Below, piece after piece: positions 1-64,000 of a DNA stretch of 64,000 bases; the stretch's first letter is position 1; every line of letters starts with the position of its first letter. The stretch is from assembly GCF_002243345.2 (NCBI RefSeq), contig NZ_CP022655.2:2234501-2298500 (forward strand), given 5' to 3'. The translations under genes were made by a program, and so were the position numbers. Source of the stretch: Paenibacillus sp. RUD330. GTDB taxonomy: Bacteria; Bacillota; Bacilli; Paenibacillales; Paenibacillaceae. The notes below the pieces were generated by a model that worked only from the letters and a program-made list of their open reading frames with translations, was not told the DNA's origin and made no database searches.

Positions 1-30
1 AGCCGCACGGAGCCCCTTGCTCCCGCTCAT
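1..30 (-). CDS. gerAC: Spore germination protein GerAC, N-terminal fragment
   Basis: Only the first ten codons lie in the window, reading leftward and encoding MSGSKGLRAA. The ATG overlaps the TGA of the gerAB gene as ATGA, the usual translational coupling in gerA operons. The identification as the third subunit, normally a lipoprotein, rests on gene order (gerAA, gerAB, next gene) and not on recognisable sequence. The rest lies left of the window. Confidence 0.55.
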   Translation of the reverse strand, partial: MSGSKGLRAA

Positions 31-1127
31 GAGGCCGCCTTCTTTCTCCGCCCGCGGATCGCCAGCGCGGCCATGCCGAGCAGCGGAAAGCCGAAGAGCG
101 CGTACATTCGCAGGCCGACGGTGAAAAAGATGGTTCCTTCCACAGCTCTCCATGACGGAAGAGCCGAGGCGGCAGCATAGACTAGCAGCACGATCGTCCC
201 ATAGATCCAAGCCGATTTGAGGCGGGGAAACAAGCATTTTAGGGATTCGCCAAGCGCATGCAGCTTCATGGCCATGATCAGCAGCACGTACAGCATCGTT
301 ACCGACACGAACAAGGCGGTCAGGTTCTCGAAGACAATCCAATAATGGTAGACCGAGTCCATCTTGGAGATGAACGGCAAGGTCAGATGGCGGCTGAGCT
401 CCCTGCTGAACGTCAAGACAGGCAAGTAGATGAAGCCTGCGATCATGGGGAACGAAAAGGCCAGGGCAAAGAAATAGCTTTTCCGGTACCGGCTGGAAAT
501 GCGGGCATTGTAGCTTCCGATCAGCGCCGTGAACGCAAACCCCATCCAGATGAAGGAGCCGGAGTAGAAGTTTTTGTTCAGCAGAAAATCCCCGCTCGTG
601 CGGAGCCATGGCCCTCCAAGAGTCCAATTGACATCGCTGAAGCCGACCAGCATCAGGAAGACGGATAGAAGGGAGCTGACCAGAAAAAGCACCCTTGCCG
701 CTCTTGCGATGGGCATCATTCCGGCGAGGGCAAGCGCTCCGGGCGCAAGCAGCATGCCGTTGAGAAAGGTGATCGGAGTCGTCGGCAGCATCGTCATCGT
801 AATCATTTCCGAATAGGCCCTCAGCATGACGACGAGAGCTCCGAAGATGAAGACCAGCTGCGGCAGGCTGACGATGAAGGCCGCTGGAAGGCCGATGGAG
901 CGGCCGATGCGTTCAATCAGGCTTTCGTTTTCCAGCAGGCTGAGCAGCTTGCTGTAGAGCAGGCAGCTCAGCAGGGCCAGAGCCGCCCAGATGGCGATCG
1001 GGACCCAGTAAGCCCCTGTCGTGCTCCGGATGATCAGGCTCGGATAGATGAAGCCGGCCGAGGCTCCGAAATAGAGCACTTGAACGGCGAACATATTGTA
1101 GCCGGTCAGGGATGGGGGAGTTTTCAC
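27..1127 (-). CDS. gerAB: Spore germination protein GerAB (germinant receptor B subunit, APC-superfamily permease fold)
   Basis: About 366 residues of almost continuous hydrophobic helices, roughly ten, the size and pattern of the GerAB/YndE/GerKB family. The B subunit sits in the spore inner membrane and is the part of the receptor thought to bind germinant. The start is taken as the GTG at 1127, which overlaps the TGA of gerAA as GTGA. The protein begins VKTPPSLTGYN and ends in a basic RGRRKK tail. It lies between gerAA and the start of a third gene, so the operon is the standard A-B-C order. The germinant cannot be told from sequence. Confidence 0.9.
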   Translation of the reverse strand: MKTPPSLTGYNMFAVQVLYFGASAGFIYPSLIIRSTTGAYWVPIAIWAALALLSCLLYSKLLSLLENESLIERIGRSIGLPAAFIVSLPQLVFIFGALVVMLRAYSEMITMTMLPTTPITFLNGMLLAPGALALAGMMPIARAARVLFLVSSLLSVFLMLVGFSDVNWTLGGPWLRTSGDFLLNKNFYSGSFIWMGFAFTALIGSYNARISSRYRKSYFFALAFSFPMIAGFIYLPVLTFSRELSRHLTLPFISKMDSVYHYWIVFENLTALFVSVTMLYVLLIMAMKLHALGESLKCLFPRLKSAWIYGTIVLLVYAAASALPSWRAVEGTIFFTVGLRMYALFGFPLLGMAALAIRGRRKKAAS

Positions 1128-2494
1128 GACGGTGAAGCCTCCTTCTTGCGCAGCGAGGTCAAATATGGAGCGCCGAACGACTCCAGGCAGCTGAGGTAGA
1201 AGACGAGGCAGGTGAAGCAGAAGACGATGCCGAGCAGCCCGGCGACGGTCGCTCCGACAACGATGAAATACTTCAGGATCCGCTGGACGAGTCCCATCTG
1301 ATAGTCGATGACGATGAAGTTGGTGATGGCGGTCGCGGCGACGATGATCACCAGCAGGTTGCTGACGATGTTCGCCTGGATAATCGCTTGGCCGAGCACG
1401 ACGCCGCCGACCATCGTGACCGTGGAGCTGATCGTCTTCGGCAGGCGGATGCCCGCTTCGGTGATGAAATCGATGATGATCAGCATCAGGAAGGTTTCGA
1501 TGAATACGGGATAAGGAACTCCTTCCCGGCTGGCGGACGCAGCGAGGCTGATCTCCAGCCGGTTCACGTCCACATTGACGGATGTCAGCGCCACATACAT
1601 GGCCGGCAGGAACAGATTCATGAACATGGCCAGAAACCGGAGCGTGAGCAGAAAATAGGCGACATAGGGGTTGACGTAATTGTCCTCGGGAGAATGCCAG
1701 AAGTCGGTATAGACGGCAGGGACGGTCAAGGCGAACGGGGATCCGTCGATCATGACGACCATTTTGCCCCGGAGCAGATCCGCCGTGGAGTGGTCGGGAC
1801 GCTCGCTCGATATCGCCAGCGGGAACAGGCCCATCTTCTTGCGGGAGATGAGCAGCCTCAGCAGCTGGCCGCTGTCCTGGATACCGTCGGTCCTGATATT
1901 CTGGAGCCGCTCCTTCAGCTTGGCCAGCAGATCCGGGTCGGCCGCGCCGGAGCAGTAGAAGATCGCGACCCGGGTCCGGCTCGTTTCGCCGATCCGCGTT
2001 TCCCACAGCTTCAGCTTGGGAGAACGGATCTGCTGCCGGATGAGAGCCGTATTGGCATCCAGATTCTCGTTGAACGCATACATCGGACCTTGGAGAACGC
2101 TCTCGGTTATCGGGGAGCCGATGCTCCGCTGCTGGGTTTCCGACAGGTCGACGAGGAGTCCGTTCTCGGAAACAGCGGTGCAAAGAACGGCGGAACCGTT
2201 GCAGATGGCCGTCTCGCAGGCTTCATGGCCGCCTTCCGCTATCGAGGTGCCGCTGTAGCGGCTCAGCTTCGCGGAGAACTCCTCGATGCCTGTTGTTCCC
2301 ACCAGCAGATCCAGCTTCTGCGTGGAGCAGAGGGAAGCCAGGAAGCAGACATAGATCGTCTCGGAGCCGGAGGTTCCCACAGCTTCGGTCTTGTAGTCGG
2401 CCGAATCGCCGAAAGCATCCCGCAGCATCCCGAACAAGGCCCGGTTGCCGGAACCGGTTCTCAGACGATGGATGGTTTCAAGGATTTCAGCCAT
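1124..2494 (-). CDS. gerAA: Spore germination protein GerAA (germinant receptor A subunit)
   Basis: A 456-residue protein with a soluble N-terminal half (about 1-250) and a C-terminal half with several membrane helices, including the family-typical stretch around FIETFLMLIIIDFITEAGIRL. GerA-type A subunits are about 480 residues and form the receptor core in the inner spore membrane, with ion-channel activity proposed. The ATG at 2494 is chosen because CGGAGG stands seven to eight bases upstream; the frame stays open further upstream without a better site. It is the first gene of the gerA operon and diverges from the hydrolase gene at 2651. Operons of this type are normally made in the forespore. 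Confidence 0.92.
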   Translation of the reverse strand: MAEILETIHRLRTGSGNRALFGMLRDAFGDSADYKTEAVGTSGSETIYVCFLASLCSTQKLDLLVGTTGIEEFSAKLSRYSGTSIAEGGHEACETAICNGSAVLCTAVSENGLLVDLSETQQRSIGSPITESVLQGPMYAFNENLDANTALIRQQIRSPKLKLWETRIGETSRTRVAIFYCSGAADPDLLAKLKERLQNIRTDGIQDSGQLLRLLISRKKMGLFPLAISSERPDHSTADLLRGKMVVMIDGSPFALTVPAVYTDFWHSPEDNYVNPYVAYFLLTLRFLAMFMNLFLPAMYVALTSVNVDVNRLEISLAASASREGVPYPVFIETFLMLIIIDFITEAGIRLPKTISSTVTMVGGVVLGQAIIQANIVSNLLVIIVAATAITNFIVIDYQMGLVQRILKYFIVVGATVAGLLGIVFCFTCLVFYLSCLESFGAPYLTSLRKKEASPS

Positions 2495-2650
2495 GGCTGC
2501 GCCTCCGATCTGGATGATGGTAACATTGCCAGTCTTATCCTGTCCGGAAGCGGGGAATCTCATGTATCGGCAGCGGGAAACAGATGCTCTGGAGCCTATG
2601 CCTCTGGTATACTTGGCACAACATCATGATAGAGTCGGGGGAATCAGCCG

Positions 2651-4900
2651 ATGTCAGTTGAACGCAATATCATCGCTCCGGCCCATATCCGGGACCGTCC
2701 GCAGCGCCGTCTCCGCTTCGCGGAGCGGGACAGCCTGTTCTGGAGAAGGGCATGGGGCGGACTATGGGCGGGCGGAGCTTTCCTGGCTTCCGCATCCGCT
2801 ATGGGCACTCCTACCGGATTGGGAGCGGCGCTGGACGCCATGCTGATGGTGCTGGCCGCGACGGCGGTCATGGGCTTGCTCTCGCTGCTGCTTGCCCTCG
2901 CATTCGCCTGGGTCCGCCTCCCGCTGCCCCGATTGTTTGCGGGCGGGGCGGCCGCTCTGGCTGCAGGCGCCTGCGCGGCTCTGAAACTATCGGGAGCCGG
3001 ATGGACCGTGTCCATCCTCCTCGCAGCGGCATTCACGGCCTGCGGGACAGCGGCGGGAATGCTGTTGTCCGCCCTGCTTGCCGGGGCGGACAGGATCAGA
3101 CGCCCCGGCAGCCGCACGCCTGCATTCAGAGTCGCCGTCTTCGCAGCGAGTCTGCTGCTGTTGCTGCCCATGGCTGTCCGGTTGTCCGAAGACATCGGCG
3201 AGCGGAGGGCGGGGGAGTCGGCAGACCGTGCTTTTGCTCCGCCATCAAGCGGGCAGGCGGGCTATCAGGTCTTCACTTATGGCAGCGGCTCGGACCGGAG
3301 GGAGGAGTTCGGCGAAGACGCCTTGCTTGTATCCGGCACGGCGGATGCGAGCTCTCTGCTGCCTTCTTGGACCTGGATCAAGAGCCTGTACTGGGGCTTC
3401 GATCCTTCCCGACTGCCGCTCAACGGAACGGTATGGCTGCCCGACGGACAGGAGCCGGCGCCGCTGGCGCTGCTGGTGCACGGCAACCACCTCGCCGAGC
3501 AGGATTCCGACAAAGGCTACGCCTATCTCGGCGAGCTTCTCGCTTCCCGCGGATATGCGGCCGTATCCGTGGACGAGAACTTCCTGAACTATTCCGTCTG
3601 GTCCGACATTCCGGAGGACGACATGCGGCTGCGGTCCTGGCTGCTGCTCCGCCATCTGGAGCAGCTGGCCCGATGGGCGGAGCAGCCGGACAATCCGTTC
3701 CATGGCCGGATCGACCTGTCCCGGACCGCGCTGATCGGCCATTCCAGGGGCGGACAGGCCGCAGCGATGGCTGCGGACGCCTCCCGCTGGTTCGGCGGCG
3801 GCGTCGATGGGGTCTCCATCCGGGCTGTAGCGGCTCTAGCGCCGACGGATACGATCACGGACGGAGAGCGCGCGCAGCTGAGCGGAGTCAGCTATCTCGT
3901 CCTGCAAGGCGGCCGGGACGCGGACTTGACGGATTTCTACGGAGAACGGCAGTACAACCGGACTTCGATCGAACCGGACTCCGATGATTTCAAAGCGGCC
4001 GTCTACATCCCGGAGGCGAATCACAGCCGGTTCAACAGCGATTGGGGCACGATGGACAATTCGCTGCCGGGCGGGCTGCTGCTCAGCCAGAAGGGGCTTC
4101 TGAGCGGGAAGGAGCAGCGTGCGGCGGCTTCCTATTTCATCTCCGCTTTCATGGACGCGGTGTTCCGCAGCGATGCGGAAGCGAGAGATGAAATTCGCAG
4201 TCCCCGTGGCAGCATCCCCGGCGTCCGGTCTCCCGGTTATTCCATTCAATATGAAGACGGGTCCTACCGGATGCTTCAGGATTTCGAGGATGCTGCCAGT
4301 CCGGCAAGCACGCCGGAAGCGGAAGCGGCTTCCGCCTTGACGGCGACCGTCGAGCCCGTTCCGAGCCGCAGCGGCGGAGGGCAGGGCAGCCTGGCCGGAG
4401 TCTTTTCCTGGGCAGCCGGCAGCGGAGAGGGGTATTACCGGCTTCGCTTGGAGTCGCCGCCGCTCCTTCAGCGCTCGGGGGGCTTCGCTTTCTCCGCCGC
4501 CAACCGCTCCCAGGAGCTGTGCGCGGCGGACGGCTCCCCCTGCCAGCCTCGGGAGATCTCCGCGACCGTCCGCGTGACCGATGCCGATGGACAATTTTCA
4601 CAGGCTGCGGTAGAACCGATAGCCGCTGCCGAAGCTTCGCGCTACATGCGCATGTCCTGGCTGGCGGAAGGGTGGAGCAAAGGGAAATACAAGGCCGCCG
4701 CCGCTTCCGTCCTGCATTCCTACCGGATCCCGATGAAGCTGTTCGCCATGCTGAATCCGCGTCTGGACACGGAGGAGCTCGTCTCCGTCGAGATCCGCTT
4801 CCGATCGGCCGGCAGCGGACCCGGCAAGCTGATGCTGGACAATATCGCCTTTTATGGTCCGGATTTCTCCAAATCGTCGAATTCTCCCCCGGACGGATAG
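2651..4900 (+). CDS. Membrane-anchored alpha/beta hydrolase with C-terminal beta-sandwich-like region
   Basis: A 749-residue protein in three parts. Residues about 30-185 hold four or five hydrophobic helices. Residues about 240-500 are an alpha/beta hydrolase: LLVHGNH forms the oxyanion loop, GHSRG carries the likely nucleophile Ser365, Asp423 or Asp425 (GGRDAD) is a candidate acid, and His458 (EANHSR) the candidate base. Residues about 530-749 look like a beta-rich ligand-binding domain ending LMLDNIAFYGP, a pattern seen in carbohydrate-binding modules. The catalytic domain should therefore face outside. Substrate is unknown; polysaccharide deacylation or ester hydrolysis is possible. It stands alone, divergent from gerA, with a weak ribosome site. 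The GC-rich, Ala-rich composition matches its neighbours. Confidence 0.75.
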   Translation: MSVERNIIAPAHIRDRPQRRLRFAERDSLFWRRAWGGLWAGGAFLASASAMGTPTGLGAALDAMLMVLAATAVMGLLSLLLALAFAWVRLPLPRLFAGGAAALAAGACAALKLSGAGWTVSILLAAAFTACGTAAGMLLSALLAGADRIRRPGSRTPAFRVAVFAASLLLLLPMAVRLSEDIGERRAGESADRAFAPPSSGQAGYQVFTYGSGSDRREEFGEDALLVSGTADASSLLPSWTWIKSLYWGFDPSRLPLNGTVWLPDGQEPAPLALLVHGNHLAEQDSDKGYAYLGELLASRGYAAVSVDENFLNYSVWSDIPEDDMRLRSWLLLRHLEQLARWAEQPDNPFHGRIDLSRTALIGHSRGGQAAAMAADASRWFGGGVDGVSIRAVAALAPTDTITDGERAQLSGVSYLVLQGGRDADLTDFYGERQYNRTSIEPDSDDFKAAVYIPEANHSRFNSDWGTMDNSLPGGLLLSQKGLLSGKEQRAAASYFISAFMDAVFRSDAEARDEIRSPRGSIPGVRSPGYSIQYEDGSYRMLQDFEDAASPASTPEAEAASALTATVEPVPSRSGGGQGSLAGVFSWAAGSGEGYYRLRLESPPLLQRSGGFAFSAANRSQELCAADGSPCQPREISATVRVTDADGQFSQAAVEPIAAAEASRYMRMSWLAEGWSKGKYKAAAASVLHSYRIPMKLFAMLNPRLDTEELVSVEIRFRSAGSGPGKLMLDNIAFYGPDFSKSSNSPPDG

Positions 4901-5021
4901 GTTTAGGGATCTTGACGCCCTTGTCCGCCGCTGGCTATACTTTAGTAAGTGCTGATTGAATTCATTTCCATAAATCGCAAACGATCCGGTTCTAGGGATC
5001 GCAGAAAGGTTGGACGCCCTT

Positions 5022-5747
5022 TTGAGCAAATCCTCCGCCAGCAAGAGCAGGAACAGGAACAAGAGCCAAGGCAGCAAGGCCTATGTCAATCCCAACAAGA
5101 AAAAAGGCGGCAACGGGGCGCTTATCTGGCTTTCCCTCGCCGTCGTAGCGGTAGCCGTCGTCATCATTCTCGGCATCAACAACCAATCCAAGACCTCGTC
5201 AGAGGCGTATGACTTCGATTATGCCGACCTGCCTCGTCTGGGCAGCGCGGACGCTCCGGCCAAGATCGTCGAGTTCGGCGACTACAAATGCCCGAGCTGC
5301 AAGACGTTCGCGGAATCGTACAAGCCGCAGCTACAAAAGGACCTCATCGACACGGGCAAAGCATCGCTTTATTTCGTCAACTACGCTTTCATCGGCAAGG
5401 ATTCCATTACGGCCGCCGAAGCCGCTGAAGCGGTCCGGACGCAGAAGCCGGATGCCTTCTGGACTTATTATGATGCTCTATACGCCAATCAAGAAGACGA
5501 GAACATCGAATGGGCGACGCCTGAGAAGCTGGTGCAGATCGCCAAGGATGCGAAGCTCGACATCGATTACGACAAGATGCTGTCGGAGATTCAGAGCGGC
5601 GTCTACGCGGACCGGGTCAAGGAGCATAACGCCCTCGCCGCCAAGACCGGCGTGCAGGGCACTCCGTCGCTGTTCCTCAACGGCAAGCAGGTGAGCTTCA
5701 AGGACTACAACGACCTCAAAAGCCAGATCGAGGCCGCGAGCAAATAA
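5022..5747 (+). CDS. bdbD: BdbD/DsbA-type thiol-disulfide oxidoreductase, membrane anchored
   Basis: Lys/Ser/Asn-rich basic N-terminus, one membrane helix (about residues 33-52, LIWLSLAVVAVAVVIILGI) and an extracytoplasmic thioredoxin-fold domain with the active site CPSC (Cys90, Cys93) and a DsbA-type helical insertion. The cis-proline loop is GVQGTPSLF near the C-terminus. It would oxidise cysteine pairs in exported proteins and be re-oxidised by the DsbB-like protein of the next gene. The TTG at 5022 has AGAAAGG 12 bases upstream; a TTG at 5010 is in the same frame but sits directly against that site. Either start leaves the domains intact. Confidence 0.85.
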   Translation: MSKSSASKSRNRNKSQGSKAYVNPNKKKGGNGALIWLSLAVVAVAVVIILGINNQSKTSSEAYDFDYADLPRLGSADAPAKIVEFGDYKCPSCKTFAESYKPQLQKDLIDTGKASLYFVNYAFIGKDSITAAEAAEAVRTQKPDAFWTYYDALYANQEDENIEWATPEKLVQIAKDAKLDIDYDKMLSEIQSGVYADRVKEHNALAAKTGVQGTPSLFLNGKQVSFKDYNDLKSQIEAASK

Positions 5748-5780
5748 CCCTAACCGCCCTCAAGGAGTGACGGAGCCTAC

Positions 5781-6236
5781 ATGACACGGAGTGAAGAAGA
5801 AGAGCAGCCGGCCGAAGGCTTCTGGCCTCGTTACCGCTTTTATTTCGCCTGGATGGCCGCCCTCGTCGCGACGCTCGGCAGCCTGTACTTCAGCGAGGTC
5901 CAGGGGTTCATTCCCTGCGATCTCTGCTGGTACCAGCGCATCTGCATGTATCCGCTGGCCGTCATTCTCGGCGTCGCGGTATACAAAGGGGACAGAGGCA
6001 TCGCTGCATACGCCCTCCCTCTGGCTGCCGCGGGATTCCTGATCGCCCTCTACCATAACCTTGAGATCTGGAATCCTTCCCTGGCGGGATTCGTGCCGTG
6101 CAAGTCGGGCGTGCCTTGCAACCGGGACTATCTCAATTGGCTCGGCTTCATTACGATTCCTCTCCTGTCGATGACCGCCTTCGCGGCCGTTCTCGTTTGC
6201 CTGTTGACAGGCAGGAAGGGGACGAGCCGGTCCTAG
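5781..6236 (+). CDS. bdbC: BdbC/DsbB-type disulfide oxidoreductase (quinone-linked)
   Basis: A 151-residue membrane protein with four helices, a first redox pair CDLC (Cys46/Cys49) after helix 1 and a second pair Cys107/Cys113 in the second outer loop. This is the DsbB family layout. It passes electrons from BdbD to quinone. It starts 33 bases after bdbD, behind AAGGAG, so the two form an operon. In Bacillus the equivalent pair is needed for competence-pilus and other disulfide-containing secreted proteins. A strong terminator follows at 6339. Confidence 0.9.
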   Translation: MTRSEEEEQPAEGFWPRYRFYFAWMAALVATLGSLYFSEVQGFIPCDLCWYQRICMYPLAVILGVAVYKGDRGIAAYALPLAAAGFLIALYHNLEIWNPSLAGFVPCKSGVPCNRDYLNWLGFITIPLLSMTAFAAVLVCLLTGRKGTSRS

Positions 6237-6338
6237 CAGGAGAAGCGGGAGTCCTAGGCAGGAAGGAGCCAGCGATGCCTGGACTTCCATAGACAAGCAT
6301 CGAACCAGAGCAACGCCCTGCCGCGTTTTCCATTGTCC

Positions 6339-6368
6339 AGCCTGCATGCGATGCAGGCTTTTTTTATT
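6339..6368 (+). terminator. Rho-independent terminator of bdbD-bdbC
   Basis: A 9-bp perfect stem (AGCCTGCAT / ATGCAGGCT) with a GCG loop, followed by seven T. It lies about 100 bases after bdbC and closes that operon before the glycogen genes. Confidence 0.9.
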
Positions 6369-6382
6369 TTAGGCCCGGTTTT

Positions 6383-6408
6383 GTTTGTCCGACTAAAGGC
6401 ATGGGTAT
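6383..6408 (+). promoter_or_regulatory. Possible SigmaB-like promoter upstream of glgB
   Basis: GTTTGT at 6383-6388, a 14-base spacer, then GGGTAT at 6403-6408. The -10 matches the SigmaB consensus fully and the -35 in four of six positions. It lies in the 311-base gap between bdbC and glgB, which otherwise holds only the terminator. A TATACT near 6476 is another possible -10. No start site can be fixed by reading alone. Confidence 0.3.
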
Positions 6409-6547
6409 ATGATTAAGGCGAGTCCGTTTATAAAGCGGTTACATGACGATTTTTATCTCCTTATCCGGATGTTTTGATATACTTGAAGGACTAGGCATGC
6501 CGAACATGACGACCGCCCCGAACAGCCCATTCCTCCGGAGGTGCCCC

Positions 6548-8464
6548 ATGCCAATCGTACAAGATTTGCCGGATAAAGCATTCATGAAAGATCTCTATCT
6601 GTTCAACCGCGGGGAGGCTCATCACGCCTACCGCACCTTCGGCGCGCACAGCGCGCTCGAGAACCGCAGACGCGGAATCCGCTTCACGGTATGGGCGCCC
6701 AACGCCCGGGAAGTCCGAGTCGCAGGCGACTTCAACGGCTGGGACGGATCCTCCCATCCGATGGAGCCGGCAGGAGGAACAGGCTGCTGGTCCTTGTTCA
6801 TTCCGGGCCTGAAGGCCGGGACGATGTACAAGTACGAGATCATGACGGCCGACGGCCGCAGGCTGATGAAGGCGGATCCGTTCGCCTTCGCCTCGGAACT
6901 GAGGCCGGGCACGGCATCCGTCGTCGCCGATCTCGGCAGCTACAAGTGGAAGGACGAGGACTGGCAAGCCCGCAAGCTGAGCTCATCTCCTTACGAGGAG
7001 CCGATGCTCACCTACGAGATCCATATGGGAACCTGGAAGATCAAAGGCAAGGAAATCTTTTACTCCTACGACGAGATCGGCGGCGAGCTGCTGGACTACG
7101 TCGTCAAGATGGGCTATACCCACATCGAGCTGATGCCGCTTGCCGAGCATCCCTTCGACAAGTCCTGGGGGTACCAGATCACCGGATATTTCGCTCCGAC
7201 CAGCCGGTACGGAAGCCCCAAGAGCCTCATGAAGTTCATCGACCGCTGCCACCGCAAAGGAATCGGAGTCATCCTCGATTGGGTGCCCGCCCATTTCTGC
7301 AAGGATGAGCAGGGGCTCAGGCAGTTCGACGGCACGCCGATCTATGAGGGGGCGGACCCCAAGCTGGCGGAGAAGCCGCTGTGGGGCACCAACGCTTTCG
7401 ACTACGGCCGGACCGAGGTCCGAAGCTTCCTCATCTCCAACGCGATCTACTGGATGGATGTCTTCCATGTGGACGGCCTTCGCGTCGATGCGGTCGCCAG
7501 CATGACGGATCTGACGATGGATAAGCCGCCGGAGATGCACAGCCTCAACCGGTACGGGGGGACTCGCAATCTGGAGGCGGCGGAGTTCCTGCAGAATCTC
7601 AACAAAACCGTGTTCCGATATTTCCCGAACGCCCTCATGATCGCCGAAGACAGCTCTTCCGAGCCCGGCGTGACGGCTCCCGTCCATGAAGGCGGGCTTG
7701 GCTTCAACTTCAAATGGAACATGGGCTGGATGAACGACATGCTCCGTTACATGCAGCTTGAGCCTTCCGAGCGGCCGAAACGGCATAATCTTCTTACCTT
7801 CGCCATTATGTATGCTTATACCGAAAATTTCGTGCTGCCCCTGTCCCATGACGAGGTCGTGCACGGCAAGCGCTCGCTTCTGAACAAGATGCCCGGCAGC
7901 TACGGGGAGAAGTTCGACGGCCTCCGCCTGTTTTACGGATTTTGGATGACCCATCCCGGCAAAAAGCTGCTGTTCATGGGAGGAGAATTCGGGCAGTTCG
8001 ACGAATGGAAGGATAGCGAATCGCTGGACTGGATGGTGCTGGAGTACGACTCCCACCAGCAGATGCAGCACTATTCCCGCAAGCTGAACCATCTCTACCG
8101 CAAGCTGTCTTCTCTATGGCAAAAGGACTGCGATCCGGAAGGCTTCGAGTGGATCGACGCGGACAACGCTTCCCAGAGCGTCGTCTCCTTCATCCGAAGG
8201 GGCGAAGGCGGCAAGTTCACCGTGGCCATCGCGAACTTCTCGCGCAACAACTATGGGGAATTCCTAGTCGGAGTGCCGGAGAAGGGGCGCTACTCCCTTC
8301 TTCTGCACAGCGGCGATTCCATATACGGAGGCAGCCTCGCCGGGCTGCCGACCCATTATCTCAGCAAGCCTGAACCCATGCACGGACGAGATTACAGCCT
8401 TACCGTGGAATTGCCCCCGCTGAGCTTCCAGCTACTTGAATTCCGGCCGCGGGGAACACATTGA
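6548..8464 (+). CDS. glgB: 1,4-alpha-glucan branching enzyme (GH13)
   Basis: A 638-residue protein, the normal length of GlgB. It has an N-terminal CBM48-like module (about 40-130, [18 protein letters not shown]), the catalytic barrel and a C-terminal all-beta domain. Catalytic residues are visible: the nucleophile Asp in DGLRVDAV, the acid Glu in LMIAEDSS, and the transition-state Asp in [11 protein letters not shown]. It cuts alpha-1,4 chains and re-attaches them as alpha-1,6 branches. The ATG at 6548 is preceded by GGAGG with six bases spacing. Upstream in-frame ATGs exist (6443, 6497) without ribosome sites. First gene of the glycogen operon. Confidence 0.97.
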
Positions 8465-8480
8465 CGAGGAGATGGGTACC

Positions 8481-9647
8481 ATGGGCCACAAAGAGATGAT
8501 CGCCATGCTGCTTGCCGGCGGAGAAGGCAAACGGCTGGGAGTCCTGACGAAGGATCTGGCCAAGCCGGCCGTCCATTTCGGCGGCAAATACCGGATTATC
8601 GACTTTACCTTGAGCAATTGCATGCATTCCGGCATCGACACGGTCGGTGTCCTGACCCAGTACCAGCCGCTTGAGCTGAACCGGTATTTAGGCATCGGAA
8701 GCCCATGGGGGCTCGACCGGAGCGACGGCGGAATGGCCGTGCTCCCCCCGTACGTCAAATCAAAAGGCGGCGATTGGTACAAAGGAACCGCCAATGCCAT
8801 CTATCAGAATATGGGATTCATCGACCGCTATGAGCCGGAATACGTGCTCGTCATCTCCGGCGATCATATCTACAAGATGGACTACGAGAAGATGCTGGAG
8901 CATCACAAGGAGCTCGGAGCGGATGTGACGATCGCCGGCCTGGAGGTCGAGCTGAAGGAAGCCAGCCGGTTCGGCACGATGCATATCGGCGAGAACTGCC
9001 GCGTGACGGACTTCGAGGAGAAGCCCAAGCATCCCGTAAGCAATGTGGTCTCCATGGGAGTCTACATCTTCTCCTGGAAAGTGCTGCAGAAATACCTCAT
9101 CCTCGACGAGGGCGACCGCAAGTCGAGCCATGACTTCGGCAAGGACATCATTCCGCGCATGCTGGAGGACGACATCAGGCTTCATATGTATCCGTTCAAG
9201 GGCTATTGGAAAGACGTCGGCACGATCGACAGCCTTTGGGAGGCCCATATGGACCTGCTCGGCGCCGAGCCTCAGCTCGATCTCGGCGGCGACGAGTGGA
9301 GAATCTATTCCGCCCGCCACAACCGTCCGGCCCACTATGTCTCTCCGGAGGCATCCATCTCCGATTCTCTCGTCACCGAGGGCTGCGTCGTCGAAGGCGT
9401 CGTCGAGCGGTCGGTCCTGTTCCACGGCGTGGAAGTCGGCGCCGGCAGCTTCATCCGCGAATCGGTCATCATGCCGGGAGCAATCGTCGGCGAGGGAGTG
9501 AAGCTCTACCGCGCCATCGTCGGCGAGGGAGCGGTCATCGAGCCGGGCGTCGTCATGGGATCACCGGACAGTCCGGACATTGCCGTCGTCGGCAGCGACG
9601 AGAAGATCAGCCGCAGTCCAAAAATGCAGGAGGTGGAGCAGCCATGA
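8481..9647 (+). CDS. glgC: Glucose-1-phosphate adenylyltransferase, catalytic subunit
   Basis: A 388-residue protein starting [19 protein letters not shown], with the nucleotide-binding loop (AGGEGKRLG), the substrate motif [13 protein letters not shown] and a C-terminal left-handed beta-helix of hexapeptide repeats (from about residue 285). It makes ADP-glucose from glucose-1-phosphate and ATP, the committed step of bacterial glycogen synthesis. The ATG at 8481 has GAGGAG nine bases upstream; another ATG at 8472 abuts that site. It starts 16 bases after glgB and overlaps glgD as ATGA. Confidence 0.97.
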
Positions 9648-10756
9648 TCAACAAAGCGATGGGCGTCGTGAACCTTATTCACGAGACGGATGAGCTGGAA
9701 GGCCTTACGTCATACCGCTGCCCGGCCACCGTCCCGTTCGGGGCCAGATACAGGCTGATCGACTTCACGCTCTCGAGCATGGTCAACTCCGGCATCCACA
9801 AGGTAGCCGTGTTCGCCCATACGAAGTACCGCTCGCTCATGGACCATCTTGGATCCGGCCGTCCTTGGGATCTGCATACGAGGCAGAGCGGCCTGTTCAT
9901 CCTGCCGCCGGCTTCGGACAGCATCCAGGAGCTCAGCCGGGGAGACCTGTTCCACTTCTACCAGCATCGCGACTATTTCCAGCGCTGCAAGCTGGAGTAC
10001 GTCGTCGTGACCCGCAGCCAGATGGTGTGCAACATCGATCTCGACGCGGTGCTCGATTACCACGAGCAGATGAATGCCGACGTCACCGTCGTCTGCAAGC
10101 AGCAGGCCGACATGCTCGGCGGCAAGACGCGCAAGGTCGAGCTGGCCTCCGACGGCCGCGTCGTCCAGATGCAGGATCATTTCGGCAACATGGACAGCTC
10201 CCTTCATTCCATGGAGATCTATGTCATGAAGAAGGATCTGCTCATGGATCTCGTGCAGACGTCGCTGGCGCAGGGCCAGGACCATCTTGTCCGCCATGCG
10301 ATCCTCTCGCGCCTGGACAGCCTAAGGATATACGGCTATCTCTATGAGGGCTTCCTCGGCGTCGTGAACACGGTGGAATCCTACTACCGCACGAGCATGG
10401 AGCTGCTTCGTCCCGAGGTGTGGAGGGAGCTGTTCTTCCAGCCGGGGTCTGTCTTCACCAAGACCAAGGATGAGCCGCCTACCCGCTATCTCGAAGGAGC
10501 GATGACAGGCAATTCCCTGATCGCCAACGGCTGCAGGATCGAAGGGACCGTCATCAACAGCGTGCTGTTCCGCGGCGTCCACGTCGGCAAAGGCGCCGTC
10601 ATCCGCAACAGCATCGTCATGCAGAACGGGACGATCGGAGCGGGCACCCGGCTTGACCGGGTAATATTGGATAAGGAAAGCAGCGTTGAACCCGACCGCG
10701 ACATCCGCGGCGCGGAAAGCATGCCTTTCGTATCCGGCAAGAGAAAGACCATTTGA
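9644..10756 (+). CDS. glgD: GlgD, glucose-1-phosphate adenylyltransferase-like regulatory subunit
   Basis: A 370-residue paralogue of GlgC with the same nucleotidyltransferase plus beta-helix plan. The N-terminal GGEGKRL loop of GlgC is missing: the protein starts [14 protein letters not shown] and reaches the [17 protein letters not shown] region directly. This is the hallmark of GlgD, which forms hetero-oligomers with GlgC and raises its activity in Bacillus and Geobacillus. The start overlaps the glgC stop as ATGA, so the subunits are translationally coupled. A hairpin covers the last codons and stop. Confidence 0.93.
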
Positions 10757-10770
10757 TGGTCTTTTCTCTT
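10739..10770 (+). terminator. Hairpin at the 3' end of glgD (attenuator-like)
   Basis: AAGAGAAAGACCAT pairs with ATGGTCTTTTCTCTT across a TTG loop, with one bulged T. The left arm lies inside the last codons of glgD. The U-rich right arm could give partial termination, lowering glgA and GH15 mRNA relative to glgBCD, or could protect the upstream transcript end. Confidence 0.45.
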
Positions 10771-10960
10771 ATCGGGGCCTTCTCTCTTTAGGGAGAGGCA
10801 GGCGCATCCAGCCAAGGTCCGTCGTAATCTAGCGAATGCAGCTTTTTTCTCTGAAAGCGAATCGAATGACTCTTCCAAACCGATACTAGATGATAGAAAG
10901 ACAGGCGGGCGGCCGGTACAGACATCACCGCCGCTTGCGCTGTCCAGGAGGGAACCTGCC

Positions 10961-12424
10961 GTGAATGTATTGTTCGTGACTTCGGAGGCTGTGCCGCTGG
11001 CCAAGACGGGCGGCCTTGCCGACGTGGCCGGCGCATTGCCCAAAGCCTTGCTGGAAAACGGGGTGGGAGCCAGCGTCATCCTGCCCAAATACGAAAGCAT
11101 CCCTTGGAAGCATCTGCAGCATTTCGAGACGATCGACACGTTCTCCGTCCAGATGGGATGGCGGATCCAATATTGCGGACTTCTCCGGGGAGAGGTCGGC
11201 GGGGTCGTCTATTATCTGATCGACAACGAGCATTACTTCCGCCGTGGCGGACTGTACGGCTACGGCGACGATCCGGAGCGCTTCGTGTTCTTCAGCATCG
11301 CCGTGCTCGAGGCGGTCCGCAGGATGGACGTCCGCTTCGATGTGCTGCACTGCCACGATTGGCAGGCGGGGCTTGTGCCTTTCCTGCTCAAGCGCCGCTA
11401 CTTCCAGGATGAGGTTCTGGGCGGCATCCGCACCGTGTTCACGATCCACAACCTGCGGTATCAGGGCATATTCGGCCAGCAGGAGATGATGGATATGATC
11501 GGGATGGGGCCGGAGATATTCAGCGAGGGCGGCCTGGAGTACCACGGAGCGGCGAGCTGCATGAAGGGAGGCCTCCTCTACGCGGACAAGCTCACGACCG
11601 TAAGCCCGAGTTATGCCGAAGAAATCAAGACCGCTTATTATGGAGAAGGGCTGGACGGCCTTCTGCGCTGGAGAGCGGCCGATCTGGAGGGCATTGTCAA
11701 CGGCATCGACACGGCCGACTTCGATCCGGCTGCGGATGAGGCGCTATACGCCAAGCTGGACGGCTCCGCGCCGTACAAGCTGGCCAACAAGCTCGCCCTG
11801 CAGCGGGAGATGGGCTTGCCCGAGAGGGCGGACGTTCCGGTCATCGGCATCGTGTCCCGTCTTGTGGAGCAGAAGGGCTTCGACCTGATCGCCGCCGTAT
11901 TCGGCGAGCTGCTCGAAGAAGACGTGCAGTTCGCGATCCTGGGATCCGGGGAATGGAAGTACGAGGAGATGTTCCGGCAGGCCTCGCATTCCCGGTATGA
12001 CAAATGCAGCATCCGCACCGGCTTCGACGACGGGCTCGCTCGCCGCATCTACGCCGGCTCCGACTTGTATCTCATGCCTTCCCAGTTCGAGCCTTGCGGC
12101 CTCAGCCAGCTGCTGGCGCTGCGTTACGGGACGGTGCCGATCGTGCGCGAGACGGGAGGGCTGAAGGACACCGTCCAGCCGTTCAACGAATACACTGGGG
12201 AAGGCAACGGTTTCAGCTTCGCCCATTACAACGCCCATGACATGCTGTATACCGTCCGGAGGGCGCTGCATTATTACCGCAACGAAGAAGCTTGGAAGGT
12301 GATTCTCAGCAACGGCGAGAAGGACGATTACAGCTGGAGCCGTTCCGCCAAGTCCTACATCGGCCTCTACGAACAACTAGCACCTGAGCGGAAGGAGAAG
12401 GAATCATGGCCCGTCACCTTGTAA
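10961..12424 (+). CDS. glgA: Glycogen synthase (ADP-glucose, GT5)
   Basis: A 487-residue GT-B glycosyltransferase of normal length. The N-terminal ADP-glucose motif KTGGLADV lies at about residues 15-22. The C-terminal half carries GIVSRLVEQKGFDL and the GT5 signature around LMPSQFEPCGLSQLLALRYG. It extends alpha-1,4 glucan from ADP-glucose. The start is GTG at 10961 behind AGGAGG with a nine-base spacer. A 204-base gap with a hairpin separates it from glgD, unusual within a glg operon. Its last 19 bases overlap the following GH15 gene. Confidence 0.97.
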   Translation: MNVLFVTSEAVPLAKTGGLADVAGALPKALLENGVGASVILPKYESIPWKHLQHFETIDTFSVQMGWRIQYCGLLRGEVGGVVYYLIDNEHYFRRGGLYGYGDDPERFVFFSIAVLEAVRRMDVRFDVLHCHDWQAGLVPFLLKRRYFQDEVLGGIRTVFTIHNLRYQGIFGQQEMMDMIGMGPEIFSEGGLEYHGAASCMKGGLLYADKLTTVSPSYAEEIKTAYYGEGLDGLLRWRAADLEGIVNGIDTADFDPAADEALYAKLDGSAPYKLANKLALQREMGLPERADVPVIGIVSRLVEQKGFDLIAAVFGELLEEDVQFAILGSGEWKYEEMFRQASHSRYDKCSIRTGFDDGLARRIYAGSDLYLMPSQFEPCGLSQLLALRYGTVPIVRETGGLKDTVQPFNEYTGEGNGFSFAHYNAHDMLYTVRRALHYYRNEEAWKVILSNGEKDDYSWSRSAKSYIGLYEQLAPERKEKESWPVTL

Positions 12425-14382
12425 TCGGCAACGGAAAAATGCTTCTCAACCTTGACCATAACAGCTATATCCGGGATATCTATTATCCCTACGTCGGACA
12501 GCTCAATCATGTCGGCGGCCAATATTGCCGCCTCGGCATCTGGACCGAGGGACAATTCAGCTGGCTGGAGGACTCGGCCTGGGAGTCCAAGCTCGACTAT
12601 GTCGAGGATTCCCTCGTCACCAACGTCAGCGCCCGCCATGGCGGGCTCCAGACGGAGCTGCAGATGAACGACGGCATCCATCAGCGCGAGTGCATCTACC
12701 TCAAGCGCGTCGTCATCCGCAACCTGTCGGACAGGGAAAGGGAATACCGGCTGTTCTTCCACCAGGATCTCATGATCGACGGATCCGAGGTGGGCGATAC
12801 GGCCGCCTACTACCCCGACAACCATACGCTGTTCCACTACAAGCGCTCGTCGTATTTCATGTTCAACGGTTTTTCCGACGAGGGCGGCATGACCCAGTAT
12901 TCGACCGGGATCAAGCGGTTCCATTCGGCGGAAGGAACATGGAGGGATGCCGAGGACGGCATCCTCATGGGCAATGCGATCGCTCAAGGCTCTGTCGACA
13001 GCACGATCAGCTTCCGCACCGTCGTTCCGGCGGGCGGCGAGAAGACGGTCTATTACTGGATGTCGATCGGCAAGAGCCTGGAAGAAGTCAAGGAGCTGAA
13101 CCAGTACGTCCAGGAGAACCATCCCGAGAAGCTGCTCAGCCGGATCGTCATCTACTGGAACCACTGGCTGGGACGGGCGGAGAGGGATCTGGGCGACCTG
13201 CCTCCGGAAGTGGGACGGATGTTCCGACTCAGCCTGCTCATGGTGCGGACGCAGACGGACGAGCGGGGAGCGATCATCGCGGCCAACGACACCGATATCC
13301 TGCAGTACAACCGGGACCATTACAGCTACATGTGGCCTCGGGATGGAGCGCTGGTCGCCGATGCGATGTCTCTGGCAGGCTATCAGAGCGTGATCGCGCC
13401 GTTCTTCCACTTCTGCTCGCAGGCGCTTACGCCGGAAGGATACCTGTACCATAAGTTCAATCCGGACGGCACGGTAGGCTCAAGCTGGCATCCGTACATG
13501 GTCCAGGGAACCAAGCGGCTTCCGATCCAGGAAGACGAGACGGCGCTTGTCCTGTTCGCGCTCTGGAGAGACTACAAGCGCCATCAGGTCATCGAGCTGC
13601 CCCAATCGCTGTACAGCAGCCTCATCCGCAAGTCGGCCGCCTTCCTGAGCAGCTATATGGAGCATTCCATGTCGCTGCCCAAGCCGAGCTACGACCTGTG
13701 GGAGGAACGCTACGGCATCTGGACCTATACGACCGCTTCCGTCTACGGCGGGCTCATGGCGGCGAGCTTCTTCACGGAGCTGTTCGGCGACTACGAGCGC
13801 AGCGACCATTACCGCCGGACGGCCGAGGAGATCAAGCAGGGCATGCTCACTCATCTGTGGGATGAGGACAGCGGCCGGTTCGCCCGCGGACTCGTGCAGA
13901 AGGACGGGCGCTGGGTGAAGGACATGACGCTGGAGAGCAGCCTGTTCGCCGTGCTGGAGTTCGGCGTCCTGCCGGCAAGCGACCACCGTGTCGTCGGCAC
14001 GATGGAGGCGATTCGGGAAGGGCTGGCGGTGCGCACCGACGTCGGCGGCATCGCCCGCTATACGAACGATTATTATTTCCAGCAATCCGGAGAGATTGAC
14101 CGGGTTCCGGGCAACCCATGGATCATATGCACGCTGTGGGTAGCCAACTTCGAGATCGAGTCGGCGACGAGCCTGGCCGATCTGGAGGCTCCGAGGCGCA
14201 CGCTGGAGTGGGTCGTCCGCCAGTCGCTGGAGAGCGGCGTCCTGCCGGAGCAGCTCAATCCCTATGACGGCTCGCCGCTGTCCGTCGCTCCGCTCACCTG
14301 GTCGCATGCGACCTTCGTGCAGAGCGTGAGCAAGTACGCGGCCAAGTACAAGGAGCTTGCGGGAAGCGCAGGCGCTGTATAA
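12406..14382 (+). CDS. Glycoside hydrolase family 15 (glucoamylase-type) protein
   Basis: A 658-residue protein with an N-terminal beta-sandwich (about 1-260) and a C-terminal (alpha/alpha)6 barrel, as in bacterial GH15 enzymes. Likely catalytic residues are the acid Glu433 or Glu434 in SYDLWEER and the base Glu615 in LPEQLNPYDGSP; WPRDGALVADAMSLAG is the family subsite motif. No signal peptide, so it acts in the cytoplasm. It should release glucose from glucan ends; GH15 also includes trehalose- and dextran-active members. Its start lies inside glgA (19-base overlap), so the two are co-translated. Bacillus glg operons end in the phosphorylase glgP, which is absent here. A terminator follows at 14403. 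Confidence 0.9.
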   Translation: MARHLVIGNGKMLLNLDHNSYIRDIYYPYVGQLNHVGGQYCRLGIWTEGQFSWLEDSAWESKLDYVEDSLVTNVSARHGGLQTELQMNDGIHQRECIYLKRVVIRNLSDREREYRLFFHQDLMIDGSEVGDTAAYYPDNHTLFHYKRSSYFMFNGFSDEGGMTQYSTGIKRFHSAEGTWRDAEDGILMGNAIAQGSVDSTISFRTVVPAGGEKTVYYWMSIGKSLEEVKELNQYVQENHPEKLLSRIVIYWNHWLGRAERDLGDLPPEVGRMFRLSLLMVRTQTDERGAIIAANDTDILQYNRDHYSYMWPRDGALVADAMSLAGYQSVIAPFFHFCSQALTPEGYLYHKFNPDGTVGSSWHPYMVQGTKRLPIQEDETALVLFALWRDYKRHQVIELPQSLYSSLIRKSAAFLSSYMEHSMSLPKPSYDLWEERYGIWTYTTASVYGGLMAASFFTELFGDYERSDHYRRTAEEIKQGMLTHLWDEDSGRFARGLVQKDGRWVKDMTLESSLFAVLEFGVLPASDHRVVGTMEAIREGLAVRTDVGGIARYTNDYYFQQSGEIDRVPGNPWIICTLWVANFEIESATSLADLEAPRRTLEWVVRQSLESGVLPEQLNPYDGSPLSVAPLTWSHATFVQSVSKYAAKYKELAGSAGAV

Positions 14383-14402
14383 ACTGGATAGGATGGTTTC
14401 AG

Positions 14403-14436
14403 TCCCGGTTCCGCTATTGGAGCCGGGATTTGTTTG
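14403..14436 (+). terminator. Terminator of the glycogen operon
   Basis: A 10-bp stem TCCCGGTTCC / GGAGCCGGGA (one G-T pair) with a six-base loop and a TTTGTTTG tail, 20 bases after the GH15 stop. Confidence 0.85.
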
Positions 14437-14464
14437 CGCCCTGAATACAGGAAGGATGATGAAG

Positions 14465-15052
14465 ATGAAAAGACTGGAGACGGATCGATTGATTCTGCGG
14501 ACGGCGGAGCCGGGGGATGCCGCTGCCGTGGCTTCGTATGCGCGCCGCAACCGCGAGTTTCTGGAGCCGTGGGAGCCGCTGCGAGACGAATCCTTCTACA
14601 CCTTGACCGCGCAGCGGAAAATGCTGGAGGCGGACCGGGCCGAAATCGAAGCGGGCAGAATGTGCAAGCTGTGGATTTTCTTGAAGGAAGCTCCCGATAC
14701 CGTCATCGGCTCGGTCGCTCTCAGCAATATCATCCGGGGCGTGTTCCAGAACAGTACGCTGGGCTATCGCCTGGACAGCGGACTGCTGGGCAGAGGATAT
14801 ATGCCGGAAGCCGTCAAGGCGATGGTCGACTACGGCTTCGGCGCCTTGCGGCTGCACCGGATCGAGGCCAACATCATTCCGCGCAACGAAGCCTCTCTCT
14901 CGGTCGTGCGCAAGCTGGGGTTCCAGGAAGAGGGACTGGCCCGCAAATATTTGAAGATCAACGGAAAATGGGAGGACCATTATCATATGGTGCTGCTCAA
15001 TGAAGCTCTCGAAGCGGAAGAAGAGCGGGAAGCCGGCCGCTCCAGCCGCTAG
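14465..15052 (+). CDS. GNAT-family N-acetyltransferase (RimJ/RimL-like)
   Basis: About 195 residues beginning MKRLETDRLILRTAEPGD, the classic opening of RimJ/RimL-type GNAT proteins. The acetyl-CoA loop is seen as LLGRGYMPEAVKAMVDYGF, and the C-terminal NEASLSVVRKLGFQEEG is the usual final motif. Family members acetylate ribosomal protein N-termini or small amines; the substrate here is not predictable. The ATG at 14465 has AGGAAGG nine bases upstream; ATGs at 14456 and 14459 are closer to that site. It follows the glg terminator and forms its own unit. Confidence 0.88.
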   Translation: MKRLETDRLILRTAEPGDAAAVASYARRNREFLEPWEPLRDESFYTLTAQRKMLEADRAEIEAGRMCKLWIFLKEAPDTVIGSVALSNIIRGVFQNSTLGYRLDSGLLGRGYMPEAVKAMVDYGFGALRLHRIEANIIPRNEASLSVVRKLGFQEEGLARKYLKINGKWEDHYHMVLLNEALEAEEEREAGRSSR

Positions 15053-15116
15053 GGAACGGCCGCAAGGATGAGCGGTTGGAGCGGTTCGATCCGGCAGCCG
15101 ATGCTCACCTCTGGGT

Positions 15117-15143
15117 AAGTAGGTGAACGGAAAGTGCGTACTT
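15117..15143. promoter_or_regulatory. Candidate operator upstream of the flavodoxin-fold oxidoreductase
   Basis: An inverted repeat AAGTA-N17-TACTT, with a nested AAGT-gcgt-ACTT, lies where the -35 region should be for the TATACT box at 15165-15170. It is a plausible site for the HxlR-type regulator encoded at 15839-16213. The repeats are short and the link is inferred from position. Confidence 0.3.
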
Positions 15144-15218
15144 CTGCGAACGGTTCGAGCGGGCTATACTCAAAGGCGTACCGACACAAAACCAGCTACG
15201 CTGCAGGAGGGCAACCCT

Positions 15219-15761
15219 ATGAAAACACTTGTCGTCGTCACGCATCCCGGCATCGATACATCCGTCGTCAACCGGCGCTGGATGGAGGAGCTGCGCAAAT
15301 ACCCCGATCGCTACACGGTCCATGAGCTGTATAAAGTCTATCCGGATGGAGTTATCCAGGTGGACAAGGAGCAGGAGCTGATTGAAGCGCATGGCCATCT
15401 TGTCCTGCAATTCCCGATCTACTGGTTCAGTTCTCCGCCGCTGCTTAAAAAGTGGCTGGACGAAGTGCTCACCTACGGATGGGCGTACGGGTCGAAGGGA
15501 GACAAGCTGAGAAATCGGAAAACGGCCTTGGCCGTAACCGCAGGCGGAAATGAGCTCGATTATAGCGAAGAAGGAAAGAGCCGCTACGGGCTTGACCGGA
15601 TTCTGTCTCCCTTCGATGTGACGTTCCGGTATTGCGGAGCCGATTATCGCTCTTTCCACGTCTTCTACGGCGCCGAATACGACACGGTGGACAATGCGGA
15701 CTACTCAAAGAGGCTGGACGAAAGCGCACAGGGCTATATTGAATTTCTCGACCGGCTGTAA
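15219..15761 (+). CDS. NAD(P)H-dependent flavodoxin-fold oxidoreductase (quinone reductase/KefF-like)
   Basis: A 180-residue protein starting MKTLVVVTHPGID, with the flavodoxin-like fold of the NQO1/YwrO/KefF family. The motif QFPIYWFSSPPLLKKWLDEV is the typical FMN and substrate-loop signature (residues about 66-85), followed by GWAYG. These enzymes reduce quinones or related electrophiles by two electrons at the expense of NAD(P)H. The ATG at 15219 has AGGAGG eight bases upstream. It converges on an HxlR-family regulator that probably controls it, and the two share a bidirectional terminator. Confidence 0.9.
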   Translation: MKTLVVVTHPGIDTSVVNRRWMEELRKYPDRYTVHELYKVYPDGVIQVDKEQELIEAHGHLVLQFPIYWFSSPPLLKKWLDEVLTYGWAYGSKGDKLRNRKTALAVTAGGNELDYSEEGKSRYGLDRILSPFDVTFRYCGADYRSFHVFYGAEYDTVDNADYSKRLDESAQGYIEFLDRL

Positions 15762-15780
15762 CCGGCAGACAAGCAAAAAA

Positions 15781-15826
15781 GCAGTTCTTCCCGACATGGA
15801 GGGAGGGACTGCTCTTTTTTTTGCTT
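15781..15826. terminator. Bidirectional terminator between oxidoreductase and HxlR genes
   Basis: GCAGTTCTTCCC pairs with GGGAGGGACTGC (some G-T pairs) around a GACATGGA loop. Eight T follow on the plus strand, and a run of A precedes the stem to serve the minus-strand gene. Confidence 0.8.
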
Positions 15827-15838
15827 GGATGCCGCCGG

Positions 15839-16213
15839 CTATGTCGGAAGATGGCCGGCTTCCTCCTGCATGGCCGGCTTGCCGTTCTTCTCTCCCCAGC
15901 CGCACATCATATCCATCACCGGAATGAGCGACTGGCCTCTCTCGGTCAAGGAATACTCCACTTTAGGAGGAATCTGGGGGAATTCTTCGCGCCGGACGAG
16001 ACCGTCCGCCTCCAGCTCCTTCAGCATGACGGATAAGGTTTTAAAGGATATGGATCCGATTCCCCGCTGCAGCTCGTTGAAGCGCATGACCTTATATTCG
16101 GAGAGCCAGTACAACAGGGTCATTTTATATTTGCCGCCTAGGACGGACAAGGTGTAGTCGAAGCCGGTGTCCTTCAGCTTGAAGCCGGACGGAGCGCAGT
16201 TTGTATCATCCAT
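15839..16213 (-). CDS. HxlR-family winged-helix regulator (YodB/CatR-like)
   Basis: A 124-residue protein with the HxlR signature: LSVLGGKYKMTLLYWLSEYKVMRFNEL, then ISFKTLSVMLKELEADGLV as recognition helix region and VEYSLTERGQSL as wing. Cysteine 6 is at the position of the redox-sensing Cys6 of Bacillus YodB, which represses quinone and azoreductase genes and responds to diamide and quinones. Together with the convergent flavin reductase this suggests an electrophile-response pair. The ATG has AAGGAGGT upstream. Function is inferred from family and context. Confidence 0.88.
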   Translation of the reverse strand: MDDTNCAPSGFKLKDTGFDYTLSVLGGKYKMTLLYWLSEYKVMRFNELQRGIGSISFKTLSVMLKELEADGLVRREEFPQIPPKVEYSLTERGQSLIPVMDMMCGWGEKNGKPAMQEEAGHLPT

Positions 16214-16472
16214 GCACGATTACCTCCTTATGGATCATCGACGGAAGGCCCTCCTCTCCGGTCAGGGCCTCGTTAATGTATGGAAACGCTGCTGCCGGAC
16301 GAGTGGCGGTATGGACTCATGATACCATTTCGCAACGGACAGCTCAAAGCCTCGAAGGGTTTCTCGTTCGAGAGGCCCCTTGCTCTTGAACATCCTCCGC
16401 TTCCGTCTGATGCAGATGCGCTCTTGACCTTGACGCCGCGGCAAGGCGCATGATGGCTGCGGAGGCGATGAC

Positions 16473-17165
16473 ATGACTAGAGATGCACAGTACTTCAATC
16501 AGGGAGAAGCGTCCAATTACGACGCGCTCATCGGCGCCCAGCCGAGCCTGCTTCCGGTTTTGCGGGAGCTGGCTGATCCGAGAGGCAAGCGGATCGCGGA
16601 TTTAGGCGCAGGTACCGGCCGTCTGACGCTTCAGGTTCTGCCCGCGGCGGCTTCCGTCGCGGCGGTGGACTCATCGGAGCAAATGCTGGACAGGCTTCGG
16701 GAGAAGGCGGGCCCGCAGCCCGAAGGCAAGCTGAAGCTGGCCGTGGCCGATCATGCCTGCACGGGGCTGGACAGCTGTGGCTACGATCTCATTTTAGGCG
16801 GCTGGTCGATCTGCTACGGCGTGGCTCCGTCACTGCCGGGATGGGAGCGGAGGCTGGCGGCGATAAGTTCGGAGATGAGCCGGATCGGGATCTCCGGAGG
16901 CGACGTCGTGCTGTTCGAGAATTATGGAACGGCTGTAGCAGAGCCTGCGCCGCCGGAGCATCTGCTGCCTTATTTCCGAAGCCTAGAAGAGCGGTACGGA
17001 TTCAAGCGGAGCGTCGTCCGCGTCGATTACCGATTCGCGGATGCTTCGGAGGCTGCGGCGAGGACGGGCGCTTTTTTCGGGCCGGAGACGGCCGAGAAGG
17101 TCAGGCGGAACGGCTGGAGCACCGTGCCGGAATATGCCGGCGTGTGGCATCGCAAGCTGGAGTAG
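16473..17165 (+). CDS. Class I SAM-dependent methyltransferase
   Basis: A 230-residue protein with the Rossmann methyltransferase core: motif I IADLGAGTGRLT (about residues 41-52), an acidic residue after the second strand in VAAVDSSEQML, then AVADHACTGL and DLILGGWSICYG. The substrate cannot be predicted; small-molecule methyltransferases of the UbiE/Methyltransf_11 type look similar. Ribosome site GGAGG stands seven bases before the ATG. Single-gene unit between the HxlR gene and a spore peptide gene on the other strand. Confidence 0.82.
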   Translation: MTRDAQYFNQGEASNYDALIGAQPSLLPVLRELADPRGKRIADLGAGTGRLTLQVLPAAASVAAVDSSEQMLDRLREKAGPQPEGKLKLAVADHACTGLDSCGYDLILGGWSICYGVAPSLPGWERRLAAISSEMSRIGISGGDVVLFENYGTAVAEPAPPEHLLPYFRSLEERYGFKRSVVRVDYRFADASEAAARTGAFFGPETAEKVRRNGWSTVPEYAGVWHRKLE

Positions 17166-17272
17166 GGATAAGGTGGCGGGCCTCCCGGATGCAGGCTTGA
17201 CGCAGACCGCTCAGAACCGCTATTTCGCCTGCTGCGGCGGGAGGCAAGCGCGATGGACCGGCTGATAGGGAC

Positions 17273-17322
17273 AAGAAAAGGGGCTGCTCCCGGTCATTTT
17301 CATGACATTCGGAGCTGCCCCT
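17273..17322 (-). terminator. Terminator downstream of the YjcZ-type gene
   Basis: On the minus strand GGGGCAGCTCC pairs with GGAGCAGCCCC (one A-A mismatch), followed by CTTTTCTT. It closes the 42-codon gene at 17340 and may also stop readthrough from the methyltransferase gene. Confidence 0.7.
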
Positions 17323-17339
17323 ACATGTTGGCTGCCAGG

Positions 17340-17468
17340 CTAGATGAAGAATGCGCGGGAAATGATGACCAGCAGGATGAACAGAACGAGAATGACGCCC
17401 ATGCTGGCTCCCAGGCCTCCCCAAGACGGACCGCAGCCTGCGGCTGCTCCTGCAACAGGATAACCCAT
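17340..17468 (-). CDS. YjcZ-family small sporulation protein, 42 residues
   Basis: A 42-codon gene encoding a Gly/Ala-rich N-terminus (MGYPVAGAAAGCGPSWGG) and a hydrophobic C-terminal helix ending ISRAFFI. This is the pattern of the YjcZ/SSSC-like tiny spore proteins found in many copies in Bacillus and Paenibacillus. AGGAGG lies eight bases before the ATG. It is just downstream of the gerP operon and has a SigmaK-like box upstream, consistent with mother-cell expression. Role in the spore is unknown. Confidence 0.8.
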   Translation of the reverse strand: MGYPVAGAAAGCGPSWGGLGASMGVILVLFILLVIISRAFFI

Positions 17469-17547
17469 CAAGCATACCTCCTGTGACATGGATTCATTTG
17501 AAGCTGTCTCCATGGCGCTCTGGCGCCGTGCTTAAGCTTCACAATGC

Positions 17548-17575
17548 CAATGTATGCGGAGGGCGGGCTGATGGT
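17548..17575 (-). promoter_or_regulatory. Possible SigmaK/SigmaE promoter of the YjcZ-type gene
   Basis: On the minus strand ACC (17575-17573), 16 bases, then CATACATTG (17556-17548). This resembles the SigmaK pattern AC-N16/17-CATANNNTA. It overlaps the end of gerPE and is about 80 bases before the gene. Confidence 0.35.
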
Positions 17576-17580
17576 CATGG

Positions 17581-18123
17581 TCATCTGTCCCGGGTCGTCG
17601 ATATGGGCTCGGAATGGGCGGACGCTGCGGAATCCCCGCCCGGTGAGCTTCCGCCTTCTCCGTCGTTTTCGCTTTTCGCCGTCTGGATGGCTTCCGACAG
17701 GGCCGGGTCGGGAACGGTCGATGAGCCGAGGCTGTAGGCATACTGCCTGAAATGCTTGAGCCTGGATTCCATGAGCGCATCCATCGCATTGCCCGCAACG
17801 ATGACCGAGGCTCCGCTGGAGGCGATGATGTTGATCGTGCCGACGCTGATGGAAGGACTGTGGTTGACGGTGCGGGTGACGACATCCGCCGCATCGGGGC
17901 TCTCTTCCTCTACGATGTTGAACGGCTTCTGAAAGAGGGAATATCCGGCATAGTCCACTTCTCCGCCGGCGCGGTTGTCGAGCTGCCGCTGGACGGCAAG
18001 CCCGGTCGAGCGGGCATTGATCGAAGCCGTGTCGCCGAAATGGACGACGGTGGCCAGCCCGACGCTGATCAGCTGAAAGGAGCCGATGTAAGAGGTTCGG
18101 ACCGATGTGTCGGATACGATCAT
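17581..18123 (-). CDS. gerPE: Spore germination protein GerPE
   Basis: A 180-residue protein; Bacillus GerPE is about 130. Recognisable segments are TSYIGSFQLISVGLATVVHFGDT at the start, RSTGLAVQRQ, and a second SVGTINIIASSGASVIVAGN unit of the same beta type. The tail after about residue 145 is Ser/Glu/Gly-rich and extra. GerP proteins sit in the inner coat and let germinants reach their receptors. The start overlaps gerPD as ATGA. It is the last gene of the operon: no gerPF follows. Confidence 0.85.
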   Translation of the reverse strand: MIVSDTSVRTSYIGSFQLISVGLATVVHFGDTASINARSTGLAVQRQLDNRAGGEVDYAGYSLFQKPFNIVEEESPDAADVVTRTVNHSPSISVGTINIIASSGASVIVAGNAMDALMESRLKHFRQYAYSLGSSTVPDPALSEAIQTAKSENDGEGGSSPGGDSAASAHSEPISTTRDR

Positions 18124-18482
18124 GTGTTCACCGTGACGGCCCCGGTCGGATTGAGGAAGTTGTTGCCGTTGCCGAACGGAATCGGCCCGCCGGGAGTGAC
18201 CTCCGGCTGCACGGGACCGCCCGTTCCTGGTACCGGCACGACCGTCTGTCCGCCGCCGCTCTGGATGGCCCCGGCTTCGGTCTGACCGGCTTCAGGAGCG
18301 GGCAGGGGAGCGAACGGACCGATGATGACCGATTCCGGAGGCGTATCGAAGATGGAATATAACGTGATCGTATCGGTGTCGCCGATCTGAAGCAGCGAAG
18401 CGGAAGCGACGCCCACGAGCTCCAGGCTTCCCACGCACAGCAAATGATTGGTTATGTTCACGTTCATCGCCACTGCAATCAT
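18120..18482 (-). CDS. gerPD: Spore germination protein GerPD with extended Pro/Gly-rich tail
   Basis: The first 60 residues match GerPD: MNVNITNHLLCVG, ASASLLQIGDTDTITLYSIFDTP, VIIGPFAPL. Typical GerPD is about 58-60 residues; here 120 codons are open, and the second half is a Pro/Gly/Val tail (VPVPGTGGPVQPEVTPGGP, then FGNGNN). The ATG at 18482 overlaps the gerPC stop as ATGA. An alternative ATG at 18467 would give MNVNIT as the N-terminus, closer to relatives. The added Pro/Gly tail echoes the enlarged GerPC encoded just upstream. Confidence 0.8.
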   Translation of the reverse strand: MIAVAMNVNITNHLLCVGSLELVGVASASLLQIGDTDTITLYSIFDTPPESVIIGPFAPLPAPEAGQTEAGAIQSGGGQTVVPVPGTGGPVQPEVTPGGPIPFGNGNNFLNPTGAVTVNT

Positions 18483-20857
18483 CCTTTCGGGTGTCTGGCC
18501 AAATTGTCCACATAAGCTTTCAGAGCGAGCTCGGCGTCGCGAATCGTCCGTTCCGAAGCCTTGCGCAGCAGCTGGCGCTCCTCGAGCCTGCTGCCGGGCG
18601 GCAGCGATGCCTGCTTGCTTTCTTCATCCGCCATGTAATGCCGGATCCGATCCGGAATCTGCCGGCGGACATCCTCGATGACCATCTTCTGATGATAGGG
18701 ATCCAGTTGAACCTTGAGTCCTTTGGCAGCTCGGCTCATGACATCCTGGGCGAGCGTGTTCAAATAGGCGTCGACGGCGGCTTTCACGTCGCTGTAGCCG
18801 GCGTGCCGGGTATTGGCGGGAGGCACATTGACCGGGGACGGCGAGCCTTCGCCCGGCGGGATGATGGCCGGCAAGGGAGGGATGGCGCCGGCTGCGGACG
18901 GCGCGGCAGAAAAGCCGGGCACGAGAGACGAGGCGGGCGTTCCGAATCCGCCGGAGAAGTTCGTGAGCGCCGGAGCCATGCCCGCCCCGGGTCCGGGCTG
19001 AAGGCCTCCGGGCTGCGAGATGCCGGGGAATGCGGGCGTCTGCGCCGGAGCGGCGAAATTGCCGACGAGGCCGGGCGCCAGCCCCGTTCCCGGGGCATTG
19101 CCGAACGAGGGCGCGGCTGCCCCTGCCGGAGGCCCGGAAAAGCCCGGCGGAGCGAGGGTGCCGCCAGGAGGCGGCTCGCCCGGCAGCTCGATGCTGCTCC
19201 CGGCCAGGGAAGTGGACGGGAATACGGGGCCATGGCCCGGTATGGGGGGCTGCCCCGGAATGACGGTCGTGCCCTGCGACGTCGAGGAATCGTTGCTGTT
19301 GGACGCGGGAATGAGGCTTCCCTGCTGGCCCGGAGGGACGGAAAAGCCCGGCGGAGCCTGCGGCAGCCCTGGAGCGGACGGCGGCGCTGGCGCGTTCGGG
19401 CCTTTGTTGGCGGATGCCGGGATAGGCAGCGGATAGATCGGCGCGCCCCCTTTGACGACCTTCTGGGGAACCGACACCTGCCCGAATTCCTGCATCTGCG
19501 CTTCGGACGGAGCGGTCATGCCGATGTTCAGCGTGCCGTCCAGCTGCTCGACCTTCAGCTGGTCGAAGTTGTACTCCAGCTTCTCGATCGTATAGGTGGG
19601 CTGGTTCTCGGCCTGCTGCAGCCGGTTCTCCACGTCCTGGAGATACAGCAGCAGCTGTGCGATCTGCCTTTCCTGGAGCTGCCAGCGCAGCATCATGCCG
19701 GCCAGGCATGCCTGAAGGCAGGCGGGATTCTGCAAATCGCCGGAGCAGGCCGAGGCAAGGGCTGCCGCCGCTGCATCAGCAGGCCACTCGGCGGCATTGC
19801 CGTCTTGCGCCTGCTGCGAGTCGGACACGATGGGATAAGGTGGACTTGAAAACGGCCACCCCTGGTATTGCTCCCACTGGCTGACCCAGTTGGGGTCGAC
19901 GGACTGAATGAGATTCGTAATGGAGGCCTCGTTGAAGCCGGGCGGAATTCCTTGCCAGGCTGCGACCGATTCCGGCGATTGGCCGGAATTGCCGGCAGGC
20001 GCACCGGACGCAAACGGCAATCCGGCGCCTCCCTGGACTGCCGGAATGCCGCCTGCCGCCGGAATCGGCAGTCCCCCGGGAAGCGGCGCGCCGGGCAAGA
20101 GGTGCACGGCCGGTTGGCCGGCTCCCGTGTCTGGAAACGGCATTCCCGAGAGGCTGGGCGGAGCCGGAATCGGCTGCCCAGGAGCCGCCCCGGCTTGCAG
20201 GGAGGCAGGCGGAAACGCGCCGGGAGGGTAGCCTAGAGGCGACCCTCCCTGGGGAAACGCGCCGGGGGGATAGCCTTGAGGCGATCCTCCTTGAGGAAGC
20301 GTGCCTGGAGGGTAGCTTTGTGGCATCCCTCCTTGAGGAAACGCGCCGGGAGGATAGCCTAGAGGCGATCCTCCTTGAGGATACCCGCTCGGAGGAGAGC
20401 TGCCCGGAGTGAATCCGCCTTGCGGATACGCTCCTTGAGGCCAGCCTCCCGGCGGCCCCCCCGCGGAGGGATGGACTCCAGGTATGGGGGAGCCGGAGGC
20501 TGCCGCGCTCCATGGATACGATCCACCCTTCATCGCATTGAGCGCAGGCACAGAGCCTAGGGATGGAATTTGGCCGCCAAGGCCCGGAAGCAAGCCGCCC
20601 ATGCCTGGTATCGTTCCGCCCATGCCGGGCATCGTCCCTCCCATGCCCTGGCCGCTGAGCCCGCCGAGGCCCGGAAGCACGCCGGGCAGCTTCAGGCCGG
20701 GCCAGCTTCCGCCCGCGCCCGGCCATCCGAAGCCTTTGCCGAGCACGGAAGGCAGCATCCCCATGCCTCCGTAGGAGGAGCCGAATGGAAACGGGCGATT
20801 CTCCGGAAGCTGCGGCTGGCTGTCCGGCGCAGCGGAGGAACGGTCCTGGCTTTCCAT
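18479..20857 (-). CDS. gerPC: Spore germination protein GerPC with giant Pro/Gly-rich insertions
   Basis: A 792-residue protein, nearly four times the usual 205. The GerPC core is split: residues about 392-465 give the coiled-coil QLQERQIAQLLLYLQDVENR and the conserved EKLEYNFDQLKVEQLDGTLN; residues about 685-792 give the helical C-terminal part (VRRQIPDRIRHYM). Residues 20-300 are Gly/Pro/Met/Ser-rich, with GMGG(T)PGMGG units (71-96) and four 14-residue repeats of SPLGYPPGAFPQGG type (164-219). Residues 470-680 are a second Pro/Gly-rich spacer. Cys371, Cys380 and Cys384 precede the core. AAGGAGG stands eight bases before the ATG. Gene order PA-PB-PC-PD confirms identity. The frame is open throughout, so the insertions are real coding sequence. 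Confidence 0.85.
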   Translation of the reverse strand: MESQDRSSAAPDSQPQLPENRPFPFGSSYGGMGMLPSVLGKGFGWPGAGGSWPGLKLPGVLPGLGGLSGQGMGGTMPGMGGTIPGMGGLLPGLGGQIPSLGSVPALNAMKGGSYPWSAAASGSPIPGVHPSAGGPPGGWPQGAYPQGGFTPGSSPPSGYPQGGSPLGYPPGAFPQGGMPQSYPPGTLPQGGSPQGYPPGAFPQGGSPLGYPPGAFPPASLQAGAAPGQPIPAPPSLSGMPFPDTGAGQPAVHLLPGAPLPGGLPIPAAGGIPAVQGGAGLPFASGAPAGNSGQSPESVAAWQGIPPGFNEASITNLIQSVDPNWVSQWEQYQGWPFSSPPYPIVSDSQQAQDGNAAEWPADAAAAALASACSGDLQNPACLQACLAGMMLRWQLQERQIAQLLLYLQDVENRLQQAENQPTYTIEKLEYNFDQLKVEQLDGTLNIGMTAPSEAQMQEFGQVSVPQKVVKGGAPIYPLPIPASANKGPNAPAPPSAPGLPQAPPGFSVPPGQQGSLIPASNSNDSSTSQGTTVIPGQPPIPGHGPVFPSTSLAGSSIELPGEPPPGGTLAPPGFSGPPAGAAAPSFGNAPGTGLAPGLVGNFAAPAQTPAFPGISQPGGLQPGPGAGMAPALTNFSGGFGTPASSLVPGFSAAPSAAGAIPPLPAIIPPGEGSPSPVNVPPANTRHAGYSDVKAAVDAYLNTLAQDVMSRAAKGLKVQLDPYHQKMVIEDVRRQIPDRIRHYMADEESKQASLPPGSRLEERQLLRKASERTIRDAELALKAYVDNLARHPKG
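20201..20368 (-). repeat. Four tandem 42-bp repeats inside gerPC
   Basis: Four consecutive in-frame 14-codon units: SPLGYPPGAFPQGG, MPQSYPPGTLPQGG, SPQGYPPGAFPQGG, SPLGYPPGAFPPAS. They are similar at DNA level too, so they arose by recent tandem duplication and could change copy number without breaking the frame. Confidence 0.85.
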
Positions 20858-20878
20858 GGCATGAGGCCTCCTTTCGGT

Positions 20879-21091
20879 CTAGCTCGGATTAGGCAGCGGC
20901 ACGAAGCTCAAGGCATCCGCCCCTTCGTTCGCCGTCAGCTGCTCGGCCGGATGGTCGAATCCGCCGGAGTTGTAGAGCTGGGATACCGGCCGGATGGAGC
21001 CGGCGCTGCCGATCTGCAGCACGGAGCTGTTGGAGACGCTGTCCACGCGCAGCTGATGGATGGTGATGGACTGGTGGACGGTCAGGTTCAT
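20879..21091 (-). CDS. gerPB: Spore germination protein GerPB
   Basis: A 70-residue protein close to GerPB in length and sequence: MNLTVHQSITIHQLRVDSVSN, then SSVLQIGSAGSIRPVSQLYNSGGF and a short polar tail. Its ATG overlaps the gerPA stop as ATGA. GerPB contributes to coat permeability to germinants. The stop is 21 bases before the gerPC start. Confidence 0.9.
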   Translation of the reverse strand: MNLTVHQSITIHQLRVDSVSNSSVLQIGSAGSIRPVSQLYNSGGFDHPAEQLTANEGADALSFVPLPNPS

Positions 21092-21327
21092 ATAATATTC
21101 GCTCCGGATGCAACTTCGTTATTGGAGTTATCCTGAAGATCGGGGTCCAGGGTATTGGTGGCGCTGAGTCCGTTGTTGGCGTTCGTCAAGCCCCCGGTCA
21201 GGAACGATCCTGAACCTGCATAGGTTTTGGAGGAGCTGGAGGGCGATATCTGGACGGTGTCCCCGAACTGGACAACGCCGCTGGAACCGACGCTGACGAT
21301 ATTGACAAAGCCGACAGCAGCAGGCAT
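21088..21327 (-). CDS. gerPA: Spore germination protein GerPA/GerPF family
   Basis: A 79-residue protein with the family pattern MPAAVGFVNIVSVGSSG, VVQFGDTVQISPSSSSKTYAG and NNGLSATNTLDPDLQDN. GerPA and GerPF are paralogues and the sequence could be assigned to either; position at the head of the operon favours GerPA. AGGTGA is upstream of the ATG. Bacillus operons hold both paralogues, but only this one is present here. Confidence 0.88.
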   Translation of the reverse strand: MPAAVGFVNIVSVGSSGVVQFGDTVQISPSSSSKTYAGSGSFLTGGLTNANNGLSATNTLDPDLQDNSNNEVASGANII

Positions 21328-21392
21328 GCTGAATCACCTCATTCTCGGTTGGATCGCGGCAGGCCGGGCGTACCGGGCTGCCGTCCATACCC

Positions 21393-21421
21393 CACTATAT
21401 GCGGCATTCGCCCAAATGTTC
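21393..21421 (-). promoter_or_regulatory. Candidate SigmaK promoter of the gerP operon
   Basis: On the minus strand GAACA (21421-21417), 16 bases after its AC, then CATATAGTG (21401-21393), against the SigmaK pattern AC-N16/17-CATANNNTA. It is 66 bases before gerPA. gerP operons are known mother-cell SigmaK genes, so the match fits. It lies in the spacer shared with the divergent Hsp20 gene. Confidence 0.45.
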
Positions 21422-21507
21422 CGGGATGCGCGGGCCTCGGCTCGAAATCTGTCACTTGACCGAGCCGGCCCGCATAGGCTGGAGCATAGCGGAGGGAGGT
21501 TCTGCCC

Positions 21508-21999
21508 GTGGGCAGCAAATGGGATCAGATGCAGGAATGGCTCGCTCGCCAGCAGCTGCCCAAAGGCTTCGAAGCGATGAAGGAGCCGGAATGGGTGGCG
21601 CGCATCGTCAAGCAGATGATGGAAGGCGCGCTCAGCGGCAGTCCGACAGCCGGCTTGTCGGGCATGCAGGATACCGCGGACAAAGCCAAGAAGGGCGAGA
21701 ATTTCAAAGCGGGTATATCTTCGCTGGGGGCGGAGTGGACGGAGAACAAGGAGTACCTGCTGCTCAAGCTGCCTCTGCAGGGTGAAGCCGACGCCGAGAC
21801 GCTCCGGGTCAGGGTGAAGGAGGAGCGGCTGCGCATCGAAGGCTTGCCGGGACGACGTCCGCAAAGCCTGCCGCTGCCGGCTCCCGTCCAGCCCCGTTCC
21901 ACGCGTGCGATGATCAAGGGCGGCGTGCTCCGGGTTCGTCTGAAGAAGAAGTCTCCGTCGAAATACATCGATGTGTTCATCGAAGAAGGTCCGGACTAG
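21508..21999 (+). CDS. Hsp20/alpha-crystallin-family small heat-shock protein
   Basis: A 163-residue protein. Residues about 75-160 are an alpha-crystallin domain: AEWTENKEYLLLKLPLQGEADAETL, RVRVKEERLRIEG and the end strand GGVLRVRLKKK. The N-terminal half is helical and polar (MGSKWDQMQEWLARQQLPKG). The loop is shortened and the usual I-x-I tail is replaced by YIDVFIEEG. Start GTG at 21508 behind GGAGGGAGG. It is divergent from gerP. Bacillus CotP is a small heat-shock-like coat protein, so a spore role is plausible but unproven. Confidence 0.8.
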   Translation: MGSKWDQMQEWLARQQLPKGFEAMKEPEWVARIVKQMMEGALSGSPTAGLSGMQDTADKAKKGENFKAGISSLGAEWTENKEYLLLKLPLQGEADAETLRVRVKEERLRIEGLPGRRPQSLPLPAPVQPRSTRAMIKGGVLRVRLKKKSPSKYIDVFIEEGPD

Positions 22000-22084
22000 G
22001 GATCCGGACCTGCGGCTTGTTGCGTTTGGCAAACGCTTCCCTTATGATTCTAGTGGACGGATTTTACATAAGGGAGTGTCGCCG

Positions 22085-22285
22085 GTGACCGCCGTTGATG
22101 TCAGCAATGTTTCTCCGGGATTGTTCGTGCTCGGAGCCGTATTCATCCTGCTTATTTTTTCCCTTCTCAGCCTTGGCGTGTTGAGGATGTTCCAGCAGCG
22201 CTTCCGCGCCGGATGGGTCTATTTCGCGGGAGGCGCAGTGAGCGCAGTCGTGATGTACATCCTGCTGGACCTATGGTATATCTAG
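22085..22285 (+). CDS. Small two-helix membrane protein, unknown function
   Basis: A 66-residue protein with two hydrophobic helices (about 12-33, LFVLGAVFILLIFSLLSLGVL, shortened at each end by the prediction, and 46-62) separated by a short basic loop QQRFRAGW. Start GTG at 22085 with GGGAG eight bases upstream. A terminator follows at once. I do not recognise a named family. Confidence 0.65.
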   Translation: MTAVDVSNVSPGLFVLGAVFILLIFSLLSLGVLRMFQQRFRAGWVYFAGGAVSAVVMYILLDLWYI

Positions 22286-22297
22286 CTGGAAGCAGTC

Positions 22298-22319
22298 GGG
22301 CCTTGAAGGCCCTTTTTTT
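22298..22319 (+). terminator. Terminator after the 66-residue membrane protein gene
   Basis: GGGCC-TTGAA-GGCCC stem-loop followed by seven T, 12 bases after the stop codon. Confidence 0.85.
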
Positions 22320-22436
22320 GTCTGCGTCCCCGGAATACGGGGAGCAGCCTGGCAAGTCTTGCTAACGAAGGCCGGTTGAGGTAAAGTCGAAGCTAGTTTG
22401 TTCCAAGTGGTTGGAGCCGAAAAGGGGTAATGGGTC

Positions 22437-22664
22437 GTGTGGCAGAAAATATGGTTTGTCTCCAATATGGGGTTCGTAGCGATGCTGGTCTGGTACATGT
22501 TTCTTCAGAGAGCTTACGCGGATGCCTTGCATCGCGGTGCCGATACGGCGCAGGCGGCCAAATACCGGCGCCGCAGGCTGATGGCGGGAATCGCGGCGCT
22601 TGTCCTGTTCGTCGTCATGGCCGGAGCCTTCATAACGAACATGAGGGTCAACGGAACGCGCTGA
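22437..22664 (+). CDS. Small membrane protein, unknown function
   Basis: A 75-residue protein with helix 1 (about 4-24, with aromatic WYMF) and helix 2 (about 49-67, AGIAALVLFVVMAGAFI), joined by a charged AAKYRRRR segment. GTG start at 22437 with AAAGGGG nine bases upstream. No family recognised. It lies between two terminator-bounded units. Confidence 0.6.
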   Translation: MWQKIWFVSNMGFVAMLVWYMFLQRAYADALHRGADTAQAAKYRRRRLMAGIAALVLFVVMAGAFITNMRVNGTR

Positions 22665-22765
22665 GGCATGTGTCCAATTCATGGCAATTCCGGCCTGGAG
22701 CGCAACTTTCTCCTGAAATGACCGTCAAATGTCTACTGTACAGGGGCTTTGCCCCGTGAGCGGAA

Positions 22766-22792
22766 GCAGTTGGACAGACAGCAGTTGGACAG
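22766..22792 (+). repeat. Two 12-bp direct repeats before the PKD-domain gene
   Basis: GCAGTTGGACAG occurs at 22766-22777 and 22781-22792, a 15-base period, ending 16 bases before the ATG at 22809. A GGGGC-TTT-GCCCC hairpin stands just upstream, near 22743-22755. These could be operator half-sites or leader structure. Confidence 0.5.
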
Positions 22793-22808
22793 TTAAAGGA
22801 GACTAGCA

Positions 22809-24758
22809 ATGAAATCGCTCAAATGGCTTTTGGTTTTGACCCTCTTCACCATGCCTCTGCTGGGAGGAATGGGGCGCGCGACGGCTCAAGGTGCATCGCA
22901 GACGCTCGTGATGACTAAAAACAGCAAAACAATGCTTTTGAACGGAACCGCCTTTACTGCGGCTCAGCCGTTCGTCATGAAAAACGGAGTATCCTACGCG
23001 CCGTTCAGCTCGCTGGCGGCGCGTTACGGCTTCCAGGTATCCTATGATGCCGCGGCGAAGCAATCGATCGCCCGCAGCGCTGCGGGAGAAATCCGCTTCA
23101 AGATGAATACCAGGGAAGTTGCCGCCTATGGGACCAAAATGACGGGCCAGGCGAATACGTATTCCGAGAACGGGTCGCTCATGATTCCGATCCGCACCTG
23201 GGGTCTGGCGACAGGGAGCCGCGTGAGCGCTTCGGGCGCTCAGGTCACCCTGCAATGGGATACGAAGCCGAGCGCGGCGTTCACCGTATCTCCGGCCAAG
23301 ATCTACACGGGCGACTATGTCACCTATCTGGACCGCTACAGCTCTCCTTCCGGCCAGCCGATCATCAACGAGGAATGGACGGGGCGCGAGGAAGTGTTCT
23401 CCGAGCCAGGCACGTACACCATTTCCCGCATCGTTCAGGATGCTTCCGGGCAATGGAGCGATCCCTACACGGTGACGATCAAGGTGCTCGCACCCAACCA
23501 GCCTCCCGTAGCGGACTTCGCCACGGACAAGACGGTATACCGGATCGGCGAGAACGTCCGCTACACCGATCTCAGCACCGACGACAACAACGCGATCGCC
23601 AAGCGCAACTGGATCGGCCAAGCGGATGTCTTCTTCGAGGCGGGAGACAAGACGATCACCTTGGAAGTCATCGATGACCAGGGCTTGTCCTCCACGATCA
23701 GCAAGACGATCACGGTGTCCACGGAAGTCCTTTATACGAAGGACCAGTACGACAAGCTGTTCAAGCCGGTAGGCGGCGTATTCGGAGTCGATGCCAAGTC
23801 GGTGCTCGATATTCCGACCGTATCGTATGATTTCCACTCGGAGCCTTCCCGCTTGATCCGCAGCAACAGCCCGGAGCGGTGGACGAGCGAAGGCATCGCT
23901 TACGACGATCAGTTCTCTGGCGACATCCGCCTGCTGTTCCACAACGTGAACAATATCGGATATCCCGTCAAGATGTATCTGATCGCGACGAATGAAGGCA
24001 ACTACACCGCGAAGTTCGGCGTGAAGAATTTCGGGGCTGGCGGACCGGACCAGTTCGAGGTCAATACCGGCAAAATGTCTACGGTCCGGTATTTGAACTC
24101 CGTCATCTCCCCGAGCCCGATTACGTACACGAGCATCAAGCCGGGACAGTCCGTGCAGGTGCTGAAGGAAATCTCCGCCTCGGCCATCAAGTCGAATCTG
24201 ATCTATTCGGCCTACGCCGACGTGACCTCCGACCAGACGCTGCGGTTCCGCGTCGTCGTCGTGGCGGAGAAGACGGACCCGCTCAAGGTGCTCGAGAGCC
24301 TGCCGCTCATGGATGCGGACGGCAAGCATACCCGCGGCTCCTTCAACAACGCGACGCGCGCGATCGACGTTCCCGGCGTGCTCGGCTACACTCCGCAGCG
24401 CATCGTGCTGGGAGACAACAAGCTGGATCCGTATCTGGACGGGTACGACAATACGACGGGATCCCTCCAGCTCAACATCGGCAACTTCGGCGTTCTGTAC
24501 AAAATGAACATCAAGCTGTCGCCGCGGACGCTGGTCGCCTTGAACCCTCGAGGCGGCTTGTATACGGGAGCGTTCGTCGTCAACGGGCAGCTGATTCCCG
24601 TGCCGGCATCCGGCGTGCTCAAGGATCAAGGCGAAGCCATGGTGCTGTACCGTTCCGGGGACAGCACCGAGACGATCAGCCTCGTCTATCTGATCGCATC
24701 CGGCAGCAACCTGCCGATCACGATGATCTTCCAGCCGCTGCCGGCATTGAAGAATTAA
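22809..24758 (+). CDS. Secreted protein with copper-amine-oxidase-like N-terminal domain and PKD-type domains
   Basis: A 649-residue protein with a signal peptide (about 1-27, cut after ATA). Residues about 28-150 form a Cu_amine_oxidN1-type domain (LNGTAFTAAQPFVMKNGVSY, PIRTWG), a beta-rich extracellular module with no oxidase chemistry. PKD-like domains follow (about 153-230 and 235-310, with PPVADFATDKTVYRIGENV and DQGLSSTISKTITV). The C-terminal half (about 310-649) is a beta-rich domain without a recognised family. No cell-wall anchor or catalytic motif. Probably a cell-surface or matrix protein. AAAGGAG precedes the ATG. Confidence 0.8.
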   Translation: MKSLKWLLVLTLFTMPLLGGMGRATAQGASQTLVMTKNSKTMLLNGTAFTAAQPFVMKNGVSYAPFSSLAARYGFQVSYDAAAKQSIARSAAGEIRFKMNTREVAAYGTKMTGQANTYSENGSLMIPIRTWGLATGSRVSASGAQVTLQWDTKPSAAFTVSPAKIYTGDYVTYLDRYSSPSGQPIINEEWTGREEVFSEPGTYTISRIVQDASGQWSDPYTVTIKVLAPNQPPVADFATDKTVYRIGENVRYTDLSTDDNNAIAKRNWIGQADVFFEAGDKTITLEVIDDQGLSSTISKTITVSTEVLYTKDQYDKLFKPVGGVFGVDAKSVLDIPTVSYDFHSEPSRLIRSNSPERWTSEGIAYDDQFSGDIRLLFHNVNNIGYPVKMYLIATNEGNYTAKFGVKNFGAGGPDQFEVNTGKMSTVRYLNSVISPSPITYTSIKPGQSVQVLKEISASAIKSNLIYSAYADVTSDQTLRFRVVVVAEKTDPLKVLESLPLMDADGKHTRGSFNNATRAIDVPGVLGYTPQRIVLGDNKLDPYLDGYDNTTGSLQLNIGNFGVLYKMNIKLSPRTLVALNPRGGLYTGAFVVNGQLIPVPASGVLKDQGEAMVLYRSGDSTETISLVYLIASGSNLPITMIFQPLPALKN

Positions 24759-24780
24759 GCCGCACGGGCCATGGAGCCTC

Positions 24781-24816
24781 AGCCGCATCTCGATATAGGA
24801 GATGCGGCTTTTTTTT
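24781..24816 (+). terminator. Terminator of the PKD-domain gene
   Basis: An 11-bp perfect stem AGCCGCATCTC / GAGATGCGGCT with a seven-base loop, followed by a run of T. Confidence 0.92.
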
Positions 24817-24881
24817 GCGGATATGTCCAGCGTGCGGGTGTACAATGGTTCCATGGAAAGCGAGAGGAGGGAATGACAGGG

Positions 24882-25652
24882 ATGGAAACGACGGAAAAGG
24901 GAGATGGGTTCAGCGAATGCAAGGATCTCCTTGACTTGGCGAGCACCGAGCGGTTGCTGGGGGGAGAGCTATCGGGCGAGCGGGAGAAATCTGGCGGCGA
25001 TGGTGAAGCCGATCGAGCGGTGCCTGGCCGTCAGACGATGCCGAAGCCGATGGAGCTGCTGTTCATCCGCCATGGTCAGGGAGTCCACAATACGGGCATC
25101 CCGGATCGGCTGAATGTCGAGCATCCGCCTTTGACCGCCAAAGGCAGGGAGCAGGTCGCGGCGATCCGCGATGCCGTCTCGATCGGTCCGAAGGATGTCG
25201 TAATCGCCAGTCCGACGGTCCGTACGCTGCAGACCGCAAGGCTGCTCGCCGACGGCAGGGCGGACTTGCGGCTGCTGGTGTCGCCCCGCGTCGGTCCAAG
25301 GATGTATCCGATGCCGGACAACCCTTCCGCCAGCGAGTTCAGATGCGACCGGATCTATCCACAGTCGGCGATTGTAGCCGAGTTCCCTGAATTCGGCTGT
25401 CTGAAGAGCGATTCGGCAGGGCTGTGGGACGGAAGGCTCAACACAATGGACCGCGAGGCATTCCGAACCGAGGCGCTGAAGCTTCTCCGCGATGCTCATG
25501 CGGCGATAGGCGAGGAGGGCCGAGGGAGGGCCGTAATCGTTTCCCATGACGGGACGATCACCTCGTACAGGGAAGCTCTCGGCGAAGAGCGGCTGACCCG
25601 CGCCGATTTTCTCGGCGAAGCCGGCATTCACATCATGAAGTGGAAGGAGTAA
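24882..25652 (+). CDS. Histidine phosphatase (phosphoglycerate mutase) family protein
   Basis: The catalytic RHG motif is in ELLFIRHGQGVHNTG, and the second histidine in VIVSHDGTITSYR near the C-terminus. PTVRTLQTA is the usual third motif, so the fold is complete. Branch-1 phosphatases act on sugar phosphates, nucleotides or phosphoproteins; the substrate is unknown. The 50 residues before the core are polar and atypical. ATG 24882 has GAGGAGG 11 bases upstream; ATG 24873 is two bases from it, and a later ATG at 25039 would remove the extension. fosB follows six bases downstream. Confidence 0.8.
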   Translation: METTEKGDGFSECKDLLDLASTERLLGGELSGEREKSGGDGEADRAVPGRQTMPKPMELLFIRHGQGVHNTGIPDRLNVEHPPLTAKGREQVAAIRDAVSIGPKDVVIASPTVRTLQTARLLADGRADLRLLVSPRVGPRMYPMPDNPSASEFRCDRIYPQSAIVAEFPEFGCLKSDSAGLWDGRLNTMDREAFRTEALKLLRDAHAAIGEEGRGRAVIVSHDGTITSYREALGEERLTRADFLGEAGIHIMKWKE

Positions 25653-25658
25653 ATCCTC

Positions 25659-26099
25659 ATGAAGCTGGACGGCATCAACCACATCTGCTTTTCCGTGTCC
25701 GACCTGGACCGATCGATTGCGTTTTACGCCGAGGCATTCGGGGCGAAGCTTATGGTGAAGGGGCGGAGCCTCGCTTATTTCGATCTTGGCGGGTTGTGGA
25801 TCGCCCTCAATGAAGAGAAGGAGATTCCCCGGGAGGAAATTCGGCTGTCCTATACGCATCTTGCCTTTTCGATGCAGGCCGTCGAGCTGGACCATGCGAT
25901 CCGGCGCCTGAAGGCGATCGGAGCCGAAGTGCTGCCAGGGAGGGAAAGAGATGAAAGGGACGGCAGGTCGGTCTACTTCCGCGACCCGGACGGCCATCTG
26001 TTCGAATTCCACAGCGGGACGCTGCGGGACCGGCTGGATTATTACCGGGAGACGATGCCCCATATGGCGTTCGGCAATCCGGAAGGACCGGCGGAGTGA
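25659..26099 (+). CDS. fosB: FosB metallothiol transferase (fosfomycin resistance)
   Basis: A 146-residue glyoxalase-fold protein very close to FosB throughout: INHICFSVSDLDRSI, AYFDLGGLWIALNEEKEIPR, LPGRERDERDGRSVYF and DPDGHLFEFHSGTLRDRL. Metal ligands His8, His67 and Glu116 are in place. FosB opens the fosfomycin epoxide with bacillithiol, using a divalent metal. GGAGTAAATCCTC precedes the ATG. Chromosomal fosB is common in Bacillus relatives and is an intrinsic trait. It is co-transcribed with the phosphatase-family gene six bases upstream. Confidence 0.95.
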   Translation: MKLDGINHICFSVSDLDRSIAFYAEAFGAKLMVKGRSLAYFDLGGLWIALNEEKEIPREEIRLSYTHLAFSMQAVELDHAIRRLKAIGAEVLPGRERDERDGRSVYFRDPDGHLFEFHSGTLRDRLDYYRETMPHMAFGNPEGPAE

Positions 26100-26213
26100 A
26101 AGGCCGATCGTGAAAGGCTGATCGTGAACGGCCGATCGGGACAAGGAGCCATCTGCTCCGCCATGCAAGGACTTCCCAGGCTTCGATGATCCATTCGATG
26201 CTGCCGGACGATG

Positions 26214-26256
26214 AAAAGCCTCGCGGCCGCTTGCATGCGGCTGCGAGGCTTTTCAC
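26214..26256. terminator. Bidirectional terminator between fosB and the opp operon
   Basis: AAAAGCCTCGC pairs with GCGAGGCTTTT, with a second inner stem (CCGC/GCGG) around a short loop. A-rich and T-rich flanks serve convergent transcription from fosB and the opp-operon tail. Confidence 0.85.
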
Positions 26257-26258
26257 GT

Positions 26259-26486
26259 TCAATCGGAATCCGGAGCAAGCTCATCCTTGCGCCGCCGCCG
26301 ATGGCGATCCCATAGAGTGAACAGGATGATGGACCCCGACAGGATCACATTGATCCACAGCGCCATCATGACGACGGCATGCGAGGCGGAGCCCGGCTGC
26401 ACGGCCGTCAAGCTGAGCAGGCAGAGCAGCAGCAGGACGAAGGACATGGACAGGACGATGCGGCCGAGCAGGCGCAGATCGTCCAT
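26259..26486 (-). CDS. Small two-helix membrane protein at the end of the opp operon
   Basis: A 75-residue protein with helices at about 8-28 and 38-58 and a basic tail (RHRRRRKDEL). Its ATG overlaps the oppF stop by one base (TGATG), so it is translated with the transporter. No family is recognised. It may be an accessory of the importer or just hitch-hiking. Confidence 0.6.
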   Translation of the reverse strand: MDDLRLLGRIVLSMSFVLLLLCLLSLTAVQPGSASHAVVMMALWINVILSGSIILFTLWDRHRRRRKDELAPDSD

Positions 26487-27598
26487 CAGCTGTCTTTGGC
26501 GGCGCGGATCGCCGCCATCCTCTCCTGCCAGCCGGCCAGCGTCTGCTCGGCCAGATGGCAGGCGGCCTCGCTGGCGCCGACGGGGCGCAGCTGCGGCTCC
26601 TCCTGGGAGCAGAGCTCGATGGCATGCGGGCAGCGGGGATGGAAGCGGCAGCCGGCAGGCGGCCTGGCCGCATTCGGCATTTCGAGGCTGCGCAGAGGCA
26701 GCTCCAGCATCGCCTTGGCGATGTCGGGATCCGGCGTCGGCACGGCGGACAGCAGCGCCTGCAGGTAGGGATGCCTCGGCTGGCTCAGCACGTCGTCCAC
26801 GCCGCCGAGCTCCATGACGCGGCCGAGATACATGACCGCCATGCGGCCCCGTTCGGCGATGTAGCGGGCCGTCGCGAGGTCATGGGTGATGTAGACGATG
26901 GCGATGTCCAGCTTGCGGTTCAGATCCGCCATCAGGTTGAGGATGGAGATGCGCAGGCTGACGTCGATCATGGAGACGGGCTCGTCGGCGACGATGACCT
27001 TCGGATTCAGCGAGATGGCTCTGGCCATGAGGATTCGCTGGCGCTGCCCGCCCGACAGCTGATGCGGATACTTGTCGAGAAAGCGGTCCGGCGGCGTCAG
27101 TCCGACCGTCTCCAGCAGCTCGATGACGCGGGCTCTGGCCGCCTTGCGCCCTTTGACGATTTTGCGCTGCACGATCGGAGCGGAGAGCGACTGATAGATC
27201 GTCCGCATCGGATTGAGCGCCGCATAGGAATCCTGCTGCACCATCTGCACGCCGCCGCGGAAGTCCTGGTAGCGCTCGCCTTTGAGCCCGGCAATGTCCG
27301 CCCCCTGGAACAGCACCCGACCCGAGGTCGGCTTCGCCAGCCCCGTCAGGACGCTGCCGAGCGAGGTCTTGCCGCAGCCGCTTTCGCCGACGAGAGCGAT
27401 GATCTCGCCCGGGTAGATGTCGAGGTTGGCGTCGACGACGGCGCCGACCTGCTCCACGGGAGCCATCATTCCGCGGCGCCTCTCATAATACAGGCTCACG
27501 CCCTCCAGGCTCATCAACGCCTGCTGCTCCTCGGCGCGGGCCCGCTCCCGGCTGCGCCGAAGCGGCTCGCGCTCCAGCTCCAGTTCTCTGACGCTCAT
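26486..27598 (-). CDS. Oligopeptide/oligosaccharide ABC transporter ATP-binding protein (OppF/DppF type)
   Basis: A 370-residue ATPase with Walker A GESGCGKTS, signature LSGGQRQR, Walker B VIVADEPVS, H-loop ITHD and the C-terminal OppF/DppF zone with Cys residues (CRFHPRCPHAIELC) that can hold an iron-sulfur cluster in this family. The N-terminal 25 residues are charged and extra. It overlaps the oppD-type gene as ATGA. It powers import through the OppB-OppC pore. The product of this cluster is likely a sugar-derived oligomer, not necessarily a peptide. Confidence 0.93.
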   Translation of the reverse strand: MSVRELELEREPLRRSRERARAEEQQALMSLEGVSLYYERRRGMMAPVEQVGAVVDANLDIYPGEIIALVGESGCGKTSLGSVLTGLAKPTSGRVLFQGADIAGLKGERYQDFRGGVQMVQQDSYAALNPMRTIYQSLSAPIVQRKIVKGRKAARARVIELLETVGLTPPDRFLDKYPHQLSGGQRQRILMARAISLNPKVIVADEPVSMIDVSLRISILNLMADLNRKLDIAIVYITHDLATARYIAERGRMAVMYLGRVMELGGVDDVLSQPRHPYLQALLSAVPTPDPDIAKAMLELPLRSLEMPNAARPPAGCRFHPRCPHAIELCSQEEPQLRPVGASEAACHLAEQTLAGWQERMAAIRAAKDS

Positions 27599-28596
27599 GA
27601 TGTACGCACCTCCGCGATCGATACGGTATTGGAATCCGGATGCAGATGGCAGGAGGCCTCATGGCCTCCCGGCCAGACGACGCGGGACGGCGAAGCCGTC
27701 CTGCACGCGTCGAAGGCATGCTCGCAGCGGGGAGCGAACGGGCAGCCCGGGGGCATGCGCAGCAGATCCGGCGGAGAGCCCGGAATCGCCTTGCGCTCCG
27801 ACAGGTCGTCGTACAGGCTGGGCACCGCTTTCATCAGCTTGGCCGTGTAAGGATGCCTGGGTCGCTTGAACATGTCGTAGACGCTGCCCGCCTCCACGAT
27901 ATTGCCGGCATACATGACCCCGACCCGGTCGGCGGCCTTGGCGACAACGCCGATATCATGGGTGAGCAGCAGCATCGTGATGTCCATTTCCTTGTGGATC
28001 TTGACCAGAATGTCGAAGATATACGCCTGCGTAATGACGTCGAGCGCGGTCGTCGGCTCGTCGAGTATGACGAGCTGCGGATCGAGCAGCAGGCTGAAGG
28101 CGATCATGACCCGCTGCTTCATGCCTCCCGACAGCTCGTGGGGGAACGCCTGCAGCACGCGGTCCGGCTCCAGCCGCACGTAATCCAGCAGGGCGCGGGC
28201 CTTGTCGAGGATCTGCTTCTCCGAAGCGCCGCTCCGGTGCGCCCGGTAGGTTTCAATGATCTGATCCTTGATCCGCACGACCGGGTTCAACGCGTTCTGA
28301 GCGGCCTGGAACACCATGGACGCGCGCTCCCACTTGTACGCCTGGAGCTGCTTGCGGCTCAGCGCCAGGATGTCCTCGCCGTCGAAGCGGACCGAGCCGG
28401 CCGCGATCCGCCCGGGACTGGGTACCGCCCGCATGACGGCGGATGCCAGCGTCGACTTGCCGCTGCCGCTTTCGCCGACGAGAGCCGTGATCTGGCCGCG
28501 CGGAATGGAAAAGTCGGCCTCGCGGACAGCCTTCAGCGTTCCTGCGCGCATCGGGAACTCGATCGTCAGTCCTTTTATCTCTACCAGATTGTCCAT
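27595..28596 (-). CDS. ABC transporter ATP-binding protein (OppD/DppD type)
   Basis: A 333-residue ATPase with Walker A GESGSGKST, signature LSGGMKQR, Walker B LVILDEPTTALD, and the OppD C-terminal motif HPYTAKLMKAVPSL followed by the Cys-rich CPFAPRCEHAFDAC. It pairs with the next ATPase. GGAGGAGC lies before the ATG. Second of the two nucleotide-binding subunits of the importer. Confidence 0.94.
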   Translation of the reverse strand: MDNLVEIKGLTIEFPMRAGTLKAVREADFSIPRGQITALVGESGSGKSTLASAVMRAVPSPGRIAAGSVRFDGEDILALSRKQLQAYKWERASMVFQAAQNALNPVVRIKDQIIETYRAHRSGASEKQILDKARALLDYVRLEPDRVLQAFPHELSGGMKQRVMIAFSLLLDPQLVILDEPTTALDVITQAYIFDILVKIHKEMDITMLLLTHDIGVVAKAADRVGVMYAGNIVEAGSVYDMFKRPRHPYTAKLMKAVPSLYDDLSERKAIPGSPPDLLRMPPGCPFAPRCEHAFDACRTASPSRVVWPGGHEASCHLHPDSNTVSIAEVRTS

Positions 28597-28621
28597 AGCT
28601 GCTCCTCCATTCTCAGGGTCT

Positions 28622-29479
28622 TCAGTTCGATCTCAGCCGCGGATTCAGCGCTTCCTCCAGACCGTTGCTGAAAAAAATGCAGGACATCTGGAACAGTCCG
28701 AGGCAGAGAATCGGCGAGATGAGATAGATGTACCCTTTGGGATTGAAGATGCCGCCCGTGTTCTGCACGGCCAGTTGGATCATCATGCCCCAGTTCGTCG
28801 GCGAATAGGGGGCGAGGCCGAGCATCATGAGGCCGACGCTGGCCACGATCGCCCCCTGCGCCGCCATGATGAAGTTGATGGCGAGATAGGGAGTCAGGTT
28901 CGGCAGGATTTCACGGGACAGGATGTACGGCATTCGCAGCCCCATGATCCGGCAGGCGACAATGAATTCCCTGTTTTTCAGCGACAGCAGCTGGGAGCGG
29001 ACCGCCCGGGCGAGCGGAGCCCAGGACCAGACGGCGAGAATGAAGGAGAAGGCGACGGGGTTTTTGATCTGCACGAGCGCGGCCACGATCATCAGGACGG
29101 GGAAGCTCGGAATCGTGAGGAACAGGTTCGTGACGAACATGAGCGCCGTGTCCGTGCGCCCGCCGGCGAAGCCGGATACCGCTCCTACGACAAAGCCGAT
29201 GACGAGCGTGAACAGGGCGGCGAACAGCCCGATCGTCAGCACATCCCGCGATCCGTAGACAAGCTGCAGGAAGGTGTCCCTGCCGCCGTAGTCCGTGCCC
29301 AGCCAGTGGGACCAGGAAGGGCTTGCGTACCGGTTGCCGAACTTGACCGTCATGTCCAGGCTGGCCAGCATAGGCCCGAAAATCGCCATGAAGATGAAGA
29401 CGGCGAGGATGATGACGCCGCTGAACGACTTCTTGTTGCGATAGATCGTTCTCCAGAAATCCGCGAATCCTTGGCTCAT
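28622..29479 (-). CDS. ABC transporter permease (OppC/DppC type)
   Basis: A 285-residue membrane protein with five to six helices and the EAA-like loop SRE(I)LPNLTPYLAINFIMAAQGAI near the C-terminus. The periplasmic-side segment LGTDYGGRDTFLQLVYGSRD is the typical DppC hallmark. Start ATG at 29479 with GGAGGG upstream. It would pair with the OppB subunit, which is interrupted in this genome. Confidence 0.93.
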   Translation of the reverse strand: MSQGFADFWRTIYRNKKSFSGVIILAVFIFMAIFGPMLASLDMTVKFGNRYASPSWSHWLGTDYGGRDTFLQLVYGSRDVLTIGLFAALFTLVIGFVVGAVSGFAGGRTDTALMFVTNLFLTIPSFPVLMIVAALVQIKNPVAFSFILAVWSWAPLARAVRSQLLSLKNREFIVACRIMGLRMPYILSREILPNLTPYLAINFIMAAQGAIVASVGLMMLGLAPYSPTNWGMMIQLAVQNTGGIFNPKGYIYLISPILCLGLFQMSCIFFSNGLEEALNPRLRSN

Positions 29480-29482
29480 GGC

Positions 29483-30484
29483 TTATCCCTCCTCCAGCTT
29501 GACGCGCGGATCCAGCCTGGCGTAGATCAGGTCCGAGGCCAGATTGGCGACGATGACCGCGACGCTCGTCACGAGCAGCAGCCCTTGCATGAGCGTATAA
29601 TCCCGCTGCTGGGTCGCCTGGCCGATATAGTAGCCCATGCCGGGATAGCTGAAGACGTTCTCGATCAGCGGCGAGCCGCCCAGCATGAAGCCGAAGTTGA
29701 CCGCCAGCGTCGTGATGAGCGGCAGCATCGCGTTGCGCTTCACGTACTGGCTCATGAGCGTGCGCTAGGAGACGCCGCGGATGCCGGCGGCGACGATGTA
29801 GTCCTCGCCAAGCACGTTGACGGCGCTGCCCTTCATCGTCAGCGCCCACGTTCCGAGCGTCGTGATGACATAAGTCAGGATCGGGAGCGCCCCGTGATAG
29901 AGCGCGTTCGACAGGAAGGGTAGATTGAAGCCCGGCTCCACGACGGGATCGTAAGCCCCGTTCACGGGGAACCAGCCGAGCTGGAAGGAGAACACGACGA
30001 GCAGCAGAATCGCGACGATGAAATTCGGGACGGACGAGGTGATGATGGCGTAGATGGAGACGATCGGATCCAGCAGGCTCTTCCTGCGGTACGCCATCAT
30101 CGCTCCGAGATTGATGCCGATGAGGAAGCTGATGACGAGCGAGATGCTGAGGACGAACAGCGTCCAGGGCAGCGCGTTCGCGATGATTTCATTGACCGAT
30201 ACGTTCTGGTAGATCATCGACATGCCGAGATTGCCATGCAGCAGTCCGCCGAGATACCGGCCGAGCTGGGCCGGCAGCGGTTCGTTCGGATTGTAGTTGA
30301 TCATGGCGGTGATCTGGCGGTATGCCTCTTCCAGGCTCATCCCGCGCTGGGTCGCGTAATCGCGCGCCCACGAGTCGATGGCGCTGCCTGGCGTCATGCG
30401 CAGCAGCACAAAGGTGAGTAGCATCGCGAGCAGGACGGTGACGGCCGACATTCCGATTCGTTTGGCAATTCCTCTGGGGCTCAT
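29483..30484 (-). pseudogene. ABC transporter permease (OppB/DppB type) interrupted by an in-frame TAG
   Basis: Two pieces lie in one frame: 239 residues from the ATG at 30484 (GGAGGTG upstream) to a TAG at 29767-29765, then 93 codons to 29483. The break falls inside the conserved EAA loop (EDYIVAAGIRGVS, stop, RTLMSQYVKRNAMLPL); in relatives this loop continues unbroken with a charged residue at the stop position. The second piece could restart at ATG 29755, but no ribosome site precedes it. It carries the last helices. A single base change from a sense codon explains everything. Either the importer is broken, the stop is read through, or the base call is wrong. Confidence 0.85.
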
Positions 30485-30508
30485 GACTTGCACCTCCGTC
30501 GTTAGTCG

Positions 30509-32473
30509 TCAGCGGGGCCAGTATTCTCTTGGCATGAAGGTAGAGTTGAAGCCGTGGTTCAAATGGGTGACGGCCAGCCGGTCCGCGTCGGTTTCCGGCA
30601 GCGGCATATCCCGTCCGCTCTGGACGATCTGGTCCATCATCGGATAATTGCCGGCCATCGTGCGCGTGTTGATCCAGGCGCCGGTCACGTTCTGGAAGAA
30701 GTTGACCCCCCAGCAGTTCTCGTTGGCGATCCAAGCGAGGTTGTCGATGATCGCCTTGCGCTCGCCCTCATCCTGGACGTAGGGGAAGCGCCGCATCTCC
30801 TTGTCGACGTCGACCGTCTTCCCGTCGATGCCCGCCGTCTTGAGGTCGAGGCGTCCCGTATCGATCTCGGAGCCGTCCGCGCCTGTCTTCTTGACGTTCG
30901 GGAAGCCGACCTTCTTCTTGGTGCCGTCCCAGTAGACGACCTTGAGCGAGCTCCACGGATTCTGGAAGCCCCAGGAGACGTCTACCCAGTCCATGGACAT
31001 GTCGTAGAGGCCCTTGTCTGCGTTGGCGAAATAGATCGTGCTGTCGACGGCCTTCAGCTTGGTCGGAATGCCGAACCTGGTGAGCTGCTCGGCGGCGATC
31101 TGCGCGGAGTTGACTCCCGGCACCCAGTTGTTCGGCGCGCCGATGATGAACGACGGCACATGGCCGCCGGGATCCCTCCAGAGGCCGTCCGCGCCTTTGC
31201 TCCAGCCGATTTCCTTCAGCAGGGAGGCCGCCTTCTCCGGATTGTGGGTGTAGTCGGTCATTTTGCCCAGCGCCTCCGCGCTGACCTCTTTCTCCAGAGA
31301 GGAAGGCATGATCCCGGTCATGGAGATCTTCGGATATTCCTTGCCGTAGTAGTTGCCGATCTCCCTCAGCTTGCTCTTTTCGAACACATAGGTGAGCGCC
31401 TGCCTGAACTTGACCTGCTCGAACGGCTCGCGGCGGATGTTGTACATGAGTCCGACGCTGGCGGGATCGTACATGCGGTAATGGAGCAGATCCGGATTCA
31501 GCTTGAGCAGCGACTCCAGGATGTCCTTGGGAGGCGTGCCGTCGTACCAGTCCAGCTTGCCGGACTTGATCAGGGCATATTGCGCGCTCAGCTCGGGAAC
31601 GTTCTTGATCCAGATCTTGTCGTAGTTGACCGCGTCCGGCTGCCAGTAATCCGGATTGCGGCTCAGCAGCATGTCGGTGGTCGTCACCTTTTCGAACTTG
31701 AAAGGACCGGTTCCGACCGGAACAGCCGGTCCCGAACGGGTGAATTCATTCCAATTGAGCGCGATCTGCTTGTTGAGCTCGTCGGGAATATCGAGATGGA
31801 AGGGGCCGTCCTTGGAGCGGTCCGGCAGCGGTTTGGCCCGCTTCAGCAGCTCGTCGGCCTTGTCGACGTATTTTTGGTACAGATGATAAGGGATCTGGCC
31901 CTGCAGGTCTTGGGCGAGCAGCAGCTTCTTGAGCTCCGGGTACGGAGCGGGATCAAGCCAGCGGAATACGACCGTATCGTCGTCCGGAGTCTCGATGGAG
32001 GACAGGTATTTCGTTACGTCCGCACCGTTGTTGAGCCGGTAGTAGGCCCACACGTCCTTGCTCGTGAACGGTGCGCCGTCATGCCATTTCACGCCTTTAT
32101 GGAGATGGACGGTCGTCGTGCCCGGTCCGTCCTCGGTCGATTCGGCGAGCACGTTGTAGACGTCGTTCGTCGAGCGGATGAAGACATACAGGCCTTCGAA
32201 CATGTAGCGGTTGTTCGTGTCGCCGATTCCGCCCGACCCGAACGGGTTGCCCTGGTACAGCGGAGGCTTCGGCCAGCCGCCCAGCACCCGGAATATTTTC
32301 TCCTTGTTGAACTTCAGCTGATCGTCCGGCACGGGCTTCTGCATCCCCTGCAGCCCGCCGGCTTCGATGCGCGCGGCTAGCCCGGGCGAAGAGGCTCCGC
32401 AGCCCGACACCGCCGCGACGGAAACGGCCAAAGCAAGCGTGGCCCATGTTTTGCCGCTTCTCAAAAGGTTCAC
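30509..32473 (-). CDS. ABC transporter solute-binding lipoprotein, family 5 (SBP_bac_5)
   Basis: A 654-residue lipoprotein: basic N-terminus, hydrophobic stretch and lipobox VSGC with Cys25, then the DppA/OppA-like ligand-binding fold with KGVKWHDGAPFTSKDV (about 125-140) and the usual YNIRREPFEQVKFRQALTY. It is longer than typical peptide binders (about 540), within the range of family members binding oligosaccharides. Start GTG at 32473 with GGAGGAG upstream. First gene of the importer operon, behind two cre-like sites. Ligand unknown. Confidence 0.93.
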   Translation of the reverse strand: MNLLRSGKTWATLALAVSVAAVSGCGASSPGLAARIEAGGLQGMQKPVPDDQLKFNKEKIFRVLGGWPKPPLYQGNPFGSGGIGDTNNRYMFEGLYVFIRSTNDVYNVLAESTEDGPGTTTVHLHKGVKWHDGAPFTSKDVWAYYRLNNGADVTKYLSSIETPDDDTVVFRWLDPAPYPELKKLLLAQDLQGQIPYHLYQKYVDKADELLKRAKPLPDRSKDGPFHLDIPDELNKQIALNWNEFTRSGPAVPVGTGPFKFEKVTTTDMLLSRNPDYWQPDAVNYDKIWIKNVPELSAQYALIKSGKLDWYDGTPPKDILESLLKLNPDLLHYRMYDPASVGLMYNIRREPFEQVKFRQALTYVFEKSKLREIGNYYGKEYPKISMTGIMPSSLEKEVSAEALGKMTDYTHNPEKAASLLKEIGWSKGADGLWRDPGGHVPSFIIGAPNNWVPGVNSAQIAAEQLTRFGIPTKLKAVDSTIYFANADKGLYDMSMDWVDVSWGFQNPWSSLKVVYWDGTKKKVGFPNVKKTGADGSEIDTGRLDLKTAGIDGKTVDVDKEMRRFPYVQDEGERKAIIDNLAWIANENCWGVNFFQNVTGAWINTRTMAGNYPMMDQIVQSGRDMPLPETDADRLAVTHLNHGFNSTFMPREYWPR

Positions 32474-32517
32474 CTGATTCTCCTCCCATCTGGATCCACT
32501 TTCCTCCGGCTGCCCGT

Positions 32518-32531
32518 TGGAAGTGCTTTCA
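32518..32531 (-). promoter_or_regulatory. cre-like site 1 upstream of oppA-type gene
   Basis: TGAAAGCACTTCCA on the minus strand fits TGWAANCGNTNWCA with two mismatches. It lies 45 bases before the GTG. CcpA binding would tie the importer to carbon catabolite control. Confidence 0.35.
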
Positions 32532-32561
32532 TTGTATTCTTGGCCGAGGTCGACGTGTTGA

Positions 32562-32575
32562 TAAAAACGCTTTCA
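32562..32575 (-). promoter_or_regulatory. cre-like site 2 upstream of oppA-type gene
   Basis: TGAAAGCGTTTTTA on the minus strand matches the cre consensus with one mismatch. Two such sites 44 bases apart make CcpA control more likely. Confidence 0.5.
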
Positions 32576-32637
32576 TTATTCTGCCGGAATAGGGCGGATA
32601 TTGCTTGAAATGAACGGTCGGAAACGGTTGAGGCAAG

Positions 32638-32758
32638 ACGGGAACAGGAAGGGGCGGCGGCAAAAGGGAGATGAGGAGAAGAGAGAAGGGAAGGCGGAGA
32701 ATAATAGAAGAATGGGAGAATATAGGAGGCCGGGGGAGCAGGGAGATGGAATAAAAGA
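32638..32758. other. Polypurine/polypyrimidine tract in the oppA upstream region
   Basis: In the 596-base gap 32474-33069, bases 32641-32760 contain only 17 pyrimidines in 120 on the plus strand; purine excess continues more weakly to about 32850. No open frame with a credible start is present on either strand. The upstream side of this gap holds the araC terminator; the downstream side holds the cre sites. Confidence 0.7.
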
Positions 32759-32950
32759 GTGTGCGTAGAACAAATGAGAGAGCGGGGAGCAAGGGAATTG
32801 GAAAATCAGGCAGAGCGCAGCAAAAGGAATGGAGAATCGGCAAGGATCATGAAGTTGAAAGGCTGAGAATGGGAAACCGGTGACATGCCCTGTCTGCCCT
32901 GCCGGCGGGGCGCAAGCTTCAATCCATGGCTTGGCGGGAGAAGGCATGCG

Positions 32951-32992
32951 GACGCAAAAACAGGCCGTCCGGCCAAAAGGACCGGACAGCCT
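32951..32992 (-). terminator. Terminator of the AraC-type gene at 33070
   Basis: On the minus strand AGGCTGTCCGGTCC pairs with GGCCGGACGGCCT (with G-T pairs) around TTTT, followed by GTTTTTGCGTC. Confidence 0.75.
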
Positions 32993-33069
32993 GTCTCCAT
33001 CGTTCAGCGGCTCGATCAAAACGGAGCCTGGAAACCAAATGCCGAAAGGATGCGGATAAAACGCAAGCC

Positions 33070-33972
33070 TCACTGGCCTTCCTTGCGCCACTCCAGAGGA
33101 GTCATGCCGACGTTCTTGACGAACAGGTCGTGGAAGCGGCTGGAGCTGCTGAAGCCTACCTCCGAGGCGATGAACTCGACCGGCTTCGGGGACAGCCGGA
33201 GCAGCCGCTTGGCTTCCTGCAGCCGAAGCGAGATCATGTATTGCTTGGGCGAGAGGCCGGTCCGCTCCGCGAACTTCTTGCGGAAGATGCTCTCGGACAG
33301 GTAATGGCTCGCAGCCAGATCCGATACCTTGAGCGACGTATGGTACTGCTGGTGGATCTGCTTGATCGCGTCCTTGATGAGCTGCTCCTCGCCGGTATCG
33401 CCGGACGGCTCCGCCACGGCGCTGCCGGCCGCGCAGACGTGGAAGGCCAGGAGCAGCGTCTCCAGGGAATTGCGCAGCAGATCCGGCAGAAATTCCTCGG
33501 AGCTCGGCTCTCGGCATTCCTGCTCCAGCTGCTTCATCGCCCCTGCTGCCCGCTCCAAGTGGACGCCGGTGAGCCTGGCTTTGAGAATGGGGCCGGTGCG
33601 CTGGGCGAAGGCTTGCTGGAACAGGTACTGCGGGTAAGCCGGCATCTCCAGTTCATGCAGATGCAGGGAATAGCCCTCCCAATGCTTGATGCATACGTAG
33701 CTGTGCGGGGCTGCCGCGGGGATGAGGATCATGCTCCCGCCGGACACCCTTGCGTTCTGCTCGCCGGAGGCATAGTACCCTTCGCCCTTGATCAGGAGCG
33801 TGATTTCTGCCGCCGCATGGCTATGGGACTTGAACTGGCCTATCCGATCCTCTTCACTCGGCGTGCGGGAGCTGAAGAATGTGACATCATCGATAAATCC
33901 GGTTCCCATGAGAAATCCCATACCTTTTCTTCGGAAATGGAGGCGCTGCCGTCCGCTGAACGGATCGAGCAT
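33070..33972 (-). CDS. AraC-family transcriptional regulator
   Basis: About 300 residues: an N-terminal cupin with FKSHSHAAAEITLLIKGEG and PAAAPHSYV, and a C-terminal double helix-turn-helix (LKVSDLAASHYLSESIFRKKF and VEFIASEVGFSSSSRFHDLFVKNVGMTPLEWR). The cupin probably binds the inducing sugar. Start is uncertain: ATG 33972, ATG 33921 and ATG 33909 (with AAAAGG about 13 bases upstream) are all in frame. It lies directly before the opp operon, separated by a terminator, and likely controls it. Confidence 0.85.
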   Translation of the reverse strand: MLDPFSGRQRLHFRRKGMGFLMGTGFIDDVTFFSSRTPSEEDRIGQFKSHSHAAAEITLLIKGEGYYASGEQNARVSGGSMILIPAAAPHSYVCIKHWEGYSLHLHELEMPAYPQYLFQQAFAQRTGPILKARLTGVHLERAAGAMKQLEQECREPSSEEFLPDLLRNSLETLLLAFHVCAAGSAVAEPSGDTGEEQLIKDAIKQIHQQYHTSLKVSDLAASHYLSESIFRKKFAERTGLSPKQYMISLRLQEAKRLLRLSPKPVEFIASEVGFSSSSRFHDLFVKNVGMTPLEWRKEGQ

Positions 33973-34079
33973 CTGCAAGGATAGGGAGACGAATGGCTTC
34001 CTCGTAGCCTCAAGCGAGAGGGCGGCAGCAGCTTGGCCCGTCTAGAGCGCATCTCAGCTCCGCGTTTGGTAGGATAGGC

Positions 34080-35207
34080 TCAGACCGGCTCCGCCTGCTG
34101 GTCCTCGGGAGCTCCTCCGGCATAGTCCGGCACTTCGACGCTTACTTCCGCACGCTGCTCGGCGGAGCGGATGACGCCGTCGATGATCGCCTGCTGGATC
34201 AAGATCTGCTCGCCCGGAATCGGAGCGCCGCGGCCTTCGCGGATCGCATCGACAAAGTCCCGGACCTTCTCCCGGAACAGGTCGAGCTGATGGTCGACGA
34301 GCGGAATTCTCGTGCTCGTCTGGCCGCCCATGAAGTCGTGGAACATCTCGATGTTGCCGACGCGTCCGTCCCAGACGCCGGACCAGTTGCCCGAGCCGAA
34401 CGGGGTGATCTTGAGTCCGGCGTCGGTGCCGAGGAAGTTGGTCGTGCCGAGAGAGTCCAGATGCATCGCCCAGCTGATCTTGAAGTGGAGCGTCAGATCG
34501 CCTTCAAAGCGGATCATCGCCGCTCCGAAATCCTCGACGTCGAACTTGTCGGCCTCGGCGTGATAGAGAGGATTGCGGCCGAAATGGTTGAACGTGCTGG
34601 CGGAGACGGTGAGCGGCTTCGGATAGTCCAGCGCGTTGAGGGCCATGTCCAGGGAGTAGCAGCCGATGTCGGCCATGGCGCCCGCGCCTGCCAGCTCCTT
34701 GCGGATGAACGTGCCTCCAGGCATGCCGCGCCTGCGGCCGCCGCCGGTCTCGACGTAGTAGACCTTGCCGAGCTTGCCGGAGCGCACGATCTCCTGGATC
34801 AGCTTCATGTTGGGGTCGTAGCGAGGCTGGAAGCCGATCGTGAGCATGCGGCCGCTGCTCCGCGAAGCCTTCACCATGTCCAGCCCCTCTTCCAGCGTGA
34901 CGGACATCGGCTTCTCCAGCAGGACATGCTTGCCCGCGTTCAGAGAGTCGACGGTCGGCTGGCGGTGGGCCGTGTTGGGCGTGCAGACGCTGATGCCGTC
35001 GAGATCCATCGCGAGCATTTCCCGATAGTCGTCGAAGGGGGCGGTGCCGATGAGGTCATGCTTGCGGATGAACTCCAATGCTTTGCCGGGGATGGCGTCA
35101 GCGACGGCGGCGATTTCCACTCCCGGGATGGTTTTGTAGGCGGCGGCATGGGAGCCGGCGATGCCGCCGCTGCCGATGATGCCGATTCGAATGGTCGATG
35201 TGGACAA
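34080..35207 (-). CDS. Gfo/Idh/MocA-family oxidoreductase
   Basis: A 375-residue NAD(P)-dependent dehydrogenase. N-terminal Rossmann fold with IGIIGSGGIAGSHAAAY, the conserved EKP motif in LLEKPMSVTLEEGLD (the lysine is catalytic), and the C-terminal substrate domain with DIGCYSLDMAL. Members oxidise or epimerise sugars, inositols and glycosides. Start TTG at 35207 with GGAGAGAACCC upstream. It is the third gene after another Gfo/Idh gene and an AraC regulator, and precedes the importer, so it is a good candidate for degrading the imported compound. Confidence 0.9.
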   Translation of the reverse strand: MSTSTIRIGIIGSGGIAGSHAAAYKTIPGVEIAAVADAIPGKALEFIRKHDLIGTAPFDDYREMLAMDLDGISVCTPNTAHRQPTVDSLNAGKHVLLEKPMSVTLEEGLDMVKASRSSGRMLTIGFQPRYDPNMKLIQEIVRSGKLGKVYYVETGGGRRRGMPGGTFIRKELAGAGAMADIGCYSLDMALNALDYPKPLTVSASTFNHFGRNPLYHAEADKFDVEDFGAAMIRFEGDLTLHFKISWAMHLDSLGTTNFLGTDAGLKITPFGSGNWSGVWDGRVGNIEMFHDFMGGQTSTRIPLVDHQLDLFREKVRDFVDAIREGRGAPIPGEQILIQQAIIDGVIRSAEQRAEVSVEVPDYAGGAPEDQQAEPV

Positions 35208-35275
35208 AGGGTTCTCTCCTTCCGAGTGGCGCCGCCAAGCCGGCGGCGCTGCGAATCTGCGATGGGCGGCCAGCT

Positions 35276-36223
35276 CTACACGGACTGGCTGCGCATTTGT
35301 TCCCGGTAGCGGCTCGGGGTCAGGCCGAATTTCTTGCGGAATACGTAATGGAGGTAGCTGCCGCTCTGGAAGCCGGTTTCGGCCGCGATCTGCTCGATGG
35401 AGCCTCCATTGCGGGCGAGCGCTTCGCATACCTGTTCGAGGCGGCAGCGCTCCAGATAATCGCTGAACGAGACGCCGCCTTGCTCCTTCATGATTCGCTG
35501 CAGCTGGCGGCTGCTGACATGGATGCGGTCGGCCGCATCCTGCAGCGACAGGGGACTGGAATAGTTGTCCCGGATGAAGCGGGTGATGAGCTGGTAGCGG
35601 TAGAGCGACATGTCCCGTTCGGGATGGGCGACCTGCGGCAGCGGCTGCAAAGGGGCGCGGGCGGCTCGGAGCAGAATTTGGATGACCGCCTGCTTCACCG
35701 TCGTGCCCCAGCCGGGCTCGGCCTCCTGGACGGCTTTGTAAGCCGTCAGGAACCAGGGCATCGCCTGGCAGCGGTCGGGGATGGGCTGCGGTCCGAGCGC
35801 ATCCAGGGCTGCGATGCAGTTCGCCGCTTCCTGGCGCTCCCATTTGTCCTCCCCGGAGGCGGAGGGCTCATCCTCGATCGGAACGATGTCGATATGCAGG
35901 CTGAGCTCCTCCGTACCGTCCGGACGGCCCGCCAGCTGCTGGTGGAGCACGCCGGGGCCGGTCAGATAGAACATGCCCTCGCGGAATTCATGATCGCTGT
36001 CCTCGAGTGACAGCGTTCCGGAGCCGCGGGCGATGAAATGAAATTCATATTCCGAATGCTTGTGGTAGCGGATGAGACGATCCTCCGGGAAGGAGGCGAG
36101 ATGAAAGTGCAGCACCCGAAGCCGGTATGCTCCCCAGCGGAACCGAAGCTCCAGCCGGTCCATGCCATCCCGCTTCTCCATCATCGGGGCGTAAGGAAAC
36201 GGCTTGGAACCCGGCGTTCTCAT
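35276..36223 (-). CDS. AraC-family transcriptional regulator (second)
   Basis: A 315-residue protein with an N-terminal cupin (RYHKHSEYEFHFIARGSGTL, TGPGVLHQ) and a C-terminal AraC domain (LSLQDAADRIHVSSRQLQRI, then EQIAAETGFQSGSYLHYVFRKKFGLTPSRYR). The ATG overlaps the stop of the upstream Gfo/Idh gene as ATGA, which fixes the start. Its job is probably control of the dehydrogenase pair. Confidence 0.88.
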   Translation of the reverse strand: MRTPGSKPFPYAPMMEKRDGMDRLELRFRWGAYRLRVLHFHLASFPEDRLIRYHKHSEYEFHFIARGSGTLSLEDSDHEFREGMFYLTGPGVLHQQLAGRPDGTEELSLHIDIVPIEDEPSASGEDKWERQEAANCIAALDALGPQPIPDRCQAMPWFLTAYKAVQEAEPGWGTTVKQAVIQILLRAARAPLQPLPQVAHPERDMSLYRYQLITRFIRDNYSSPLSLQDAADRIHVSSRQLQRIMKEQGGVSFSDYLERCRLEQVCEALARNGGSIEQIAAETGFQSGSYLHYVFRKKFGLTPSRYREQMRSQSV

Positions 36224-37212
36224 TGCGCTGCGCCGGCCAGGTCGATCCGCTTGCCTTCGGCTGCGGAGCGGTTCGCCGCTTCCATCAGCCTCGTCAGATC
36301 GGCAGCGAGAGCGATGTTTTCCTCGCCTTCGGTGCCGTTCTCGATATGTCCGACCCATTGGCTGAACGCATTCGGCAGCTTGGCTCCGAGCGGAATCTCC
36401 TTCCACTGCTCTTCAAGCTTCGTGCTGCGCACGCTGATGACGTCGTCCGGATTGCCGTACAGCAGCGTTCCTTCCGTGCCGAACAGCTCGATCTGGAAGG
36501 GAGCATGCTTGCTGGCGAAGCCGGCCTCGACGACGCCGATCGCTCCATCCGCGTAAGAGAGGACGGCAACGGCGTTGTCTTCGACTTCGCGTCCGGTCAC
36601 ATGTCCGTACGTTGCGGTTAGGCTCTCCGGCATGCCGCCAAGGAACAGGCGGGTCAAATACATCGGATGGCAGCCGAGATCGATGAGCGCGCCGCCCGCC
36701 GTCTGCTGCGCCGAGTAGAAATGCTCCGGCAGCCAATTGGCCAAGGCGCCGTCATGCGCGAGGCGGACGCGGACAAGCGTGAGCTTGCCGAGCAGCCCTT
36801 GCTCCAGCACTTCGCGGATGGCGGTCGTATAGCCGTCGTTGAGACGGGGAAGGGAGACGGTCAGCTTGACTCCCGCTTCTTGAACCGCTTTCAAAATTTC
36901 GTCCAGCTCGGCGGACGTCGGAGCAACGACCTTCTCGGTGAAGATATGCTTGCCGGCTTTGGCCGCCTTGACCATCACTTCGGCATGCATTGTCGTCGGC
37001 GCATCCACGATGACGGCATCGACATCGTCGCGCGCGAGCACTTCGTCCAGGCTGCTTGCGAACGGAACGCCGAGCTTGTCGGCGGCTTCCTGGCCGCGTG
37101 AGGGCACTTCATCCCATACAACCGTAATTTGCGTGCCGGGATGCTCGTTTGCATAGCCCGTGTATTCCCAAGCGTGGACATGCCAGAAGCTGAGTTTTGC
37201 GATTCGAATCAT
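36220..37212 (-). CDS. Gfo/Idh/MocA-family oxidoreductase (second, divergent type)
   Basis: A 330-residue dehydrogenase with a less canonical opening, IRIAKLSFWHVHAWEYTGYA, then the Rossmann fold and an EKV sequence (IFTEKVVAPTSAELDEIL) where most relatives have EKP. The C-terminal domain has GGALIDLGCHPMYLTRLFLG. Start ATG at 37212 after AAAGGGGACC; an upstream ATG at 37233 is in frame. First gene of a dehydrogenase-AraC-dehydrogenase operon. The two dehydrogenases are only distantly alike, so they may act in sequence. Confidence 0.88.
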   Translation of the reverse strand: MIRIAKLSFWHVHAWEYTGYANEHPGTQITVVWDEVPSRGQEAADKLGVPFASSLDEVLARDDVDAVIVDAPTTMHAEVMVKAAKAGKHIFTEKVVAPTSAELDEILKAVQEAGVKLTVSLPRLNDGYTTAIREVLEQGLLGKLTLVRVRLAHDGALANWLPEHFYSAQQTAGGALIDLGCHPMYLTRLFLGGMPESLTATYGHVTGREVEDNAVAVLSYADGAIGVVEAGFASKHAPFQIELFGTEGTLLYGNPDDVISVRSTKLEEQWKEIPLGAKLPNAFSQWVGHIENGTEGEENIALAADLTRLMEAANRSAAEGKRIDLAGAAQ

Positions 37213-37450
37213 AGCGGAAAGGTCCCCTTTCATTATGGAAGCAGACTATAAGAATGCGACATGGCTTTAAGGTAACATAGGATAATGACGACGAACAGTA
37301 TACAAATATGACATTCGATATGCAAAATAGCGACACTGTCTCCGATTTGATTCCGGAATGGATATGCCTCAAAATAGAAGGAAGGCGAAATCTCCCCGGC
37401 AGGCGTTGAAGGCTGGGAGATGCTGACATCTGGGGAAGGAGGGCGGAGGC

Positions 37451-37666
37451 ATGAGCATGAGAAGAGCCGTGCAGGCTCCCATTCATCTCTACCGCAAATT
37501 CATATCGCCGCTGAAGCCGCCGACCTGCCGCTTCTATCCGACCTGCTCCGAGTATGCGCTGGAGGCGGTCGAGAAGCATGGCGCGGCCAAGGGCTCCTAT
37601 CTCGCGGCAAGACGCATCCTGCGCTGCCATCCGTTCCACCCGGGAGGCTACGATCCCGTGCCATGA
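37451..37666 (+). CDS. yidD: Membrane protein insertion efficiency factor YidD
   Basis: A 71-residue protein with the full YidD pattern: [27 protein letters not shown] and the end motif [18 protein letters not shown]. It binds the membrane by an amphipathic helix and helps YidC insert proteins. GGAGGGCGGAGGC lies before the ATG at 37451; an ATG six bases on is also possible. No rpmH or rnpA is near, so it is separated from the usual locus, as often seen in Firmicutes. Confidence 0.93.
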
Positions 37667-37672
37667 GCTTCC

Positions 37673-37702
37673 TTGACATGCACAGGGTCGTTTCGGTATG
37701 AT
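37673..37702 (+). promoter_or_regulatory. SigmaA promoter of the metG T-box leader
   Basis: TTGACA at 37673-37678, an 18-base spacer, TATGAT at 37697-37702. Perfect -35 and five of six -10 bases. It sits just upstream of the T-box stem I. Confidence 0.75.
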
Positions 37703-37710
37703 TACGACAA

Positions 37711-40046
<2,336 letters not shown>

Positions 40047-40059
40047 TTCGAACCAAAAA

Positions 40060-40090
40060 GCAGGATGCGGGCGACAGCCCCGCATCCTGC
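40060..40090 (+). terminator. Hairpin after metG
   Basis: Perfect 12-bp stem GCAGGATGCGGG / CCCGCATCCTGC around a short loop, 14 bases after metG. It lacks a T run, so it may be a weak terminator or an mRNA end-protecting structure before ccdA. Confidence 0.5.
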
Positions 40091-40117
40091 ATCCATTAAG
40101 GGAGGCTGGTCCAACCC

Positions 40118-40828
40118 ATGTCCAGCGTGAACATCGGCTTGGCATTCGCCGCAGGCATCGCGTCCTTCGTGTCGCCATGCTGCCTGCCGCTCTACCCTTC
40201 GTATTTATCGTACATAACGGGCATATCGGTCACCGAGCTCAAGAGCGACAATCCCGGCCGCGAGGTGCGGCGCCGGACCATGAGCCATACGCTGTTCTTC
40301 ATTCTCGGATTTTCGCTGGTATACTACACGCTCGGTTACGGGACGAACCGCTTCGCCGAGCTGTTCGCCGATTACCAGGACCTCATCCGGCAGCTGTCCG
40401 CCATCCTCATCATGCTCATGGGACTGTTCCTGATCGGGCTGTTCCAGCCGAGGGCATTGATGCGGGACTTCAAAATGCCGGTGAAGCTGAAGTCGGGCTA
40501 TCTCGGATCGTTCATCTTCGGCATCGGCTTCTCCGCCGGGTGGTCGCCATGCGTCGGGCCGATTCTGGCGGCGATCCTGGCTCTTGCGGCTTCCGACCCG
40601 GGGACATGGTTCGGCCTTACGACCGCTTATGCGCTCGGCTTCGCGATTCCGTTTTTCGTGCTTGCTTTCTTCATCGGCTCGACGAGGTGGATCGTCCGCT
40701 ATTCGTCCGTTCTGATGAAGATCGGCGGCGCCTTGATGCTGGTGATGGGCGTGCTGCTGTTCACGAACAAGATGTCGGTCATCACGATCTATTTAAATGG
40801 CATCACGCCGGAATGGCTGCGGTTCTGA
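40118..40828 (+). CDS. ccdA: Cytochrome c biogenesis protein CcdA
   Basis: A 236-residue polytopic protein with six or seven helices. Conserved cysteines are in FVSPCCLPLYP (Cys21/Cys22) in helix 1 and GWSPCVGPIL in helix 4, the pair that carries electrons across the membrane in CcdA. It passes reducing power from cytoplasmic thioredoxin to extracytoplasmic apocytochrome c maturation and spore-cortex thiol proteins. Starts 71 bases after metG. Confidence 0.93.
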   Translation: MSSVNIGLAFAAGIASFVSPCCLPLYPSYLSYITGISVTELKSDNPGREVRRRTMSHTLFFILGFSLVYYTLGYGTNRFAELFADYQDLIRQLSAILIMLMGLFLIGLFQPRALMRDFKMPVKLKSGYLGSFIFGIGFSAGWSPCVGPILAAILALAASDPGTWFGLTTAYALGFAIPFFVLAFFIGSTRWIVRYSSVLMKIGGALMLVMGVLLFTNKMSVITIYLNGITPEWLRF

Positions 40829-40836
40829 TCCTGTGA

Positions 40837-41895
40837 TCAAGTGAAATAATCGATCGTCGCCTCAGGGAAGTGCTCGAAAATGCGCTCGGATATGAACATC
40901 CGCAGCGCATTTGCCTGTTCATCGGGGTAGACGTATTTGCCTTGGCCCCAGCGGCCCCATTTGTACTTGCGCTTTTCGATATCCATCTCGAGCTTCGTTT
41001 TCGGGTAGCGTTTCTCGATCGTCGCCTTGGCGGTCTTGGTGAAGCGGTGCTGGATGAGCTCGAAGGTCAGATCGGGAATCCCGGCGGGCAGCGTCTTGGC
41101 CAGGTTCTCCAGCAGCTCGGCGTAGCCTTCCTGCCAGCCCTCGTGCCAGATGATCGGGGCGATGATGAACCCGACGGGATAACCGGCGGCAGCGACTTTG
41201 CCGGCCGCTTCGATCCGCTGCTCGAATCTGGATGTCGCGGGCTCGAAGTTTTTGATGACATATCGGGCATTGACGCTGAAGCGGATGCGGGTATGGCCGT
41301 TGTGGCGGGCATCGAGCAGGGAATCGACATGGTGGAATTTGGTGACGAACCGCAGCCTTCCGCATTCCTGGTCCGCCATGAACTCGATCAGCTCGCGGAG
41401 GGAGCCGGTGATCGGCTCCAGGCCGACGGGATCGCTCGTGCAGGCGGCCTCGAAGCGGGTAAGCTGCGGCACGCGCTCCTCGATGTAGCCTTTGGCCGCG
41501 TCCATGATCTCGTCGGTATTCACATATACGCGGATGTAAGGCTTGGCGCCGAGCGTCGTCTGCAGGTAGCAGTAGTGGCAATGGGCCATGCAGCCCGTCG
41601 CGATCGGGATGGCGTATTCGGCGGAAGGCTTGGACTGGTCGAACTTGAGCGTCTTGCGGATGCCGACGACGAGCGTCCGCTTGGCGATCTTGTACTGCTC
41701 CAGCTCGGAATCGCCGGGCAGGTTGGTGATTCGGTTGTGGGATGTCGTCATGCGGATGGGCAGTCCTTGCTTGACCGCCCATTCATGGATCCGCTTCCCC
41801 TTGGGATAGTTCAGCGAGTCCGGCTCGAAATAGACCAGCTCGGGCACGAAGACGTCGGGCCGGTTGGTGCGTGGACGTTCCATGACAGTGCTCAT
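40837..41895 (-). CDS. splB: Spore photoproduct lyase (radical SAM)
   Basis: A 352-residue protein of normal SplB length. Iron-sulfur ligands are Cys102, Cys106 and Cys109 in CMAHCHYC. The conserved hydrogen-donor cysteine is Cys152 in EAACTSDPVG, the position of Bacillus Cys141. Reverses the spore photoproduct (thyminyl-thymine dimer) in germinating spores. GAGGAGG is nine bases before the ATG. splA is not found beside it. Expressed in the forespore in relatives, and convergent with ccdA. Confidence 0.96.
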   Translation of the reverse strand: MSTVMERPRTNRPDVFVPELVYFEPDSLNYPKGKRIHEWAVKQGLPIRMTTSHNRITNLPGDSELEQYKIAKRTLVVGIRKTLKFDQSKPSAEYAIPIATGCMAHCHYCYLQTTLGAKPYIRVYVNTDEIMDAAKGYIEERVPQLTRFEAACTSDPVGLEPITGSLRELIEFMADQECGRLRFVTKFHHVDSLLDARHNGHTRIRFSVNARYVIKNFEPATSRFEQRIEAAGKVAAAGYPVGFIIAPIIWHEGWQEGYAELLENLAKTLPAGIPDLTFELIQHRFTKTAKATIEKRYPKTKLEMDIEKRKYKWGRWGQGKYVYPDEQANALRMFISERIFEHFPEATIDYFT

Positions 41896-41989
41896 AACGG
41901 CATGCCTCCTCGGGAAGGATGGATGATGGCTCGGGGTTAGTTTGGCATGGAAGCAAGCTTTTCAATAAGGGAAATCCCGGTGGCGCAAG

Positions 41990-42018
41990 TTGCAGGCGGC
42001 CGGGGCGCGTTGTATGAT
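41990..42018 (+). promoter_or_regulatory. SigmaA-like promoter of mntR
   Basis: TTGCAG at 41990-41995, 17-base spacer, TATGAT at 42013-42018 with a TG extension, ending 55 bases before the gene. Confidence 0.55.
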
Positions 42019-42073
42019 ACTAAGGAGCGTGGCGCCGGAGCGTGGAGGCGCCCAGCAGGTTAGGAGGGTTTTC

Positions 42074-42496
42074 ATGCCTACACCGAGCATGGAAGATTAT
42101 TTGGAACGGATCTACAAGCTGATTGAGGAAAAGGGATATGCCCGCGTGTCGGATATCGCGGAAGGGCTGGAGGTCCATCCATCCTCGGTGACCAAAATGA
42201 TTCAGAAGCTGGACAAGGACCAGTATCTGATCTATGAGAAATATCGCGGCCTCATCTTGACGGCCAAGGGCAAGAAGATGGGCAAGCGGCTGATGGAGCG
42301 CCATCATCTGCTGGAGCAGTTCCTGGAGGTCATCGGAGTCCAGGAAGCCAATATCTATCAGGATGTCGAGGGGATCGAGCATCATCTCAGCTGGGATTCC
42401 ATCACCTGCATCGAGACGCTTGTGGAGTATTTCCGCCGGGACGAGTCGAGGCTGGAGACGCTCCGAAGCATCCGCAGCGAGCTGGAGTCCGAATAG
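42074..42496 (+). CDS. mntR: Manganese-dependent transcriptional regulator MntR
   Basis: A 140-residue DtxR-family protein, the length of Bacillus MntR (142). Metal ligands are all in register: Asp8, Glu11, His77, Glu99, Glu102 and His103. The winged helix covers about 20-65 ([20 protein letters not shown]). With manganese bound it represses Mn uptake genes such as mntH and mntABCD. The ATG at 42074 has AGGAGGG upstream. No Mn transporter is beside it. Confidence 0.96.
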
Positions 42497-42501
42497 AGCC
42501 C

Positions 42502-42558
42502 AAATCAAATAACGGCAGGCGGGAATGGGTACATTCCGCGCCTGCCGTTATTTGATTT
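42502..42558. terminator. Long perfect inverted repeat, bidirectional terminator between mntR and a membrane protein gene
   Basis: A 20-bp perfect stem (AAATCAAATAACGGCAGGCG and its complement) topped by a further six-bp stem GGAATG/CATTCC and a four-base loop, with one unpaired G. T-rich on both sides. Six bases from the mntR stop and six from the opposite gene's stop. Confidence 0.85.
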
Positions 42559-42563
42559 CCTGT

Positions 42564-42884
42564 TCAATGATACTTGGGCATGCCGTCCTCGTCCTTGCCG
42601 CCGTCGATGACCCGGAACGGGGACGGCTTGCGTCCGCGCGCTTTGGCGGAGGCCGATTTGAAGCGGGAAGGCTCGTTGCGTCCTCCTTTTCCGGCATGGC
42701 GGGGGCTCGGCTTGACGACTCGTTTCTTGCGGGCGGGACTGAACCAATAGAAGGCGAAGATGCCGCCAAGAATGACGGCTGGAAGGAGAAGGCTGAACGG
42801 ATTGCGGGAAAGGCTGCTCCCCAGTCCGACCACAACCAGCACGGCAATGACCGCCGTCCATATGTTGACCCTGTTGCGACGCAT
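42564..42884 (-). CDS. Conserved small membrane protein, unknown function
   Basis: A 106-residue protein with two hydrophobic helices (about 8-24 and 30-50) and a very basic, Ser/Pro-rich tail (KKRVVKPSPRHAGKGGRNEP). I have no named family. Converges with mntR and shares its terminator; upstream lies a gap of 60 bases to the DUF1385 gene end. Confidence 0.65.
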   Translation of the reverse strand: MRRNRVNIWTAVIAVLVVVGLGSSLSRNPFSLLLPAVILGGIFAFYWFSPARKKRVVKPSPRHAGKGGRNEPSRFKSASAKARGRKPSPFRVIDGGKDEDGMPKYH

Positions 42885-42944
42885 GCAAATCCGCCCTTTC
42901 TATTGACGATGCTCCCCTTCGGGATGCTCTCGGTCTCGAGACGG

Positions 42945-43898
42945 TCAGACAGCCGTCTTCACGTTGACTTCCCGCTCAAGCTCGCGCATCCGGTTGAAGG
43001 AGGCGATGGATACTTCGACCTGGTCGTCCGTCGGCTCCTTGGTCGTCAGCAGCTGCAGCCACAGCCCGGGATAGCCGAGATAGCGCAGCACCGGAACCTC
43101 GCGCAGGGCGTTCGTCCAGCGCAGCACCTCGTAGGATGCGCCGAGCACGACAGGAAGGAGAAGGATGCGAATGTAGATCCTCTCCCATAAGTTATCCCAA
43201 CTGAAGAAGGAATAGACGATCACGCCGACGATGACGGAGAAAATGATGAAGCTGCTGCCGCAGCGGTAATGCAGGCGGGTATACTTCTGGACGCTGCGGA
43301 CGGTCAGCTCCGCCCCGTCCTCGTAGGCGCTGATGACCTTGTGCTCGGCGCCGTGATACTGGAACAGGCGCTTGACGAGCGGCGTCAGGGATATCAGGTA
43401 CAGGTAGGCCAGAAGCAGGATGATCTTGATTCCGCCTTCGATCAGGTTGTGCAGGAACACGCCGGTAAACATATGGCTGAACAGCCAATCCTCCAAAACA
43501 GCAGGCACAAGGGTGAAGATGAGCTTGCCGGCGGCGAAGCTGATAATGCCCGCGACGGCGACGCCGACGATCATGGAGAGGCTCCAGCCTTCCTTTTTCG
43601 GCGCTTCGTCCTTTGCCGCTCCGGCTTCCTCCGGCTGGTCCTCGGCATAGGCTTCCAGGGCGTAGTTCAGATGCTGAGAGCCCTTGGCGCTGGACTCGAG
43701 AATGCCGATGACTCCGCGTACAAACGGAATTTTCTTGAGCGGCTGGTACCAGGGCTTCTTGCCCGCGCTCGGAACCTCGTAAAAAGTGATTTCTTCGTTC
43801 TTGCGGCGTACCGCCGTGACATTGACGTTGCGGCCGCCGAACATGACGCCTTCAATGACAGCTTGTCCGCCGTAAATGGATGTGCTCGCTTCTGGCAA
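42945..43898 (-). CDS. yqhQ: YqhQ, DUF1385 membrane protein
   Basis: A 317-residue protein with the DUF1385 signature: GGQAVIEGVMFGGRNVNVTAVRRK, a region of helices, YHGAEHKVISAYEDG, and GCSSF-like RCGSSFIIF. Five or six membrane helices. Start TTG at 43898 with GGAAGGTGA upstream. Function unknown; conserved next to yqhR/aroQ/efp in Bacilli, and this order is kept here. Confidence 0.92.
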   Translation of the reverse strand: MPEASTSIYGGQAVIEGVMFGGRNVNVTAVRRKNEEITFYEVPSAGKKPWYQPLKKIPFVRGVIGILESSAKGSQHLNYALEAYAEDQPEEAGAAKDEAPKKEGWSLSMIVGVAVAGIISFAAGKLIFTLVPAVLEDWLFSHMFTGVFLHNLIEGGIKIILLLAYLYLISLTPLVKRLFQYHGAEHKVISAYEDGAELTVRSVQKYTRLHYRCGSSFIIFSVIVGVIVYSFFSWDNLWERIYIRILLLPVVLGASYEVLRWTNALREVPVLRYLGYPGLWLQLLTTKEPTDDQVEVSIASFNRMRELEREVNVKTAV

Positions 43899-44113
43899 CG
43901 GACATTCACCTTCCCTTTGTTCAAACTTCCGCCCGCTTCAGGCTGGGTGCAGCCTGCGGGGCAACTGGAATCCTGTTTCCATTGTACTTGATGGCAATGG
44001 GGAATGCCAGACTGCCTCTCTCGGCATCCGCTAACCTTCGCCGACCTGGAAGACGGTTAGCCGGAATGGAATTTGGCGCATACTAAGGCGGACATTTCAA
44101 GGAGGCGATCGAA

Positions 44114-44653
44114 ATGAGCGCGACAGCGGCGGCATCGGACCGCGGAAAAGGCATGGACAAAAGCGAGTATGGCAAACATACGACCAACGCATGGACATAC
44201 TGCCTGCAGCTCGGGTTTTGGGCCGGGCTGATATGGGGCTTCGCCCATTGGCTTCTCTATACGTTCCGGTTCACCAAGGTTCTGCCCGCCATGCTGGCGG
44301 AGCCGTTCTTCAAGCATTCCTTCCTCGTCACAGGCTGGGGGCATGCCGTCGGCATCGGGCATTTCATCGTTTTCTCCATTGTTGCCGCCTGCCTGTACAA
44401 GCTTCTGCTGGGACGCTTTTCCGGTCCGTGGGCGGGCTTTGTATACGGACTGCTCTGGTGGACGCTGCTGTTCCTGGCCTTCGGTCCGCTCCTCGGAATG
44501 GTGAAGCCGGTGACGGTTCTCGGTTGGAACAGCATCTTCACGGAGCTCAGCCTCTATGTGGTGTGGGGGCTGTTCATCGGGTACACGATCGCGTTCGAAT
44601 TCACGGACGAGGCCTCGCGCGAGCCGAAGCGCAAGCCGGCGGGAGGAGGCTGA
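44114..44653 (+). CDS. yqhR: YqhR, conserved integral membrane protein
   Basis: A 179-residue protein with four hydrophobic helices (about 27-47, 70-97, 101-122, 140-160) and charged ends ([10 protein letters not shown] and [11 protein letters not shown]). Sits between yqhQ and aroQ, as in Bacillus, which supports YqhR. GGAGGCG precedes the ATG. No known function. Confidence 0.85.
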
Positions 44654-44727
44654 CGGACGCGCACTTCCAAGGGCATGTCATTTATGGTAGAATGGCAAGT
44701 AGCCTTTTGGCTTTTGGAGGTGCGGTA

Positions 44728-45183
44728 ATGCGCAAGATTCTCGTACTTAACGGTCCTAACCTCAACATGCTGGGAATCCGGGAACCGGGCGTATACGGAA
44801 CGACGACGCTGGATGGAATCAAGGCCATGATGATCGAGGAGGCTTCCCGCCTCGGCGCGGAGCTGGATTTCTTCCAGTCCAACCATGAGGGAGGATTGAT
44901 CGACCGCATCCATGAGGCTTTCGGCAGCGTGGACGGCATTCTCATCAACCCGGGAGCCCTCACCCATTACAGCTATGCGATCCGCGACGCGCTGAGCTCG
45001 GTGCCGGTGCCGTCGGTCGAGCTGCATTTGTCCAATATCCACAAGAGGGAAGCGTTCCGGCACCAGTCGGTGACGGCGGCATCCGCCGTCGGGCAGATCG
45101 CCGGCTTCGGCGCCTACAGCTACGTGCTTGGGCTGCATGCCTTGCTGAATCATTTGGACAAGCCGTCCGGCCAAGGCAGCTAA
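44728..45183 (+). CDS. aroQ: 3-dehydroquinate dehydratase, type II
   Basis: A 151-residue protein with the type II signature: [16 protein letters not shown], the active-site Tyr23 (GVYGTTTL), [15 protein letters not shown] with the catalytic His, and the end motif [18 protein letters not shown]. It makes 3-dehydroshikimate in aromatic amino acid synthesis. GGAGGTGCGGTA precedes the ATG. Followed by the M24 peptidase gene. Confidence 0.97.
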
Positions 45184-45217
45184 AGGCAGTTTGATTGGAT
45201 TAGAGGAGGTAGCCGCG

Positions 45218-46291
45218 ATGACGAAGCAACGAGTGGAGAAGCTGCGGGGCAAGCTTGAGGAACAGGGATTGGAAGCGCTGCTTATCGGCAGCCCGTACAA
45301 TCGGCGATACATAAGCGGATTTACCGGATCTTCGGGCTGGGTGCTGCTCACGTCCGCGAAGAGCTGGTTTCTGACCGACTTCCGCTACACGGAGCAGGCA
45401 GCGGAGCAGGTGCAAGGGTTCGAGATCGTCGAGCATGCAGCCGATTATATGGAATCCGTCCGCGAGCTGCTGGCTGCGGAAGGCATAACGCGTCTGGGCT
45501 TCGAGCAGGAGCACACGGTCTACTCCAACTATGTCCGCTGGGGACAGGCTCTCGGTGCGATCGAGCTTGTGCCCGCAGCCGGCATCATCGAAAGCCTGAG
45601 GGCCGTCAAGGATGCCTCGGAGCTGGCGGTCATGCAGGAAGCGGCCGATCTGGCCGACGCGACCTTCGATTATATCAAAGGGCTGATCAAGCCCGGCATG
45701 AAGGAATCCGATGTCGCGCTTGAAATGGAAGTCTTCATGAGAAGCCGCGGCGCGACATCGTCCAGCTTCGACACGATCGTCGCCTCCGGCGAACGCTCGG
45801 CGCTCCCGCATGGGGTCGCGAGCGGACGCGTCATCGGCAGCAACGAATTCGTGAAGCTCGACTTCGGCGCCTTGTACAACGGCTACTGCTCGGACCTGAC
45901 CCGCACGGTCGCCGTAGGCGAGCCGTCGGCCAAGCACCGCGAGATCTACGAGATCGTGCTTGAAGCCCAGCTGCACGCCCTGGCGAACATCCGCCCGGGA
46001 ATGACCGGCATCGAGGCCGACGCGCTGGCGCGCGACGTCATCGCCAAGCATGGCTACGGCGACCAGTTCGGCCACAGCCTTGGACATGGACTCGGCATGG
46101 AAGTGCATGAGAAGCCGAACCTGTCCAAGCGCAGCGACAACGTTTTGACCCCCGGCATGGTGGTAACGGTGGAACCGGGCATCTACATTCCAGGGTTCGG
46201 AGGCGTCCGCATCGAGGACGACATCGTCATCACCGAGAACGGGATTCAAATATTGACAGCTTCGCCGAAGGAACTTATTATCCTGAGCTAG
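45218..46291 (+). CDS. Xaa-Pro aminopeptidase-like M24 peptidase (YqhT type)
   Basis: A 357-residue pita-bread protein. N-terminal creatinase domain (about 1-130) and C-terminal M24 domain with metal ligands in [18 protein letters not shown] (two Asp), [13 protein letters not shown] (His), TVEPGIY (Glu) and VRIEDDIVI (Glu). Cleaves an N-terminal residue before proline. AGGAGGT is seven bases before the ATG. It precedes efp, as yqhT does in Bacillus. Confidence 0.93.
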
Positions 46292-46400
46292 CCCGACAGC
46301 CGAAGCGGCATGCTTCGGCTTTTGGACACTAAGTCTCCCGATCGCAGCGTCCAAGCGGAAGCTTCGTTTCCGCATCACCCATTTACAGGAGGAATCACCC

Positions 46401-46958
46401 GTGATTTCAGTGAACGATTTCAAGACAGGCCTTACCATCGAAGTGGATACCGACATTTTCAGCGTCATCGAATTCCAGCACGTCAAGCCGGGCAAGGGCG
46501 CTGCGTTCGTCCGCTCCAAGCTGAAGAACCTCCGCAACGGCAACATCGTGGAGAAAACCTTCCGTGCAGGCGAGTCGCTTGGCCGCGCCCATGTCGAGAA
46601 CCGCGAAGTCCAATACCTGTACAACTCCGGAACGGAGTACACGTTCATGGACAACGAGTCGTTCGACCAGTTCAATCTCGACAAGAAGCAGCTGGAATGG
46701 GAGATCAACTTCCTGAAAGAGAACATGAACGTCAACATTTCCAGCTACAAAGGCGAAATCATCGGCATCTCGATCCCGAACAGCGTGGATCTGAAGGTAA
46801 CCGAAACCGAGCCCGGCGTCAAAGGCAACACGGCTCAAGGCGCTACGAAGAACGCGACGCTCGAAACCGGCTACACGGTTCAGGTGCCGCTCTTCATCAA
46901 CGAAGGCGACCAGCTGCTGATCGATACCCGCGAGGGCCGCTACATTTCCCGCGCTTAG
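46401..46958 (+). CDS. efp: Elongation factor P
   Basis: A 185-residue protein with the three beta-barrel domains of EF-P. The modification site is Lys32 in [13 protein letters not shown], matching the Bacillus Lys32 that carries 5-aminopentanol; the C-terminal motif is [16 protein letters not shown]. It rescues ribosomes at polyproline stretches, of special interest here because gerPC encodes very many prolines. Start GTG at 46401 with AGGAGG upstream. A terminator follows. Confidence 0.97.
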
Positions 46959-46975
46959 TTCCACTTCTCTGTCAA

Positions 46976-47001
46976 GGCCGCCGGCGGGCGGCCTTTTTTT
47001 T
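46976..47001 (+). terminator. Terminator after efp
   Basis: GGCCGCC / GGCGGCC stem with a GGCG loop followed by eight or more T. It ends the aroQ-peptidase-efp unit. Confidence 0.92.
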
Positions 47002-47032
47002 GTTTATCTTCTATCTCTTTAAAGCGTGAATG

Positions 47033-47056
47033 TGATATAATCGGTACTTGTATAAT
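47033..47056 (+). promoter_or_regulatory. Promoter region of lysC
   Basis: An extended -10 TGATATAAT (47033-47041) and a second TATAAT (47051-47056) lie 27-50 bases before the gene; no good -35 is seen, so the extended -10 probably carries it. Confidence 0.5.
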
Positions 47057-47082
47057 CAGCTAATGGTTGGGAGTGAACAGCG

Positions 47083-48336
47083 GTGTCGTTGATCGTGATG
47101 AAGTTCGGCGGCAGTTCGGTCGGCACGACGGAACGGATGCAGAGAGTCGCGCGGCGGATTGTGGAGAACAGGGATGCGGGGCATAAGGTCGTCGTCGTCG
47201 TATCCGCGATGGGGGATACGACGGATGATTTGATCGACAGATCCAGGGAGCTGAATCCGAACCCGCCAGCCCGCGAGATGGATATGCTGCTCACGACGGG
47301 GGAACAGATATCGGTCGCCCTGCTGTCGATGACCATACATGGGCTTGGCCGGCAGGCTGTCTCGATGACGGGGTGGCAGGCGGGAATCCGCACGGAAAGC
47401 GTCCACGCCAAGGCGCGGATCACGGATATCCGGCCGGACAAGATCCACCAGGCGCTCCATGACGGGCAGATCGTCATCGTCGCCGGCTTCCAGGGCATGA
47501 CGGAGGACGGGGAGATCACGACGCTCGGCCGCGGCGGCTCCGACACGACGGCTGTCGCGCTGGCGGCCGCGGTGCAGGCCGATGTATGCGAGATTTTCAC
47601 GGATGTGGACGGCATCTACTCGACCGACCCGCGCGTCGTCAAGAACGCGCGCAAGCTGGACGAGATTTCCTACGACGAGATGCTTGAGCTCGCGAACCTC
47701 GGCGCTGCGGTGCTGCACCCGAGGGCGGTCGAGTATGCGAAGCAGTACAACGTCAAGCTGGTCGTCAGATCCAGCTTCAACCACAACGAAGGAACGACGG
47801 TCAAGGAGGAAGCGGTCATGGAACAAGGAATCGTAGTGAGCGGCATCGCATTCGACAAGGATGTCGTCCGCATCAGCATTCTCGGCGTAGAGGATGTGCC
47901 TGGCGTGCTTGCAGGCGTGTTCGGAGCGCTTGCCGACGGCGGCATCAATGTCGATATCATCGTGCAGAGCGGAGTCATGGGCGGCAAGGCCGACTTCAGC
48001 TTCACGATCGGCAGAGGCGACCGCGACAAGGCTCTTGCCATTATCGAGGGCAACCGTTCCGCCGTTCCTTACCGCGAGACGACTTCCGAGGACGAGCTCG
48101 TGAAGGTTTCCATCGTAGGCGCGGGCATGGTCAGCAACCCGGGCGTTGCGGCCAGGATGTTCCGCGTGATGGCCGAGCTCGGCGTCAGCATCAAGATGGT
48201 CAGCACGTCCGAAATCAAAACCTCCTGCGTCATCGAGTCGGGTCCTCTGCAGGATGTGGTCCGAGCTCTTCATACGGCTTACGGCCTCGATACGGCCGAC
48301 CAGGTTTTTGTCGGCGGCCCTTCCGAGCGCCGATAG
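47083..48336 (+). CDS. lysC: Aspartate kinase (aspartokinase II type, alpha plus internal beta subunit)
   Basis: A 417-residue aspartokinase with the kinase domain (MKFGGSSVGTTERM, TTLGRGGSDTTAVALAAA) at about 1-240 and two ACT domains (IAFDKDVVRISILGVEDVPG and SIVGAGMVSNPGVAARM). It phosphorylates aspartate for lysine, methionine, threonine and diaminopimelate. Start GTG at 47083. An internal ATG at codon 246 (47818) has AAGGAGG eight bases upstream, the same codon number as the beta-subunit start in Bacillus LysC, so a second product of 172 residues (ACT domains only) is likely. No lysine-riboswitch leader is visible before it. Confidence 0.95.
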   Translation: MSLIVMKFGGSSVGTTERMQRVARRIVENRDAGHKVVVVVSAMGDTTDDLIDRSRELNPNPPAREMDMLLTTGEQISVALLSMTIHGLGRQAVSMTGWQAGIRTESVHAKARITDIRPDKIHQALHDGQIVIVAGFQGMTEDGEITTLGRGGSDTTAVALAAAVQADVCEIFTDVDGIYSTDPRVVKNARKLDEISYDEMLELANLGAAVLHPRAVEYAKQYNVKLVVRSSFNHNEGTTVKEEAVMEQGIVVSGIAFDKDVVRISILGVEDVPGVLAGVFGALADGGINVDIIVQSGVMGGKADFSFTIGRGDRDKALAIIEGNRSAVPYRETTSEDELVKVSIVGAGMVSNPGVAARMFRVMAELGVSIKMVSTSEIKTSCVIESGPLQDVVRALHTAYGLDTADQVFVGGPSERR

Positions 48337-48350
48337 CCATCGCCAGCCCG

Positions 48351-48385
48351 AACTCCCTCAAGCGGCCGCTTGAGGGAGTTTTTTT
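48351..48385 (+). terminator. Terminator of lysC
   Basis: A fully palindromic 30-base hairpin AACTCCCTCAAGCGG / CCGCTTGAGGGAGTT followed by TTTTTTT. Confidence 0.93.
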
Positions 48386-48429
48386 GCATTCAGCCTGTGG
48401 ACGATCGGGCTGCCGCGCCGCAAGCCCGG

Positions 48430-48681
48430 TCAATCTGCCGATTCGGAGCTGCCCGCCGGTTCTGCGATTCTATCGGATGTGCTTTCCTTGAACAGCCCTT
48501 CAGCAAGCCCGATCGATAGAATGAACGGAAGCGTCGATAGATTCCGATTCCACTCCACGCCAACCATTCTCTTCCAGGCAAGCCTTGCCGCATTCTCCCT
48601 TCGCATGCAGCCCCTGCAATCATAGGCTCCGAAACGGCTGCCGCCTTCCTTCTTCTTTGAACGCTTCCACATGTCCAACAA
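48430..48681 (-). CDS. Possible small protein, unknown function
   Basis: An 83-codon frame in the 419-base gap 48337-48755. Start TTG (48681) gives LDMWKRSKKKEGG and then DCRGCMRRENAARLAWKRM and a polar C-terminus. Codon use resembles neighbours, but there is no ribosome site before the start and no family match, so it could be chance. Nothing else appears in the gap besides the lysC terminator and the yqhV leader. Confidence 0.3.
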   Translation of the reverse strand: MLDMWKRSKKKEGGSRFGAYDCRGCMRRENAARLAWKRMVGVEWNRNLSTLPFILSIGLAEGLFKESTSDRIAEPAGSSESAD

Positions 48682-48755
48682 AGCATAGGGCTTGCCATAT
48701 TTGAAGACAAGCCGGCATAGGCTTGGTTATACGAAGATGGAAAGAAGGGGTCGGA

Positions 48756-49022
48756 ATGTTGAATAAAGTTGTAGCTACGATGGCTTCGCTGCGCCTGCTG
48801 TCGGGCTCCATCGAGATCATGGCGGCTCTTCTCATGCTGCGCCTCAATCAGATCGATAAAGCGCTCGTCATCAATTCCTCGCTTGCGTTCGTCGGGCCGG
48901 TCGTTCTGCTCGCGACGACGGCGGTCGGGCTGATCGGACTGTCGGACAGGCTTTCGCCTGCCAAGCTGGCCTGGATCGCGGTCGGAATCGGCTGCCTGCT
49001 GATCGGGATTTTCAAGAAATAG
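48756..49022 (+). CDS. yqhV: YqhV (DUF2619) membrane protein
   Basis: An 88-residue protein with three short hydrophobic helices and the DUF2619 pattern: SLRLLSGSIEIMAALLMLRLN at the start, then AFVGPVVLLATTAVGLIGL. In Bacillus yqhV lies immediately before spoIIIAA, and so it does here. AAGGGG precedes the ATG. Role unknown; possibly sporulation linked. Confidence 0.9.
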   Translation: MLNKVVATMASLRLLSGSIEIMAALLMLRLNQIDKALVINSSLAFVGPVVLLATTAVGLIGLSDRLSPAKLAWIAVGIGCLLIGIFKK

Positions 49023-49056
49023 TCTGCAAGTCTATGAACCCTCTTGATAGCAAGCG

Positions 49057-49085
49057 GCATAATGCGTCCAGACAAGCATACAAAT
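49057..49085 (+). promoter_or_regulatory. Candidate SigmaE promoter of the spoIIIA operon
   Basis: GCATAAT (49057-49063) and CATACAAAT (49077-49085) are spaced like the SigmaE -35 (ATA) and -10 (CATACAnT), 37 bases before the spoIIIAA start. spoIIIA is a known SigmaE operon. Confidence 0.6.
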
Positions 49086-49121
49086 AGGGTATAGGACATG
49101 CGGAGGAAGGAGTGGACGCCA

Positions 49122-50129
49122 ATGTTGAAGCTGATTTCGCATCTGTTGCCGCCGGAGCTTTATGAGCGGCTTCGCCGGCTGCCTGATTCCGTGCATGCGG
49201 GTCTGGAAGAGATCCGGATCCGGGAGGAACGGCCGCTGGAAATCGTCAGCCAGGGCAGATCGGGATTTTTGACGGAGGACGGCGGATGGAGCAGCAACCC
49301 GCAGCAGGCGTTCAGGCCTTCCGGCGAGCTATGCCGCAAGCTGCTCGGCAGGCTGACCGGGCATTCGCTGTACGCGATGGAGGAAGAGCTCAGGAAGGGC
49401 TACATCACCGTGACCGGAGGCCACCGGGTGGGGCTGGCCGGCCGGACCGTCCTGGAGCGGGGCGACGTCAAGGCGATCCGGGATATCGGAGGCTTCAACA
49501 TCCGGATCGCCAGGGAAGCGGTCGGCGCGGCAGACAAGCTGGCTCAGCAGCTGGCGGATCCGGCGAGGCGCAGCATCCATTCCACGCTGCTGATCGGTCC
49601 GCCGAGAATGGGCAAGACGACGATGCTGAGGGATCTCGCCCGCATCGTGAGCTCGGGCAAGTGGCCCGATCCCGCAATGGCGGGATGGCCGGGGAGAAGG
49701 GTGGCGATCGTGGACGAGCGGTCGGAAATCGCCGCTTCCGTCAAAGGGGTGCCTTCCTTCGATGTCGGTCCCAGGACGGATGTGATGGATGCGTGTCCGA
49801 AAGCGGAAGGGATGATGATGATGCTCCGCTCCATGTCTCCGGAAGTCATCATGGCCGACGAGATCGGCAGGGCGGAGGATGCGGCGGCCGTCCGGGAGGC
49901 GGCCCATTCCGGAGTCGCGGTCGTGGCGACCGCCCACGCCTCCAGCCTCGAGGAAGCGAGGGGCAGGCCAATACTCCGGGAGCTGCTGCATGACGGGGCG
50001 TTCAGCCGCTGCGTCATTCTCGGAAGAAGCCGGAATGGCTTCGAGGCTCGGGTCGTCGCGCTCCAGCACGCTGCGCCGACGGCCAGAGAGCCGACTGGGG
50101 CTCGGGCTCCAGAGGGGGCGGGAACATGA
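49122..50129 (+). CDS. spoIIIAA: Stage III sporulation protein AA (ATPase)
   Basis: A 335-residue secretion-type ATPase: Walker A GPPRMGKTT and Walker B VAIVDERSE, then PEVIMADEIG and VVATAHASS. It sits in the mother cell at the base of the SpoIIIA-SpoIIQ channel feeding the forespore. Start ATG at 49122 behind AAGGAG. It overlaps spoIIIAB by four bases. A long Pro/Ala tail after about residue 320 is extra. Confidence 0.95.
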   Translation: MLKLISHLLPPELYERLRRLPDSVHAGLEEIRIREERPLEIVSQGRSGFLTEDGGWSSNPQQAFRPSGELCRKLLGRLTGHSLYAMEEELRKGYITVTGGHRVGLAGRTVLERGDVKAIRDIGGFNIRIAREAVGAADKLAQQLADPARRSIHSTLLIGPPRMGKTTMLRDLARIVSSGKWPDPAMAGWPGRRVAIVDERSEIAASVKGVPSFDVGPRTDVMDACPKAEGMMMMLRSMSPEVIMADEIGRAEDAAAVREAAHSGVAVVATAHASSLEEARGRPILRELLHDGAFSRCVILGRSRNGFEARVVALQHAAPTAREPTGARAPEGAGT

Positions 50130-50644
50130 TCAAGGCAGCCGGTGCCGTGCTTATCCTGCTTGCCGGCACGCTGATCGGATTTCTGCAGGCGGCCCGCTTC
50201 GCCAAGCGTCCGAGGCAGCTGCGCGAGCTCATCCACGGCCTGCAGCGCCTCGAGACCGAGATCGGCTACGGCTACACGCCGCTGCCGGAAGCGATGCGCC
50301 GTACAGGCGCCCATATGGCGGAGCCTGCCGCTTCGATCTTCCGGCTGACTGCGGACAGGCTGGAAAGTGCGGATGCCCCTGCTTTCGAAGCATGCTGGGA
50401 AGAAACGCTGGCCGGCTGCTGGCCGGGAACCGCGATGCGGAAGACGGAGCTGGCGACGCTGAGGCGGCTCGGCTCCACGCTGGGAATGAGCGACCGCGAA
50501 GACCAGCTGAAGCATCTCCGGCTCGCGCAGCAGCAGATGCAGGCGGAAGAAGACGGTGCCCGGGATGACCAGGCGCGTTACGAGAAGCTGTCCCGCTCGC
50601 TAGGCATTCTCATTGCCGCACTGGTCGTCATTTTGATGGTTTAG
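50126..50644 (+). CDS. spoIIIAB: Stage III sporulation protein AB
   Basis: A 172-residue protein with an N-terminal helix (AVLILLAGTLIGFLQA), a central helical domain starting ARFAKRPRQLRELIHGLQRLETEI, and a C-terminal membrane helix (SLGILIAALVVILMV). It resembles type II secretion GspF-like components. Translationally coupled to spoIIIAA as ATGA. Confidence 0.95.
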   Translation: MIKAAGAVLILLAGTLIGFLQAARFAKRPRQLRELIHGLQRLETEIGYGYTPLPEAMRRTGAHMAEPAASIFRLTADRLESADAPAFEACWEETLAGCWPGTAMRKTELATLRRLGSTLGMSDREDQLKHLRLAQQQMQAEEDGARDDQARYEKLSRSLGILIAALVVILMV

Positions 50645-50657
50645 GGGTGCCGAGTAC

Positions 50658-50861
50658 ATGACCATGGATATCAGCGCCATCTTCCAGATCGCCGGCATCG
50701 GCATCATCGTGGCCATGATCCACACGGTGCTTAAGCAGATGGGGAAAGAAGACATGGCGCACTGGGTGACATTGATCGGATTCGTCGTCGTACTGTTTAT
50801 GGTCGTCCGGATGCTCAACGAGCTGTTCCAGGAAATCAAGACGATCTTCCTGTTCCAGTAG
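50658..50861 (+). CDS. spoIIIAC: Stage III sporulation protein AC
   Basis: A 67-residue protein, two hydrophobic helices with a short polar loop (HTVLKQMGKEDMAHWVT), the standard size and layout of SpoIIIAC. Member of the small membrane-subunit pair of the channel. Confidence 0.94.
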   Translation: MTMDISAIFQIAGIGIIVAMIHTVLKQMGKEDMAHWVTLIGFVVVLFMVVRMLNELFQEIKTIFLFQ

Positions 50862-50893
50862 CGGCGGCATTCCGCGGGTCAGGAGAATGGATT

Positions 50894-51289
50894 ATGGAAA
50901 TTGTGCAAATCGCGGGAATCGGGCTGCTCGCCGCGATTCTCATGCTGGTGCTCAAAGAGCAGAGGCCGCTGTTCGCTTTTTTGCTCGCCATGTTCACAGG
51001 GGTATTCATCTTTCTCATGATGCTGGGCAAGATCGATGCCGTCATCGGCACGATGCAGCAGCTGGCCGAACGCTCCGGCATCCCTTCGGTGTACTTGAAG
51101 ACGATTCTCAAAATGATCGGAATCGCGTATATCGCCGAGTTCGCCTCGCAGATCATCCGCGACGCCGGAGCCGAGAGCGTCGCCTCGAAGGTGGAGTTCG
51201 CCGGCAAGGTGCTGATTCTCGTCATGGCCGTCCCGATCATCAACGTCATTGTGGAGACCGTGGTCGGCCTGCTGCCGGCGGGGGGGTGA
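50894..51289 (+). CDS. spoIIIAD: Stage III sporulation protein AD
   Basis: A 131-residue protein, four hydrophobic helices, with the SpoIIIAC/AD-type segment YIAEFASQIIRDAGAES and repeated similarity to SpoIIIAC. Starts 32 bases after spoIIIAC with GTCAGGAGAATGGATT upstream. Confidence 0.94.
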   Translation: MEIVQIAGIGLLAAILMLVLKEQRPLFAFLLAMFTGVFIFLMMLGKIDAVIGTMQQLAERSGIPSVYLKTILKMIGIAYIAEFASQIIRDAGAESVASKVEFAGKVLILVMAVPIINVIVETVVGLLPAGG

Positions 51290-51296
51290 TGCGGCG

Positions 51297-52544
51297 ATGC
51301 GGCTGCTGATGCGTTGGCTTCAGGCAATCGGAATCAGTCTCGTCATCTGGGTGGCCGTGTCGGGGACGACAGCCTGGGCGGCAAGCGGTCCGGCGGAGCC
51401 TTCCTTGCAGGAAGCCCGCCAAGACGACGGCTCCAAGGCGGCCGCGGACCTCAACGACAAGCTGGCCAAGGAGCAGGCGCAAGCCTACGGGACGGATACG
51501 GTTGAAGCGTACTGGAACAAGCTGGTCACGGAGTACGGCGGTTATTTTCCGGACGGATCCATGCCGAGCTTCGTCGAGATGATCACCCCCGGAGGCGATG
51601 GCCTCAAGCTCGGGACGGTGCTGAGCGGCTTGATGAAGATGCTGCTGCATGAGGTGCTCTACAACGGCAAGCTGCTCGTCTCCATCGTGCTCCTGGCGAT
51701 ATTCAGCAGCATCCTGCAGACGCTTCAATCGGCATTCGAGCGGAACATGGTCAGCCAGGTCGCTTACTCGGTCGCCTACATGGTGCTGATCGTGCTTGCG
51801 GTGAACAGCTTCCACGTGGCGATCGGATACGCCAGGGACGCGATCGAGTCCATGATCCAGTTCATGATGGCGATGATTCCGCTGCTGCTGACGCTGATCG
51901 CCAGCACGGGAAGCGTCGCGACCGTCACTCTGCTTCATCCGGTCATCATTTTCATGGTCAACACGGTCGGAACGCTGATCTATACGATCGTTTTTCCGCT
52001 CTTCTTCTTCTCGGCTGTCCTCCATATCGCCAGCTCTCTGAGCGACCGCTTCAAAGTGACGCAGCTGGCCAATCTGCTGCGGACGGCTGGAGCGGGAATA
52101 CTCGGAGTCATGCTGACCATCTTCCTGGGAGTGATCTCGGTCCAGGGAGCCGCCGGAAGCGTGACGGACGGAATGACGCTGCGAACGGCCAAATTCATCA
52201 GCGGCAGCTTCGTGCCGGTCGTAGGAAGGACGTTCTCCGATGCGGCCGACACGGTCATATCGGCATCCATGATGGCCAAAAATGCGGTCGGGCTCGCGGG
52301 AGTCATCATCCTCCTGTTCCTGTGCGCTTTCCCCGCGATCAAGATTCTGGCGCTGGCCGCCATCTACAATGTCAGCGGCGCCGTCCTGCAGCCGCTCGGC
52401 TCCAGCCCGATCACGACCTGCCTGCTGACCATCGGGAAGACAATGCTGTTCGTGTTCGGAGCTCTTGCGGCGGTAAGCCTGATGTTCTTCCTGGCGGTCA
52501 CCATCATACTGACGGCGGGCAATGCGATGATCATGATGCGTTGA
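51297..52544 (+). CDS. spoIIIAE: Stage III sporulation protein AE
   Basis: A 415-residue protein with a cleavable signal-type N-terminus (WLQAIGISLVIWVAVSGTTAWA), a soluble stretch to about 110, then seven or eight membrane helices. It is the polytopic core of the mother-cell side of the channel. ATG at 51297 with a GGGGGG-rich ribosome site. Confidence 0.94.
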   Translation: MRLLMRWLQAIGISLVIWVAVSGTTAWAASGPAEPSLQEARQDDGSKAAADLNDKLAKEQAQAYGTDTVEAYWNKLVTEYGGYFPDGSMPSFVEMITPGGDGLKLGTVLSGLMKMLLHEVLYNGKLLVSIVLLAIFSSILQTLQSAFERNMVSQVAYSVAYMVLIVLAVNSFHVAIGYARDAIESMIQFMMAMIPLLLTLIASTGSVATVTLLHPVIIFMVNTVGTLIYTIVFPLFFFSAVLHIASSLSDRFKVTQLANLLRTAGAGILGVMLTIFLGVISVQGAAGSVTDGMTLRTAKFISGSFVPVVGRTFSDAADTVISASMMAKNAVGLAGVIILLFLCAFPAIKILALAAIYNVSGAVLQPLGSSPITTCLLTIGKTMLFVFGALAAVSLMFFLAVTIILTAGNAMIMMR

Positions 52545-52577
52545 GGCCGGCAGCGTGGATGAAAGGAGTCGAAGCCG

Positions 52578-53366
52578 ATGCTGGGCTGGTTCAGCTCCTG
52601 GCTCAAGGATGTCATTTCCGTCATTCTGCTCGCCGCCATCGTGGACCTGCTGCTTCCGAACAAGTCCATGCAGCGTTACGCGAGGCTTGTAACCGGCCTG
52701 ATCGTCCTGCTCGTCATTCTGACTCCTCTATTGAAGCTGGCGCAGGGAGACATCCAGGGGCAGCTCAGCGAGAGCATCAAGGATTGGGACCGCGAAGTGC
52801 AGGACTCCAACGTCAAGATGCCTTCTCTGGACGATATCCTGCGGAAGGCCGAAGAGACATCGGGCCGCTCCAGACAGCAGGCGGCGGAGCTGGCGCGGAC
52901 GAAGCTCGAATCCGAGGTGAAGGCGGCTGTCGAGCAGCAGACCGGGCTCGGCGTCGCTTCGGTGGCTGCCACGGTGTCTTGGGATGGGAGCGGCAACGGA
53001 ACGGTGTCCGGCGTCGTCGTCACGCTGGCGGCAGCGGGCGGGAATCCATCGTCGTCTCCAGCGGACAACGGCAAGGCTGCGGGAGCGGGCGAAGTCGCTC
53101 CGGTGGACATCAGGGTGGATCCCCTCCGCGTTCAAGCCGGGGATGCCTCCTCCGGCGGCGTCTCCTCGGAAGCGGCTATGGCTCCCTTGGAGCAGCAGCC
53201 GGGCGCTGAAGATGGCGGCACGATGCTTTCCGGGGAAGGAACAGAGGCTGGAAGCGGCAGTCCAACCGAAGCCCCGGCTCAGGCCGCTGCCGAGATCAGG
53301 AGACTGGTCGCGGCCGGCTGGGGATTGCAAGACCGGCAGATTCAAGTATGGGCGGAGACGGAATGA
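52578..53366 (+). CDS. spoIIIAF: Stage III sporulation protein AF
   Basis: A 262-residue protein with two N-terminal helices (SVILLAAIVDLLLPN and VTGLIVLLVILTPLLKL) and a soluble C-terminal domain with an unusually long Ser/Gly/Glu/Gln-rich section (about 160-235). Bacillus SpoIIIAF is about 206; the low-complexity insert explains the excess. Family ring-forming domain lies around 110-160. Confidence 0.92.
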   Translation: MLGWFSSWLKDVISVILLAAIVDLLLPNKSMQRYARLVTGLIVLLVILTPLLKLAQGDIQGQLSESIKDWDREVQDSNVKMPSLDDILRKAEETSGRSRQQAAELARTKLESEVKAAVEQQTGLGVASVAATVSWDGSGNGTVSGVVVTLAAAGGNPSSSPADNGKAAGAGEVAPVDIRVDPLRVQAGDASSGGVSSEAAMAPLEQQPGAEDGGTMLSGEGTEAGSGSPTEAPAQAAAEIRRLVAAGWGLQDRQIQVWAETE

Positions 53367-53400
53367 AGAGATGGATTGAGCATGGCGGAGAGGAGGGGCG

Positions 53401-54057
53401 ATGGTGGGCAAATGGCTGGAAAAGCTGGAGCAGCTGGCCGGAGGCGGTCCCGCAGGGCCGGGCCGCGTCAAGGCGCTGAGATGGCTTCTGCTTCTGGGAT
53501 GCATCGGAGCGGCGCTCATGATTGCCGGCAGTCTGCTGGATTTCCGCCAGGTCGGCACGACCGGCACCCATCAGGGAGCCGATCCGCCAGCTCCCGGCTC
53601 CGGCGGCGACCAGAGCGCCTTCATCGGCAAGACGTCCCCTGACGGAACGGACTTCTCCAGCATCGAGCAGCCTCTGGAGAACCGGCTGAAGGAGATATTG
53701 GAGCAGATTGTCGGCGTCGGAACCGTGAAAGTGCTCGTCACCGTCGATTCGACGGAAGAGATGGTGTGGGGCGTGGATCCGAACAACTCCCAGTCGGTGA
53801 CGGATGAGAGCGACAAGAACGGCGGCAAGCGCCACATGACCCAGGTGACGAGCAGCGGCAAGATCGTCATGTATGAAGTGTCCGGAGAGCAGAAGCCGGT
53901 CGTGACCAAAATCATCAAGCCGAAAATCCGCGGAGTGCTGGTCGTCGCCAACGGGGCGGAAAATGCAGCCGTGAGGCGGATCATGACCGAGGCGGTGGAG
54001 AAGGGGATGGATGTTCCCCTCTCGGCTATATCGATCGTCCCGCGCAAGACGGGCTGA
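53401..54057 (+). CDS. spoIIIAG: Stage III sporulation protein AG
   Basis: A 218-residue protein with one membrane helix (LRWLLLLGCIGAALMIAGSLL) and the ring-building motif seen in type III secretion rings: YEPLENRLKEILEQIVGVGTVKVLVTVDST is here SIEQPLENRLKE to VTVDST, and KPKIRGVLVVANGAENAAVRRIMTEAV. It builds the large ring in the channel. GGAGGGGCG precedes the ATG. Followed by a repeat-rich gap. Confidence 0.94.
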   Translation: MVGKWLEKLEQLAGGGPAGPGRVKALRWLLLLGCIGAALMIAGSLLDFRQVGTTGTHQGADPPAPGSGGDQSAFIGKTSPDGTDFSSIEQPLENRLKEILEQIVGVGTVKVLVTVDSTEEMVWGVDPNNSQSVTDESDKNGGKRHMTQVTSSGKIVMYEVSGEQKPVVTKIIKPKIRGVLVVANGAENAAVRRIMTEAVEKGMDVPLSAISIVPRKTG

Positions 54058-54148
54058 TCCCGCCAGGACGGCCTGTGCCGGCGGCGCGAGCGCAGGAATC
54101 CGCGCAAGGACTGACGCTTGAGTGAATCCGGAACCAATCCGAGACCAG

Positions 54149-54318
54149 GCCAGATCAAAGGCCAGATCAAAGGCCAGATCAAAGGCCAAGTCCGGATCCG
54201 AACCAAAACCGGATCCGAAACCCAAACAAGATCCAAATCCAAAACAAGATCCAAATCCAAAACAAGATCCAAATCCAAATCCAAATCCAAATCCAAATCC
54301 AAATCCAAATCCAAATCC
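54149..54318. repeat. Compound minisatellite between spoIIIAG and spoIIIAH
   Basis: Three 12-bp units GCCAGATCAAAG (54149-54184), then three 18-bp units AACAAGATCCAAATCCAA (54225-54278), then eight perfect AAATCC units (54271-54318). The whole 300-base gap 54058-54356 lacks a supported gene; several frames stay open only because of the repeats. The AAGGAGG of spoIIIAH follows at 54342. Confidence 0.9.
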
Positions 54319-54356
54319 AGCCCCAATGGTACACCATTTTAAGGAGGTCAAAGACA

Positions 54357-55127
54357 ATGAATTCGAAACGTCAAACGGTATGGCTCGTATCCATGCTCAG
54401 CCTGATGGTCATTCTCTCCGCTTACTATCTGTTCACGGACAATTCGGGACAGAGCGCCCTCAAGGACACGGCGCAAACGCAAGGAGCGGCTTCCGGCGCG
54501 ACGGAAGTATCCGGCGCCGCAGGCGTTGAGGTGCAGGATGTGGTCGTCACGCCAGGAGATGAAGCTCCGGCTGCCGATTCCGCAGGCAAAACGGATGCAG
54601 GCGCGGCTGCGGACGGCGTCAAGGATTCCGGCAGCAAGGAAGGCACGGATGCGGCAGGACAAAAAACGGATGGACAGACGAAAGCATCCGAGGCGAAGGA
54701 CGGAGCGAAGGAAACTTCTGCGGATGCGGGCATCAGCCCCGAGGACCAAGCGGTTCTCCAGCAATTCGAAGCGGGATCGGCCGCCGGCCAGTTCACCCAG
54801 CTGAGCGAAAAAAGCCAGGATAAAGTGAGCAAGCTGTATGACGGCATCATGAAAAAAGTAAACGATCCGAACCAGACGGCGGACGGCTCCGCCAAGGCGC
54901 TGGCCGAGCTCGACCAGTTCGAGAGCCGCCAGGACAAGATCGAGAGCCTGCGCAAGGATCTCGGAGCGAGCTTCAAAAACGTCGTCATCGACGAGAACGA
55001 CGGAGCGGTGACGGTCGTTGTCCAAAGCGAGAAGCTGCAAAGAAGCGAGGCGGCCTCCATCATAGCGAAAGTGAGCACTTCGCTCAATGTCAGCGCGGGC
55101 AGCGTGCTCGTGAAGTACCTCCCATGA
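54357..55127 (+). CDS. spoIIIAH: Stage III sporulation protein AH
   Basis: A 256-residue protein with an N-terminal membrane helix (VWLVSMLSLMVILSAYYLF), an Ala/Gly/Asp/Lys-rich linker to about 125 and the ring domain (FESRQDKIESLRKDLGASFKNVVIDENDGAVTVVV; the C-terminal part is NVSAGSVLVKYLP). It binds forespore SpoIIQ to make the channel. AAGGAGGTCAAAGACA precedes the ATG. A strong terminator follows. Confidence 0.94.
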   Translation: MNSKRQTVWLVSMLSLMVILSAYYLFTDNSGQSALKDTAQTQGAASGATEVSGAAGVEVQDVVVTPGDEAPAADSAGKTDAGAAADGVKDSGSKEGTDAAGQKTDGQTKASEAKDGAKETSADAGISPEDQAVLQQFEAGSAAGQFTQLSEKSQDKVSKLYDGIMKKVNDPNQTADGSAKALAELDQFESRQDKIESLRKDLGASFKNVVIDENDGAVTVVVQSEKLQRSEAASIIAKVSTSLNVSAGSVLVKYLP

Positions 55128-55136
55128 CGGATCGCA

Positions 55137-55178
55137 AGAAGGCTTCCCGGATCGTTCCGGGAAGCCTTCTTTTTCTTT
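55137..55178 (+). terminator. Terminator of the spoIIIA operon
   Basis: A 15-bp perfect stem AGAAGGCTTCCCGGA / TCCGGGAAGCCTTCT with TTTTCTTT tail. Confidence 0.92.
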
Positions 55179-55234
55179 GCGGAGGGGAAGCTTCGCTGCC
55201 CGGCGATTGACCTCTCGTGTTAGAATAGGGCTTG

Positions 55235-55243
55235 TGCTATAAT
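55235..55243 (+). promoter_or_regulatory. Extended -10 promoter of accB
   Basis: TGCTATAAT, about 108 bases before accB; the -35 region is poor, as with other extended -10 promoters. Confidence 0.5.
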
Positions 55244-55350
55244 ACAGTACGTCATGGCCGCATGGAGGGCTCAGCCCGCTGTTCCGTCCGGCAAGCAATT
55301 AGAGCCAGGGGTTATTCCGATCCCCGTACCCGCCCTAAGGAGTGAATTAC

Positions 55351-55839
55351 ATGTTCAAGCTTAGCGAAATCAAAGAACTGATCAAACTGATCGACCAAAC
55401 TTCCGTGCAGGAACTTGAAATCGAGAACGAAGGAACCCGCCTGCTGATCCGCAAGCCCGGCAAAGCAGAAACGGTCGTTTATCAAAGCGCGCCCCAAATT
55501 CCTACATATACCCAGCCGCAAACGACGCCGCAGCCTGCCGCCGCAGCCGTTCAGGCTGCGCCGGACGCATCCGCGGGCTCCGCGAACGAAGGGGAGAAGC
55601 TCCACAGCATCGTGTCTCCGATGGTAGGCACTTTCTACACCTCCTCTTCCCCGGACAACCCTCCATATGTGACCGTCGGCAGCAAGGTCAGCGACAAGAG
55701 CATCGTCTGCATTCTGGAGGCGATGAAGCTGATGAACGAGCTGGAAGCCGAAGTGCGCGGAGAAATCGTCGAGGTGCTCGTCGAGAACGGCCAGCTGGTG
55801 GAATACGGCCAGCCGCTGTTCCGCGTCCGTCCGGAGTAA
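55351..55839 (+). CDS. accB: Biotin carboxyl carrier protein of acetyl-CoA carboxylase
   Basis: A 162-residue protein with N-terminal helix ([20 protein letters not shown]), a Pro/Ala/Gln linker (about 45-75) and the biotinyl domain with the biotinylation site Lys126 in EAMKLMNE. Carries the carboxyl group for malonyl-CoA synthesis. ATG at 55351 has AAGGAG eight bases upstream. Followed by accC 31 bases downstream. Confidence 0.97.
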
Positions 55840-55870
55840 TGACAGGTTCCGAGGAAGGAGACAGATCGTT

Positions 55871-57247
55871 TTGAAATTCCAGAAGATCCTCATTGCCAAC
55901 CGCGGCGAGATCGCCGTGCGGATCATCAGGGCGTGCCGTGAACTCGGCATCGCCACCGTGGCTGTATATTCCGAGGCGGACCGCGAATCGCTGCATGTCC
56001 GCCTCGCCGACGAGGCGTATTGCATCGGGCCGACGCTGTCTAAGGACAGCTATTTGAATCTGACCAACATCATGAGCGTGGCGACCCTTACCGAGTGCGA
56101 CGCCATCCATCCGGGCTACGGCTTCCTTGCCGAGAACGCGGATTTCGCGGAGATCTGCGAATCCTGCAACATCACGTTCATCGGCCCGTCGCCTTCCGCC
56201 ATTACGAGAATGGGCGACAAGGCGATGGCGAAGCAGACGATGAAGGATGCGCGCGTGCCGATCATTCCAGGCTCGGACGGCCTGATCGAGGATCTGGACG
56301 ACGCGATCCGCGTCGCGAGAGGAATCGGATATCCGGTCATCATCAAGGCTACGGCCGGGGGGGGCGGCAAGGGCATCCGCATCGCCGAGGACGAGGACAC
56401 GCTGATCCAGCAGATCACGACCGCCCAGCAGGAAGCCCAGAAGGCTTTCGGCAACGCGGGCGTCTATCTGGAGAAGTACCTCACCGGCATGAAGCATGTG
56501 GAAATCCAGATCATGGCCGACCGCCACGGCAATGCCGTCCATCTGTTCGAGCGGGACTGCTCCGTGCAGCGCCGCCGCCAGAAGCTCGTCGAGGAAGCGC
56601 CTTGTCCGGTGCTGAGCCCGGAGCTCCGGGAACGGATGGGACAGGCAGCCGTGCGCGCGGCGCTCGCCGTCGAGTATTGCGGCGCCGGCACACTGGAATT
56701 CCTGCTCGGTCCTGACGGCCAGTTCTACTTCATGGAGATGAATACGAGGATCCAGGTCGAGCATCCTGTGACCGAGATGATCACGGGCGTCGACCTGATC
56801 AAGGAAATGATCTCCGTGTCGGAAGGCAATCCGCTGTCGATCCGCCAGGAGGACCTCAGCATCGACGGCTGGGCGATCGAATGCCGGATCAACGCCGAGG
56901 ATTCCGAACGCGGCTTCATGCCTTCTCCCGGCAAGATCGGCTTTTACCTGCCCCCTGGCGGCATCGGCGTCCGCGTCGACAGCTCCGCCTATCCCGGCTA
57001 CACGATCTCGCCGCATTACGATTCCATGATCGCCAAGCTGATCGTCTGGGCGCCGACCCGCCAGGAAGCGGTCAACCGGATGAAGCGCGCGCTGTCCGAA
57101 TTCGCGATCGAAGGCATCAAGACGACGATCCCGTTCCACCTGAAGCTTCTCGAGCATCCGATTTTCCTTGGCGGCAGCTTCGACATCAAGTTCCTTGAGG
57201 ATTACGACGTGAACAAGCCCTACGGCGACGAAGCTGCGGATGCCTGA
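55871..57247 (+). CDS. accC: Biotin carboxylase subunit of acetyl-CoA carboxylase
   Basis: A 458-residue ATP-grasp enzyme with [21 protein letters not shown] at the start, the Gly-rich ATP loop [12 protein letters not shown], the lid [19 protein letters not shown] and [21 protein letters not shown]. Carboxylates the AccB biotin. Start TTG at 55871 with AAGGAG upstream. Co-transcribed with accB. Confidence 0.97.
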
Positions 57248-57253
57248 ATCCGT

Positions 57254-57282
57254 TTGTCATAAAACCCGTGGAATGCTATAGT
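57254..57282 (+). promoter_or_regulatory. SigmaA promoter of yqhY
   Basis: TTGTCA (57254-57259), 17-base spacer, TATAGT (57277-57282) with TGC extension, 79 bases before yqhY. Confidence 0.65.
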
Positions 57283-57360
57283 ATAGGAATATGAATCGGA
57301 TGAGCCTCCGGTTGCGGACCGGAGGACACCTATCATCAAGCGGGAGGTGCGTCAAGGCAC

Positions 57361-57768
57361 ATGAGCATCATGGCAGCGGATTACGAGAAAACGGACATCG
57401 GCACGATCCAGATCGCGCCGGAAGTCATTGAGGTCATCGCAGGCCTTGCGACGATCGAGGTCGAGGGCGTCGCCGGCATGAGCGGCGGACTTGCGGGGGG
57501 CATCGCCGAACTGCTCGGACGCAAGAACTTGTCCAAGGGCGTCAAGGTCGAGGTCGGGCACAAGGAAGCGGCTGTCGACGTGTCCATCATCGTGGAATAC
57601 GGCAACCCGATTCCCGAGATTGCGGCCGAGATCCAGCGCAATGTCAAGAAGTCGATCGAGATGATGACGGGACTTATCGTCGTTGAAGTAAACGTACATA
57701 TTCATGACGTCTACTTCAAGTCCGGCGAGAGCCCTGTTGAAGAAGACTCTGCCCTAAGAGTCAAATAA
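57361..57768 (+). CDS. yqhY: YqhY, Asp23/Gls24-family protein
   Basis: A 135-residue protein with the Asp23 pattern: GTIQIAPEVIEVIAGLATIEVEGVAGM, then VKVEVGHKEAAVDVSIIVEYG and VVEVNVHIHDVYF. Members bind AmaP at the membrane and answer cell-envelope or fatty acid stress; yqhY lies beside accBC in Bacilli, as here. A hairpin lies downstream. Confidence 0.94.
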   Translation: MSIMAADYEKTDIGTIQIAPEVIEVIAGLATIEVEGVAGMSGGLAGGIAELLGRKNLSKGVKVEVGHKEAAVDVSIIVEYGNPIPEIAAEIQRNVKKSIEMMTGLIVVEVNVHIHDVYFKSGESPVEEDSALRVK

Positions 57769-57781
57769 ATAAGGAACCGTC

Positions 57782-57825
57782 ACCCCCTTGTGATTGGGCT
57801 GCCGCTCGGCGCAAGGGGGTTTATT
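57782..57825 (+). terminator. Hairpin between yqhY and amaP
   Basis: ACCCCCTTG (57782-57790) pairs with CAAGGGGGT (57812-57820) over a 21-base loop, followed by TTATT. The tail is weak, so termination is probably partial. Confidence 0.5.
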
Positions 57826-57850
57826 CCGCTTTATGAGGAGGAACATCTGG

Positions 57851-58411
57851 TTGAGCCGAATTGTTGATCGTCTTCTTCTGTTTTTATTTTCCCTGGCCGT
57901 CATGATTTTGAGCGTGCTCGCGATCGCAATCGGCACTGGAGGAGTCGGCAAGGACTCCGCCTCGAGCTTTCTGGCCGATTGGATGAAGATCGGTACCCCC
58001 GTGAACATCGCCGTCATCATCGTATCCGTCGTCCTGCTGCTCATCGGCCTTCGGCTGTTCTTTGTCTCCATCCGCGTCAAGGGAGGCAGCTCTTCGTCCA
58101 TCGACCAGCGCAACGACTTCGGCGACATCCGGATCTCGATCGAGACCGTAGAGAATCTCGTGCTCAAGGCAGCCGGCAGGCAGCGCGGCGTCAAGGATCT
58201 CAAAGCCCGAATCACGACGGCGGAATCCGGCCTGGATATCGCGGTGCGCGCGGTTGTGGACGGCGAGACGTCGATTCCTCATCTGACGGAAGAGATCCAG
58301 CGGGCGGTCAAGGATCATGTGGAGGAAATCACGGGCATTCCGGTTGCGGCCGTCTCCGTGTTCGTCGCCAATGTCATCTCGTCTCCTTCTTTCAAGAGCC
58401 GCGTAGAATAG
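57851..58411 (+). CDS. amaP: Alkaline shock response membrane anchor protein AmaP
   Basis: A 186-residue protein with two membrane helices (about 8-28 and 50-72) and a C-terminal Asp23-like domain (GVKDLKARITTAESGLDIAVRAVV, then EITGIPVAAVSVFVANV). It tethers Asp23-family proteins. TTG at 57851 is chosen since GAGGAGG lies nine bases before; ATG at 57833 stays in frame but overlaps that site. Follows yqhY with the hairpin between. Confidence 0.88.
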   Translation: MSRIVDRLLLFLFSLAVMILSVLAIAIGTGGVGKDSASSFLADWMKIGTPVNIAVIIVSVVLLLIGLRLFFVSIRVKGGSSSSIDQRNDFGDIRISIETVENLVLKAAGRQRGVKDLKARITTAESGLDIAVRAVVDGETSIPHLTEEIQRAVKDHVEEITGIPVAAVSVFVANVISSPSFKSRVE

Positions 58412-58424
58412 GAGGCAGGCAACC

Positions 58425-58655
58425 ATGTGGAGAGAATGGTGGGAACGATACGGAGGACGGGCTGTCGGCGTCGCCGCGTCGCTGTTCCTGGGCATTATCT
58501 TTTTGATATCCGGTTTTTGGGACATGCTGTTCGTCGCCCTGCTGCTGTGGGCCGGATATACAGCCGGCTACCGCAAGGATACCGGCGGAGAACCGCTGTT
58601 TCCATGGAGACGCCTGGCCGAATGGCTGGGAGAACGTTTCCAGCGATATCGCTGA
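58425..58655 (+). CDS. DUF2273 small membrane protein
   Basis: A 76-residue protein, two hydrophobic helices with the DUF2273 look (VGVAASLFLGIIFLISGFWD, LFVALLLWAGYTAGYRKD). DUF2273 genes commonly accompany Asp23 and AmaP. GGAGGCAGGCAACC precedes the ATG. Confidence 0.88.
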   Translation: MWREWWERYGGRAVGVAASLFLGIIFLISGFWDMLFVALLLWAGYTAGYRKDTGGEPLFPWRRLAEWLGERFQRYR

Positions 58656-58686
58656 TTACTGTGGTCTCCTCCGTACTCCGGACAGC

Positions 58687-58710
58687 AAGCCCCTTCCAAG
58701 CGGGGCTTTT
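58687..58710 (+). terminator. Terminator after the DUF2273 gene
   Basis: AAGCCCC-TTCCAAGC-GGGGCTTTT stem-loop with a short T run, before nusB. Confidence 0.7.
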
Positions 58711-58781
58711 CGGAGCAGGGAGGAGATCATAGGTATTTTTGGGGGATTCCATACAAAGTCATTTCTTGCTCAGGAGGCATT

Positions 58782-59228
58782 ATGAAACGAAGGTTAGCGC
58801 GTCAAATAGCGGTACAAGGTTTGTACCAGATGGAAATGAACGAAGTGACGGCGGAGGAAGCTGTCGTCATGCTTCTTGAAGAGGCACGCCAGGAAAATGA
58901 AATCGGCGCGGACAAGATGGAGGAGGGCGAGACCGGCGGTTTCGCGAAAGAGCTCATCCAAGGCGTCATCGAGCGCAAGGCGGCCATCGACGGCATGCTT
59001 CAGCAGTATTTGACAGGCTGGCAGGTGGAGAGGCTTTCCCGCGTCGATCTTCAGGTGCTCAGGCTCGCCTGCTACGAGCTCGTGTTCCGCACGGACGTGC
59101 CGCCCAAGGCGGCGGTCAATGAAGCGATCGAGCTGTCCAAGCATTTCGGGACGGACGAGTCCGGCAAGTTCGTGAACGGCGTGCTGGGCCGTCTGATTGC
59201 CGAGCTGGACAAGCTGAAGACCGAGTAA
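58782..59228 (+). CDS. nusB: Transcription antitermination factor NusB
   Basis: A 148-residue all-helical protein with RRLARQIAVQGLYQMEMNEV at the start and the C-terminal signature PPKAAVNEAIELSKHFGTDESGKFVNGVLGRL. It binds boxA RNA with NusE in rRNA antitermination. CAGGAGGC precedes the ATG. First gene of the nusB-folD-xseA-xseB-ispA-dxs group. Confidence 0.97.
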   Translation: MKRRLARQIAVQGLYQMEMNEVTAEEAVVMLLEEARQENEIGADKMEEGETGGFAKELIQGVIERKAAIDGMLQQYLTGWQVERLSRVDLQVLRLACYELVFRTDVPPKAAVNEAIELSKHFGTDESGKFVNGVLGRLIAELDKLKTE

Positions 59229-59303
59229 GGAAGGCTGCCAACGGTCGGGCCGCCTAGGCAAGACAGCTTGTTTTAGCCAACAACCGAGGGGAGAGATCGG
59301 CGC

Positions 59304-60158
59304 GTGAGTGCACAAGTCATTGACGGAAAGCGCATAGCGGGAGAAGTTCGTTCGGAAGTGAAGCTGGAGGCGGAGAGGCTGAGGGCTTCCGGCATCGTGC
59401 CGGGACTGGCGGTCGTTCTCGTCGGAGAAGATCCGGCTTCGGCCGTGTATGTGGGCAGCAAGGAGAGGACCTGCGCGGAAATGGGCTTCTATTCCGAGGT
59501 CCATCGCTTGCCTGGGCAGACGACCCAGGAAGAGCTTCTGGAGCTGGTCGGCCAGCTCAACCGGAACGGAAAGATCCATGGCATTCTGGTCCAGCTGCCT
59601 CTTCCCCCGCATATAGCAGAGAAAGCGGTCATCGACGCGATCAGCGTCGAGAAGGATGTGGACGGCTTCAGCCCGCAAAGCACGGGCAATCTCGTCATCG
59701 GCGACGAAAGCCTGCTGCCCTGCACGCCTGCAGGCATCATCGAGCTCATCAGGCGCAGCGGCCATGAGATTGGGGGCAAGCATGCCGTCGTGATCGGGCG
59801 CAGCAACATCGTCGGCAAGCCGGTCGCCATGCTGCTGCTCCGCGAGAATGCGACCGTGACCGTCTGCCATTCCCGTACGGAGAATCTGGAGGCGATCGCG
59901 TCCATCGCGGATATTCTCGTCGTGGCCATCGGCAAGCCCGAGGCGATCGGTGCCGAATGCATCAAGCCTGGAGCCGTCGTCATCGACGTCGGCGTCAACC
60001 GGCTCGACAACGGCAAGCTTGCGGGCGATGTCGATTACGAGGCTTGCCTTCCGGCGGCCGGAGCGATCACTCCCGTGCCTGGCGGAGTGGGACCGATGAC
60101 GATCGCCATGCTGATGTACAACACGCTGAAGGCTGCTCGGCGAGCAGCGGGAGTGTGA
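59304..60158 (+). CDS. folD: Bifunctional methylenetetrahydrofolate dehydrogenase/cyclohydrolase
   Basis: A 284-residue FolD with ASAVYVGSKERTCAEMG, the cofactor/substrate motif GILVQLPLPPHI and PCTPAGIIELIRRSG, and the NADP-binding GRSNIVGKPVAMLLL. Catalytic Lys in SKERTC region (about residue 54). Start GTG at 59304 with GAGGGGAGAG upstream. Coupled closely with xseA downstream. Confidence 0.97.
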   Translation: MSAQVIDGKRIAGEVRSEVKLEAERLRASGIVPGLAVVLVGEDPASAVYVGSKERTCAEMGFYSEVHRLPGQTTQEELLELVGQLNRNGKIHGILVQLPLPPHIAEKAVIDAISVEKDVDGFSPQSTGNLVIGDESLLPCTPAGIIELIRRSGHEIGGKHAVVIGRSNIVGKPVAMLLLRENATVTVCHSRTENLEAIASIADILVVAIGKPEAIGAECIKPGAVVIDVGVNRLDNGKLAGDVDYEACLPAAGAITPVPGGVGPMTIAMLMYNTLKAARRAAGV

Positions 60159-60165
60159 CCAGCCG

Positions 60166-61515
60166 ATGGCCGATACACCGCGCATCTATTCCATCAAAGA
60201 ACTGAACCGGTATATCCGGATGAAGCTGGAGGGCGACAGGCTGCTTGGCGATGTTTGGCTGCGAGGCGAAATTTCCAACTTCACCCACCATTCCAGCGGC
60301 CATATGTATTTTACGCTCAAGGACAAGGACAGCCGGCTCAAATGCATCATGTTCGCCAGCCATAACCAGCGGCTTCCCTTCATTCCCAAAGAGGGAGCCA
60401 AAGTGATCGCCCGGGGCAACATCTCCGTCTATGAAAGAGACGGCAATTATCAATTCTATGCGACCTCCATGCAGCCGGACGGACTTGGAAGCCTCTACCT
60501 GGCCTTCGAGCAACTGAAGGCCAGGCTGGAGGAGGAAGGCCTGTTCCGCGAAGAACGGAAGCGGGAGCTTCCCCGGTATCCGGCTGTCGTCGGAGTCGTC
60601 ACTTCTCCTACAGGAGCTGCGATCCGGGATGTGATCATTACGCTGCGGCGCAGATATCCTGCCGCGGCGATTCTTGTCTATCCGGCGCTTGTCCAGGGGA
60701 AAGCCGCCGCCCCGTCCATCGTGAAGGGCATTGAAGCCCTCAATCGCCATGGGCAGGCCGATGTCCTCATCGTCGGCCGCGGCGGCGGCTCGCTCGAGGA
60801 ATTATGGGCGTTCAACGAGGAATCCGTGGCCCGTGCGATTTCGGCCTCCGGCATTCCGGTCATTTCAGCGGTCGGACATGAGACCGATTTCACCATCGCG
60901 GATTTCGTAGCCGACAAGCGTGCGGCTACGCCGACGGCCGCCGCAGAGCTCGCTGCGCCGAATATGGCGGAGATTGGCGAGTATCTGGGCAGGCTGAACC
61001 AGCGCCTCGCCGCAGCGGCCCGAAGCACGGTCGGCCGGCGCAAGGAGCGGCTGCTTCGGGCACGGAGATCGCCCTATTTCGTCCATCCGCGCCGATATCT
61101 GCTCGACCAGGCGCAGCGGCTCGACCGGCTGAGGGAGCGTCTGGAGGAGAAGATCCGCCGCCAGCCCGACAAAGCCGGGGACAGGCTGCTGCGGCTGCGC
61201 AAAGTCCTGCAGGCGCATGATCCGAGCGGAAGGGCGGCCGCTGCCGCCAAGCAGCTGGACCGGACGAAGGCGAGGCTGGAGAAGGCGATGCGCATGGCCG
61301 TCAAGGACAAGCGCGGGCAGGCCGCAGCTGCCGTCAGACAGCTCGACTCGCTCAGCCCGCTCAAGGTCATGGCCCGGGGTTACGGCCTTGTCTTCGACGA
61401 GAGCGAGAACCGCATCATCCGTTCCGTCAAGGAGCTGTCGCCGGGCGATATGGTCCGCGTGAAGCTTCAGGATGGAAAAGCACAGTGCCATGTATGGGCG
61501 ATAGAGGAGGAGTGA
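60166..61515 (+). CDS. xseA: Exodeoxyribonuclease VII large subunit
   Basis: A 449-residue protein with N-terminal OB fold (about 1-100, YFTLKDKDSRLKCIMF) and catalytic region TSPTGAAIRDVIITLRRR, GRGGGSLEELWAFNEE and VGHETDFTIADFVAD. Long helical C-terminus follows, typical of XseA. With XseB it degrades single-stranded DNA. Starts seven bases after folD. Confidence 0.96.
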   Translation: MADTPRIYSIKELNRYIRMKLEGDRLLGDVWLRGEISNFTHHSSGHMYFTLKDKDSRLKCIMFASHNQRLPFIPKEGAKVIARGNISVYERDGNYQFYATSMQPDGLGSLYLAFEQLKARLEEEGLFREERKRELPRYPAVVGVVTSPTGAAIRDVIITLRRRYPAAAILVYPALVQGKAAAPSIVKGIEALNRHGQADVLIVGRGGGSLEELWAFNEESVARAISASGIPVISAVGHETDFTIADFVADKRAATPTAAAELAAPNMAEIGEYLGRLNQRLAAAARSTVGRRKERLLRARRSPYFVHPRRYLLDQAQRLDRLRERLEEKIRRQPDKAGDRLLRLRKVLQAHDPSGRAAAAAKQLDRTKARLEKAMRMAVKDKRGQAAAAVRQLDSLSPLKVMARGYGLVFDESENRIIRSVKELSPGDMVRVKLQDGKAQCHVWAIEEE

Positions 61516-61520
61516 GCCGC

Positions 61521-61787
61521 ATGAAGGCTGACAATAATCAGGAACCGGCCATGAGCTTCGAGGAAGCGATGGAGAAGCTGGAATCGATCGTCGATCGTCT
61601 AGAAGGCGGGGACGTTCCGCTGGAAACGGCGATCGACCTGTTCCAGGAAGGGATGAAGCTGTCCCAGTTATGCGGCGGCAAGCTTGAGCAAGTGGAGAAG
61701 CGGATTGAAACGCTGCTGGAGTCGGGTTCCGATTTCCAGACCCAGCCTTTCTCGGCTGCCCAGAACGATCGGGAGGATGTCCTGTGA
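61521..61787 (+). CDS. xseB: Exodeoxyribonuclease VII small subunit
   Basis: An 88-residue helical protein with FEEAMEKLESIVDRLEGGDVPLETAIDLFQEGMKL, the XseB signature. GAGGAGG upstream. Starts five bases after xseA and overlaps ispA as GTGA. Confidence 0.95.
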   Translation: MKADNNQEPAMSFEEAMEKLESIVDRLEGGDVPLETAIDLFQEGMKLSQLCGGKLEQVEKRIETLLESGSDFQTQPFSAAQNDREDVL

Positions 61788-62695
61788 TCGATACGACGAC
61801 GTTCAAGGAGTATTTGTCCGCATCGGCCTTGCTGGTCGAAGAAGCGCTTGCGGCGAGCCTGCCTCCTTCATGGGATGTGCCGGGCGCGCTTCGCGAATCC
61901 ATGGCTTATTCCCTGTCTGCCGGAGGCAAGCGCATTCGTCCCGTGCTCGTTCTGGCGGCCGCGGAGGCCGCCCGCGGAGATGCGCGCGACCAGGAGGCTG
62001 CGCTGTCCGTAGCATGCGCGGTAGAGCTCATCCATACGTACTCGCTGATCCATGACGATCTTCCGGCCATGGACAACGACGACTTCCGGCGCGGCAAGCC
62101 GACCAACCACCGGATCTACGGCGAAGCCATGGCGATCCTGGCCGGCGACGCGCTGCTCACGCATGCCTTCTATTTGACGGCGGCGGCAAGGAGCAAGGGA
62201 GCGGATCCCGGCGTTCTGCTCGACATCACCGCCGATCTGGCGAGGTTCTCCGGCGCGGCGGGAATGGTTGGCGGGCAGGCTGCCGATATGAACGGCGAGC
62301 AAGGGGTAACGACGCTCAAGGAGCTTGAATATATCCATGAGCACAAAACCAGCGATCTGATCGTATTCTCCATTCTCGCCGGAGCGCGCCTGGGTGGCGC
62401 CGGCGAAGAGGCATTGAAGCATCTGGCCCTGTTCGGGCGCAACATCGGGCTCGCGTTCCAGATCCAGGACGATATTCTCGACCTGATCGGCGACGAGCAA
62501 AAAATGGGTAAGAAAACAAACAGCGACACGGCCGCGGGCAAAGTCACGTATCCTTTCCTGATCGGCATGGATGAAAGCCGCCGCTTGATGGAGCAGCTGA
62601 CGAGCGACGCCAAGGAAGCTCTTGGCCGCGCCGGGCTGGCAAAGCCGGCAAGGCTGCTCGAAATGGCGGACTACCTGCTGAAGCGGGACCGCTGA
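61784..62695 (+). CDS. ispA: Farnesyl diphosphate synthase/geranyltranstransferase
   Basis: A 303-residue prenyltransferase with the first Asp-rich motif DDLPAMDNDD and second DDILD, plus GGKRIRPVLVL near the start and KTSDLI. Condenses IPP with DMAPP and geranyl diphosphate. GTG start at 61784. Between xseB and dxs, a usual order in Bacillus. Confidence 0.95.
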   Translation: MIDTTTFKEYLSASALLVEEALAASLPPSWDVPGALRESMAYSLSAGGKRIRPVLVLAAAEAARGDARDQEAALSVACAVELIHTYSLIHDDLPAMDNDDFRRGKPTNHRIYGEAMAILAGDALLTHAFYLTAAARSKGADPGVLLDITADLARFSGAAGMVGGQAADMNGEQGVTTLKELEYIHEHKTSDLIVFSILAGARLGGAGEEALKHLALFGRNIGLAFQIQDDILDLIGDEQKMGKKTNSDTAAGKVTYPFLIGMDESRRLMEQLTSDAKEALGRAGLAKPARLLEMADYLLKRDR

Positions 62696-62721
62696 CCCCG
62701 CTGGGTTCGTGTCGTCTTGTA

Positions 62722-62730
62722 TGATATAAT
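62722..62730 (+). promoter_or_regulatory. Extended -10 promoter of dxs
   Basis: TGATATAAT, 65 bases before the dxs start; -35 region weak. Confidence 0.5.
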
Positions 62731-62794
62731 GGTGAATAATGTGTATTGACGGAGCGGCGATCGATACCCGCTCAGGAAAGCGAGGAACCTTATC

Positions 62795-64000
62795 GTGCTG
62801 CTCGACAACCTCAACGGACCTCAAGATCTCAAGAAGCTGGCCTTGCCGGAACTGGATCAGCTCGCGGCCGAAATCCGCGAATTCCTTATCCGCAAGCTGT
62901 CGGCGACCGGCGGGCATCTGGCTCCCAACCTTGGCGTCGTCGAATTGACTCTTGCGCTCCACTATCTGTTCAACAGTCCCGAAGACAAGTTCCTGTTCGA
63001 CGTCGGACACCAGTCCTACGTCCACAAGATCTTGACCGGCCGCATGGACCGCTTCGACAGCCTGCGCCAGCAGGGCGGGCTGTGCGGCTTCATCAAGCGC
63101 AGCGAAAGCGAGCATGACGTATGGGAGGCAGGCCACAGCAGCACCTCCCTCTCGGCCGCGATGGGCATGGCGCTGGCGCGGGATCTGCAAGGCGGCAGCA
63201 ACAAGGTCGTCGCGGTCATCGGCGACGGCGCCCTTACCGGCGGCATGGCGCTCGAAGCGATGAACCATATCGGCCACGAAAAGAAGAACCTGATCGTCAT
63301 CCTGAATGACAACGAGATGTCGATCGCCCCGAATGTCGGAGCGATGCATCAGTATCTCGGCCGGATCCGCACGGACCGGCATTACCAGAAGGCGAAGGAA
63401 GAGCTCCAATCCCTTCTCCAGAAAGTTCCCGCGATCGGCGGCAAGCTGGCGAAGACGGCGGAGCGGTTCAAGGACAGCGTCAAATATTTGCTGATGAGCG
63501 GCATCCTGTTCGAGCAGTTCGGATTCCATTATCTCGGTCCGGTCGACGGCCACGACATGGGCCAGCTGCTGGATGTGCTGCAGCAGGCGGGCAACGTGCA
63601 GGGTCCTGTTCTCGTGCATGTCGTCACGGTCAAGGGCAAAGGATATACCCCGGCCGAGAACGACTCGTTCAAATGGCACGGGGCGTCTCCGTACAAGATC
63701 GAATCCGGCCAGATGCTCAAGTCGGTCGGTCCGCCGATGTATACCGAGGTGTTCGGCGACGCGCTCATCGAGCTGGCCGAGCGCGACGAGCGCATCGTGG
63801 CGGTCACTCCGGCGATGCCTGCAGGATCCGGGCTGATGAAGTTCGCGGCCCGCTTCCCCGGCCGGATGATCGACGTCGGCATTGCGGAGCAGCATGCGGC
63901 GACGATGTCGGCGGCGATGGCTATGGAAGGGATGAAGCCGGTATACGCCGTCTACTCCACCTTCCTGCAGCGCGCCTATGATCAGGTCGTCCATGATATT
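62795..64000 (+). CDS. dxs: 1-deoxy-D-xylulose-5-phosphate synthase, N-terminal part
   Basis: The frame runs from GTG at 62795 (GAGG nine bases upstream) to the window end, 402 codons of about 630. The thiamine-pyrophosphate motif [17 protein letters not shown] with later NDNEMS, and the start [20 protein letters not shown] are clear, as is [17 protein letters not shown]. Condenses pyruvate and glyceraldehyde-3-phosphate in the MEP isoprenoid pathway. No frameshift. The remaining C-terminal domain lies beyond the window. Confidence 0.96.

Follow-up and report, generated by a model that had tools for sequence, protein, structure and literature searches.

An enlarged, clade-specific GerPC with conserved islands and Pro/Gly-rich segments in the gerP locus of Paenibacillus sp. 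RUD330

Introduction

The assembly of GerP proteins reportedly depends on GerPA and SafA, as the title of a 2018 study by Ghosh has it. In excerpts of the published work on Bacillus, the GerP proteins sit in the inner spore coat and are proposed to provide routes of passage for germinants, and the way in which germinants cross the coat with their help is described in outline only (PMC11841064). According to further excerpts, deletion of gerPC slows germination, an effect that is relieved by removal of the coat (PMC2817736), and the loss of gerP disturbs the outer coat layers (PMC12285231). The C. difficile germination protein GerG, as described in part of PMC5241399, carries 14-residue low-complexity repeats of variable number, is predicted to be disordered and forms gels in vitro; its repeats are Asn/Met-rich and dispensable for germination, and its authors argue against an effect on germinant access.

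Here we analyse a gerP locus within a window of 64,000 nucleotides from Paenibacillus sp. RUD330 (contig NZ_CP022655.2), in which gerPC codes for 792 residues. The usual length of GerPC is about 200 residues, length itself standing outside the family definition. Literature searches over the titles and abstract openings of open-licence PMC papers brought up no description of such an enlarged GerPC.

The gerP locus and the long gerPC gene

The long gerPC lies between gerPB and a gerPD-like gene within the order gerPA-B-C-D-E (Table 1), and neighbouring genes overlap by 4 bases at gerPA/PB, gerPC/PD and gerPD/PE.

Table 1. Features of the gerP locus and parts of the enlarged gerPC gene, in positions of the window
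Feature	Position	Strand	Basis
gerPA	21088..21327	(-)	Pfam gerPA, E 1.4e-26
gerPB	20879..21091	(-)	Pfam GerPB, E 6e-27
Shine-Dalgarno site AAAGGAGG	20867..20874	(-)	9 bases upstream of the gerPC ATG, read from the sequence
gerPC, 792 codons, ~79.4 kDa	18479..20857	(-)	ORF; Pfam GerPC, E 1.9e-31; computed mass
N-terminal island, ~residues 17-55	20693..20809	(-)	alignment of seven enlarged proteins
Pro/Gly-rich arm, residues 61-298, predicted disordered	19964..20677	(-)	composition; pLDDT mostly <50
Tandem repeat in the arm, 42-bp (14-residue) unit, 4.5 copies	20211..20400	(-)	TRF
Second island, residues 299-397	19667..19963	(-)	W..Y.GWPF (W328-F336) and C371-x8-C380-x3-C384
GerPC coiled coil and core, residues 398-465	19463..19666	(-)	best Pfam stretch 402-465; predicted helix 378-418
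Conserved GGAxxYPLPIP stretch after the core, residues 466-482	19412..19462	(-)	alignments
Second Pro/Gly-rich segment (linker), residues 483-684, predicted disordered	18806..19411	(-)	composition; pLDDT mostly <50
C-terminal helical domain, residues 685-792, and stop	18479..18805	(-)	pLDDT mostly >94; second Pfam stretch
gerPD-like, 120 aa, extended C-terminus	18120..18482	(-)	position and likeness to small GerP proteins
gerPE	17581..18123	(-)	Pfam GerPE, E 5.5e-21

The gene begins with ATG and contains no internal stop. Its product matched the Pfam family GerPC (PF10737) in two stretches with 109.8 bits (cut-off 22.4), and in the genome profile search profile positions 3-65 and 70-173 were both recovered from one open frame. 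On this sequence evidence, the protein is a genuine GerPC, an enlarged variant and not a new family. The original prediction of a GerPC enlarged to 792 residues in an unbroken frame, with its core and C-terminal domain conserved, is borne out.

The open frame alone is weak evidence, because the same GC-rich DNA carries a 452-aa antisense ORF; the signs that exceed chance are the recurrence of the enlarged protein in seven of eight genomes of the genus, the ribosome-binding sites, the in-frame composition and the dN/dS ratios. Shine-Dalgarno sites are found directly ahead of the long N-terminus in all seven enlarged genes of the genus (see below). In five of the six enlarged genes other than that of the window, the GTG start called by the script overlaps this site; because it does so, the true start in those five probably lies four codons later. 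The share of Pro and Gly read in frame is 47% in residues 61-298 (maximum 29% in 200 nucleotide shuffles) and 40% in the linker (maximum 35% in 200 shuffles). One antisense frame of the arm reaches 50%, but it is interrupted by nine stops. The dN/dS ratios, calculated by the Nei-Gojobori method for three species pairs, were 0.28, 0.29 and 0.50 for the arm, 0.44, 0.28 and 0.24 for the linker and 0.00, 0.11 and 0.24 for the core, and should be read as rough because the alignment of the repeats is uncertain. All computable values were below 1; the value of the second island for one pair was not computable, its synonymous sites being saturated.

The gerPD-like product gave Pfam matches under the cut-off and a profile match to GerPB of 98.8%. 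Its C-terminal extension contains Pro and Gly, and the protein has 114-120 residues in all eight loci of the genus, including that with the shortest gerPC (G002). Elsewhere it has 63-90 residues in 10 of 12 loci outside the genus; for the two that remain (ORFs of 112 and 129) the start may have been called too far upstream. GerPA, PB, PD and PE match one another at 96.9-99.0% in hhalign, a figure to be taken as an upper view because the profiles were built iteratively and some members may be common to them. A kinship of the GerPC core with these small proteins, suspected by eye, was rejected on an hhalign probability of 0.3% against GerPA, PB, PD and PE.

A gene of the gerPA/gerPF type (PF10676) is present as a single copy in the genome of the window (G000) and in each of the eight genomes of the genus, and G000 seems to lack a separate gerPF. 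In a sample of 36 genomes of the family, exactly one copy was found in 26, none in 7 and more than one in 3. The absence of a second gene of this type as the cause of GerPC enlargement is not supported, because the short G002 likewise has one copy. A divergent ORF of 163 aa adjoining gerPA (21508-21999 (+)) gave matches to the CS/Hsp20 domain under the cut-off (E 0.03-0.04) and perhaps encodes a small-heat-shock-like coat protein.

Domain organisation of the enlarged GerPC

The enlarged protein keeps the ordered parts of an ordinary GerPC, the coiled coil with the core and the helical C-terminal domain, and adds to them a long, mostly predicted-disordered N-terminal extension with two conserved islands and a hinge stretched to 153-237 residues. 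The AlphaFold model as a whole is of low confidence (mean pLDDT 54.2, pTM 0.35, 38 sequences). In the C-terminal domain, helices are predicted over residues 688-788 with pLDDT mostly above 94, and over residues 1-308 and 464-684 pLDDT lies mostly below 50, which agrees with the flexibility first proposed for the two added segments.

Two segments rich in Pro and Gly are indeed present: residues 61-298 contain 26% G and 22% P, and residues 483-684 contain 23% P and 17% G. For residues 61-298 the description as Met-rich did not hold (Met 3%). Nor is the whole of the approximately 390 residues ahead of the core of low complexity, as had been suggested; this applies to the arm, whereas about 100 residues (299-397) and part of residues 1-60 form the conserved islands.

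The islands are the most constrained of the added parts and are common to all seven enlarged proteins. In the N-terminal island, a W-P-G block, residues R21, G30, G40, K41, W45, P46, G47, G49, G50, P53 and G54 are invariant. In the second island the invariant positions are W328, Y331, G333, W334, P335, F336, P339 and P340, followed by C371, G373, L375, P378, C380, L381, Q382 and C384, and the island continues straight into the coiled coil. Each of the seven proteins has exactly three cysteines, arranged as C-x8-C-x3-C, which in the AlphaFold model are found at the base of helix 378-418, itself a prediction. Since the added sequence holds these islands, the enlargement would comprise a gain of probable docking or cross-linking elements besides a spacer.

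The search of the model against the PDB with Foldseek returned 82 matches at E <=10, none of them at <=0.001 (best 0.72). Neither phmmer against PDB sequences nor NCBIfam gave a match at E 1, and the C-terminal domain showed a weak match to DUF2267 under the cut-off (E 0.075).

Distribution and origin of the enlargement

Seven of the eight genomes of the genus encode an enlarged GerPC of 668-802 residues, the eighth (G002) one of 333 residues; the stop-to-stop frames measure 675-806 codons in the seven and 338 in G002. The seven include genomes corresponding to P. humicus NBRC 102415, P. pasadenensis DSM 19293 and MER37, and P. herberti R33, and the rpoB of the genome of the window is nearly identical to that of P. 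humicus (G004). In the rpoB tree, built from 25 of 26 genomes (G395 was left out), the seven form one group with support of 100/100, next to which G002 is placed as sister at modest support (85/86). This grouping makes one gain, on the stem leading to the seven sampled Paenibacillus species, the most economical history of the enlargement. None of the seven sampled descendants has returned to the short length.

A GerPC match was found in 174 of 394 genomes of the family, where the longest frame was 339 codons among 35 genomes re-run and frame lengths were otherwise taken from among the matches listed. The order gave matches in 201 of 392 genomes (frame lengths among the matches listed and from 44 genomes re-run), and the class in 104 of 299, with all matches covered. 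Among the matches listed, seven frames outside the genus exceeded 341 codons, and all of them were opened. Five proved to be an upstream frame before a shorter gene, namely G413 (443), G405 (427), G398 (364), G759 (760) and G661 (363), and one, G532 (502), was a weak match under the cut-off to a sensor-kinase-like protein. The only real GerPC, G446 (349-codon frame, 348 residues), carries Gly/Ala repeats in its linker. Enlargement by these insertions, whose spread among relatives the original prediction proposed to examine, was seen, among the matches listed, in seven of the eight genomes of the genus.

The lengths of the parts were compared in 143 distinct ORFs with both domains, leaving out L001-L015 and L172-L208 (duplicates or rpoB). 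The seven enlarged proteins have 326-438 residues ahead of the core and 153-237 between the core and the C-terminal domain. For the other 136 ORFs, some of which are cut short or have uncertain starts, the median total length is 231, with medians of 31.5 residues before the core and 35 in the gap; the maxima are 225 before the core (L142, an upstream-frame artefact) and 176 in the gap (G446).

The profile of the second island matched in 7 of 388 genomes of the family, once each and always in gerPC, with at most the best 13 candidates per genome scored, so that weak relatives could be missed. The profile of the N-terminal island matched in seven of the eight genomes of the genus, once each and in gerPC. 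Across these two sets of genomes, no donor or fusion source for the N-terminal part was found. In G002, about 117 residues of GerPC lie ahead of its core, the three cysteines occupy other positions, and the profile searches found neither island in the protein; it may, or may not, represent an intermediate stage of the enlargement.

Turnover of the arm and the linker

Repeat scans of the arm in the window and in G004-G007 revealed units of different length, 42 bp in the window, 39 bp in G006 and 36 bp in G005, and no tandem repeats in G004 and G007. A further tandem repeat, of 52 bp in 4.4 copies, lies outside gerPC in P. pasadenensis DSM 19293 (L050, 2999-3225). In all seven proteins the arm, whose script-defined length is 154-278 residues, contains 40-49% Pro and Gly, 1-8% charged and 6-10% aromatic residues; the linker, with 29-41% Pro and Gly, is less uniform. 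By prediction, the arm has the marks of an intrinsically disordered spacer, namely predicted disorder and a composition that is held while the repeats differ. This pattern looks like that of a disordered region selected for its bulk properties, but recurrent, weakly constrained slippage would leave a similar one, and the data distinguish the two only incompletely.

Several other lineages (e.g., G446) have gaps of 80-176 residues between the core and the C-terminal domain that consist of low-complexity sequence of other kinds. In L224 (G446), from another family of the order, an independent long linker with 14-residue Gly/Ala/Ser/Asn repeats is situated at the same hinge of GerPC.

Discussion

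In the enlarged GerPC, a known coat protein has genuinely been elaborated within one clade. It shares with ordinary GerPC (PF10737) a core and a C-terminal domain above the Pfam cut-off, and the second half of the gerPA-B-C-D-E order is kept; it differs in length (668-802 residues in the seven, median 231 in the 136 other ORFs) and in the two islands and the Pro/Gly arm, which ordinary GerPC lacks in the genomes searched. Other GerPC proteins listed for Paenibacillaceae have low-complexity sequence at the same hinge, with Gly/Ala/Ser repeats in G446 and L224 and Gly/Asn/Ser in G316 and L058, but their gap does not exceed 176 residues and an N-terminal arm of the enlarged kind is absent. Collagen, elastin and the tails of annexins A7 and A11 are also rich in Pro and Gly and low in charge. 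The GYPPG-type repeats of the enlarged GerPC resemble the annexin tails by eye only. The likeness to collagen and elastin that had been proposed was not upheld: the protein has no long Gly-X-Y run (the longest, of 3 triplets, was reached by 486 of 500 shuffles of residues 61-298), and the VPGxG motif is absent from its whole length. With GerG the comparison is by description only.

The reading we favour, with a probability of roughly 0.4, is that the enlarged GerPC may be a coiled-coil scaffold of the inner coat whose flexible arms space and tether the GerP layer; it draws on the presence of the enlarged protein in seven of eight genomes, the islands and cysteines common to all seven, the predicted helices and disorder, the dN/dS of 0.24-0.50 in arm and linker, an arm composition held while the repeats differ, and the published inner-coat place and deletion phenotype (PMC11841064, PMC2817736). 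The coiled coil would oligomerise GerPC in the inner coat, and each oligomer would display a number of Pro/Gly arms, flexible and almost without charge. Other coat proteins could dock on the N-terminal island and on the W..Y.GWPF block, and the C-x8-C-x3-C cysteines at the base of the coiled coil could lock or cross-link the oligomer. The arms would then tether the GerP layer, determine its spacing and mesh, and leave it open to small germinants, and selection would act on their length and composition more than on their exact sequence. A role of the added segments in permeability, as originally suggested, would be an extrapolation from studies of gerP in Bacillus (PMC11841064, PMC2817736) and seems reasonable by that analogy. 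Against the scaffold and spacer view stand the spread of arm lengths, which a strict spacer might not allow, the low overall confidence of the model and, by analogy, the dispensable repeats of GerG in the described part of that work (PMC5241399).

The same dispensability favours the main rival, near-neutral filler around functional islands: recurrent slippage in GC-rich DNA would have lengthened two permissive places, the length of the arm being about neutral, and only the islands, the core and the C-terminal domain would matter. The repeats that differ among species, their varying in-frame units and the low-complexity gaps of other lineages fit this explanation. It agrees less well with an arm dN/dS below 1 in all three pairs, with a composition held in all seven proteins and with the lack of any return to the short length among their sampled descendants, and we regard it as possible, though on balance unlikely. 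A role in building up the coat and not in permeability has a somewhat lower standing and is doubtful. The islands would here recruit new putative coat partners (e.g., SafA, GerPA or outer-coat proteins) and the arm would provide reach. The constraint on the islands speaks for it, as do the dependence on GerPA and SafA said in Ghosh's 2018 title to govern GerP assembly and the outer coat layers disturbed on gerP loss (PMC12285231, in excerpt); the linker, however, is also enlarged, though without such strong islands.

Distinctly unlikely, in our view, is a disordered Pro/Gly gel in the inner coat that is anchored by coiled-coil oligomers and cysteine cross-links and gates by size and amphipathy, letting small nutrients pass and holding back larger or amphipathic molecules. 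If true, the spore coat would have its own equivalent of the meshes of disordered protein by which other biological barriers are gated. The flexible arm between two separately conserved parts would also suit a precursor whose N-terminal part is cleaved during coat maturation and acts as a separate coat protein, but the direct passage of the second island into the coiled coil makes this improbable. Finally, an artefact through misassembly, a wrong start codon or the fusion of frames is hardly credible. Repeats can be mis-assembled, a danger raised in the original prediction, and long upstream frames are common before gerPC-like genes in the sampled genomes (G405, G413, G398, G759, G661 and G739). 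Misassembly is nevertheless very unlikely because seven genomes agree in the architecture; the Shine-Dalgarno sites at the long start, the conserved islands and the low dN/dS also oppose an artefact, and short GerPC relatives were found only outside the enlarged clade.

Whichever part the arms play, several lineages have acquired long low-complexity sequence at the hinge between the core and the C-terminal domain of GerPC. The approximately threefold enlargement of GerPC offers a naturally occurring way to test how entry into the spore is controlled by coat proteins. The existence of a short sister (G002) makes the system well suited to experiment, and the enlarged clade beside this much shorter relative provides a natural comparison in which the arms, islands and cysteines can be set against germinant access.
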